Made by a program: the position numbers and the translations under genes
NCBI GenBank assembly: GCA_034620365.1
Contig: JAQGEQ010000011.1
Location: forward strand, 868,001-932,000
Source: Pegea sp. RAD2-039
Taxonomy: Eukaryota; Chordata; Thaliacea; Salpida; Salpidae
Direction: 5' to 3'
Length of the DNA stretch: 64,000 bases
Notes under the pieces: generated by a model
Told to the model about the DNA's origin: nothing
What the model saw: only the letters and a program-made list of their open reading frames with translations
Database searches by the model: none
Part shown: piece after piece, positions 1 through 64,000 of the stretch
Numbering within the stretch: position 1 is the first letter of the stretch
Layout of the letters: the number at the start of each line of letters is the position of its first letter

Positions 1-696
1 ATAAGAGTTGTTGAATTTGTGACTTGTCGTCCCTCATTAAATAAAATAAATATTGTTTATTATTTATAATCTAAATATGCATTTTTTATGGATTACTTAA
101 TATAAATGTTAATAAGAGTAATCTTAATCAATTGTATTGTTTAATAAGTAAATTTTCAATCTTTGTCCTTGTAATTTTTGTTGGTATAGTTAGTTATTTA
201 TTATATAATTTATTATATATCTTTTATTAGTTTTATTTTTCAACTTTAGTTATTAAACAATAATTAAAGTATCAGTCTTGTTTTTATTTATTTTGATAAA
301 TAAACTAAAAAAATTAAAATCTATTTGCATAAATAAGATTAAATAATTATTAATTTAGCTTTTGCATTATTATAATATTGTGTGATGACAACAGACGTTA
401 TAATATTGATGGTAATTTGTAATTTTACATTTCTAAAGTTTACTTAAATGTTTTTTTAACTTAAAATAAAAAATACTTAACTTTTAATTTGTAATGTAAA
501 TTTTTTAAGAACAAGCTATTTATTATAATAATAATAATAATTTCAAATCATATTTATCAGTTTTTGAATATTTAAATAACTCAAAAAATGTTATAGCATT
601 GGTGACAATTTTTAGATTAGCTTTTATAATGTATTCATTATATCCAGATTAATAGTTCATAAACTCTATTTAATCAACTTAACTTCTGATTTCTAG
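1..696. other. AT-rich stretch upstream of the first GTF3C1 exon seen
   Basis: I see no convincing exon here. The stretch is very AT-rich with runs of T and A. Because the first recognisable GTF3C1 exon at 697 starts at a splice acceptor (ttctag) and matches the middle of the protein, this stretch is most likely an intron of that gene. The exons for its N-terminal winged-helix and B-block-binding region should lie beyond the left edge. Confidence 0.5.
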
Positions 697-3600
697 AAGT
701 TTATTGAAGCAGTTTATTTTCCAATATTGTTTTTTGTTAACATCTTTTGGAAAACTCTCACAATGGAAAATTTTTCTAAAAAAAAAGAGAGAGATGAAAG
801 CATAATTAAGCTATTAAATATTCATCGAATAGTAGATAATGATATATTTTTATTACTTTTGCTTCAAGACTATTATCAACTTATTGGTAAGTTAACAAAG
901 TTATATTTGTACATAATTAAACAACTGATAGTTTTTAAAAGTTTCAAAGTATTTGTAGTTTTATAAATTTTGCTGATACAAGTCATAAAGTTGATTAAAT
1001 ACACTGTAATCAACTTTTAGAGCTTTATACGATTTATATAAGTTAGGTGTAATAGCTTTATTTGAACTATAAATTTAATTCTTTTGTGGAAATTTTAAGT
1101 TGTATTTAAAAAATTTAGTTTAAGCTAATTTAATAATTTTTAAATTATGGAAATTCTTCCATTCAACCCTAGTGCTTATTATTTTTATATAAGAAAAATA
1201 TTTAATAATTAAATTTACTTCAAAAGAAAAAGTAATCTTTCAGTCATTTATAAAATTATTAAAAACTAAATTAAAATTTGAAACTTTTTAGAAAAAGAAG
1301 AAGAAATCAGATATAAAGCATACAAAAATTCAATTCAGAGCCTACACAAGAAAAAAGAAATTAAAATTTGTAGATTTCACATCACATATAACAACATCAA
1401 ACAAATGGTGACTTTTAAATTCATCAATTGAATTATTGAAATTTCAAGTTTTTAAAGGTAGATGCTGTAGCCTGTAAAGATGTTACTGAACAAGAAGAAC
1501 TGGATTTTCGTGAAAAGTTACTCTTCAAGTTAGCTACTGATGATAATCGTCATATAAAGGTAAGGATAATCTCATACTAGTGACGTCATTATTTGCACTT
1601 TGAAACTTTCCATGTAAGAATATAGAAGAAGAGGAAAGCGACAGAATTGAAGTTTCAGACTTGACTAAAGGGAAATGTGTTCGTTTACAAGTAACTACTA
1701 GCCTCATTGTGATTGGTTGAATTTTTTTCATTAATATTTTAGCTTTTACATCAACATCTTTGGACTCTGATTTATGAAGATCCTTCAAACTCTGAGAATG
1801 ATCCTCAAAAGTAAGATCTATTTTGAACAATGATTATTTTCTCGCCTTTTTTTCTTCTCAGCAGATTGAAAAAAATCTCAAAATATCCAACTCAAGACTT
1901 TAACTGGATTCGAGTCCTTGATATCTCACTTCAAATCCCAATCTTACTGCTTTTCAAAATTTTCAAACCTTTATTAAAAGTCAGCAACAACCGAACAACT
2001 TCAATCATTCAACTTTCTTATCACAGGTGGAAACAAGGGACATAATCTTTAAAGATTACCTGAACAATCCCACCAACCATAGTGTAAATGTAGGGAAATT
2101 GCCGGAAGTGTTACGTCATCAGCTCATATTTAATCGGTTCTAATCTCATCTTCATTTGCATATAAATTTTAAATCAAATCTTCTTTATAGAAGTTATCTC
2201 TTTAATCTAAACAAGATGTTGGAGACTTTATGTTTTATGGGAATTATTTCATTTGCTCCTCATAAGAATATCAACATCTCAAATGTAAAGATCAAATAAT
2301 CAGATCTTGAAAAAAGAAACTTAGTTTTTCATTTCAGAAATTAGTTTATCTCCATCGTAATCTATGTCTGAAAGACACAAGAAGTCTTCTGCGAGATCAA
2401 CAGTTGATGAAGAGATGGGAGAAAGATGTGAAGAGCTTCTGGTTACAATTAAAAGATATCGCGTTCTCAACCCCTGCTGGTATCTTTAGATCAAATCCTA
2501 AGTAGCCGATCTTTAATTATTAATCTTTCAGCATATTTCAAACAAACAAGAAATAAAAAACAAAAACCTTCATCAATTCTAAACCAATTTCTGAAGACAC
2601 ATGTGAACAGGTTCCTCTTAAATCATGTCTTCGTTTTCTTCATTTCAATTTTCAGGGAAACGATACAAGTTGATGATGATGGGGTAATCCCCGGGGACGG
2701 ACTAGGGGCTTGTGGATTCGATTCTTCGCTGTTTATACATCGCTTCTCTAACTGGACTTCATTAAATTACAACGAGATTCAGGTTAGGAAAATTTTGATT
2801 ATGATCTGGATGCTGATCTTCATCTACAGGTAACAGAAGATGTAAAGTTTAAGAAAAAGTTGAATGAAAATGAAAATTGTAAAACGAGTTTAAATTTCGA
2901 GATTGTTCTCGATGAGAATCAAAACAGAAGTGAAAGAGTGAAGGTAGAAAAGTAGTAAAGAAGTAGATGGTTGTTAAAGGTTTTTGTTTGAAGGGAGGTA
3001 GAGGTCGGAAGAGAAAAATTCTTAAAGATAACCAGAAAGCTAAAAAGAAATTAAAACTCGAAGCTGAAGATGGAATCCAGAAAGCCGAAGATGGAATCCA
3101 AGAAGCCGAAGATGGAATCCAGAAAGCCGAAGATGGAATCCAAGAAGCCGAAGATGGAATCCAAGAAGCCGAAAGTGGAATCCAGAAAGCCGAAGATGGA
3201 ATCCAGAAAGTGGAAGATGAAATCCAAGAAGCCGAAGATGGAATCCAGAAAGTGGAAGATGGAATCCAAGAAGCCGAAGATGAAATCCAGAAAGCCGAAG
3301 ATGGAATCCAAGAAGCCGAAGATGAAATCCAGAAAGTGGAAGATGAAATCCAAGAAGCTGAAGATGGAATCCAGAGAAGTGGAAAAGTTGCCCCAAAAGT
3401 TGGGAAAAGACTACAGCAAAGAGCAAAATTTGATCGACAAGATGATGAATTTCTTCTCAAGATCTTCGTATGTTCTCAAGTTATTCAGACACAAGTAAGA
3501 TGAGTTTTTATCTTTATTGGAAAAGATTAAATGATGATTACTTTAAAGATGGGGATCGACAAGATGAAGTTGAATGTGATTACATGGGACTCGATCCTTA

Positions 3601-5770
3601 AACTTTTGACAGAGATTAAATCTGGATGTGATAAAACGAAAACTAATCTTCGAAAGAGATTGGGATATATTTTGAAGAACTCCTACAATTCCATCTTCTG
3701 CAAGTAAGTCTTTCAAGTTGAATCAAGTTTTTTTTGAAACATTTTTTTCTAGAAATTCAATTAAAAATATTCTCGCAAATTCTGATCAAAACCTCAAACA
3801 TGCAACAATTACAAAAAAATATTTCATGAAAGTTTTCAACTCTATCAAAGATTTCAAAAAAACTGGAATCTTTATCGAGCAGCAAGATATTCCAGATACT
3901 ATCAATGAGATTCATCGAAGGTTTGTATCAACATCTTCAATTGATAAATATTTGCTGACTACTTCAAACTGGCAGATTTACAATCGATGTTTTTGGGGAG
4001 AAAAAAGAAGATGTTTTAGGAGAGAGGGTGAAGACTATTGAAGATATCAAATTAGGTTTATTAAAAATCATTTTGATCGTTGTCATGACTCAAGAAAGGA
4101 GTATTAAAAACCAAATCATTGTTAGTATCTCATTACTTATTCATCTTCATCTAATTTCCTCATTTACAGGCAAATGGAGTCTTACAACAGTTTGAAGAGC
4201 ATTTGATTATAAGATGCTGGAATTTTTTTAAATCAAGAAGTTGAGTTAAACGAATCACTTTCAAATCCTTAAGAAGTTTATTTTGTAGATTTTATTCCAA
4301 ATGAGTTTCGATATATCAGGAGGAAACATCAAAGTGATAATCGAAACAATTCGTTATTTTTACTCGAAAAATATTTCCAGTCAGTTTTTATTTCAACTTT
4401 TTCTTTTTTAACAAAACTTTTTTTCAAGGAATTTTCAAATGAAATCCGTCGAAAAATTATTAAAAGATTTCACCACAAGATCTGAAAAGTTAAGAGATCA
4501 GATCATATGTGATAAGTCCTCATCAGTGGCGGATGTCCTTACAATCTTAAGTACGATATTTATCATTCAATTATTCTTATTTATTGCTTTTTTTCGTAGC
4601 TTTTCTCACAGCTGGAAGCATTTTTCAAATCGAAATAAAACCGTGAGTTGAGTTTCAACATCAGAATTTCTAAAAAAAAATCTTTTAAAAGTCTTGAATT
4701 CTTCCCAGAAATCTTCAAATAGATGATTCAACTTTTCAAATTGTGACGTCATGTTCAGTCCTTCGTCATCACGTGACTCAAGTTACGAATTCAACAAATT
4801 TTTTTGAAGTTATCAGCATGTCTTCGAGCTCTCCCGAAATCAACATGGACGATGACGTCATAAGATTTATCATCAGCTGTTTGAAGAAAAGAAGAGAAAG
4901 TCATCCTCACATCGGTTCATTCACTTTTTGGTTTATTTAAATTAAAGTGATTTTTTGAAGGGATTTCATTTCTGAAAATGAAGAAAATTTGTCTCCGAAG
5001 AAAAATTGATGAAAAAAAATTCAATGAATCAATTGAAGAGCTGGTCAGATCTAAACAAATATTTGTCGTTGGTTTCAACAGGTAAAAATGGCTAAAAGCC
5101 ATTTTATCACCGATTATCATCGTTATTTTCAGGAGAAGATTAGTTTTGCGAGATGATGCGTCTGCATGGTTTGTTGATAGCTGGAAGGACGCCACCTGGT
5201 GAGATCTTTTTAAAATGATGTTTATAGTATAATTAAAATTTCTTCAGCTTTTTACGTCAACACAACAATATCATATGATGACGTCATCACTTTTGTTTTG
5301 TTTAGTGAAACTTTAGATGAAGAAAAGAAGTTTTTGTGTCGAAGTTGGCTTTCAATTGACGGAAATTTTGATTCAAACTCCTCAAAACGAATCTTCCTCA
5401 CGATCTTTCAATATGTAAATTAGATTAAATCTTTAATGTCTCAATTGAAGATTTGTTTCCAGGTTTTTTGGAATCCTTTTATTCAGATTAAATCAATCGA
5501 TCGCAAGTTTTCTGCTGTCATCAACAAAACTTCAATTCTGGAAATTATTCAGGTGACTTGTGTTCTACTTGCCAATAACCTCTTCTGATTGGCTGATAAT
5601 CTCAGAAATTCGTTAATTGTCAAATCTTTGAAAGACGAAGATGTAAAAGTGAAGTTGTGTGGGACTTTTTCTCCAAGTTTTCTCAGAGTGATTTGTATGA
5701 TGAAGATGAAGAAGATTACTTGTGTGTTTCACCTGGAGGATTCTATAAACTCTCAAATATCTTCAGTTGA
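697..5770 (+). CDS. GTF3C1: General transcription factor 3C polypeptide 1 (TFIIIC largest subunit), 5' partial
   Basis: Largest subunit of TFIIIC, which binds the B box of tRNA-type Pol III promoters in the nucleus. Exons I support: 697-886, 1292-1407, 1458-1559, 1619-1690, 1743-1810, 1865-1979, 2027-2136, 2191-2284, 2338-2479, 2532-2610, 2656-2782, 2830-2943, 2994-3494, 3549-3703, 3753-3920, 3976-4120, about 4170-4235, 4289-4379, about 4436-4554, about 4758-4913, 4961-5081, 5133-5198, 5306-5414, 5463-5552, 5606-5770. Apart from the region noted below, phases agree and most introns are about 50 nt. Diagnostic matches to the vertebrate protein are IPGDGLGACGFDSS at 2695-2735, a basic stretch (GGRGRKRK) at 2994, and a C-terminus containing SWLSIDG. 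The N-terminal half lies off-window. The exon chain is uncertain between 4170 and 4760, where I could not keep one frame. The basic linker is enlarged by a 15-copy heptad repeat. Confidence 0.92.
3063..3377 (+). repeat. 21-bp coding minisatellite, 15 heptads, in GTF3C1
   Basis: Fifteen tandem 21-bp units encode (A/V)-E-D-(G/E)-I-Q-(K/E). A/V and I are spaced 3 and 4 residues apart, the a/d pattern of an amphipathic helix or coiled coil, with mixed charges on the other faces. The array sits in the exon 2994-3494, straight after a lysine/arginine-rich stretch and before the conserved segment that restarts with FDRQDDEF. Unit length divisible by three keeps the frame at any copy number. The repeat leaves long open frames on both strands; these are by-products and not genes. 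Confidence 0.95.
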
Positions 5771-5980
5771 CAAATAATTTTTTCAAAATTCTATAAAGAT
5801 TTTAAAACTAAAAGTTGGAAAACTGTTTTTAGTCATTTCATTAAAATTTACTAATTAGCTATAATCTCTACGTTCTTATCTGATTTTGGCATCTTTTGAT
5901 TTCTTCAAAACGAGTTGATTATAATGCTAAGTGTTTTATTGATATTTTCTTTATACGTTTTTTTCTTGTTTGAAAATATC

Positions 5981-5986
5981 AATAAA
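5981..5986 (+). terminator. Polyadenylation signal AATAAA, likely for GTF3C1
   Basis: Canonical AATAAA about 210 nt after the GTF3C1 stop codon and followed by a T-rich stretch. No experimental end is available, so assignment is by position only. Confidence 0.5.
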
Positions 5987-7739
5987 TTTTTCAGTTATTT
6001 AGAAAAATATTTAGCTTACAGATTAGTTTTCAATCGAATTACTGAAATGTCCCAGAAATTGAAGAGCTATTGAAGTAGTTCAAAAGTTACAGATAGAAAG
6101 AGAAAGTGATGAGGAAAAGGAGATAAAATCTTTTATAAAATTTTCCGAGTTGCTGATAAAGTAGCAAGCAAGTTAGGCAGAAGGTCTTAAAGTGAAGACT
6201 AGATTTGATAAGTTTATTGTGAAGACAACACGGAGGCAAAGTTTGAATCTCTCTAAAAAGAATGGACAAACAGTGGTGGAAGATTATTTGAATAGTTGAG
6301 ATGATAGTTGGTTCAATTTATTTTTATATAAGATTTCATCAGATTTGAAACTAGGTTTTCATTATCAGTATATGTTGACTCGAAAAATGTACTTTTAATG
6401 AATTAAGAGATCTTAAATATAAGCTTCCATTTCCATGTGCTTTCATGTTAGTGAAATTATTCAAAAACCTTTTTATCTAGTTTGATTTAATGATAGATTT
6501 GTTGATGGTTAATGATTATTATGGTCTGGATTGGTCGAGAACAGCCATGCTATGTGCAGTGGCAAAAATTATGGAGATACAATTGTTGCCCATTTAGTAG
6601 GATTCCATTCTCCACGCCAACAAGGTATGCAGCAAAACAGAAAAACTGAAAGAGCTGCACCTAGAGAACAACGCTTAATACGGTGATAAGCTGCTTACAA
6701 GGTTTCAACTCCAGCTTTAAGTTTGGATTTTTGCGTCCCCTAGAAGTTTTGTCATAAAACAAACTAACAAGGGGCTCCTATCCGGATTTTTATAGACTTT
6801 TCCTGGTTGCAAATATGTATCCACCTGGGTGCAAACCCGGGACCTTCCCCGTGTAGGGCAGACGTGATAACCGCTACATTACGGTAACTAATTAAGTTAT
6901 TTAAATTAATCGTGATGTTCAATCATAAGAAAAATCGTTTTTTTTTATCTGACAGAAGTGAAAGAATAATAATTAAAAGTTATAATTAGTAACAACAATC
7001 AATATTATATACATTATTAAGTTCGTCATTGTGGAAAAATTTTGGTTGGATTGATTATTCAGTTAAAACAGACTATGGAAGATTTGTAAATTTTATAATA
7101 TCTTAATATGTGACATTTGCTAATTTTTTAATCATTTTTTTGTTGATTCGATATGAATTTTAAATGTATATTTTGTCAAAAATTTAGAACTGTGATTAAA
7201 AATTGCAAAAAATATATTGAAGAAGAAATTGAAGTATTGTTGACAACCTGAAGTGGTTACAAAAAACAAACAATTCAATCAACAACAACAACTTGACTTT
7301 TCCAATCTCATAAAATCATCTAAACAAAAATAAAATTTGTTACAAAATTCATCAGACTTGATAAACAATTAATTGGAATTAAATGACAGATTCAACAACT
7401 TTTTTATTTTAGGAAATTTATCATGAAACCAGATGTTCTGTTGCAGGTGTTGACAGATTCAGCAGGTAAGATGCTCGAAAGTTCGAGTATTGAAGAAAGA
7501 TCTGCTAGAGGTTTGACCGTTTTTTGAACAAAAAGAAGTCTTTGAACCATGATTATGTTGAAACCCCAGGTTAAATTATTCACAATCAAATGTAAATTCA
7601 AAAAATTGACAAAATCATTAACTTTTTTTAACTCTGTGACTCATTAAACATTTCTTTTATTTAGTTGCAAAACTGAAGCAGGTGTAAGTAAAAGCCAGCA
7701 GTTAAGTAAATGACATGATTCATTGAAAGTCAGCTGGAT
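5987..7739. other. Intergenic space between the convergent GTF3C1 and SFXN1 3' ends
   Basis: Contains one SINE copy (about 6525-6893). Bases 6087-6300 are less AT-rich than their surroundings and have broken open stretches on the plus strand (lysine-rich, with internal stops) that look like a decayed coding remnant, but I cannot identify a parent. Nothing else is recognisable. AATAAA on the minus strand at 7661-7656 is a plausible polyadenylation signal for SFXN1. Confidence 0.6.
6525..6893 (-). mobile_element. tRNA-Val-derived SINE, copy A
   Basis: Reading the minus strand, the element opens with a tRNA-Val-like head (about 6893-6820). It has an A box with TGTAGCGGTTATCAC, an anticodon-loop-like CCCTACACGG (TAC), AAGGTCCCGGGT and a weak B box. 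The body of about 280 nt shares CTGGAGTTGAA and CATACCTTGTTGGCGT in the same order with a second copy at 28633-29020 on the plus strand. The two copies are clearly homologous but differ by many substitutions and indels, so both look old. There is no coding capacity. The 3' limit is approximate. Confidence 0.85.
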
Positions 7740-10424
7740 TCAAAGACCTTTATTAAAGAATACTCTAGTAGGAGTTGATCTACACTCAGTAACGATTTGA
7801 TCTTTTAAGTCAGCTTCTAAATCTTCAAACTTTAACGATCTGATAAAATAGAATTAAAAATAGAATAAAAAAGTTGATACAAAAAAGAGCTTACGCTTTT
7901 TGTGGGTAAATAGAACATGCAATTGGCACCATACACAGCAAGCTGGAAAGAGAAAAGTTAAAACATTTGTGGTGGAGATGACATCGAAGCCTTACAAGCA
8001 TCCTAATAAGAAAGTTTGAAATGGTAGATGAGACCATTTGTTAGATCGAAACCAAACAGACTTCTTGTTTAAGCTCTCCACCACAATCGGAATACAAACT
8101 AATAAGGTTAAAATGTAAATAAATCATCAAGACACGGAAGATACTGACCCATGCCAGGAGCAGCCATCGCAATTCTCGATAAAACAACTTGAGAAATTCC
8201 TTTCTTTGCGCATTTCTGAAATAAAAAACTGTTTGATGACAATTATGTTGAAAATAATTATTTCTACACAAACTTTTGAACATCCTAAAAATTCGCCGGT
8301 TTTCGAATAAATAGCAACTCCATTTCGCAATTCACTGAAAACAAATCTTAAATCAAAATAATACTTGATAGATTTATCAGCAATCTTATTCACTTACGTT
8401 TGCCTGCTTAATGGAATGTTAACAGCATTAGCAGTTGCTACAGCAACAAACGGGACCCATCGAGCTACAATTGAAGGAGCTCTTCTTGAATAAAAATTTA
8501 AGCCAAGTGCAACAGCTGAAAAAATTAACATTTACAAGAAAGTTTAAAAGTAAGAGTTAATATATATAGCCCGTCGTAACTTCTAGGGTCAAATTTGAAG
8601 ACATAAACACCTATATGTGCTCCTTTAACTGAAAATGCATGATTAATAAAGAGCTATTCCCACAGCGTTTCTATGATAACTTCATAGAATTCTGACCAAT
8701 TCTATTCAAATGTTTGTTGAACTAAAAACTTCTTCCTACCTAATCATATTAAAACTTCAACTCACATTAAACATTTGTTAAATGAAAAGCATTTCTTATA
8801 AAAAAATTCTAAAGTCAGAAATTCCTATCAAGTAAAATACAAACTCAAATGTAAGAAATATGAAACTAAAGTTTCGAAAGAAAGTAACATTTTTGATTAT
8901 CCATGTAAAAATTTTTTAATGTTTTGATAAATAGAAAAAAAAATTAACTCATTGATCTTGAAGAAGATTTAACTGTTAAGATTTAAAGTTAATTGTTTTT
9001 TTAAGTTTTTTAACTTAAACTTTCAAACAAGGTCGTCACAAAATCATCATCTTCTCATCATCATCTCTCAAGATTTAAAATCTTCTTCTCAACTACATAA
9101 AAATCTATCACCTCTTTAAAAATATTACTAAAAAAAGATGATTTAAGTAACTTCTTTAACAAGTGATGCATAAGACAGTCAGTTTTCATATTCTTTCGTA
9201 TATATATATTATATTGATTTTTTGATTCACAATTTATATTTTACTTTTGCCTCTCCAGTGTTCTTTCTATATTAATTTTGCTAAATTGTCATACTTAAAA
9301 ACCTTACATCATCTTGACACTCATATTATTTTATCTTTGTTTGCTATAAGAGCTTTATATTTTGTAATTTTCAGCCATATGTTGAATATAATAAATAAAT
9401 ATTAAGCAATTTCCTAAAAAAAATTTAATTAAAAAAACAAAATTGTTGTTTCTAAATAATTTTATAAGAGTGAAAATAGTAAACTTCAAAATGATATAAA
9501 ACAAGAATCAACAGAAACAACAAAATTGTTTCAAGCTAAATCTGAGATATTTGATTAAACTTAATTATTTAAAGAAATTGTCTGATATTTTTAACTACTT
9601 CAAAATTGGTGGTGACCTTCCTTAAGAAATGTAACAAACCTAATGCTGCTGATGTTGCAGTACAATAAGCAAACACCATTTGTTTGGTAGAAGTTGCAGA
9701 TACTGCATTTCTATTTGTATAGTTAACTAAACCATTAAAAGATTGATTTGCCCACTGTGTGACAGCTACTTGTAGAGGAGTTCTACAAAATAACTTGATG
9801 AAAAAACGAGATAAGAAGATAAAAAGTTTACTTGTAAAAATGTAACATAAAAGCAGTGATAGCCATTCCTCCAGGAGCTTGGAAAGACATTCTTCCAAAT
9901 AAGTTCATCTTACTTCCTGTATCAGGATGAAAAGCAGAGTCATATAAATGTTTAGCTTTCCACAATTGATCTTCAGTTGTTTCTGGGGGAGTCTGCTTAG
10001 CTCTACAAAAAGTTTTTTATTAACGAAATTTCAAATAACAAATCTTTCTGTAATCTCTTAGTTGATAGTTAGAACAACAAAATTACCTTTACCAATATAT
10101 ATATTTTAAGATGAATGATGTATCTAAATAAAATATTTTTAAAGATAAAATTATATTATTTAAGATTATTTTATAATATAAATTCATCTGATTAACAAAG
10201 TTGAATAAAAAATTATGGTTATTTAAAAAAAAAACTTAATGATAAAAATGAAAACAAAGTGACCTATGTTGCAGAACTAAAACTTTTGCTTCATCTAGTT
10301 GTTTTTCTGAAGCAAATAATTTTCGAACATCAGTAATTGCTGCAAAATATTTCAAACGTCCAGTAAAAGTAGTTTGATCCCATCTTGGCTCATCTATGTT
10401 TAAATCTGATATATCTTTTGACAT
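7740..10424 (-). CDS. SFXN1: Sideroflexin (mitochondrial serine transporter family), SFXN1/3 type
   Basis: Inner mitochondrial membrane carrier. SFXN1 imports serine for one-carbon metabolism. Nine exons give a complete 323-residue protein, the usual family length, with matching phases throughout: 10424-10264, 10002-9832, 9782-9640, 8515-8398, 8334-8274, 8215-8149, 8098-7996, 7942-7895, 7839-7740. The start follows the family pattern (EPRWDQTTF near residue 12). The HPDTG motif is at residues 79-83, followed by [27 protein letters not shown] and SIYPQKA, and the C-terminus ends in FNKGL. Hydrophobic segments expected for the family lie in exons 2 to 8. The longest intron (9639-8516) is over 1 kb. 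SFXN1 and SFXN3 cannot be separated here, so the symbol is nominal. Confidence 0.95.
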
Positions 10425-12322
10425 TTTAAAATCAATACTTTTTTGTAGACTATAAGATTATAAATTAACAAATTAAAAAAAAGATTTAATTAAAAATGTA
10501 TAATATAACTATAAAATAAGAAACAAGTATTAAAAATAATTTTGAACTAATACAAAATACTTTATATTAAATTGTTTTCACCAAAAAACGTTGATAAATT
10601 TTCAATATACTACAAATTTTATAAATCAAAAACTACTGAAATTAATTGTTTACAAACTATCAACTCTAATCACTAAATAAAATTGTTTTATTTATAACCT
10701 TATGAATAATTTAGACAAAGCAAAAGTAATATTTCAATAGATATTGATAACATTTTATTCCAGGAACCAAATATTTTTCACAATTTTCAAAAAATTGGAA
10801 TTAATAATGAAATATCAAATAATTATAATAATAATAACTTTAACTCATTGCTACTGTTAAAGACAACAACAATTTTGTTTGAAATTTGCCAAATCTAAGA
10901 ACTGTAATAAGGATAATTAAAATACTAGCAAAATTTAATTCAAGGATAAAGTAAAATTAAAAAGGAATACGCATAAAAATAATTATCTATCTAAACATTT
11001 ATATTTTAAGAAATAAATGAAAACAATTTTTGACGTTAAAATTTGGTATTCCCCCAGAGTGGTACACACGTTTCAAAAGTAATAATTGTGCTCAAAAATT
11101 TATACCAAGTTCAGGTTTCAACGACAATTAAAAAATAAATAGAAAACTAAACAAATTAGGTTTAAGAAGGCTCAATCTTAAACGATACTAAAGGAACTGT
11201 ACTATCAAGAAGCTAATAAGAAACTCATGAACACTACTAGCCAGAGGTTTCTTAGAATAACTTTGCTACTAGTTCAAACGTCATTGCTATTTGATTGCAC
11301 ATATGCAGAATAAGAAGCTGATATATATAAGCAGATACGGATTATTATAAAAAAAGATTAAATCTTAAACGAACTTTTACCAACTGTTGCAAAAAATAAA
11401 TTTAAAAGAAATTATAGAAAGTGCACAGGAAACTGGATGTATCTTTCTCATGGCTTAACTAAAAAATTATAAAACTAACATTTCAATAAATAAAACCGTG
11501 GCCCAAAGAAAAGTTTTTTACATTTAGAGTTTCCTCTTCAAGACTAAAAACTACAAAGAAGTTTGATAAGCTGAAATCAGATGTATGAAAAAATATTTAT
11601 TTTTTTCAATAAACGGAAATGAGGGTTTCTGAAAACAGTGCTTATTGCACATCCCCACACATAATAATATCTAATCTTATATACATTTTTAGAACTCTGC
11701 ACTTTTATATCAAACAGGTTTCTCTATTTGTTTACTCTTACTTTGAAAATAGTTTTAAAGAATATAACATTTTAAAGTTTACAAGAAATAGTTTTGGTCG
11801 CATTAAGATATTAAATGGAAACTTCACAAAGTAGCTTGAGTTTCTAAAATAGATTTAAATATTAAATAAATGAAATCTTTCAAGATTTATTTGTCTTAAA
11901 CTTTGTCTAATGTGCGGCTAAGAAGTATTAAGTTAGATTAAATTCAATATTTCCTATCTATTGCCATATATTATTCCTACTTCTAAAAATCTACTTCTTA
12001 AATGGTTATTCAAAGATTTCAATGAAAGTTTTACTGATCAGATATATAATTGATAATCAGCAATAGTAATAAGAAAATGTTATTTGAAAGATTTACTCCT
12101 ACTTTTATTGAACAAACAAATTGTGTGTCTCAATATCTTGTGTATATTTAAATAAACTAGTTGTCATAAAAGAGATTGAAATCTAAATGATTTCAAAGAT
12201 ATTTTAAATATTGTGTAATAAACTAAAACATTTTAAATAATAAAACGAAACTAAAAAAATTGTGTGAATGAAGGTTTTATGCAATATGAAGAACTTTTGA
12301 AAATGCATCATCTAAAGATATA
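10425..12322. other. Intergenic AT-rich space between SFXN1 start and ABCC1 3' end
   Basis: No gene, RNA or repeat recognised. It should hold the SFXN1 promoter near 10425 and the ABCC1 3' untranslated region near 12322, but I see no clear core promoter motif. A short open stretch at 11619-11834 has no family features. Confidence 0.6.
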
Positions 12323-19293
<6,971 letters not shown>

Positions 19294-22200
19294 AATGAAG
19301 ATGTATGAAAATAACTATTCTTCTAGTTTACTTTGACAACAAATAAATACATACCTTCAAAAAGATAACAAGAAATATATAATAAATTCAATACATATTT
19401 ACTAAACATTTATTTAATTTTTATCATAAAACTTTCATATAAATTATTATTTAGAAGCTACAATTAATACTTTAATGAATTAATACTTTAAACCTATGAA
19501 ATAAAATCCGACAGTTTAACTAAATCATATTTTATAAAATCAAAAGCTACTAGAAATGAAAATCAGCTAAAAAGTTAATTAAGTAATTTGAAAATATACT
19601 AATTCTATTACTTCTATTTATGCTTTTCCTAATAACTACTCCCATAAATTATAAACACAAAATTTCATTTCAAAATGTTTATTAAATATTCAAATATAAA
19701 ATACATTTAAACAAAATATTTCATTTATTTTATGCATATATTATTTATAAATCACTATTTAATTTAAGTTTTGCTTTAAATCATAAAAATGCCTTATTAA
19801 TGAAAAAAATGTTAAAGATATTATAAGTTTTACTGTAATTAAAATGAATACAGAATTTTTTTATTTCACTCTAAAATATTTTTAACTTGAACTTATTTCA
19901 ATAAAAAGTTATTTATTTAATATTAAAATAATTAATAAAAATTTTTTATAAAAGAATTGACAAATAAAATTTTGCATATATCCAACTTTATTCTAAAAAC
20001 GAGCTAATAAATATAATTCGTCAAAAAAAAGTCTTAAAAGGTAAAAGAAAAAAGAATAGAGAAAATGTAGCACATGGAGTGAACTCTAATAAAAACACTG
20101 GTTACTTTCTATTTTGAAATTATTTTGATTTTAATGGTACATTATGGATTTTTTAATTACAGCTTTCAAACCGGAACAATAAGTAGTTAATATATCTTTA
20201 TTCAGAAATCATAATAAAAGCATCAAAGCTATTTTTGGAATACTAGTACCTCGTGGTTACAATAATCTATTTTTACAAAACAAATTTAAATAATCTCTAT
20301 GTTGTTAACGCTTTTTAATCTAGTAGAACAATAAATCGATTAAATTGACCTTAGTATATACATCAAATAAGTTTAACCATCAAAATTGAAATTTTAAGCG
20401 TTATGTATGCCGTAGAATTTGAGCCTATAAAAAAATGATAACAACACGAAAAGTAAAAATTCTAACAGATTTACTCTAAAATTGTTTAAAATTTATCAAA
20501 TTAGTTAATAATTTCAACTTAGATCACATTTGTAAAAAACGACAAAATAAATTACAAACTAAAGATAAACTTGTTAATTACAAAAAAATGTGAAAAATTG
20601 AAAAAATTGTCAAAAATTCATTTTGATTTCATCTAAATTATAATTAATCGATCAAATTAAAATTATTGCAACTAGCTACTTTTTCTTAGCAAACAATGCC
20701 ACCTTCACAGTATTGACTAGTTATAGTTCCTAGTTAAATGTTTACTTCTATTTCTATTCTTTTCAATTAAAACTAAAATTAAACCCGTATTGACCATCTT
20801 CGTTATAACCTTTAAAATAATGACGTGTTAGCAAAAGAAATTTTGCATGAGCTGTAGATTCTTGTTAAAGACTTGAAAACACGAATGCAATAGATGATTA
20901 TTTTTTCTATTAGGTTACTTTTTTTCTATTTTTCAAATTAACAACGAATATTATTTATTTTTCAGTCTTTCAAAGAACAAGATTCATTTTATCACCAGAA
21001 ATAAATATTTTAAGTATATTGATTATACTTGCTAAGAATGAAATAAGAAAAGTTGTTAAAAAAAGTGTTTATATGATTTCAAAAGAGTACTCAACAAATA
21101 TTATTATCAATGTTATAAGATTTTTTGACGTAAGGTGGGAAGCGGTAGTACATTGTTTGTAATAGCTTGATTGATAATTTTTCACTAATAAAATCAACTT
21201 CTTATAGTTTCAAACTTCAGCAAACAAATCTGCAATAAACTCACATGGCTTTACATTGTAGAGCCATAAATCTCATTGTGATCTCTCCCCACAATTAGCC
21301 AAAGAGTGGTTGCTTATGAAACCAACTTTACCATTTGTACAGCTACCGAAAATATTAAATGATTATTTATTTTGTAGTCGTTCTAGTAAAACAAGTAGCA
21401 TAGCCATTTTTCCAACATTTTAAACCAGATGGGGCACTTGAGAAAACTATATTAGAGTTTTAGTTTACAATAATATAACATAGAACTTATTGATCTTAAA
21501 TATGGGTTAACATGTAGTGAAAATTACTTTTATATAATAAGAAAAGTCTTACAAAAAGTGAATAAGGTTTTAAAATTGGTAAATCTTACTTTACTTTCAA
21601 CCCTCTCCATAGCTTTACGGGCTTAGGTTTATGAATCATTGTTTTATAGTATTAACAAATTTAGTTAGTAGCAACATTTGTGATATATATTGAAACATCA
21701 CAAATCTATTCAAACCTACAATTAATTATTTCTTGCAATATAACTTGTATGATTAGAAAGAACTCTTGACATCGCAAATGTTTTATTTTTTGATGATACA
21801 GTGGAGTTTTGTATTCTAAAATCATCTGTGGTCATTAAAGTAAAAATTCAATGAAACATAAAAAGTAAAATATGAATTTAATATTAAACTTCACAAGTTG
21901 ACAAGCGAATATAACCAAATTTTAGTTATAAACGCTAAATCTAATAGTAAAATTTATTTAATAACTTGCCAGGTGCTGTTGTCATTTCTGTGTCAAAGGT
22001 GGAACCAACTCATAAAAAAATCCTGGACTACCTATAAGCAGAATCGGGAAAATAGACTCCAGATGAAATCCTCTGACTCCTCCATTATATGACTGTTAGA
22101 GTTAGAATATTTATGTTGACTCACATACTATCTTGATGCATAACTATTGCCCTTGATTATACTGGAAAATAGCGTGTGCTGAACTATCCCTTTTCCTTAG

Positions 22201-23162
22201 TTCTGATGTTTGTCGACTAGGCCCAGAGAGCTGAAACTTTATGTGTAGATTTACTCCTATAGCATTTGCTTCTCCCAAAGCAGCCACAAGGCAGTGGCTT
22301 TGTTAAATTGTAATTGGACAGCAAACAGCACATTTTTTAAGTGTTTTATCAGATACATTAAATTATGCAATGTTTACAAAAAGATAGTAAATATATTTTT
22401 TTATTACTAAAGATATATTTAACCATTTGATATGAGGTACAAAAATGTAAAAAGCAATTTAGTTGGATGTCAAAGTTTGTAAACAACTGTGTTACTATAA
22501 GAGCAAGTTCAAAGCTCTTTGCTGTTGTTACTAGCAATTTCACTTTACTGTTATTTAAGCCTAACCTGGTTTTCAAAATGTTTTATTTGCTGAAGTTTTA
22601 AACCTTTATAGCTATAAGCTCCTACCAAAAATTATATAAATGAGAAATTTATATATTCATTTATATATAAAAAATTATAAATTTATTTATTAACTTTTAT
22701 TTAAAAATAGTTTTATAATTTTTAGCAACTAAATTTTTGTTATAATTTTTATTCTTATCTGTATAACTTTGTAAATGCCTCTCAATATTGAGGTAACTTC
22801 TCTTATTAATAGTGAGATATCCAAGAATTAATTTCAAAATAAGAAGTTTTAGTTTAAATAGTTCTTGCTTTAAATAAATTTATAGTTTTATAGAGATCTT
22901 TATAATATTTTTTATAGTGATCGAAATTTAAAACTTATCTCTATATTGTATAATTATTATTAATACTTTTATATTATTTTATTAATCTAATTAATTTTAT
23001 ACATATCTACTTTAGCTCATCAAACTTATAGATATATAATATATATATCATCAAGTGTTTTTTATAAATTATTGAAAAATAAATAAATATTAGTAATATA
23101 CCAGAAAAAATAATATTTGCTTTTTATAGGTTACTTACAGTAATCAAGTTTTTATAATAATT
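19294..23162. other. Divergent intergenic region between ABCC1 and TMC
   Basis: Both flanking genes point outward, so their promoters should lie here. Most of the 3.9 kb is AT-rich with no recognised feature. About 21960-22340 is noticeably less AT-rich than its surroundings and lacks a convincing open frame, so it may be an eroded repeat. I found no tRNA-like head or terminal repeats in it. Confidence 0.6.
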
Positions 23163-26100
23163 ATGAGTGCTGATAACCTTCTTCCGGGTATTTTATTTTA
23201 ACTTATTTTTTCAATCTGTTAATTTGTTATAATCAATTAGTAAATGAAACTTAATTTATAATTAAATCAATTCTTATCTAGAATTATTGATATTTTTCTT
23301 ACAGATGAATTAAATATTTATCCTGGTGTACAAGATATCACTTCTGAGTTACCAAGCCAAACTATTAGTTAGTTCATTCTTTTGCAAACTTTAATCACTT
23401 TCAATCAAACTAAAATGTTATTAATTTTGAATTTGTTGTGTATCTAAGGGTAAAAAACTTTTTAAAAGATGGCTTACTTAGCTTTTATGTATTCAAACGT
23501 TTGAAAATGAAAGTTATTTTTTTAGGTCGTAATAAAGGAAAATTTTTTTCACGTATGCTAGAAGATGAACAATTTTTTGAACAGACTTTATCTGATGTTA
23601 CTATGAGAAGAAGACACATGAAGAAAGGAGATCTAAAGGAAAAGTCATTAAATGATGTTGAAAGTATTGAAAATTCTTTTTATTTGCTATATGGATTTAT
23701 TTATTTTATGTACTTGAGCAGCTGTGATGGCTGGTGAGCTGAGAGAAATGCCATTTCCAATGGAGTTTAAACGTAACCTTAAGTAAGTGTTTTCAACATT
23801 TATAAATCATTTTCAGAAGTAAGATATAAGAAGTAAATGAATAAAAAATTGAAAGATAAACTCATGAACCTTCAGCAACTTCCATTTGTTGACATTTTTT
23901 GTTCTTTTAAGAAATCGTTTTCGTGAAACTAGAAGAGAAAGTGAAGAGAGTGGAATGATAACTACAAACCCAGAAGTCGAAAAAGTTGTTTCTTTTTTAT
24001 CTACAAACAAAACAAAAGTTAATTCGATTTTCTTCAACAGAAGCTGAAAACAGCAACTTCAAGCATTGTCTATGTTTTCAATAGTTTTTGGTCTGAAAGT
24101 ATTCGAACTGTTGAAGGAAATTTTGGATCAGGTCAAACATTTCTTCTTATTTTGGGTTTCTGATTTTTCAACTTTAGGTGCGGCCTCATATTTCATCTTT
24201 CTACGGAGTTTGTTTTTTCTTTCCATTCCATCATTCATTCTCAATTTCACATTTATATCTACACCTCAATTAATTGATCCACCTCCTAAAGACCCTGCTG
24301 TTCATTTTACAGGGGAGGAGCTACTTACAGGAGCGGTAAAAATCTAGTTTTTACAATTTGCCACTAAATATTATAAAATATTTTCAATTTTTTCACCCAG
24401 AAAATTTATTTTGAAAATTGATTGAAATTAAAGTTTTTATTTTTATAGAATTGGTTGAATAATACAATCATGTATTATGGCCATTATACCAATGAGAGTA
24501 TTTCAACGGGATTATTTTTTTACAAAATGCAGTATGCATACATCCTTACTATTTTCTTCTATTTCTTGTTTTGTTTGATTTGGCTGATTAAAGAGTGAGT
24601 CACTGTTTCTACGCAATAAATATTTTCACTCACTCACTGACGATAAGCTGAAAATAGTTTTGAAATAAAGTTAGAAAAAAAGTTTGTTAATATCTAACTT
24701 ATTTGGTTTGGGTAGAACTGCTGTAAGCTTCCGTAAAAGTTATGTGGAATCAACTTTGGATACTAGAGGCTTCGCCAGCAAAGTGTTTTGTAGTTGGAAT
24801 TACAATGTTGTGTCAAAAGAAAACGCCGATTTGTTGCACAAATCCATATTTTTCGATTTAAAAGTAAATACAAAGATCACAAAGTTAAACTTCGAGTAAC
24901 AGCACCTGTTTCAGGAAGTCCTCGCCGAAAAGAAATTCTCCTCGATGCAAAATAGTTCGAGTAGTACTAGTAAGGTGGTGATAAAACGGGTGGTCGTGTG
25001 GTTAATGTGGATGCTAGTAACAGCAGGATCGCTTGCTTTTATCTATTATCTCAACGAATTGTTCATCCAAAGACTTTTCGTATGATTTTATCAACAATAG
25101 ATAATTGTTTATTTACAAATGGAAGTTTTAGACCAACACAATACTGGATTTGATGCTTCTATCACTGTTTGTGTCTACTGTCAACCTTCTATCACCTTAT
25201 TTCATCAACTTCATCACACATTGGGAAGAATATAAAAATCCTCGAAACGAAATATATGTAGCAGTTTTTAGGTTCATCACTCTTGCAACTAATTTCTCAT
25301 CAAAAATTCCTGTTTCTTTATCTAGGACTTTTTTGTTGAGGATTGGGATGCTCGCTGTGATCTGTTCATTCTGGACTGTTAATCTACAAAAAGGTGATCA
25401 GGTGAGAAGTAAGATGAATTAGGGACTTATATGATAGCAGTCATCTTTATAGGTTGGATGTTGGGAGACACAATTAGGACAAGAAGTGTACCGATTAGTT
25501 GTTGTTGATTTCATTTTTTCCGTTTTTTTCTCTACTTTTTGTATGGAATTCCTGAAACGGTGAAATCTTATTTCACTTTATTCACATTTGCTGACCATCT
25601 TGATCAGGTTACTAGCTGATAGGCTTGGAGGTGTCAGTAGACCCAATTTCATGATTGCAATCAATGTCTTTGATTTAATTTATGGACAAACTCTTTGCTG
25701 GTACGGATTAGTGGCCAGTAAGGTGGTCCGCTTAACATCTTTATAATTTCAGGGTTGGAATCTTTTTCAGTCCTATTCTTTCACTAATTGTCATCATCAA
25801 ATATATTTTACTTTTCTACATCAAAAAGGTTTCTAGAAATGTTCAAACTTGATATTTGATTGACAGATTAAAATATTTGATTGACAGATCAGTGTGGTCC
25901 AAAACTGCCGCGCCTCAAAGCGTCAGTGGCGGGCGTCTCAGATTGGGACCTTCTTCAATTTCCTCCTCCTCTTCTCTCTCCTCCTCACTTTTACTTTCAT
26001 CATCTATGTCGTCGTCGAGTCAGTCACTACTAAATAAATTGAATAAATACTTTTCATTTGTTTAGCTACAAATTCATACTTGTTCAAATACTTACTTTGT

Positions 26101-26980
26101 GCTGCTGCGTCACAAACTTTTCTTCTGATTAACAGAGTGAAACCATCAGCAAGTTGTGGTCCTTATAGAGGGCTTAGTACCGCTTACGAATTCATTCTGT
26201 CCTGGTACTTTCAGCTATCTGACCCAACTATCCAGTGGCTGGTCACTTTGACCTCGATTTTGTTTAATGTTTGGTTCCTTTATGCAGTCGTCGTGTTCCT
26301 ACTGTGAGTCCCACTTTATCAGATCATCATCTTCTTCATCTTCTATTTTCAGTATCCGATTGAGTTTTGTACGAAGTAAAGCAATTGGAAGAAAGAGGTT
26401 ATCTGAAAGATTGCAAGATGAAATAAATCTTCAAGGAAGAGACAAAGCTTTGTTGCTAAGTTGGATTCGAAAGATGTCGGCCAATCAGGAAGCTGCTCAC
26501 TCAATTCACAAGAAGGTTTCAGCAAATTACCGCTCTTCGATGTAAACAACTCTCTGATCCACAGAAACATCGGGCGCCAGTATTAGAAAGACATCGAGAC
26601 TCCATCGTATCCAGATCTTCACTTAATTTCTATCCTCCACAACTTAAAATCCCAAATCCCACTCACGTAGACCCCCAGCATGTGAAAGTGGTCAGTACTC
26701 GACTAGCTACCTGGTCATGGGTTTCATATTGTGCTTGTTCCAGAGTGGAGTCAATCCATTAACGGAGGATATGAAAAGACTAGAACACACAGATCCGATA
26801 GTGAAACGGGCGTTTGTAAATCAGGTATCACCTGCTCCTGTCAGAGAAACTTCACGAGTTGTGGTTCGTCACCAGTTTACTTAAATGAAAAAGTTTGAAG
26901 ATTCAACTTCAATATTTCTACAGAGGCCAAGATCAAGCAGATACTTCCCACTTAATGAGAATGATGGTGCTTCAAATTGA
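23163..26980 (+). CDS. TMC: Transmembrane channel-like (TMC) protein
   Basis: Multi-pass membrane protein of the TMC/anoctamin superfamily; some members form the mechanotransduction channel of sensory cells. Exons I support: 23163-23187, 23305-23367, 23526-23663, 23722-23782, 23912-23975, 24041-24131, 24178-24335, 24449-24594, 24716-24863, 24915-25079, 25132-25271, 25326-25401, 25453-25559, 25608-25700, 25753-25828, 25888 to about 26010, about 26145-26307, about 26354-26514, 26564 to about 26691, and two C-terminal exons to 26980. The TMC signature CWETQLGQE lies at 25459-25485. Also seen are VMYYG-type IMYYGHY near 24472, RASQIGTFF near 25930 and CGPYRG near 26155. Successive hydrophobic helices fill exons from 24178 on. 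The junction between 26010 and 26145 does not keep phase in my reading. Subtype is unresolved. Confidence 0.9.
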
Positions 26981-27417
26981 AATATTTCATCTTCAGTTTT
27001 TCTGCTGAAGAAGAAATAACTTTTCAGTTCAATTATGTAAATTATTTCTAATTTACTTTTTTTAATTAAGATTTTATTTCAACTTTTTTGATAGTTTCAT
27101 GTTTTGTGATTAATCTTGTAAAAAACTGTTAAACAAATTGGTCGTTAGCATAATAAGCACATTAATATTTTTTCGCCTGCTTCTTTTATCATAGTTATTT
27201 CAAGGTATCAGTAATCACTAGCATCGCTTCTTAATCAACTCATTTTCTTTTATTTTTTTTTGGTTTTCATCTTTCTATGTAATCTTTATCTTCTTCATTT
27301 ATATAATCTAACGCTGTTCATATATTCTGTGATCAAATCTTAATAATATTTAGAAGTTTATTTTGAACGGAGTCTCGTTCTATTTGCTGTCTTCTTTTAC
27401 ATTTTTTAATTTACAAC

Positions 27418-27423
27418 AATAAA
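27418..27423 (+). terminator. Polyadenylation signal AATAAA, likely for TMC
   Basis: AATAAA about 440 nt after the TMC stop codon. Assigned by position only; there are no transcript data. Confidence 0.4.
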
Positions 27424-27782
27424 CAGAATAATGGAAGGCTTGTACTTATGTATAGTTTCGTTGGTTTCTATCAAACTAACTAGTGTGACTGATACTGTAA
27501 ATATGCTTTCAATCATACCCAAAATTTATTTTCCGTTAAAGAAAATGAAAAATATATGGCGATTTTAAACCAAAAATGTCCAATTGGAATATGATAAAAT
27601 TGCAAATATTAATGACAGCTTGCAGCAGTAATGCAAAGTAGTTCAACTTTTTTTTCAAAATTGCTAATACTAGGGTAAGGTTTATGTTTTAGGAAAAATA
27701 AACAGGCAACATAATCAAAGCTTCATTAACTTAAGCAGAGGTTGGATAGGTTACTAGAGAAGATAAGATCTTTTTTGTGATA

Positions 27783-27843
27783 CCAGTAAGCCTAGTTAAA
27801 AATAACTAAGTTATTAGTAAGCCTAGTAACCAGTAAGCCTAGA
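27783..27843 (+). repeat. Short degenerate tandem repeat, CCAGTAAGCCTAG type
   Basis: Three close copies of a unit reading (C)CAGTAAGCCTAG or TTAGTAAGCCTAG lie in about 60 nt of the TMC-SNRNP27 intergenic space. No coding potential and no link to a known element. Confidence 0.6.
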
Positions 27844-28632
27844 GAAAATTCAAATGAAAAATATACTTGAAGTAATTTAGCACCTTGGCCTGTAAAAGCT
27901 TCCTGGTCAGGAAAATGATTAACAAACCATTCATGTGCGGTATCCTAAAGCTGTATCTAACCCACTTAGATGTTACACGATAAAGGCACAATACTTCATC
28001 TCTTTTCAAGAGAAAAATTTGATAGAAAACATGAAACAAATCATAAATATTTTAAATGGAACACTTGTGTCTCTATAAAACCCATCACTACTGATATAGA
28101 AGTTCTAACTCTCAATAGTTGACCACATCAAGAAAATTCGTTTATAATTAATTAGTAAACACTTTTATAGGTATATCACCCTATAAAGAGTCAATTACAC
28201 AGTTTAGAAGAAGCTTCTTAAGGCTTATAACTAATAGTTTTCAAATGTTTTATAAATCATGAGTATATCAGAAGAGGCATAAATAATTTTTTTTTAATTT
28301 CCCAAACTTTCGTGAACAGTTGTAAATGTATAGTTTAAAGTTTGTAAATAATCTTTTTGAGTTCATCTAATCTTCAGTAAATATTAAATGTAAACATTAT
28401 TAAACAGAAGCTGATATTACTTAAAAAAAAATTGATTTTAAATTTTGTTTCTGACTTTACTTATTACTTTATTCTTTAAGGTGAAAATTTAGTTGTCTTA
28501 CCTTGGCTCATTATAACAACTCACAAGTTTTGAAGGAATTATGAAACAGCACGTTTTCTTAAGTATTAGAAAAAAATATAAAAACCTTTGAAATTTTTTA
28601 TTTTCTTTTTCTGATCAAGTATAAACTTTTGT

Positions 28633-29020
28633 CTGTATCCATAGTATAGCGGTTATCACTCCCACCGTACACGCAGAAGGTCCCAGATCTAGCCCGGGTT
28701 CACACTCATTTGCAACAAGGAAAACTTAATAAAAACTCGGGTAAGGGACCTCGTTAGTCTGAATAACGGATTGACTAACTGACAACTTTTGTAGCGGACA
28801 TGAAAACGTCAAGCCTAAGGCTGGAGTTGAAGCTTCGTAGACAGTTCTTCACTGTCATACTCAGTGTTGTCTGGCAGTTCCTGTTGCGCGAGCTAGGTGT
28901 AACCGCATCAGCTCTTCTGTTCCGCTGCATACCTTGTTGGCGTAGAAAGTGGAATCCCGCTGGATGGGCATTAAGTAGATTTTCATAACTTATACCATGG
29001 GCTTACAGCATGACCATAAA
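28633..29020 (+). mobile_element. tRNA-Val-derived SINE, copy B
   Basis: The head at about 28633-28710 resembles tRNA-Val. It has an A box with AGTATAGCGGTTATCAC, an anticodon-loop-like CGTACACG (TAC), AAGGTCCC and a decayed B box GGGTTCACACTC. The body shares ordered blocks with copy A at 6525-6893 in inverse orientation: AGGCTGGAGTTGAA, GCATACCTTGTTGGCGT and GGAATCC followed by ATGGGCA. This copy has an extra segment of about 25 nt near 28880. A 62-codon open frame at 28800-28988 lies wholly inside the element and is not a gene. Confidence 0.87.
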
Positions 29021-30052
29021 ATAGTATAAAAATCTTTTTTGGAAACCATACCCTTGCTAGTACTATAAGAGTTGTAAGTTTTCATTATTTTCCACGTTTT
29101 CAAGCATTATTGATAAACATGAATTTATTTTATGAATTGTTTTTTGTCATCTGAAATTATTATTGTTGAGTAAGAGCTTCATAATTTTGAGATTTTTCAT
29201 GGAAAATTATACACATGATTATCAAAGTAGGTGCTTTTATGTGCTTTGATAGAATAAGACGAGTTTTTGTATTTTCACAAAGTTTTTTGAAGCATAAGAA
29301 GTTCTTATAAAACTGGCGACTCTGTAGTTTCATAGGTCAAGAGATTAAAATGATTTAAGGAGATTTTTGTTTGTTTTTTACACCTAATATTATTCTCTTC
29401 TGACGGTACTTCAAACCAAGTTTATTTTCAAGCTGTTAACTACTTGGTCATATATTTCATTTCATTTAGAACAATTAACAAAAGAGTTTTTTGATTTTAA
29501 AATACTGTAATTACTTTAGATTTTTTTAGATCAATATTTTGTTAACTAAAGAGGCTTCTATATCTTATTTTTTTATTTATCTTATATTCTAGTATAATAT
29601 CATTCTAAAAGAATTATGTCATAAAACGTTAATCTAAAGTATATATTTGGTATACATTAATATTATATAAGTTTTAAATATATATTTTTATATCAGTTTC
29701 TATGCAGATTATTTAATTGATGTAAGATTTAATATAATAATTATTGTTTTTTTACAGTTATTGATTTAAATTTATTTTTATAATTAAAAATTTTAGTTTA
29801 TCTATAATTTTTTATAATAGTATTTATTTTGATACTTGTTTTTATGAATATTATTTTATAAAATTTCACCATTTTAAACTTTTGTAATTATTTCCAACTT
29901 CAAAATTTATTATAAAAGAAATAATAATAATTATTCTCCTAAAACAAATTTATTAAATTAGTAAATAATTTTCTTTGATAAATTTCTTTAGGTTAAATGT
30001 TAGCATTTCTAGTTACTTAGGTAAAAATTGTTTTATTGAATTTAATAAAAAT

Positions 30053-31298
30053 ATGCCAAGATCAAGATCTAGAAGTCCAAGACACAAAGGTTTATTTAAA
30101 GATTTAAAATTATATATTTAATGAATATATTAATATTTTATTATATTTGCCTAATAGCAAAACTGAACATATACTTTATATTAATTTTATAATTTTAGTT
30201 TTTTGAATTGATGAAATATTTAAGTCATAATTAGTCATTAAATTGAGCAGCTAAAATCATTTAATATATTTTTTCAATTGCTGGAAATAAATTACATTTT
30301 GTTGTATAAATCACGTTTATATATTCAATAAATTATATTTTTTAATTTTGTAGATTTTATTTGGGCTTATATTATATTTAAGATATTTGAATTTAATATA
30401 AGTTGTAAATGTTAAAAATAATTTAATTGCATTAAATAAACTTTTTATCAAATAAAATGCATCAAGTTTAATTGCTATAGATGTCAATGCAAATCAGTTT
30501 TTAAAAAGATTAAAATCGTTCACTAAATCTATATATTAGCTATCAAGTTTATTAAGACACTTAAAAATATAAATTTAGAGTTTTGCTAAATTTTTTTTCA
30601 AAATATGTTTAAAATAAAAACAACATTTTTTTATGATTTCAGAAAGAAGTCATAGATCTCGACGAAGTTCTCCTAAATCTAGAAGATCAAGATCTCCAAG
30701 AAGAAGACGAAGATCTCCAAGAAGACATCGATCTGATCGTTCACCTGCGTATGTGTCCTCTTATGTAATTAAGTGAATGATTGTTTGATGAATTATTTTA
30801 GTCGACATCATGAAGGAGGTAGAAGCAGCAGCAACCGCAATGAAGGCTCTTGGAACGCTCAAACGTTAACTCTCGGTGGAAGCTTGGGAGTTAAAAAACC
30901 AGCTAAAAAGAAGAAGAAGCAAGAACAAAGTAAATAATTTTTTATAAATTGTGAGTAATTAATTGAGTTTTAATGTAATCCAGCTGCTTCAGTCCCAAAA
31001 GAATCTTATGAAGGAGCAGATGATGATGAGAAGCAGATGATGCAGATTATGGGATTTGCTCAGTTTGACTCTACAGCTGTTAGTTTGCTTATTTTTTACT
31101 TGTTATGATTTATTCCAATTATTGTTTTTAGGGTAAGCAGGTGAAAGGAAATAACGTGTATGCTAGTAACAGAAAAGTGGAACGCAAATACAGGTGGGTT
31201 GATCGATTTTAATAAAACATTTTCTAAAATTATTCATCAACAGACAATACATGAATAGAAAGGGAGGCTTTAATAGACCTCTTGACTTCATGCCATGA
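30053..31298 (+). CDS. SNRNP27: U4/U6.U5 tri-snRNP 27 kDa protein (SNRNP27)
   Basis: Small tri-snRNP-associated splicing protein of the nucleus. Six exons, all in phase, give 160 residues (human is about 155): 30053-30089, 30643-30748, 30802-30929, 30984-31078, 31132-31193, 31244-31298. Residues 1 to about 48 form an RS/RR-rich domain starting MPRSRSRSPR. A basic linker with KKPAKKKKK follows. The highly conserved C-terminal block has MGFAQFDSTAGKQV, SNRKVERKYRQYMNRKGG and FNRPLDFMP, which identifies the family. The first intron is about 550 nt and the others 53-55 nt. AATAAA follows the stop codon at 31322-31327. Confidence 0.97.
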
Positions 31299-31321
31299 AG
31301 AGGAAGAACTTTTTGAATCGT

Positions 31322-31327
31322 AATAAA
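31322..31327 (+). terminator. Polyadenylation signal AATAAA for SNRNP27
   Basis: AATAAA begins 24 nt after the SNRNP27 stop codon, implying a very short 3' untranslated region. T-rich sequence follows. Confidence 0.6.
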
Positions 31328-32324
31328 ATATTTTTTAAAAGAGTTGCTTATTTGATTTTGTTCTCCTTATCCCTTGCACATCTTATCTTTAGTCTTTTTT
31401 ATTACTTTTTTCACCCTTGTACCCGTAGACTTAATAAATTATAAGTTATGACTGCTACTGGAAAAGCTCATCTAGCTGCGAGTTAAAAACTTCGATTTAT
31501 AAACTAGCAGTCGCGCTTTGAAACCCAATCGAATATAAAGGTTATAAAAGCCTAATAAGCATCCTACCGAGTAAAAACTCCTCGACCTACAACATCAAGC
31601 CAAGAAAGAATTGGCGTTTATACTAATCTCGCGGTTTATGCTACAGAGAATCCGTCCGCTTGTAGCAGACAAGACCCAAGAAAACTTTGCTAAAAGTAAC
31701 TGCACCCGCCATATCATAGCTCTTGGGGTTTGAAAGAGTGGCTTAATTGAATTGCGAACACTAGCAGAGTTTATTGAAATTTTCAAATCTTAGTTGAACA
31801 ATAAAACAGATGGTTAAAAAAGTAGAAAATTATTCGAATGTTGAGTTGGTTTTTTTGACAATGAAAGAAAACTAAGAAATGAAAGTTGTTCTGTTTATTC
31901 TAGCGAGTTAAAAGATTTAGATTATTGTGTGAAATATATATAAGCCTTCACTACAAAAGAATACTTCAAGTAGTGTAAAAAAAATTAAAAAATGCATAGC
32001 AAACTTAATGTTATGATTTAAAAAAAGAATGTTGGAAAGAGACTGTTCAGTCGTCATGTAAGGTGGCGCATGGCCAAAGAGAACCAGATAGTTTTCTATT
32101 TTATTTTGACTCGATTAGTTTGAAGAAATCATTTTTATTATGAAAGATGAATCATTGTATAAATTCGATGATTACTTTTAAACTAATGTTCACTTTGTTT
32201 CGAAACATTTAATTTTTCTATAAGATACGAATGGAAGTTGAAAATAAGAACTTTAAATCAACAACATTTACCAAAATCTGTAAAGCAATACTTAAACCAA
32301 ATACACACACAGTAGCGAACAGAT
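31328..32324. other. Intergenic space between convergent SNRNP27 and EPC1
   Basis: About 31440-31790 is clearly less AT-rich than the flanks (several CG dinucleotides) with no convincing reading frame. It may be an eroded repeat but shares no obvious block with the SINE copies. Minus-strand AATAAA candidates for EPC1 lie at 32139-32134 and 32105-32100. Confidence 0.5.
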
Positions 32325-35300
32325 TTAAGTAACCTCCATAGGTCTGGAAGATTTAGAGTTCTTCATTGCTGGTTTATTCGTCGAAGTGCTATCGTTGTTT
32401 TTATGAGACACAACAACTGAATCATTTAAAGAAGTTGAATCGGTTGTGTTCACTGGATGGTGGATAGACGAGCTTGTCGTGGTTGACTGCGCCGAGTTAC
32501 TTGTTAGTAGCCTGTCTAAACGCGAGCTCGTCAAGTGTTGTCTTCCACCGGTTAGGTGATTAGCCAACAGCGAGTTAGATGTTCGATTAATTAGAGCAGC
32601 ATCGCCGCGTATTGATTCTAGTGTTACTACATTTGAGTTGGTTTTTGTTGTTGACGATGCACCAGGGATAGATGGTGGGATCGAAACGGAGAAGAGTTGA
32701 GAACCGCTGGTTAAATTAAACATCTTTCTCGCTTTTAGTAACGAAGATGCCGGTTGGTTGTTGTTTGGGTTACTCAGATATCCGAGTGGTTTAGCAAATG
32801 GGCTACGTTGAGTTAATTTTTGGGATGAATGCGTTGAGTTGGTTGTGTGGTCATGAGGTGAAGGGGGGGCCGAATCATCATTTCTGTAGGGTTTTTGAGA
32901 GCTTGGTAAGTTGACTTTGATGCTAACAGGTGCATTGGAATAATGAGTAATCAACTGTTGAGGTGTTTGGTTGATAGAAGTAGCTGATGAGACAAACGTC
33001 CTTCGATTTGATTCCTGGTGATGTTGTTGATGCAGATTGATATTTGAAGTGATTGAATTAGGATTAATCCTTAAAATATTTGTAGTCTTATGAGCATTTC
33101 GCGGTGAAGCGATTGCTAGGGGAACTACTGCTGGTCGATGGCGAGAAGTGAGGTGGTTGGAGGACTGAATATTGGATGCAGCTGTGTTGACAGATATTGG
33201 AATCGCAGGATTGATTCCAGGAAACTTAAGACTGTATTCTCTAGTGGTGACTTGTGTGGTTGAAGTTGTCGAAGACACGTGACATCCGCATGTCACACAT
33301 TTCGATGTCGAGTTATCCAAGCCGTTAGAAATCCGATGTGACTCCAAATTGTTGTTGCGATGAAGATTGTTGGCATCTGCAGAGATTTGTGGATGTGATA
33401 GTGGAAGTAGAAGACAGTGGGTACGTACCTGAACAGTCACCATGTTTGCAGTTATCAGGTATGGACGGTACGACGACCGATTCCTTCCTGCTTTCAAAAA
33501 CTTGGTGACGAGCCGCGTTCAACAACAACTGATGATCGGTACTGAGATACTGGGAGCATCTGTAAAAGATAAAGATGAATATATGAGATGATTTTGTCGA
33601 AGAAGAAATCTTACTTGGGTTTGTTGAATTGCTGAGTAGTAGATGTTAGCAGCACAGGTCGCTGCCAATTTCTTCTCATCGAATCTGAAAAGGAATCTTC
33701 TAATCAACAACTTGTTTATATAGAAAACTAGATCTTTAGATTAATTGGATTCAGAAACATGAAGAGAAGTGAGTAAGAAGCAAACTTGTCAACTAACTTG
33801 ATGTTTGTAATTGAGCAAGATTGATTTGTAGCAATCGGTTGCAAGTAGTAGTACTATCAACTGCATCTTCACGTTTCACTGCTTCTTCAACCAACTCTTT
33901 TTCTTCCTCCTTTTCTTCACTTTCACTAATTTTTTGTGGTGACCTTGAAGCCATATAATGGGGCCACTTGTTGCTTCTTATTTCTGCAACCATCAACAGT
34001 TATAAGGATCTAAGTGTACAGAAAATAGCTGACCGTCAAGTAGATGGTTCAGATCATCAGTGGCAGGCAGATGCTTGTGTTCAGGGCATAAGTCCAACCT
34101 GGTGATCTTCTTGGACAGTTTATGGTAACCTCGATCTAATAACACTCGACCACCTCTACCAATCCTATTGTAAATAAGATAAATGGTCATGAATGGACAA
34201 AACCACTAAACGAGCCGCTGAGAGAACCTTCTACGGACAAAACCGATGTTCCTATCAGGTATCCTCAAAGAGGTTAAAGTGTATCGATATTTGGGACCCT
34301 TCATCCACGGTAAGATGGATTCTTCTGAATTATCAATATGCTGCAAGAGATGAGTGATTTTAGAAGGACGAAGAAGAAGATGAAAGATGGAGTTACTTTA
34401 TGGTAACTATCACATGGAGTGTTCCTCCGGAAGATGAAAGAGTCGGGACTATCCCCATCACTTGCTGATTCTTCCATCATCTACCAACAATCAATTGTTG
34501 GTGAAAATCAAAGAGATTAGGGGGGCGGAACTCACAAAAGGGTTCTCATCAGCAATCCTGGAATCTGAATATTCAAAAGCTTCCCGATCCGTATCAGCTC
34601 CTTTCAGTTGCCACCCTAAGTCACGATGGTAGAAGCATGGAAGCCCCCCTGAAGACGGCTTCCCGCTTTCGATGGATGATTGAACATTTAGTTGTTTGGA
34701 ACCTGGTTGAGATGTGATCTACAAACAAAGAGTTAATTGAAGGTAGTGGACGGATGATGACTGACAGTAGGATGAAGATGATCGTTTCTTCGTTTGTTGT
34801 CGTTTCTAACCGCAGATAATAACTGATTTGAGGTAAGAGAAGCAGCTGCAGAGGTTCGGACTTTCTTCTTTTTACTAGGAGGGTAATCACGACTGTAAGA
34901 GTTGTCAATGAGATCACAACTAAGTAGTAGATGGTGGCGAGCAGCACCTTTCTATTTGGCCTCGAGATATCGAAGCTGCTGTGACATTGGAAGCTTTTGA
35001 TATCTTCTCACCAGGAGCTGCAAGTCTCTTCTTCCGATAAGACACTCCACCAACTCTTAGATGAGATTTTAGTCGTTCTTTCTGATTGACATCTTTTTGA
35101 GCTTGACGACTGATCTTACCATCCCAATCCTTTACTTCTAGTCTGATGTACAAAAAAATTGATTTATTGAAATATGATTGGTTGATAAAAGACCTTTTGT
35201 TAAATTCTTCCATCATCACATCAACAATCTCTGATTTGACATTCTCACGTTTTCTTAACATATCGAAAAGAGTAACAACTTGACAGAAGTCTCTCCTTAA

Positions 35301-37892
35301 CTTCACCATTTTACCATAACTAGTTTCATCATTTTTACGATTCTAAAAAATGAAGAAAAGATGAAAAGACTGATGAAAGATACCGAGGCAACACCTTTCT
35401 AGTTTGCATCTTCTCAGTTCGACGACGAAAGGCGACATAAGAGTCATTGTTAGAAGATCCATCGCGTCGTTCTTGTCGAATCTATCACAAAAGTAGTTTT
35501 AGAGATAGCAGGCAATTTGGTAACACCTAACAAGGCGGCATCTTACTTGAAACATAAGTGGGCTCTTTTCTTTGTGTCGTTTGTTATGCCAATATACAAA
35601 AATTTTTTCCATCAAAAAGCTATCTTCTTTGAAAAGAATCTTAGCTTCATGAAGAGTTATTATCTAAAAACCAAATATAAAAATTGTTTAAAATACTTTC
35701 AAAATTAACCAGCCATATGAAAGGCAATCGTAATTGTTGCGTGGGAATCTAGTAAAGATATAAGAAAAACAAATACGTTTAAATACAATATATAATAAAT
35801 ACACATTCAATAAAATAAATAACCTGAGTGCCACAAGATTTTTCTAATTGTTCAATTACAGACTCAAACTGTGTAGATGTTATAGTTGGAGATTGACTAG
35901 AGTTGAACTTATTAATCCACTCCTCATCGTCACTATCCATGTCATAGCTTGGGTTATCTTGTTCCAACAAATGTAAGGCTTGAGCTGAAAAAAACTTTAA
36001 ATTTAATTTGAAATAAAATAGTTTAAGGATTACAATATAAAAATTTGCAAATTAATTTAATAACTTTATTACAAATTATTTAAACTCTCTTTTAGACATA
36101 CTTTTTATGAGATATACTATGAAAGTAGATGGCCCAGCTAAAGCAAAGTCTTTAAAACCCTTAGCCATCAATTACAATGTTTGTGTTTAAATTACATGCT
36201 TTTAATTAATTGTTTAGTTTAATTGTTAAACTCAGTGGGCCTATAACTAGTAGAAGAATAAGTTTCAGAACTTAATCAAATACATATAAACAATTGTACC
36301 TTGGTTAGTTATATAAGTTTTTGGCATTCTAAAAGTTTTTTTATAATAACTATTGTAAGCTTCCGAAGAAATCTCTGCTTCAGGAACAGGTATAACCATT
36401 TCATGTCTATCTCCATAGACTTGCTGGGCTGAAATTGCTCTTTGTAAGTGATGTTCCTTTAAAAATTGTGCATGATTAAATATAAATTCAAAAATTAATC
36501 TACTGGGGCACTAATTTTGATATAAATCTATGAAAGGGCTTATTAAAAATTATATTTTTAACAAACACTTTGATGAAGATATAAGATTCTTTTTCAGATT
36601 TTAGATGGAAATAATATCATAGACACACAGAAAATGATATTAGTGCAACTATAGTTTCGATAAAATATTATTACATTTGAAAAAAATAAACAACTTTTTA
36701 TAGAATTAAACACATTAAACATAAAAAGTAGAAAGAAGCTAAAATTATAGATTGTAAAATATTTGTTGTTACACTATTACATTTACTTACTATAAGATTT
36801 AGATATAACACTCACAAGAATATTTTTTAAATGAAAATAAATAAAAAGTAACAAGCTATAGAGCAAGCAATAATTTTATGACACAAAGCATAAATATTAG
36901 TTTTTAAAAATGGTCCAAAGTTGCACATACAACACAAAAAAATAGTTTAATAAAAGTAGATAAATTAAGCTTTCTTTATAATTATCATTTAACTTTTTAA
37001 ATATTGGTAGTTTATCATAACAAATGTTTTGGAACATTCTTTTAAAAAATATATATCCCATCAAAAACTAATGATAAATTAATGATAATTAGGTAACATT
37101 ATATTATAAATAAAATTCATTTTCAATTATCTACTTTTTTTGGGGGTTAAGAGGTTCTTATTAAAAATTCTAATTAATGAGATTTTATAGATCACACGGA
37201 TAACACATGTTTATACGTAAAAGTTTATATAAATATAGAATTTCAAGATAAACATTGATATAATCTAAAATATAAAAGATTAAATATATTTTATAAGTTT
37301 ACTTATACATTATATAAGTATATAATTATTTTCATAAATATGTAAAAAATTAATTATCATACTTATATAATATATATGTAACAAATTAAAATTTTATTTA
37401 TAGCTATTTTTAATAAAATTGATAACTTATAATAAATTAAGCATATTCTATATCAAATTAATAAACACCAAGAATAATTTGAAATGGGAAAAAAGTTGGA
37501 CTATATGATAAGTAATAACACTATATTTACCTATCAAGAAGTTGCGGGTTCATCACGAAAATATTTTATAAAACTTGATTTTTAAAAATTTGATACAATT
37601 AAATTAATATATTTTATAAATAATAGTAATTGGTACAATTTCCCGCCTCGGAGGTTAATTTATGTACACAATGATAAAAATACGCCATCTAGCGGTAAGC
37701 AAACGATACTTAAGTAGGCCTATATAGTTAACAGCTTACCGTCTCTTCTTCCTTTTCCATTCCAGTTGGCATTTGCGGAACAGCGCGATTATGTCCAGTG
37801 TAATCTTGCTTATTTGATATTTCATCTTTTTTATATATTGGCATGGGCTTAGAAGCATCCAAAGCTCTTGCACGAAACGATAACTTACTCAT
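32325..37892 (-). CDS. EPC1: Enhancer of polycomb homologue (NuA4/TIP60 subunit)
   Basis: Chromatin scaffold of the NuA4/TIP60 histone acetyltransferase complex in the nucleus. Sixteen exons, all in phase, encode 1031 residues, against about 810-840 for vertebrate EPC1/2: 37892-37740, 36456-36300, 35984-35824, 35663-35547, 35481-35395, 35342-35194, 35142-34948, 34892-34766, 34718-34536, 34480-34397, 34341-34229, 34164-34034, 33983-33798, 33684-33615, 33559-33429, 33376-32325. The N-terminus MSKLSFRARALDAS and PQMPTGMEKEEE define EPC-A. Next come DMDSDDEEW, HEAKILFKED, AFRRRTEKMQTRK and RIGRGGRVLLDR. The protein ends MEVT as in vertebrate EPC1. The extra length is mostly the 350-codon last exon, rich in Ser, Thr and Asn. 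It is probably the single pro-orthologue of EPC1 and EPC2. Confidence 0.96.
37682..37695 (-). promoter_or_regulatory. CTCF-like motif just inside EPC1 intron 1
   Basis: The minus strand reads CCGCTAGATGGCGT, about 12 of 14 positions of the vertebrate CTCF core CCASYAGRKGGCRS. It lies about 45 nt downstream of EPC1 exon 1. A match to a short degenerate motif is weak evidence by itself. Confidence 0.3.
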
Positions 37893-40588
37893 GGTTTTTG
37901 TAAACAAAGGACTGAAGTACACAAAATTCAAACTAAGCTCAAAGCAAATATTCCATAACATAAAGTAATTCAATAAGTAAAATATAAAAGCTTAGTAGTC
38001 CTTATTTTTAGCTGAAAAAAAATTATATTTTAAAATTAAATTTAGTTGTTAGGCCTAGACTATGATACAGCGAACACTAAACGCGAATGAATGGAATCTG
38101 TTAGTACTGTGCTGTCTACTCATAGTATATGCTTGCGCACAACCTTACTGCGCAATTTTCTCACGATCAGCTAAGGGGAATTAATTAAAATTATTTATGA
38201 AAATAAAAAACCACTTATCTACTTACTGCTATTTTATAGTCAAAAATAGATTACTAAAATAATTAAAATTTTTTAACAGCCTTTAAATATATATTTTTGC
38301 GCATATAAGTCTTTATCGAACAAGTTACCACTCGAAAAAATAAGATCTCCAAAGATAAACAAAACAGGGAAAAAAATCTAATTTAAATTTTTTTTATAAC
38401 AACCTGTTTAAATAAAAAATGTTATATGAATCAATAACCTAAGCAGAATGAATAAAAAATTATTAATGAGTAAAGCTCTTAACATTTTAACAATTTTTTT
38501 CGCCCGATGTCAATTTAAAGTCAACTAGTTTAGTAATAAGCTTTGATAAAGTAAGGAGCATATAAAAAGACTTTATAAATATTTAATGTTTGGCGGTTTT
38601 TCCTTGAAAATAATTTTAATTCAAGTTTATACTACATTTTCAATTTATTCTATTATATTTCATGATTTCTGTTTCTATGGTTTACTATATATAACAGGAG
38701 GTCATAAGCCTAATAAGGCTCAGAACGAATAAAATACCTTGAAAAATATTTCAATATAGTGACATAGCCACCAAGTTCAACACAATCAAACATTTGATCA
38801 GCTCCCTTTAAGCTATTGAACTTTTCTTATTCAAATGCAAAAAAGTTGCACTTTCGTTTGAAAATCAAAAAAAGGCTTTGTTTATTGAAGTAAAGTTCCC
38901 TCTTAAATATGATTTAAGATACACAAAATTTGATTAAAAATATATAGAATTTAGTCTTGTAGATCGATGATGTTGAATAAAGAAAGTTTTTACAAAAACT
39001 TACAAGAAAAAAGGTAAATTTAATCCGTATGAACAATTGTTTTTTAAAACTTATTTTATAATAACGTAGAGTATTATTTTCTTCAAAGTATTATCGCTAA
39101 TTGTTATCATACTTAATTGTTTAGTTTAATCTTATTTATTATATTTTAAAATTATGGAATCCTTAACTTGGATATTACTTTCTGAAAAACGTTTAAATCT
39201 TTTTTATAATCTCACTAAATAGTTACTATATAATAATTCTTCTCTGTCAATGTTATTAATTTTCATTAATGATAACTGTTGTACTGTCCATATTATTTTT
39301 AAAATGTTTTATTGTTTTAAGATTTTTATTCTAAAAATAAAACTGTCTTTATTTCTTTTTGATTTAACTAGTTTTTGTATTTTTTCAAAACTTGTTAACA
39401 ACCGAAAGTAAAAGAAATTGTCTCAAGAACATATTAACATGACTCAAATGCTTGATAAATATTCCCAAATTTGTTCTCTTAGACATTGTATGGGGTAAGA
39501 ATCGGTAGTAATTTCTTTTGAATTTATTTAGCACACAATTCGAAAATGGAAATTCATTAAGTACTTCAATTACTTTTTTGATAACACGCTGAAGAAAAAA
39601 TTGTTATTTGGTATTGAGCCTAGTATAAGGTTTACTTATAGTTTTACTTTGTCATCATGTTAGCCGAATATGAGCTCATAAGACTTTTTGTTAATTTATA
39701 ATAATATATGAAACTTGTTTCAGTGTTTCAATCCGGTAATTTATATAAAATAAATTCTGTTTTTTTAATCATTTTAATGAGTCTTCTCATGTAAGTCTCT
39801 GAAGAGTTATTTTCAAACCTACCATTATCTCAAACTTTTTATATAAAAGCTACTAATGAGTAAAACTTTTTTCTAAGTTTTATTATTACTTTTAGCTCTC
39901 GAAAAACCCGAAAGAGAAACCTCAAAACTAACCATACAAAAATTTTCAAATACTAAATTTTGAATGAATTTTTAAAAATTTACTAAAAATAAAATGAAGG
40001 ATAACCCTTGTAAATTGAAGCATCAATTCAATTACTTTGCTACAAATTTGATATCTGTACAAAGTTTTATTAGCTGGTGATAATTGGCTAGCAAATAGAC
40101 TGTCCAGATCACTTTATTTCTACTTAGTTATTTTTGACAACAAGTAGTTTATTTAGAGTTTAAAAAAAGTTTTCAAAAACGATTGTTGAGAAGCTTTATT
40201 TATTTCATTTAAAGTAAAATTTGCAAAAGATTTTAAACCCAAAAATGTTTGTTTTTCTCGCAAATTACAAAAGTATATAAAGAATATTTGCTCCATCAAA
40301 AGTATTCGTTCGATTTAAAAAAGATTTGTGACAAAAGCTCATAGTACCAAAATGCAAAAAAGTTGTAAACCTACTTAGTAAGGCTCACAAAAATGAGAAA
40401 ATACATTCAAATGTAGAAGAAAATGTAGGTGAATTAATTTGTTGTAATCACAACATCATAGTACCTGACATATAAACACTTAAAAAGAAAATGTAAATAA
40501 TTTGATGAACAGTCTAGCTAGGATTAGAATGTCGCAAGGCACGACTGTTGTCTGAAAGTTTTTCAATTATGGTTTTAATTTTTACTTT
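37893..40588. other. Intergenic space between EPC1 start and neurexin 3' end
   Basis: No gene recognised. Two TGCGCA hexamers occur about 240-260 nt upstream of the EPC1 start (around 38130-38155) in otherwise AT-rich DNA and could belong to the EPC1 promoter. The remainder, to 40588, should include the neurexin 3' untranslated region but shows nothing else. Confidence 0.55.
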
Positions 40589-43500
40589 TCATACATAATA
40601 TTCTTTTTCATCCTTGCCAATAGGCCCGCCATTTCTTGGTATCATTTCATCACCTCCTTTGTTTATCATTTTTTTCTTGCTTTTTTCGTCATTTCGACCT
40701 TCACTGTCAGCGACGTTGTAAACATACCTCTCAACTCTTCTACCTCTCCCATTTTTACTTTTGTAGCAGTATATACAAGCAATTAGGCCAGCTACTGCAA
40801 GAGTTGCAGCAGAAGCAACTCCAGCAATCATGGCTCGCTTAATAGGTGCTAATGTAATAGGTATATTTCCAGTACCATTAACAATACCATCTAAAAGAAT
40901 TCATTTCCACCGTTTGTTGTTGGTCTTTATGTTAATAATATATATTTTTTTAATTAAACATTATTCTTAAAAAGTTACTTTATCCATTCTATTATATTAT
41001 TAAATAGATTTTGATTTCTAACTTTGTTGATTTTTTTTTCAAGTTTTAAAAAATGTTTTAATTTTATATTTATTTTGTGTATAAGCTTTCTTTGAAATTG
41101 ATAAGTCATAACTAACCATTATTACAACGACCAGCTTTGCAGGTTGTATCACCCAAAGTTGTCTATAAAAGATATTTAATGGTTTTAAAACTATAAAGTT
41201 GAGGTAAAGACTACCTCCAGTAGATTAAGATCATCTGAAGTAGGAAGTGGGGAAGAAACAAAAGGAGAAACTGTTGTCGCAGGTTCAGGGAAGCCAACGG
41301 TCTGCACATCACCAAAAGTTTTGACACTCTCATCATCTAAAAGTTTCAGAGTTTCAGATAAAGACTCAAATTTGGTTTGGTGTCTCACTTGAATTTAGCA
41401 ACTCGAAGGGTTTGACATCATTATAAAAAACACGAGACATTTTACCACGAAAAGGCATATCGATGGTGTAAGAAGTTGTGTTAGAATTACTGGGTTTGTA
41501 TTTGGGTGAAAGTATTCCACCAATTTCTATACTAGATTGGGTATTGAAAACGGTATTTATTGAATCTGCAGTTAGAATATAATTACAATGTTATGAAATA
41601 ATGTAGAAAATTGAAAGGAAAAAACTACTTTTCAGTCAGTTTTAAAAGACTTAACCTATTAACAAAGTAAAGTATATTTTTTGGTGATAACAGAAACTAT
41701 AAGTTCAAGGCAACAGTATACGAATTTCAGAAATTGTTCAAGTAGCTGCCTGATTTTATAAAGAATTCAAAAGAATGAAGTTCAGACTGTTTCTTCGTTT
41801 TTGATGTCTTAAGAAATCGTTCGAATGCTGATCAAACAATTGTTATCAAAGTTAAAAAAAATTGATTCCAAGGTTAATTTTAATTTTGTAACTTTTACAA
41901 ATGGTAGTCTCTTTTGTTTGAAAGAAGTTGTTTTATCATTTCTGATTGTTATTTGTGAAGCTGATGTCATTTTCATACATTTAAATCAGACAATATTTAT
42001 AGAAAAAATATTTAACAAGCTTTTACAAACTCTACAAATGGAATTATTTTTGTTTGTAATTTATAAAAGTAGAAGTTAAAGCTGTTATTACTTTTAAGAC
42101 AAAAATATGTTTGATTTTTTGCATTATATAGTATTTAATCATCTTAGGGTTAGTTAAATATTTACTCTTTGAAAATAAGCTTAAAGTTCAATGTTAAATC
42201 ATCTTTCAGATTACTTGTTATTGAAAAAGATGACAGATGAAATATGTTGAAGATATTTTGAAACAAAAAGACAATACTTGTCTAAAAAGTAATTTATACA
42301 TGCATATTAACTTATTTCAAAAATGTTAGTACTTGCAAGAGAAAATGAAGTTTGTTACACTGTTAGATTGGTTATTGTTTGCTTCGTACCGACCTTTATT
42401 GTTTAACCACGATTTCACTACTGGTTGCGTTACGGAGGGTATGGCTGCCATTACCAGGGCAGCCAGGGAATTCGAACCTCCTACATATAACAAGAATAAA
42501 AACGAGAAGACGTGAAAAGCACTACATATATTATATAGCGCGGGCAAACAAGCATTTGAAATTTTTTATGTTGCTGTTAGAACGAGTTAGTTAGTAAATC
42601 ATCACAATAAATACAAAATAGCTGCGTCTGTATTTTAATATTTACTTTGTTAGTTAGTTATGGGTTTGATCATGATTACTAAGCATTTGTGTGGCAAAAC
42701 ACCAAACAAAAACACAGACAACTATGTTTGGATGCTCTACATCAAAAAGAATTTGATATAATCTTAAAAAAAAACTATATCTTCTTTATCTCACATTCAA
42801 GATACTTTTTGGTAAATTGTGTTTTGTAAGATATATAAAAGGATGGATTAGTAATTAAAATCAAAACTGATAATCATTTCAGAAAGTTTATTTTTAGTAT
42901 TTTCAAAGTTTTCATTTGGGCCAGCTTATTTGCTACATTAATTCTTTTAATAAGTATTTTAAAATAACATATTTATCATGTAAATAGGTTTCTATTTTGT
43001 TTAACATTTTTCAATTAAACAAAACTAGTAACAAACGAATGACAACTTTTTGTAAAATTTCTTATGATTTTAAATAAATTTGTTTTTGTTATCTTAATTG
43101 CTAAGAGCCTAGTAAATCTTACACTCAATAGTTATCCTTAAAGTTATATGAGTTTTTATGGGAGCTTCTATTGAAATAATTTAGGACACATTTGATGAGG
43201 CACAAGAGTTTTATGAATTCTTTATCTTTGCAAGCTGATTAGTACTTTAAACCATTAAATTGTATTTTTCTGTTTGATCGATTGAGGAAAACTTTGAAGA
43301 TTAATTTCGTTTAGAGTTTTCATAAAATATTTCAAATTTTTGCTTTCAGATTTTTCTGCTTTACTACACTATAAAAAAGTTTGCTTAATATGTCTAGTTT
43401 TGAAAGTAAGTAAAACGAAAGTAAACTTTTAAAAAGTTTGTTTGGTAAATATCAAATATTTGTACTTATTTTAGATAATAGAAATAACTTTTTAGGATAT

Positions 43501-46500
43501 ATTTTTAGCTAAAACAGATTTAAAGCACTTCATTACTGGTTTCAAACTTACGTTCCTTCGACTTTCGAGGCGGCCAGTCATTCACTTGCATTGTAGCGTT
43601 TGTATAATGTCTTTTAATAGCAACATTGTGTAGATTACCATCAGCTACAGAAATCTCCTCTTGAAGTCGAATCTCTTTTACTCCCACATTATAAGTCAGA
43701 GTTAGTTTGCCGTTTTCCTGAGCAATACAACATGTTTAAACACCTTGGAAAAAACAAGTTTAATATTAATTTGAACAATGTGCTCATGCAAATTCTTCAC
43801 AGGCAAAAGGTGTTTTTTTGCACATTAAATTGATTATTTTGTGAAAATTTTTTATGGTAACAAAATGTCTCGGTACAAATTATAAAAACAAAGATCATGC
43901 AAAAATGAGTCTGCTCATCTATACAAGTACTAAGTAAAATAACTAAGTAAACCGCAAGATTATAAACTCATAAACATTTATATCGTTTGCAGTTTCTTTA
44001 GTCTTTTCTAAATTCTAAGCAGTAACTTCAACTGACTTTAGTTTTAATTATTCTATAACAAATTCATCAACAAAAAATTGTTTTCAAATCGTAGAAATAA
44101 GTTTGAAAAATATTTACTTGCGTAAAACTCAAATTATAAAAATATAAAACTAAAATGAATAATTGGAATTTAATTAAGTTGTAAGAAGGTTTCTTTTTAT
44201 TTTTTACTCTTGTTTATATTTGCAGTACAGAAAATTTAAAAATCCAACACAGAAAATTTGAAATATTGGAATATGTACTTATCAACTTTGCAATCATCAA
44301 TCTGAAAAATTTGTAACAAGATGGCGTATATGTAAATACCTCAAAAAAATAAGACTACAAACTCTTCATCAAATTTACACGTCATTTTTCCAGTCTTCTT
44401 TCGGCAGTTTTAATATTTCATTTTAAACAATACTTTTAATACCTTGCACCATACAAGTTTGAAAAAAAAAACAACTAAAATAATTGAAGATAAAAAATAT
44501 TTGATGAAAAAAGTTACAAGTTAAAATAAATTACAAAAGTTAATTAGATAGTTTCTATTTGATACGGTCAATTGAAAAAGCTGCTTTACTTAAACAGGTT
44601 TGGTCTTCTAATGTAATTCTTCAGTTTAATTGGCTAACCGATTTATGAAAACACATTTTAAGTTATAAATATAAGTTTCATTCAATTTAGTGGTAGCCAA
44701 TAAAATGCCCGAAATATTTTGACACGCAAAAATTTTTAGTTTTTAAAAAGAGCTTAAAAAGCTAAAAAAACAAATTAAAAGTTTTGCGAAAAGAGAGAAC
44801 TAAAAACTAAAGTAGAAATGAAAAAGTTTCAACACTAATGTTAGCTTAATTATTTTAAAATAAAAAATATATCTCCAATAATCTCTTTTTTAACAAATAC
44901 TTGCAATTGACAGCTGGTTCTTTCACCTGGTAGAAAATTGATCCAGCCGGCAGATGTAAACTAACTAGTAAATCAACCAGCATACTAACCAGAAAACTAG
45001 TCAATGCATTAGCCAGTATACCAAAAGGTAAACAAGCAAGTAGTAGCTAGTAAACCAATCGGTAAACCAGCTAGTGAAGAGCAAGAATTCAGTTTCAGCC
45101 AGCATACAAACACAGCCGCAACACAGCGAACAGCGAGAGAATATTTTGTAGCAACTTGACAAACTCTGCTTTTGTTTATCTACAACACTGACGACAAGAA
45201 TGCGCCGATGGTTCGTTGCAGCTAGCCTTGTGACTCTTGCTTATATCGAGAATACAATGCACAACAAGAGCTGTCTCACAAGTTGCAACTTCATGAATTC
45301 ACGAGAAGTTAGAGATCGGATAAGAACAATTGTTGAGTTTGGTTCCATTGAGTCGTTAGTTTCAAATGACACATTCAACGTATCAACTCTTGAACTAATC
45401 CATTTCTGGCTTGATGCTTCTTTTTTTTCTAGACTTCCAAGAACCACTCCACGATTGAAGACAACATATTCTCTGCTCATCTGATTAGCTGCTGAGGGAT
45501 AGAAACGGTTTTTACTACGATGTTACAAAAGCGCTGTAGATAAACATCCTGAAATTCCTGCCTCGCTTCCCTAACCTTCGAATATCTGATCTGTTTTCGC
45601 TCTCAAGTATGTTATGACGTCTACACTTGGCTCAATTACTCACGATTGTTAGTTTGAAAAAGTCACCCAAAGGTTCCTTGCCCTTGACGAAGACCAGGGC
45701 TGCATCCTTGGACGTGGTTTGAAACATCAAGTTCAGAGTATCAGTCCGTGTGCTGGGGTATTTGGACCAGTGGTAGATGACAACTCCACCCGAAGTAGAG
45801 GTGTTTGCGCCAAACAAACACCCTGGTCCGTCTGCAGTGTGACGTCATCACGGCGTACGTACATCGATCAGTTAATTGATATTTATTTATCGAAAAGTTT
45901 AAAAGTTTCTTGATTTTAGTGAAGATTTTAGTGACTTTGGTGGTGCTTATTGCCAAATGTTGATAAATTTGTTTCTTTTTTACATAATGTTTAATTAATT
46001 AGTGATTTAATGTTTATTTACATGTAAAATACTTATCAATTTTTTAAGTGATAAAAGTTATACTAAAACATGCTGTGAGATGATCTTATCATTTTGTTAA
46101 ACAGATATTTAATTTATCTTTGACAATGCCAAGCAGAAAGTCTAGTAAGATGACTGAGGGATTCAATTGGGCTTTCAACAGATTTCAATTTGTTAGCAAC
46201 TTGCTTGAATTTTGTTGTACATGCAAAGCTAGGCTATCTTTAATAACCACAACATTCAGCTTATACTAAAAATTTGATTAAAAATGTTTTACTTATGCTG
46301 AAAAACGCAAAATGTTTAAGAGACAAATTGCTTTTAGATATTCTTAAGAATGATACAAATAGATTTGATTTAAATTTAGAATTAGTTGTGGTACAGAAAA
46401 ACTAGAGAAAACTATTTGATGGACTTAGCACTTGTTTACCTGCTGCTTGTCCTTTACATCTACTATCGTCTTGTGAAGTAATTGTACTTTTTTAGCAAAT

Positions 46501-49500
46501 TTAGGTTTTAGATTTTCTTGGTTTAAATCAAAGCAAAGAGCAGAAGGAAAAAATGTTTTCTATGTTGGCTTTATGGAAGATAACTTAAGAAAAGTGAGTT
46601 TTTAGTTGTATATTTAAAATACTTTCAATGTTCTTTCACAAAACAGAAGATTGAAAAAGTTAGTCCCAACATGCGATTGACTAAACACCAAAAATATAAA
46701 AATCATAAACAACATACAACAACATGCTTCTCACCAGATACTTGACTGAAATCTAATAAAAAAATTATACTTCAATAAAAAAAGTTGAAATTTAATGTAA
46801 ACCCAGGTAAAAACTTGCTGCAAAAATCAGATATATTTTCAATAGTAAAGGACCAAGTTTGATAGACGGGTTTTATTTCAAAAACATAAATCATTTTTTG
46901 GCTTCTGAATATTTAAGATATCTTTATAGGTGATTTTGAAAAGTATAATTGTTAGACCAAATGAATTCACTTATAACAAATTCTGATCGAATTAAAATGT
47001 AGGTACGGCTTTAAATGTAAAACAAACATAATCAAGCAACTGATTAAGTTTTTATTACAAATTGTTATCACTTTTTCAAAAAAAGGTAAAAAAAACTTTA
47101 AAATTAGTTCGATTTTTCTATGAAAAATTGATTAGTCTTAAATTTCAGAATTTTGTATTACTTATCAACTATTAACTATTAATTACCTTCAATTATTTTA
47201 AGCTCTTCATGAATTTAACAAGTCATTGAGTTACAATATCTTAGATAAAATATTATCATTAAAATGAAACCAGCTCATAATGGATGTTAAATTAACTCTT
47301 TTCCAAATCTGGTATCAACAAACTAAATGGCCTCATCAATTCTAGTAGATATAATCAAATTAATCTTCAACATACTTTTAATTTTGCAGAATATTAACTA
47401 GAGTTTTACTGACTAAGTTTAAATGCGCCACAAATATGTTTAAATTGAAAATGATAAATCAAATTTTATCTGCCAGCAGTAAAAAATCTTGACTAGAGCA
47501 CTCGGATTTCAGATATGATTTGCTGAAAAAAAGAAGAACTCACGTTCACTGCAGGTTTCACCTGCATATACAGTAGTACTACAATCACATCTGTATCCTC
47601 TCCATCTTCGCTGACATTCTCCTCCGTTGATACACTTGCACTTCGCCTGGTAAGGTCCTGTGACAACAATCCACGAACACAATCACATTCAAACGCGGGT
47701 TGCATGACAACAACAAGAAAGCAAACAATGTAGAAGAAATAGGTGCAAGAGGAGGCTCTGGGTGAAGTTATTTCTGATTAGATAAGATAACTTTCAAGAT
47801 AAGTTCTAAACGTTTAATGTTTTTAAACTGAGTTGCAGCCCATAAATATCCATAAAAAAGCAAATTACAATTTGTACATATTAAAGACTTTTATAAATCA
47901 AACTTATAGATTATATTTTAATACTTTCTTTTAGTCTTGTAATTTTTCAATAATTTCAAAACTGAAACTTTAATGATATTTTAGTATAAATGTAAAAAAC
48001 TACGCCTTACAACTTGCACCTTTCTTCAACAAAGACATTTTAGTTCATGCAAATCACCCAATCAAAAGTGACGAAGCAAATCGCAGATGTTTATTTCGTC
48101 TTATTATTGAATTTATCATTTTGTCATAAGCATATATATACAAATATATATAAGTTTTCGGGCAACATTCACCAAACCAAATAACTCAAATCTTAAAATT
48201 AACATTTTATAGGTGGCTCAATTTGTGGTATCATGTTTATAAACCCCTTTGACTCAAAATAAGCCTACAAATCGGGCTGTTGCCAACTACTCGCAGTGTG
48301 AGTGTGATGGAGATCAACAATTAACAACTCACCTTGACATCCTTGTAATATAGTTCCATCTACTGGTCTTCGGTAGACACGGTTAGACATCAAATTTATT
48401 AATTTGTTATTGACTACAAATGAGCCGAAACAACCCTCGTATCCATTTCTAGAATACAGATTCTTGGGAAGTTTACTCGAGTACATATCGTTGTCAACCC
48501 CTCCAATGTAAAGGGACTCTGTAAGCACCATCATTTAATAATTGCTTAACAATTTGTATTTAGTGGTTAAAGTTACCATTTAAATATGGGGTAACTAATG
48601 CAGGGAATTCCATCGCTTTTGTGTTATTGTTAATCCACAATCTATAACAATTAGACGGCAACCTTTGGATTTTCACTTGATGCCATCTGTTGTTGTTGAT
48701 TGCGACGTCTACAGTTAAAGACTGCCAAAAATATTTGTTTCTTTAATCAGTTTCATGAAGTAAATTCTACACCAAAAAGAATCTTATTGACTCTGTACTT
48801 ACTTCAGTCTTCCCATTGGCAGCAACAAAGAAAAATAACTTTCCATTCATCAATTCAACTGCGATATAATCATTAGTTGAACCTCTATTAAACAAGATGA
48901 TTCCATCTGATACAATAGTACGAAGACTGAACGAGATGCTGAGACTTCTGCATTAAAATCATTTCATTAATTTTTAACTACTTTTTTTCTCCAGCAGTTA
49001 CCCGCCAGCTCCCAGGGCCGCTATTTTAACAAAGCTTTTAGATTCAACAAATGAGACTGGATAAGCCACTACTTCTTTTTCTTGAAGCCACGAGCTGTTA
49101 TACGAACAAGAGACTTCTCCGTAGAAACAGCTGATCAAACAAAAGCGATAATCTTCTACAAAAGTCAAATTTCTAACAACCTATCCATTAGATATTTTCC
49201 ATCAAGGACAAAGTTCTCAACTAGTCCAATTAGTGGGCCAAACAGACCATCAACACTGTTTTTTGGTGAAATAATTTTTCCAATGTGTAATTGGTCATAA
49301 GCAAGTGAAGTGTGGCCCTTTCTTAGGTCCACTTTTATGTAAGAAAATTTAGCCATTATCTAATAATTAATGAGGAAAGTAAGGGACTTACGAGCCACAA
49401 TATCTCCATCCACCTCTAATATCAGCTTTCGACTTCTTCTATGGACTCGAACCACGTGCCAGTTACCGTCAGCCAACCCTGAGCCAGCTACTAACGACTG

Positions 49501-52500
49501 TATCCCTTCCCCTGTCAAGTAGTTCAATTTTTCTTTTGAAATATTTTCAATCGCTTAGAGCGGATTAAAAAGTGAGTTTAAACGAAAATGTGTTGCTGAA
49601 GTTAAGACTTTGAAACGTTATAATTGAAATTGTAAATCCAATCAATAAGCTTAAGAGTTTGTCAAGTCTTAACATTTCTATTTGCTCTCTTAACATTTGA
49701 CCTTTTATTTCATTGCTTTTAAGTTCGAAGGAGTTTAAATGATTTTAAGATAATCTTAAAGGAGTTATTTTGATGTTAAAAAAATTTATAATCATAACTC
49801 AAAGTTGTTTCTTATTTAAAACAAAAAGTTAATACTTGTTAAAAGTATTTTTGTTGTTATTTTATTTGATGAACTAACTAACAGTGTTTTAGAACCATAT
49901 AAAACTTAATTCAAATGAAAAATTTTGATCAAAAATCTGATTTGAGAAGTTATTGTAAAAGATCTAAGCTTGAAAAAAATTAGAAACATTAAAAACAAAG
50001 ATGGCAAACAGAGAAACATGTAAACAGTTGAAAGAATTTTTCCATTAAATTAAAAAAGAGTTAACAAACATCCTTTGTAGATCATTTCACAAGCTTTTAA
50101 AATAAAAATAAGCAAGCAAACAAAAAATTAAACAAGACTGCAAAACTTCTAACCAAGATTTATATCTGGATAAATCTACAAAATCTACATTCAAACCGAC
50201 CAACTTTATTTCAAGTAAGATGCATTCAAGCCCTATTACAGGCTCAAAGTGACCAGAAGTAAGGTTCAAGTATCATTTGAGGTTTTGTTAAAAATTCACC
50301 CATATGTTAATAGTGCCATAACATAAATAGCAAACCTTTGGTACAAATGTGTTAAAAAATTGATGTAAGCCAACACATTTGGTTTGTAAGAATTAATCAA
50401 TTTTTTACATGCATATCATCTATGAAACAAAACAGTTCAAACTTAATGCAAACGAAAAATAGAAAAGACAAAAATAAGGACTTACGAGGATAAGATGGTG
50501 GATCTGCTGAAGGATCATCTGTAATGAACAAACGAGCAAACATTTTTCTATTTGACATTTAAACAACAAACTGTGAATGACAAACAATTTAATTTTCGAT
50601 GCATGTGAGTAACTACTTAAAATATGGAAAAATATTTGTAATTTTGATATTTTAACTTATGTAGAAGACTGTGTATATATTGAATAGCAAACTAAATTCC
50701 GGCAAACTTAGTTTGATTTTGGCCTACAGATAATTGTCGTAAGCATTGAACGACTTTAATTTTGCATGCATATGTTACCACTGTGAAAAAGTGAACATTA
50801 GAGTATGCACGGTTTCTATCTACTCACCAATATCGATAGTTAACATAATACTTCCATCAGTTGTAATTGATATTTGCAATTTATCACTACTACTGTTTGA
50901 TGTTGTTGAAAATAATAAACCTGAAAAAGGTACGTTTTAATTTCAAAAAGTTTATTTTCAAATTCATTTTAGTTTAGTATGTATTTGAAAACTTTTTTTA
51001 ACATGAGATAAAACTAATCATAGTATTAAATATTATTTTGCTATTACCGGTGATATTACCGATGTACGTTTTGAAACTGCAAGCTTTGAAATGTTAGAAA
51101 CCAAAGTCAATTCCTAACAAGTCTGGCTTTTAGTCATTAAAAGGAGAAAAATCAAAAAGTATTTTTTCACTAATTACTTTGAAAATAGAATTTTGTTTCT
51201 TTTTCATAATATTCTTAATTTTTGTTAAAGATAAGATAATGATGAAAGAAGAACTTGAAATCGATTTCTTTCAATTAGCTTTTATTTTTTAAGTAAAATT
51301 TACTATTACTTAAAATAATCACTTTCAACAGATACTTTTTACACCATTTAACTTTACTAAAAGATTTGAAGTAATAAAGGAATCTTGACCAGCAGTTACA
51401 TAAACACCCAACCACAACCGAGTCGAGAGGTTGAGCTGTAGTTGTCGCATTTTCAGCTACTAGCCATCAAATGAAGTTCTATCGATTCATCGATCTAGCT
51501 TGCTTCGTTTTGAATAATTGATAGAGTTCAGCGTTTTACATCCAATACAAATTGTGGAGATGACACAAGCGGACAAATAAACATGAAATAATTTCTGTTT
51601 AATTTTAATGCCCTTTTAATTTTCGCCGTTTTAATTGTATTAAATCGCACTTTTATTTTTAAAAAGGGATGTCCAAAAACCATTTATGATCTTAAATACC
51701 AATAAAGAATTTTTCAAACAAATTGAAATAAGAAATTTAAAATTCAAAATAAGTTTAGAAAAAAGCTAGCTAATTTTTTGAGAAGTTGTAAGAACCTTGA
51801 CAATACTTTGTTTTAAAACGCATTGAGATGTCTTCCCCTTCACTTTGTTGCTGCTCAGTGCTAGAAAAGCTCATAAACTGAGTCCCGTCGTATCCTGATC
51901 GCTGTACAGCTGAAAGTAACAGTGACTTCAAAGTAAATTTGTTAAGATACAAAAAAGTAAAAACATTTGATAACGTTTCAACATCGAGCGTTTTAAGGTA
52001 GAAGTATTTTTAAGATTCCAGATGTTTGTTACAGCTGGATATGAATCTTTTTAATGTAATGAGATAATAAAGTAAATAAATTTTGTTAATAAAAAGGTCA
52101 ATGAAGGAAACCGATGTCTGAGTTGTATTCTGAAGTTAAATAAAAAGTAATTTGCTGTAGAAACTTTTTTGTATCAAATCGATCTTCTGGAAGCTTTTCG
52201 GGTTTCTTTTATCCAACTTGTTGTCAATGAAATTTAAATTTATTAAAAAATTAAAGCAAACCTATATTGGCAAAAATTCAAATCAGCATTAAGTCTATTC
52301 AAAAGCTCATATCTGTCATTAGTTCACAATTTCGCACAATTAGAGTTTTTGCCAAAACAAAAAGTTATTAGTAACTCGGTTCTGCTCACCAATTTCACAG
52401 ATCTTGCCCTTGTATGAAGTACTGCTGCAATCACACGTGAACCCGTACATCTTGCTTCGACAAAGCCCCTTGTTCTCACATGGCGACTTCTCACATTCAT

Positions 52501-55500
52501 TGGTCATCGCTTCTTTGCATCCAGTATTGATGACGTTTGGATTTGATGGGTTACTACTGAACGAGTTTTCTGCTACAGTCTGCATTTAAGCGATTTTTTT
52601 TAATTTGGTTATAAAATTGGTTGGACAAATTAAATACTAGCTTCGATAGTAAGCCTTTAAGTTGTAACTTTGAATAATTCTTAAAATTATATAAGTTTAT
52701 TCTTGGCAGCATCTAAATAGAATAACCACTATAAATGTTGCAAGCATCAGCTGATTCTCTTTTTTAATTTCTTTAATAAAATGATTGAATTGCTGCAAGC
52801 ATCATTAAAATCTGTCAGTGTTTGACATAACCTGTTTAAACAACGAACAAATGTTCAGGGTCGGTCCACGCAAGTGCATACAGTGATAACATAGCAAGGC
52901 TACTTGGAAAGCGGTCGCAGCTGTTGGCATTCTCATAAAATCAAAATTAAGATAAAAAAATATTAACAAAAAGCTATCTCTGACTAAATATTTCAGCATG
53001 ATTATTACTTTTGATTCTTTTCTGAGTCTTTTACTGCAAATAAAACAAAAAACTTCAAAGTAAATAATAAAAAACAATTCTTCCTCATTCATAAAATTTA
53101 GATTTTCCGCTGTGTAAAAGTGTCTTTGCAAACTTTTTCTAAATGCCATCAGACAGTTTAAAGTGAAAGAAGTAAAAGTATAGAGTTTGCTAAATGTTCA
53201 ATGCATCTGGTGGTTATTAGACCAGTTTTTCTCTACAATCCATTCTTATCTCAGTATCAGCACCAACCACAAACGGGTTTTAAATGATCGAAATTTGGAT
53301 GCAAAGAGAGTGAGAACGTGCCAACAATCGTTATGCACCATCGCTCACCATTATGATCATGGTACGAGCCACCATTTGTAACTTTCATTTTATCCCACTC
53401 ACTATTTCATCGTCTGCAAACTGCAAAGAAAAAGGCGAAAGAAAAGAGGCGAGGCCGGCGGCTTAAGTTCATCAAAAATTAAAAGCTTCTTGAAAAGCCA
53501 TTAAGGCATATAAATTTGAGTAAGTGTCAACAAGAATAAGACGAGCTGCTAAAAATAAAAGTTTCTATCTTTATAACTTCGATATAAGACTTCTGATTGT
53601 ATTAGCTAGGATTACTTTATGTCCGATGAAGAGTGGTAAGATCAAGAGTTGTTAAGCCATGATTAGGGCGCAAACTTTGCATAAGCAGTCTATTCAAATT
53701 TTAAGCGGTTTATTTAAAATTTATTGAATTGAAATTAAAACAACAAAGTTTTCATTTAAATCCGTATTAACCACTAAAAGAAGATTTAAATGAAAAAATT
53801 ATCGATTTCATTTTAATGTTAATATCGGATTTCACTTCTATAATCGAAACTTCGTTAAATCTTTATTTGATTTATGTTTTAGGAAGTAGTTGTAAAATTT
53901 ATTGGTTTTGAGTCACTAATTATCAGTAGTTAGCAATTAACTTAAATATTTGTTAATAAAAGGATTTAGATTGAAAACTTTGGTACATCAACCAGTTCAT
54001 GTTTTATTCAGATAAATGAAAATTTACTTCTATTTGTCATTTGTAAAAACTCTTTTGTTATTTCATCGTAATCAATAATTCAGAAAAGTAGTTGTTGAAA
54101 AACAGTAATTAAAAAATCAATTTTCGTCAAATCAACTTTTGACTTAACTGCTCGTGTGTTGTGGTCATTAAAGTTTTAAACCTTTTTTAAACTTTTATTG
54201 GTTGAAAATAAATACCGAACGCACCTGGACATCAACATTAACTGAATCTTTCTTCACATCACTCATACATCCCAAGAATCCAACTCGACTCTTCAAACCA
54301 ATCTTTTTAAAACTTGTTCCAGCTCTTGTGCCTCCTAACAGCAACTTTTTCATGCTGTTGAGCTCAGTGTTGTCACCCTAAAACAACACGTCGTTGATTT
54401 CATTAACCAGTGACGTCATTTACTCAGTGACCTCCATAGTGATGTTGCGGGTGCGGCCATCGACTGTGAGTGTGATGCTTCGACCATTTCGGTTGAAGAT
54501 TAAATGATGCCATGATCGACCGGTCAACAACAAATCGTTTGGCATTGAGACCTTCAAATAATCGAATCAAGATCACTCTCTTACTACTTCTCATCTTCAC
54601 CTGAGTCTTTCCTGATCCTAGGTCGATTGAACAATGGAGGACTTTGTTGTACAGCTCTAACGCGATGTAATCTTTGTTGTCGTGTCCCGAACCGTACAGG
54701 AGCAAGCCATCCTGAAAGAGTCTCATTAAAAAGGGAAGTTAGAACAAGTTGTAACTAACATCTTCAGAAGTTTTGAATCGAAATTCAATCGAGCCTCTTT
54801 GATCATTACTCCAAGACTCGATTTCAATGAAGGATGTAGGAGTGAGGAAAGTGATAGGACCGCTGATGCCACTATTGGCGTTGCAACTAAATTCAATACC
54901 TCCTTCGATGATTACATCCTTGTGTCCATTCATCGCTAGTCTAGACAGCTCGATAACTTCTAGCGTTCTTTTATTGGCTCCTGTAGCATACGTCACCTGC
55001 ACAAGTAAACAATCAGAAGTTTGAGATGTGATTAAAATGATTAAAATAATAGCAACCTCTTTTAAACATCCTGCAAAGTTACTAGATACAATAGAGCCAG
55101 GCATCCCTAAGTTGTCTACCGTCCCTCCAACAAAGATTTGATCAGTTAGAGTCAACTCGATGTTACTGTCTTCTACATTGCCAGTGGCTACTGCAGTCGC
55201 GTTGTCAACTGTCATCTTGATCTGTCTCAGTCAATAAGTCACTTTGCAGCTTCGACTACAGACATCTTAAAAAAGTTGGTTACGTAGACAACAGATTACA
55301 AGAGCAAGCTGTTAGTTAGATGCCATGCAAAAACACTTGATTTGAAAATAGTTGCTTGTAGTTTCACATATCTGTAAATGGCTTTGATAAAAATATGATT
55401 TAACAATTTAGAGTTTTTTATTTCAATGTTTTTCTTTGAACGTAATAAGTCTTTAAAGAGATTTTTAAGAAGCTTTGAAAATTGAACCATATCTTATTAA

Positions 55501-58500
55501 TTAGAAAAAAATTTGCAAAAGTTTCATAGAACTCGCTAGTAGTTTTACTATTAAGCTATTTAACTACAGAAATAAAATAACGTAAAAAAGTTATTTTAAA
55601 GGTCTAATAGTTAGTGTAATAAAAATGAAAATAAATAATTTATGGTAATCACATGACTAAATTTTAGTAGACAAGAAAGGTATAATTTATTAGAAATTAA
55701 ATCTTTCAAAATATTTGAATTCAATTCACTTATTAATATTTTTCTAGAAATACTTATCACAAATTTAAAATAATTTTTTAACAAACAAACTTACTACAGA
55801 ACAGTTCATAACATCATGTGAAAGTACTATCGAAATGCGTAGCAGAAAGATTTCAAAACCAAATAAAAAGTTGTAGCTGCATCAACAGTATCAACAGGTA
55901 GAATCATTACATGCATAACAATCAGATGCACAGAAAGTTAGAAAATTAACGATGAAAGAAGTTTTGATCACAAACTAAAGTTGTCTCCCAAGTAATCAGC
56001 ACAATAAACAACTAACTTATACATCAATTATACCAACTAAATTAATAATAGGTAGATTTGTAGCTATGGAATATTTTTTAAATGACAATATATTTCTTTT
56101 ATGGGATAATCACACAATTTGATTGCGTTTTTTTTTGGTAAATGGTTTGTCTTTTCTTGGAATAGATAAGTGTAAAATTATAGGAAAGAGTAATATCTGA
56201 GTTAAAAGCTCCATCCATAAATGTCAACATTTTTCATTTGAAGTTATTATACCCCCAATCGAAAGTATTTTCTAATCTGAAGTTGATGCTAATTAGCTTA
56301 ATCTTTTCAATAAATATCTACAATTTTGACCCAGCAGATGATGTGCTAATATGAGGCCTATTATTGCATATTTAAGAAATCAGATTGTGTAATTTGAGAA
56401 TATTGCGATCATGAGATCAAACTACAGAACATCAACGATACATAATTGTTGATAGTGTCGAGTATGATGTCTTCCTATATCCTTTTAGGCAAAAAGACTT
56501 TACGTTGCTTGATGAAGGGAGAAAATTGGGCAAGAGATTATTCTAAAGATCATTTTCAAAGAATCAAAAAATGTTCTTCAAAGTCAATTTCGAAGCTAGC
56601 AAGCTGTTCAACCATCATATCAGCATGCAACGATGACGTCAGTAGCAGGCAACAATGACGTCAACACAACACAAGAGGTATGGAGTCGAGCAGGGCGGTC
56701 TCGTACCGAAATAGAAGGCAGATCGGGCCGGCCAGGATGTCCGTGTCGCGCTCTCTCGCCGCTCGTTAGGTGGCGCACTCTCTCCGTCAAACCCTTCGCG
56801 GCGAATCACGCGATTGGTAAGCGAGAAAAAGAAAACAAACAAACAACGCCATCGGGCGGCAGGTGGGTAGTTGGGCGTGACGTCGTCAAGTGCTCATAGC
56901 TGATTGGCTGATGTTAGTCGAAGGTGGAAGCTGATGTCACTAGGTGGCGATGAGGAGCGTTAACAGCGACTACGACGACGAAGACGACGACGATCGCGAT
57001 TTAATCTCGCTTCTCATTTCTAATACACTGGTGGCTACCACCGGCCGAAAGAGTGAAAAGCGGGTTGCGTGGTGGCTGGTCCCAGCTCTTACTAACCTCT
57101 TTTTGTTCCCTGGTGATAGTGACATTGTGCCACTTGTTGTTATTGAAAGGTTCATCAGTCGTTTCTAGGGTCAGAGTAGTCTCCCCTGCTCCTAAGTTCA
57201 CCGCCAACAGCAATTTCCCTCCTCTCAAAAAAAAGTTTAGATAATCTCTTGATCTTCCTGAGGTAAGAGTATCAGTTAGAGATGCAGGTGATGCTGCAGA
57301 TCAGTTAATGATCATTAACCAGTGTGTAAAATCAATCCATTGCTTTGTCGCGTTTTAAAAGAGAGTTTGATCTCATTATGAAGACTGGTAACTCCTCGAG
57401 GTGGTAGGATATAGCTGAACCATTCGGATCCATGAAATGTTGCAACTGCTTCCCCCGCAGCTGAATCAACAAAACATTTCAGCTTGGTGGAAAATAGATT
57501 AATCAAGATGTGGAGATAAATAGGTTGCAAAACAAAATGAATTTTTCAACATCAACAAATTAAAAAGTTAAAAAGCTTTCAATAATTTGTTAAGATGAAT
57601 TGCAGCATGAATTGCAAGCAGGCAGGCAAGCGGATGAGTTAGAGACAACATTTGTTCAAATTACAAACTTTATTTTGAGGCAACTAGGTCTATTTCAATC
57701 TAGCAATAAACTAGACTTTAATAATTTCAATTTTAAAACATGTAAGATGCAAGCTTAATTCATTTAATGTTTTTTTTTCACTTAAGAAAAACTTAGATAG
57801 TTGCCACTACAAACAACGAAGAGTTTAATGCTAGCAGTTGCTGCCAGCTGTAATCAAGATCTTTTAGAATGTCAATAAAAGTATAATTTGGCTAATTTAA
57901 ATTTTCCGCTAATAGCAAATGTGGAAAAGCAATTTTCGGTTTTTTAATTAATAACTAATTAAGCTAACTTAGATAACTTTGCAATATTCTTCAGTAACAG
58001 TTTCACCAAAACTTAAATTTATAACTCATCTCAAATTTTTACTTAATTTCAATCATAAAAAGTCAAAAGTGAAGAAAAAATTGGAAAGTTTTTGAATTTT
58101 TGGAAATATATTTTTCGCAGTTTATTTAAATTTTATAACTTTGTAATTAACTCATAATACTTTTTATTAGGTAAATGATTACTTAAAATTATTTATTTAA
58201 AAAGTCCAATCCTTTTAAGGTTTCAACTTGAAATATAGCTAATTGAATTAATTCTAAGTGTTTGTGTTGAAAATTTACAAATTGTCAAATTTAAAACCCT
58301 TTTTAGTTGAGAAATAGAATTGCTACATAAAAATCGACTTTTGGGTCTATCTGAAACATTGATTTTCAAGCGGTGACGAATTGAAACATTGGATGATAGT
58401 CAGTTAATTGATTTTTGAAAAAAAATGTCAACTTTAAAAGTACTCTTTCATTCGCTCTTTGATGAAAAATAAGAACAAATACTTTTTATGAAACTTATCG

Positions 58501-61500
58501 GTTTAAAATTATAAATTATAAGCTCGCGACTTTTACTTAGAAATATTATTTATGTTTGAGTTACAGATTCTCTTAAACTTTTATTATAGGTTATTCACTT
58601 TATCTGATAAAAACTAATTAGTTCTGAGCAGACATCTTCTAATTTTGATCCACGCATATTTTAAAGAGTTGAATTATCTTATAGTTATCTTAAAAGGTTT
58701 ATTTTTGCAATTATTGACGTTGATTTAATTTGGTGACTTTGTATCTCATCCAGGCCCTTCGATTGAATGATAAAGAGAACAACGAGGCAAACTAATTATA
58801 CATGCAAAAAATATCCAAATAAAATCATTAAATTTTAATGCATTCTTATCGCTCTAGCATGTTGCAGGAGAAATATATGAAGATAAGAAAACAAGACCAA
58901 CAACAATTTTTTTTTGGTTTTACTGCTGAAAGAGAAGAAATTAATAAACTGAAAATTGAAACTGTGGAGTTTTATTGATTTTGTAATTTAAAAACAACTC
59001 TTAATTACAAATTTAATTCAATTTTTTAATCTTTTACTTTCTGTTTCACTCATTTTGCAATATGCTATGGGAAGTAATAGAGTTTTATGAAGCTAAGGTT
59101 CAATAAAATCGCTTCTGTAAAAGTAAAATGACTTAAGTAAAGAATAGATTAAAAAAATTGCAGTATTCCATTACCTAAGTAAACTTGGTTAAATGAAAAT
59201 AAATCAAGCCGTTTGGTTACTTAAGAGCTCTGCGAATATCTAAAAGATCAGTTTACTTCAAAAAGAAAATAATAAATCTAATAACGATAATTGACATTTG
59301 AACTACTCAGTCTAACAACTTTTCTATCGTGAACTTTTCACAAAGGTGAAATTTAAAACAGTTTTTTGTTTGTGTATCAGTTGTAATCAAGTTTTCCAAC
59401 AGAATTTCTATTGGTTGATGTAATAAGCTTATGATGTTACACAAAGTTGGATACATTTTATTGATGATGTAGTTAGCGATGTTGACATGATTTAAAAACA
59501 AATGACAATTGTGTAGAAATCTTTGGTGTAACATCAATCTTACCTTCATCAGCCATCATAAGACCAGAATTTAATCCTGAAGGTGATGCTGAGGATTCGG
59601 AAGAGAGTTAAAGATCAACTAATTGGCTGTTGTTGGGGGTTTTAGAGAAAATATAAAAATTTCAAACTTGTAAATCAACCAGCACTTCAAGATGTTAGCT
59701 TAATTAAAGTTCTTTCACATAAACTATAAAAAAAACCTTTAACGTGCAAGCAATCAAATCTAGTTAACAACAAACAGCAGTAGCTTCATTCTGTCGAGTA
59801 ATCATCAACATTCAAGTTATTTCCAGTTTAATTTCAGCTTGTTAGTCAGCCATAAGTAAAAATTGCAACGAGCAATACTTAAGAATGTGGTTCTATTTCC
59901 CAACTCTAAGAAACTTATTTAAAAAAAACAAAACTGAAACATGCAAATGAGTTCAGGGCAGAGAAACTTTTCTAATTAACGATCAAAGGTTTTGAATTTC
60001 TTGTAAAAACTCTACCATTAAAATGTTGAAGTATAAAGTTTATACTTTTAAAAGAACTTTTGTGTATTTCATTATTCTAACATTTCAAATTAAATTTGTG
60101 AATTCAGTAGAATCTTATGAGTTAAGGAATCAAATGGAATTATATTCAAGGTTTTGCTTCTTTTTTTAATTGAAATTTTTCAAGCTATCAGATAAAAACT
60201 GGTTTACAATAACAAAAGATGTTTACTTACCCAGCTGACAGTATGGACCCATAAAATGTGTTTCCGAGCAATCACATGTTGCTACAAAGTCGACGACATT
60301 GCATTTACCGTTGTTCTTACACGGACTTCTACAAAACAAAAAATAAATCCACTACTATAAATCAAAAATAGTTTTTAAAATACACTTCTAAAGTAAAATA
60401 GCTAAAAACTGGAAAAAAAGCCGAAATAAAAATCAAGAAATATTTGTTCAGTCGACTTCATCGTGACTAATTAATATAAAAATTTATTTGAATATTTTAC
60501 AGAATTAGTTATGTTCTAGTTAATTTATTCAAGCATCGACCACCGGGATAAGTCCTAAGCCAGTGAGGTGGGGTGTTAGATTAAATCTCTGATAGAAATT
60601 GCAATAGAAGGAAATTTGAACTGAGAGGAGATATGAAGTTGAACTAATTCAGATTAGAAGCAAATCAAAACACTATCTTAAATCATTTTGCTCACTTCAG
60701 ACTTAAGCTGGGTCAATTTATCAAATACTTATGGGTTTTTATGACATAGTAAATTGCACTGCGTCATAAATTATTAGATCCAAGAAAATGCTCTCAAGAA
60801 AGTAAAGTTATTTCTTAAAGATTGTTTACAAGCTTTGTCAGAATGTGTAAGTTAAAACCAAGTATTATCGTTTATTTTCTAAAGATTTTCGATAAAAACT
60901 TCAAGCAAGAAAGAAATATGTTTTGGTGTCATAGCAATAACAATCGTCAGAGAATCTAGGATTTTATTTATAAGTGAAATTTTGAATTTTAGATGAGCTT
61001 ATACTATTATTGGAGCTAGTGAAAATAAGGTAAATGAATTATTGATAATGGTCTTCATTATTTTTCAAAACATTCTATGAAACGAAGAGAAGTTTAAATA
61101 ATCTTCAGCAGTTAAAAATTATTTGTTGTGATATCTAGAAATGTTCAAGTTCTTTGATATATGATCAGCTGATGTTTTCACAATTTTTTTGACATATAAA
61201 CATAGATCTGCTTGATGTCAATATTCTCTATTGATATGTCAAACGTAACATTGAAGTCATTGATTTTGAGTCATACTATTATTCTTACTCTCTTTAGAAC
61301 TTTTTTTTTAAATTTGTTTTTCCAATTTACTAAATTTATTTTCACTTAACCTTGTCACTGCTGTAAGTAGCCACAAAATCATAAATTTATTATAAACCTG
61401 AAAGTTTTTGTTTGATTTTGAAGCAAACAGTAGTATGATTACTGCCTATAAATAGCTGAATATAAACTATTTACAATCAAGTAAATTCATCTATGTTACA

Positions 61501-64000
61501 TTTAATTATTTTGTTTGATTAAACAAGAAATAATACTTATATACCTCATGATAAGCTAATTAAAAGCAATTTAGATACTTTTATTCTTGTAGTTTATGTT
61601 TGAATAAAAAAAAGTTACAACATTGAACTACATTGTAGACTTGATGTTGACTTTAATCACTTTGTAAGGAGCAAGCTTCAAAACAACTGTGCTTGATTAA
61701 TTTGTTTCACTTAAGCGATGTATTTGAAAGTTAAACTTTGCGACAACAAATGTTTGTTGTAACAAATTTAAATCTTAATTCAATTTAAATTTTGTCTCAG
61801 TAGATTCGATATTCATAAAAATATCACTTCAATTAGAATAAACCTTTTCAATTTGTATCTATTCTAATAGTAGGATGATGAATTGATCAAAACTGAAGCT
61901 TTAAACTAAGAAATGTAATTTCACTTTTTACTTAAGCTAAAGACTTAACTCTCAAATTTATTCATTTTTTTACAAATATTAAATGTGATAGTTATGAAAA
62001 GATAAAAAACTATTTCATTGGCAAAAATATTTTAACTTATAGTTTAATCAAGTAGCAAATCTGTCTGTTGAAGCACTGAAATCTCTGAATTAAAGTCCCA
62101 CCAAATAAGTTGGTATCCCACAAAAAAGTTTATATAGAAGCTACTTTGTTCAATTCTTCAACTCAACACTTTTTAATGACAAAACATTGATTGATGAAAA
62201 ATGACTCTTACTGATCTGTGAGACTAACCGAAATTATACTCGGTGATTGGGACCTGAAGTTGATTAGGATTCGCTTGCTTGTCTTAATGTACAACAGAAT
62301 TTCTTCTTTAATGATAGTGGGTTACCCTTACATCAAATCTAATCTTCTGATAAAAACGATTTGAAATCAATCTTTTAAACAAAAATCAGATAGTTTAGGT
62401 GCTATATTAGTCAAAAATTATTTCATAGTTGGTTTATCATTTACCAATCATGACGTCATTTCAGTTGCTAGCCAGAAAGATTAGAGAAGTTGGAATATAT
62501 TCTTGATGCAAAAGAACATATGACCTTCAAGTTTCTCAAATAAAGTTTAAGAAGCTATGTCACATTACAAAAAGATTATCTCTAACAAATTAACAGATCA
62601 ATGATGTACAACGCTTAGTTTTGTGAAAGTCCTATAGTGTCATTATCTCATAGATATGCAAAAATGTAATATCACTTTTTTAATAACGAGTTTGCTACTG
62701 ACTTATGATTTGAGTGAAGCTTGCTATATTCTTTCATTTCCTGAAAAACTTGTTTCAAGTCTTCGGAAAATTTTCTACATACATAACAAAAATGTCGGGA
62801 AAATAACATAAATATTTTCTTGGTACCATAACGTGGTTATTTTTGTTTGCATATAAGAGCATCTTTTAGCCTGAACTAATAAGCTTGTATCTAAGTCATT
62901 CAAGCTTGACTTGAAACAGAAAAGATATCAAAACTTTCAAAGTTTATGGAAATACGAAAAAGTAACAACATGATAATGTTTTGGTTCAAAACAAAACAGT
63001 AGAAAATATTTATTCAAAATATCTAATAACTCAGATTATTCCAAAATTTTCTGAACAATTCAAATTCTCCTACTTGGTAAAATTAGAAATGAGGATCAAT
63101 CAGTGTTGATAGAGATTAAAGAGCTTTCAAACTTGCAAAAATATGTTCAAATATAAAAAAAGGGCCCTGGTCAATATTTTTAAATGATAGAATGAACAAT
63201 TCTAAGCCGGCGTTTGATTTATTGAAAAGGATTCGTTATTCTTGAACAGCATAAAGCTAGTAGAGCCAAAATTGAATCAATGAAAACAAGAAAAAGTCAT
63301 TAACCTAATATGAACTCTATCAGTAGCATTAGACAGAAACTAATGCTGAGAAAACATGATAACATCCAATAAGTCTTTACTATTTGCTTCATCGCATTGA
63401 TGTTGAACAATTTCGTTTGATGAATACAATACTTAAAAGTGAATTAAAAAAAATAAAAATCTATCAAAATCAGTTGTTTAATTTGAGCTTTTTGAATTTT
63501 ATTTCTTTTCTTTTGATAAATTAACTTTTTAAAAACTTCTGCATGCTGCAAATTTCTCTTGATCAGAAAACTGATTCAAAATAGATAATTAGTTTGTGAT
63601 TAATATTTTTGGAAAAACTCAAACAAATTTTGAGATGTTCAAAAGTTGCTGAAGATTAAATCTTAAAAGTTGTTTTGAATCTTTATAAAGTTTGAAAAGA
63701 GGTTTAGATGAGGTTTTGAAGAGCAACAAATGTGCTTTCGTCATCTTTAGAGTTGATCTAACATCCAAACTTTCATCTCGACTCTATTATCAAACTTTAA
63801 CTTTTCTAACTGATCATCAATTATTAAAAGCTTCGATCTTGCCACTGATGACGTCATCAGAGTGTCGACAACTCACCTGGAGGGGGCACAAGCTTCATGG
63901 AGCTCTCCGAACATCACATGATCACTTTTTTCCATTTTCATCTCTTCACCGTTCATCGCGATTCGTCGCAGAGAGCCTCTGAAGCGATTTTTAATGAGAT
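40589..64000 (-). CDS. NRXN: Neurexin, alpha type, 5' partial
   Basis: Presynaptic adhesion receptor. Exons: 64000-63877 (end of LNS1), 60328-60231 (EGF-A), 59588-59544 (SS1), 57460-57320, 57257-57097, 55221-55057, 54996-54760, 54711-54601, 54551-54432, 54377-54225 (LNS2, LNS3), 52579-52390 (EGF-B), 51909-51796, 50920-50828, 50518-50486 (SS3), 49511-49392, 49331-49181, 49130-49002, 48947-48803, 48721-48577, 48518-48333 (LNS4, LNS5), 47657-47544 (EGF-C), 45831-45644 or 45491-45280 (alternative LNS6 start), 43717-43552, 42480-42394 (SS4), 41565-41389 (LNS6), 41336-41215, 41162-41117 (stalk), 40890-40589 (membrane helix and tail). All phases agree and give about 1286 residues. The tail ends KDEKEYYV, the PDZ ligand of neurexins. 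[15 protein letters not shown] [11 protein letters not shown] in LNS2 is diagnostic. The signal peptide and most of LNS1 are off-window. Confidence 0.96.
42394..42480 (-). other. Neurexin SS4 cassette exon
   Basis: An 87-nt phase 1-1 exon lies in the intron after exon 43717-43552. It has acceptor ATATGTAG and donor GTCGGT and encodes 29 residues in frame. Aligned without gaps to the vertebrate SS4 insert, its second half keeps IP, then VV, then WL and KG at identical spacing ([17 protein letters not shown] here). It enters after [10 protein letters not shown] and leaves before [11 protein letters not shown], exactly where SS4 interrupts vertebrate LNS6. In vertebrates SS4 inclusion changes binding to neuroligins, LRRTMs and cerebellins. 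Confidence 0.88.
44905..45085 (+). repeat. Degenerate short repeat, ACCAG/CTAGTAAACC type
   Basis: About 180 nt of the neurexin intron downstream of exon b consist of loosely repeated words such as AACTAGTAAA, AACCAG and CTAGTAAACCA at 12-20 nt spacing. No coding sense and no defined unit length. Confidence 0.5.
45280..45491 (-). other. LNS6 first exon, diverged duplicate (alternative exon b)
   Basis: 212-nt exon 152 nt downstream of exon a, again phase 1 in and phase 0 out, with tandem acceptor CAGCAG (start at 45491 or 45488) and donor GTGAGA. Its translation follows the LNS strand pattern of exon a: [14 protein letters not shown] against [14 protein letters not shown], then [18 protein letters not shown] against ALVFVKG through FFKLTI. 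Ser-Arg-Glu replaces the Leu-Gly-Asp of exon a. It carries an NST glycosylation sequon. Because each exon is 2 modulo 3 in length, joining both would shift the frame. Confidence 0.75.
45644..45831 (-). other. LNS6 first exon, canonical copy (alternative exon a)
   Basis: 188-nt exon entering in phase 1 and leaving in phase 0 (acceptor CTGCAG, donor GTGAGT). Its translation contains [13 protein letters not shown] and [11 protein letters not shown], matching the start of vertebrate LNS6, including the Gly-Asp just before the hydrophobic strand where vertebrate neurexin-1beta holds Ca2+-binding Asp137. EGF-C lies upstream at 47657-47544. Confidence 0.92.
50486..50518 (-). other. 33-nt neurexin microexon at the SS3 position in LNS4
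   Basis: Phase 1-1 exon with acceptor TCATTACAG and donor GTAAGT, encoding 11 residues rich in Asp and Pro ([11 protein letters not shown]). It falls between the strand ending MLTIDI and the one with [12 protein letters not shown], the place where vertebrate SS3 inserts its short peptide. It can be skipped without changing frame. Confidence 0.82.
56634..57096. promoter_or_regulatory. GC-rich, CpG-containing island inside the neurexin LNS2 intron
   Basis: In a gene otherwise about 70% AT, this stretch is clearly GC-rich and dense in CG dinucleotides. It holds two TGACGTCA palindromes (56634-56641, 56656-56663) and two GATTGG boxes (near 56812 and 56903). It also has two CTCF-like cores on the plus strand (TAGGTGGCGC at 56767-56776, TCACTAGGTGGCGA at 56937-56950) and a GAC-type triplet run near 56970-56995. 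It starts right at the donor of exon 57257-57097, at the intron that would carry SS2. It may be an internal promoter, an insulator or an inserted element. No start site can be shown. Confidence 0.4.
59544..59588 (-). other. 45-nt neurexin microexon at the SS1 position
   Basis: Phase 1-1 exon (acceptor ATCCTCAG, donor GTAAGA) encoding [15 protein letters not shown], placed between EGF-A (60328-60231) and the first LNS2 exon (57460-57320). Vertebrate SS1 cassettes sit at the same junction. Length divisible by three allows skipping. Confidence 0.78.
60329..63876 (-). other. Neurexin intron between LNS1 and EGF-A
   Basis: 3.5 kb intron. The phases of its flanking exons agree (phase 2) and no further exon or known element is evident inside. 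One TGACGTCA lies at 62451-62458 and another at 63849-63856 close to the donor. Confidence 0.6.

Follow-up and report, generated by a model that had tools for sequence, protein, structure and literature searches.

We analysed a 64,000-nucleotide stretch of contig JAQGEQ010000011.1 of Pegea sp. RAD2-039 (positions 868,001 to 932,000; hereafter the window, on the contig that we abbreviate as C13), from an assembly of 387 contigs with a genome size of 105.7 Mb; the composition of the window is 30.6% G+C. An alpha-neurexin gene occupies the minus strand, running from an LNS1 exon that straddles the window end to the end of an EYYV tail at 40589. LamG matches occur in order along C13 and were assigned to LNS1 through LNS6, EGF-type exons lie at ~60.3, 52.5 and 47.6 kb, and the LNS1 exon has a signal-like start, as judged by eye. 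The predicted product has the full set of parts of an alpha-neurexin, with a signal peptide, six LNS and three EGF modules, a transmembrane segment and a PDZ-binding tail; the signal peptide, the transmembrane segment and the module order are by-eye calls on a gene that was not spliced whole.

Elsewhere on the minus strand of the window are what we take, by eye, to be an ABCC-type ABC transporter gene (12.6-19.1 kb) and a sideroflexin-like gene (9.6-10.5 kb). A short-period repeat at 2852-3500 has long open frames on both strands and could be either a low-complexity protein or a tandem repeat. Upstream of the neurexin gene, ~21-27 kb beyond the window end (85261-91368, counted from window base 1), there is a long array of a coding-like repeat of ~33 residues.

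The LNS6 part of the neurexin gene contains two candidate first exons, here called a and b, between an upstream EGF exon and a shared downstream LNS6 exon. The features of this region, in the order of transcription, are:

47544..47657, minus strand: EGF-C exon, upstream of the pair and common to both forms, ending in phase 1 at 47544
45644..45831, minus strand: exon a, the canonical first LNS6 exon, 188 nt, phase 1 to 0, with PSTR and LGD kept
45530..45546, minus strand: 5' arm of a 17-nt inverted pair around exon b, a candidate loop-out stem
45280..45491, minus strand: exon b, the alternative first LNS6 exon, 212 nt, phase 1 to 0, with SRE where exon a has LGD
45173..45189, minus strand: 3' arm of the 17-nt inverted pair around exon b, candidate loop-out stem
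43552..43717, minus strand: downstream shared LNS6 exon, phase 0 to 1, starting at 43717 and holding the V154 equivalent
42394..42480, minus strand: SS4-like cassette, 87 nt, phase 1 to 1, the frame being kept whether it is used or skipped
41389..41565, minus strand: end exon of LNS6 with FNTQ (N238 equivalent), its donor end placed by eye and its acceptor also scored
40589..40890, minus strand: transmembrane segment (judged by eye) and cytoplasmic tail with the EYYV terminus

An earlier note on this DNA had proposed that neighbouring exons at 45831-45644 and 45491-45280 are alternatives at the start of LNS6. These coordinates are exact, the borders are GT-AG, and both exons run from phase 1 to phase 0; the acceptor of exon b is a NAGNAG, with an alternative start at 45488 that has a much lower score. 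The note had also claimed that the frame breaks with both exons or with neither, and splicing six forms in silico bears this out. When a and b are joined, a stop follows after 4 codons of exon b (QLIR), and when both are skipped it follows after 9 codons. With a alone or b alone, the frame is open through the joined exons, with or without the 87-nt cassette. The frame of exon b is itself open over 93 codons. We thus find adjacent exons of equal phase, exactly one of which keeps the frame, as is characteristic of tandem mutually exclusive exons, and a and b are likely to be a real, frame-enforced pair. Because the gene has an intron of ~60 nt (between 57320 and 57257), the 152-nt length of the a-b intron alone should not block a-b splicing; the visible enforcer of exclusion appears to be the reading frame, which would act through decay or truncation of the product.

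The cassette at 42394..42480 we liken by position and length to vertebrate SS4. A switch separate from SS4 had been claimed, and the layout agrees, with the frame-locked pair at the LNS6 start and the SS4-like 87-nt cassette standing apart from it at 42480-42394. Combining the cassette with exons a and b within one LNS6, four combinations would be allowed.

The two exons share an origin. Local alignment of exon b with exon a gives a score of 49 (z 7.1), which none of 5000 shuffles reaches (0 of 2000 in another run). Against the LNS1-LNS5 stretches of the same gene, z lies between -0.1 and 1.8, those from LNS4 and LNS5 being short (33 and 36 residues), and mammalian NRXN1 LNS6 gives z 2.5. Because exon b is so much nearer to exon a than to either NRXN1 or LNS1-5, it was evidently copied from the LNS6 exon within this lineage. 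Derivation from another LNS domain was considered and is ruled out, with z at most 1.8 against the LNS1-5 stretches.

The similarity between a and b sits in the last ~40 residues, where only 1 of 5000 shuffles does as well. For the first ~30 residues of b no match could be demonstrated, either to exon a (1679 of 5000 shuffles as good) or to NRXN1 (1164 of 5000). The suggestion that both exons encode the same first strands is therefore borne out in the last ~40 residues only. No third copy was found in a profile search of stop-to-stop frames of at least 20 residues on both strands of 93 kb, and among 347 frames no other adjacent duplicate exons of the gene were detected at E 0.05; besides a-b, the matches in this comparison were to modules of the LNS or EGF type, plus a single weak pair in introns. 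In genome-wide searches exons a and b each find themselves only, but the b query missed even a, such that diverged copies could escape, and the genome could still hold a second neurexin gene.

Both exons extend the domain encoded by the shared exons. By themselves the shared LNS6 exons score 59.9 bits with Laminin_G_2 (cassette skipped); adding a raises this to 80.4 and adding b to 73.7, a gain of 20.5 bits from a versus 13.8 from b. With a, the best PDB match of LNS6 is Neurexin-1-alpha (3qcw_A, E 1.4e-38, shared exons included); with b it is again 3qcw_A (E 8.2e-24), in a match that starts at b residue 33 and includes the shared exons. Among solved structures, LNS6 is thus nearest to neurexin LNS6. 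The form with b also has two below-cut-off matches to unrelated bacterial families, PF05504 (19.5 bits, cut-off 23.6) and PF14041 (14.5 bits, cut-off 25). AlphaFold predictions on single exon peptides had mean pLDDT of 45.7 and 52.0, too poor for use.

Excerpts of PMC2570956 give 13 neurexin residues as buried by neuroligin and a calcium site with D137 and N238. Seven of these 13 interface residues (N103, P106, S107, T108, R109, S132 and L135) fall in the duplicated exon; we set D137 at the LGD of NRXN1, and the letters for all seven agree with this placement. In the alignment, exon a retains P106, S107, T108, R109, L135 and D137, and differs at N103 and S132. Exon b retains S107 and R109, and so part of the edge is unchanged; an excerpt of PMC12985673 describes the R109 contact as filling a neuroligin cavity. 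T108 is Ser in exon b, P106 is Ile and D137 is Glu, and the L135-G136 pair is lost or replaced (Ser/Arg), with the identity of the missing residue depending on the alignment; the N103 and S132 equivalents in b are ambiguous. The shared exons preserve V154 and N238 and have Val at I236, Thr at S239 and Ser at R232 (by eye). With Ser at the R232 equivalent whichever exon is used, the interface departs in part from the vertebrate one even in the exon a form.

The earlier note contrasted LGD in a with SRE in b, and the alignment has this change at the equivalent of NRXN1 D137; the Asn said to be retained is present in FNTQ. The exon a isoform has both calcium-site residues, Asp at 137 (LGD) and Asn at 238 (FNTQ), and the exon b isoform keeps Asn 238 and has Glu, not Asp, at 137, thereby departing from the Asp/Asn pair. 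The further proposal was of an altered or absent calcium-dependent face. An altered edge is well founded in the sequence, but abolition of the calcium site is too strong a claim, as Glu is still acidic. Glu can also bind Ca2+. Other interface changes in b may matter as much as that at D137, and a changed ligand edge in the exon b isoform is plausible.

We consider it probable that the first LNS6 exon was duplicated in tandem long ago, giving rise to two exons that are spliced mutually exclusively, with exon b providing a second ligand switch besides SS4. Exclusion would be enforced at the level of the product, in that each exon shifts phase 1 to 0 and exactly one would be needed for a full-length neurexin. 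Exon a would yield the canonical LNS6. Exon b would yield an LNS6 in which the beta-sandwich core is the same but the N-terminal stretch differs, one loop is longer by three residues and the neuroligin/Ca2+ rim is changed, with P106 changed to Ile, L135-G136 lost or replaced, and D137 changed to Glu; choosing exon b would then be the second LNS6 ligand switch. The expression of exon b, its exclusivity in cells, its fold and its effect on ligands we infer from the DNA. A more specific version, in which a frame-locked switch between ancient duplicates exchanges the acidic residue of the calcium site together with much of the neuroligin edge, giving two LNS6 types with different partners, with exon b perhaps looped out by the 17-nt stem, is put forward tentatively, as falling somewhat short of probable.

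The pair could instead be truly exclusive and yet neutral or merely tuning with regard to calcium and neuroligin, with Glu replacing Asp as ligand and the consequences falling on folding, stability, glycosylation or some other partner. The exchange of Asp for Glu is conservative, S107 and R109 persist in b, the salt-bridge residue R232 is already Ser with either exon (by eye), honeybee neurexin likewise has Ser at L135 (in an excerpt of PMC2570956), and there are three N-x-S/T sequons in exon b compared to one in exon a. We nonetheless think this explanation unlikely, in that P106, L135/G136 and D137 are all changed together.

We also asked how the proposed switch fares if exon b is simply no longer functional, a dead or decaying duplicate that has lost its splicing. 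Of the 39 codons aligned between a and b, 13 encode identical residues, 10 of them with different codons, and the differences by codon position 1/2/3 are 26/12/25. Synonymous sites are saturated over these 39 codons (pS 0.85), with pN at 0.44, a value biased downward by picking the alignment on protein similarity. The open frame of exon b is retained in 0.4% of 20000 composition shuffles. Its codon score (0.126) exceeds the best (-0.10) of 80 stop-free intron windows, from 4144 windows examined, and falls near the low end of the range of 16 training exon pieces (0.02-0.68), each of which was part of the training set used to score it; both codon and splice training excluded exons a and b, and 10% of stop-free composition shuffles reach the exon b score. 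The lower codon score of b, its unalignable N-terminal part and a weak donor are what a dying exon might have. Despite saturated synonymous sites, however, b keeps GT-AG borders and matching phases around an open frame with recognisable core residues, which would not be expected of an unconstrained copy so old. We regard a dead duplicate as improbable, and exon b reads as an old copy held under protein-level constraint.

The donor was scored with a splice matrix based on those junctions of the gene with clear protein continuity, 14 donors and 14 acceptors; others, including the LNS1 donor, EGF-A and most of LNS4, were left out. Donor a scores 9.8 bits and donor b (CTT/GTGAGA) 2.7 bits, in comparison to 3.4-11.9 for the 14 other donors when each is left out in turn, such that donor b is the weakest of those scored, under all 14 others. 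Acceptors a and b score 2.0 and 3.6, with the other acceptors at 1.6-12.2. Among 683 intronic GT sites, 3 score at least as high as donor a and 99 at least as high as donor b; among 718 intronic AG sites, 124 equal or exceed acceptor a and 85 acceptor b. A weak acceptor with a strong donor in a, and a fair acceptor with the weakest donor in b, would fit regulated exons, and decay would fit too.

The 17-nt inverted pair around exon b has a perfect 12-nt core, and its arms are intronic. The predicted fold uses this pair (z -1.56; 6 of 100 shuffles do as well). Of 2000 Markov sequences, 13 contain a perfect 12-nt inverted pair with such spacing, and of 20000 random window intervals, 361 have flanks of this kind. 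The stem was chosen post hoc from 30 inverted pairs, and a loop-out stem enclosing exon b is a lead only. YCAY counts are close to expectation (24 vs 22.4, and 12 vs 18.5). TGCATG is unremarkable, with one occurrence in the intron upstream (matched by 622 of 2000 Markov sequences) and two downstream (155 of 2000). GCATG is somewhat frequent upstream, with four occurrences (21 of 2000), and there are two downstream (521 of 2000).

A different role for exon b would be that of a poison exon or truncation switch, in which inclusion of both exons or neither leads to an early stop, and hence to decay, or to a soluble neurexin that terminates inside LNS6 or ahead of it. The stops after 4 codons (a+b) and 9 codons (neither) would serve for this, and excerpts of PMC2570956 describe honeybee AmNrxI-B, a natural isoform with an incomplete LNS6 and without a membrane anchor. 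Such a switch would have no need of a LamG-like protein sequence, yet b has a constrained frame that raises the domain score by 13.8 bits, and we hold this reading to be similarly improbable to that of a dead duplicate.

The intron before exon a includes a short hydrophobic ATG frame of 33 codons with a phase-1 GT (46715-46639, minus strand); it is a possible beta-type start, although its presence by chance in AT-rich sequence is quite likely. That exon b belongs to a beta-like or gamma-like transcript from an internal promoter, rather than being an alternative in the alpha transcript, is very improbable: vertebrate beta-neurexins consist of LNS6 onward only (PMC6856630, in excerpt) and the 33-codon frame with its phase-1 GT at 46715-46639 would suit such a start, but such frames can be chance in AT-rich introns and the exon b acceptor is in phase with EGF-C.

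A possible partner for the neurexin is encoded on the same contig, where a neuroligin-like gene lies at C13:721-736 kb (C13:721001-737000), ~170 kb from the neurexin gene. One of its exons reads FGSGAG at the catalytic serine motif, with Gly for the catalytic Ser. The nine best solved-structure matches of this exon are neuroligins (best E 6.6e-14), followed by bile-salt lipase (4.8e-12), and the downstream frames include a stretch that by eye has a transmembrane look. The serine motif scan covered 20 loci of 79 COesterase matches, and the genome may contain further neuroligins. We infer that this neuroligin-like protein would bind the neurexin described here.

The proposed a/b switch resembles several known systems. 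Like neurexin SS4, it is alternative splicing within LNS6 that would be able to alter the neuroligin-binding rim, and the gene has an SS4-like 87-nt cassette as well; SS4, however, is an insert that is used or skipped, whereas here a whole exon is swapped for another, with the calcium-site acidic residue aboard. At the vertebrate beta-neurexin start there is likewise variation at the entry to LNS6, although the beta form is the product of an internal promoter and its LNS6 core exon is unchanged. Tandem mutually exclusive exons such as SNAP25 exon 5 and the Dscam arrays (abstracts of PMC2581893 and PMC1397879) are similarly neighbouring, homologous and of equal phase, with one used at a time; unlike pairs of that type, exons a and b have lengths that are not multiples of three, so that the frame itself would enforce the choice. 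The honeybee isoforms AmNrxI-A and AmNrxI-B also differ in LNS6, among the many splice forms reported for honeybee neurexin I, which arise by alternative 3' exons and exon skipping; the excerpts of PMC2570956 mention no duplicated LNS6 exon, and the term 'mutually exclusive' is absent from that paper. In the literature searched, mostly papers outside subscription, no title or abstract among those listed reports a duplicated or mutually exclusive LNS6 exon pair in a neurexin. Tandem mutually exclusive exons are a known kind, and it is their place in neurexin LNS6 that would be new.

The majority of known neurexin ligands attach to LNS6 or LNS2. According to excerpts of a 2025 review (PMC12665717), extensive alternative splicing appears to be exclusive to vertebrate neurexins, in contrast to the many honeybee forms reported in PMC2570956. 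A divergent animal neurexin that combines an SS4-like cassette with an old either-or exon at its ligand edge would represent a separate way of choosing partners. LNS6a and LNS6b would also provide a natural pair with which to test the influence of the D137 position and its neighbours on calcium dependence.

Follow-up and report, generated by a model that had tools for sequence, protein, structure and literature searches.

The window, by which we mean the whole 64,000-nucleotide stretch of Pegea sp. DNA that was analysed, belongs to contig C13 of a 105.7-Mb genome and carries a neurexin gene on its minus strand, the strand of the exons, the intron and the hairpin arms described below. The predicted product presents the domain order LNS1, EGF-A, LNS2, LNS3, EGF-B, LNS4, LNS5, EGF-C, LNS6, transmembrane helix and cytoplasmic tail. 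LNS1 is encoded by the first coding exon, of which 63877..64000 falls inside the window; the predicted ATG of this exon lies beyond the window, at 64559 in extended coordinates. The nine upstream exons join in frame and free of stops; the gene model is partial for LNS4, for LNS5 and for the stretch leading from LNS6 to the last exon. From EGF-C onwards, the gene comprises a 114-nt EGF-C exon ending in phase 1 (47544..47657), two exons that each encode the beginning of LNS6 (here termed a and b), a 166-nt exon C starting in phase 0 and encoding the Val154 equivalent (43552..43717), an 87-nt exon D (42394..42480), an exon E that completes LNS6 and encodes VFNTQ, with the equivalents of Ile236 and Asn238 (41389..41565), and a last coding stretch for the transmembrane helix and a tail ending in EYYV (40589..40890; stop codon at 40591-40589, 5' border placed by eye).

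The LNS/EGF architecture, the transmembrane helix and the PDZ-binding tail identify this gene, at the level of sequence, as a classical (alpha) neurexin. The best matches of its LNS6 are neurexin chains: against the single-domain neurexin-2beta chain 3mw4, exons a and C joined gave an E-value of 2.6e-21 and exons b and C one of 3.5e-10, and the LNS6 stretch of neurexin-1alpha (3qcw) scored 63.0 bits with a+C and 31.4 bits with b+C, exon C contributing to both queries in each comparison. The Pfam model Laminin_G_2 scored 79.6 bits with the a form and 73.1 bits with the b form. A genome search with a+C returned its own location plus one weak place on contig C21 (E 0.03), and apart from the latter this search gave no second LNS6-like match; by this criterion only, neurexin is apparently single-copy here. 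A search of the protein library with the full-length neurexin model yielded 528 candidates, of which none reached an E-value of 0.001.

Exon D, which begins and ends in phase 1, constitutes an SS4-type cassette of LNS6, and we take it, by homology, to occupy the position of the vertebrate SS4 insert. The reading frame holds with or without it. The introns that flank it measure 1071 and 828 bases; those around the AS4 exon of C. intestinalis have been reported as shorter, at 441 and 430 bases (PMC3933685).

Exons a (188 nt, 45644..45831) and b (212 nt, 45280..45491) sit between the EGF-C exon and exon C, separated from each other by a 152-nt intron (45492..45643). Exon a starts after CTGCAG with ACGGAC and ends in ACAATC before GTGAGT, and exon b starts after CCTCAG with CAGCTA and ends in CAACTT before GTGAGA, so that both conform to the GT-AG rule; the acceptor of exon b is a tandem CAGCAG (45488-45491) that could gain or lose one residue. 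Exon a is vertebrate-like (PSTRTD, LGD), and exon b presents the diverged counterparts SSRVD and SRE. The first-pass annotation had described these neighbouring exons, at 45831-45644 and 45491-45280, as encoding the same first strands of LNS6, and coordinates, splice dinucleotides and homology all agree with that description.

The same annotation had proposed that both exons run from phase 1 to phase 0 and that using both, or neither, would break the frame, and translations of the joined exons bear this out. The combinations EGF-C+a+C+E and EGF-C+b+C+E are open, each with or without exon D, and EGF-C+a+b+C+E and EGF-C+C+E both meet stops; productive mRNA thus requires exactly one member of the pair. 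Since 152 nt is enough length for an intron to be spliced, exclusion of one exon by the other would not be steric. Furthermore, the switch had been held to be separate from SS4, which the sequence supports: the SS4-type cassette is an exon of its own (42480-42394), located downstream of the pair.

The alignment of the two exons scores 55, a value reached by none of 5000 shuffles (mean 22.5, standard deviation 4.65, maximum 46). By the same measure, exon b scores 37 with the reference LNS6 and 21-31 with the LNS1-5 starts of the same gene, and because it is closer to exon a than to any of these, exon b is, judged from sequence similarity, a strongly diverged tandem duplicate of exon a. Derivation from another LNS domain was considered and ruled out on the same scores (21-31 with the LNS1-5 starts, 55 with exon a). 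The match of exon b to the typed LNS6 reference alone is weak, with 101 of 5000 shuffles reaching its score. In a permissive tblastn search of the 103.5 kb of extended sequence, each exon, apart from itself, matched its partner best, over a stretch of 16 residues (E 0.052 and 0.070), and no third copy was recognised there. A genome search with exon b returned one match at E-values up to 10, which was exon b itself; single-exon genome searches each missed the partner exon, so a diverged third copy elsewhere could escape them too.

To place the exchanged segment on the ligand-binding surface, each exon was aligned to neurexin-1alpha with Asp137 as the anchor, using three gap costs plus MAFFT, and positions were taken from PMC2570956, which gives 13 neurexin residues buried by neuroligin, plus the calcium ligands. 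Seven of these 13 residues fall within the swapped exon (Asn103, Pro106, Ser107, Thr108, Arg109, Ser132 and Leu135), as does the calcium ligand Asp137. Exon a retains six of these eight rim positions in all four alignments, differing at Asn103Ser and Ser132Lys. Exon b retains two, Ser107 and Arg109, in all four alignments, the other six being changed or unaligned: Thr108 becomes Ser, Ser132 becomes Leu, Asp137 becomes Glu, Pro106 is Ile or unaligned, and Asn103 and Leu135, together with the neighbouring Gly136, meet a gap or another residue depending on the method. Exon b also encodes three N-X-S/T sequons, compared with one in exon a.

The ligand face of a neurexin using exon b had been predicted to be altered or absent; the rim counts are in keeping with alteration (six of eight positions in b against two of eight in a, on the positions taken from that source) and do not extend to absence. 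Likewise, the contrast drawn between LGD in exon a and SRE in exon b is correct as to sequence, with the qualification that Asp is replaced by Glu rather than simply lost. At the four calcium ligands Asp137, Val154, Ile236 and Asn238, isoform a would present Asp, Val, Val and Asn, and isoform b Glu, Val, Val and Asn (residues of exon E read by eye). The FNTQ strand in which the calcium-ligating Asn had been said to be retained is present in exon 41565-41389, and both Val154 and the VFN segment of the Ile236/Asn238 strand come from exons common to the two isoforms. Since Glu could still ligate calcium and the remaining ligands are shared, it was too strong to claim that the calcium site is lost or absent.

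The rim changes alone are no proof of lost binding, since honeybee neurexin also deviates at several of these sites (PMC2570956). Read by eye in exon E, the position of vertebrate Arg232, which forms a salt bridge with neuroligin, is Ser in both isoforms, so that vertebrate-style neuroligin binding is itself an assumption here. A fair statement is that exon b appears to encode a remodelled rim whose dependence on calcium is uncertain, rather than a proven calcium-free form.

The splice signals of the two exons differ. Scored with a home-made matrix of a generic kind, exon a has an acceptor of 0.9 and exon b one of 6.0; neither donor passes a score of 2, and several other exons of the gene likewise list no donor. 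A predicted hairpin flanks exon a: its 5' arm (45834..45848) overlaps the region of that exon's 3' splice site, and its 3' arm (45614..45631) corresponds to bases 13-30 of the a-b intron. Computed from this single sequence, the duplex of 45848-45834 with 45631-45614 has a predicted energy of -28.9 kcal/mol (shuffle mean -17.9), with 7 of 2000 shuffles being as stable, and the same test applied to 14 other exons, one of them with an unverified 5' border, gave 16 of 200 as its most extreme value. The minimum-energy fold of the exon a region includes the hairpin stem; the fold of the region as a whole is ordinary (z -0.88, 38 of 200 shuffles).

The hairpin has as its core the CRE-like palindrome TGACGTCA, which occurs 17 times in the window against 0.45 expected, at 4744, 13116, 45840, 54411 and 63849 among other places; over the 103.5 kb of extended sequence the count is 22. 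Given the ordinary whole-region fold and this over-representation of the core, we keep as a lead only the idea that the hairpin may hide the 3' splice site of exon a. Pairing of the a-b intron with its neighbouring introns was also considered and fell within the range of 30 shuffles, at -47.5 (shuffle minima with mean -42.5 and lowest -50.9) and -55.0 (mean -45.4, lowest -57.5).

The explanation that we favour, and regard as probable on these sequence data, is that exons a and b are mutually exclusive and act as a switch of the LNS6 ligand rim. Provided that both exons reach mRNA, each transcript would carry either a or b, and products containing both or skipping both would be removed through frame disruption and nonsense-mediated decay. 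The choice would exchange the rim of LNS6 that likely faces neuroligin and calcium. Isoform a would bind a neuroligin-type partner in a calcium-dependent, vertebrate manner, and isoform b would differ in partner choice or calcium dependence, as suggested by the change of Asp137 to Glu, the replacement of Leu135-Gly136, the change at Pro106, the different loop lengths and the additional sequons. Tentatively, the 5' arm of the hairpin, lying over the weak acceptor of exon a, would gate that exon, the acceptor of exon b being the stronger of the two.

The main alternative, which we consider unlikely, is that exon b is a dead copy, silenced not long ago or never in use, whose frame is open by chance. 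Its divergence from exon a is indeed large, 13 of 39 aligned residues being identical, and the low donor scores of both exons with the home-made matrix would suit a dead copy. A frame of 70 codons would, on the other hand, stay open by chance in only 0.5% of cases at the composition of exon b and 0.26% at that of the introns, and when exon a was allowed to decay neutrally to the identity level of exon b, 94 of 5000 simulated copies remained open. Codon positions point the same way. The two exons share 13 first, 27 second and 14 third bases over their 39 aligned codons, and random pairings reached these values in 1133, 0 and 187 of 5000 trials. In a control in which codon-shuffled versions of exon b were realigned, 7 of 2000 reached 27 identities at position 2, so this test is supportive rather than overwhelming. 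The conservation of second positions, the strong acceptor and the kept phase all speak against a silenced exon.

A second sequence of exon b bears on the same alternative. The ENA-derived protein P0001 covers residues 4-70 of exon b plus 12 residues read into the intron, and differs from our sequence at 2 of the 67 residues inside the exon and at 1 of the 12 beyond it, with its frame intact; it probably derives from another individual or a close relative. The protein library that yielded P0001 offered no candidate for exon a, and this recovery of exon b only is itself compatible with a dead duplicate. The first-pass annotation had suggested a search for the same pair in related genomes, of which exon b has thus been found and exon a has no candidate in that source, and had named stop codons of exon b in related species as the sign of a dead duplicate. 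The intact copy in P0001, a single second source, weakens that reading.

Mutually exclusive use of a and b as a coding switch also has to be weighed against a mainly regulatory role, in which exon b would serve as a poison exon whose joining to exon a causes a frameshift and lowers neurexin levels, its coding value being secondary. The stops that follow from a+b joining and from double skipping fit such a role, as does the spliceable length of the 152-nt intron between the two exons. A poison exon would, however, need neither an open, LNS-like frame in the exact phase required to replace exon a nor conserved second codon positions, and we judge this role improbable. The least probable alternative, and one to which we give little credence, is that promoters rather than splicing set the choice, with a short, beta-neurexin-like form using one of the exons: the vertebrate beta form has its own first exon, which joins the first LNS6 exon at this same position of the gene, and a CRE-like TGACGTCA ends 8 bases upstream of exon a, but a scan at crude thresholds gave no candidate, in any of the three introns surrounding exons a and b, for an exon that encodes a signal peptide and has a phase-1 donor.

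Among the known systems closest to the proposed a/b switch is SS4 (AS4), likewise an alternative exon of LNS6, which tunes binding to neuroligin, cerebellin and dystroglycan (PMC9812575) and has been reported in a sea squirt (PMC3933685). Unlike SS4, where a loop is added or left out in frame, the a/b pair would exchange the first strands and the rim, and omission of both exons breaks the frame. Tandem homologous exons used one at a time are also familiar from Dscam and muscle myosin, which differ in having larger arrays and in being other genes. Drosophila Neurexin IV, a CASPR-type septate-junction protein and not a classical neurexin, carries a mutually exclusive pair of its own (exons 3 and 4) outside LNS6. 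The pair described here differs in belonging to LNS6 of a classical neurexin; the isoforms of Neurexin IV exons 3 and 4 differ in adhesive properties (PMC11893892). Honeybee neurexin I provides a further invertebrate case of alternative splicing in LNS domains, with many splice variants; according to PMC2570956, these differ from the present pair in arising by exon skipping and by internal sites that truncate LNS domains, and the terms 'mutually exclusive' and 'duplicated exon' do not occur in its main text. The human neurexin genes are said in a passage of PMC1397879 to undergo mutually exclusive splicing, with at most three variants; that passage describes no duplication of an LNS6 exon.

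Tandem mutually exclusive exons are common and neurexin splicing is famous; what appears to be new is the LNS6 exon pair, and a limited search of the open-access literature turned up no description of a rim exon duplicated in LNS6. If the exchange of first strands is real, it would alter the ligand face itself, where SS4 only inserts or omits a loop. A chordate with a simple nervous system would then allow partner choice to be tested, and exon duplication would stand as a route to diversity of synaptic recognition beside the extra genes and SS4 of vertebrates. A more far-reaching version holds that the pair adds to SS4 another, independent recognition switch, gated by the hairpin, which exchanges half of the neuroligin/calcium rim and expands the ligand repertoire of a single gene by exon duplication, as opposed to the gene duplication of vertebrates; we regard this combined proposal as speculative, and more doubtful than not.

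Beyond the window, the same contig also carries a neuroligin-like gene, at C13:722048-733462. Of its 154 PDB matches 60 were listed, and the best 14 of these were all neuroligins, and it presents Gly at the position of the esterase catalytic Ser (FGSGAGG). LRRTM has been reported as absent from the two Ciona species searched (PMC3933685). Elsewhere in the genome, C14:71908-75000 contains cellulose-synthase-like (PF13632/PF03552) and GH6 (PF01341) open frames on the same strand, about 1.5 kb apart; cellulose synthase joined to GH6 is a hallmark of tunicates, so that the two neighbouring frames suggest a tunicate genome. A search for mitochondrial COX1 gave no match. Finally, two long, degenerate repeat stretches lie upstream of the neurexin start, beyond the window, at 85606-91368 and 98676-102839 in extended coordinates; they consist of QKLDFLLLQLQK- and SRSFNFYR-type repeats and are open in more than one frame.
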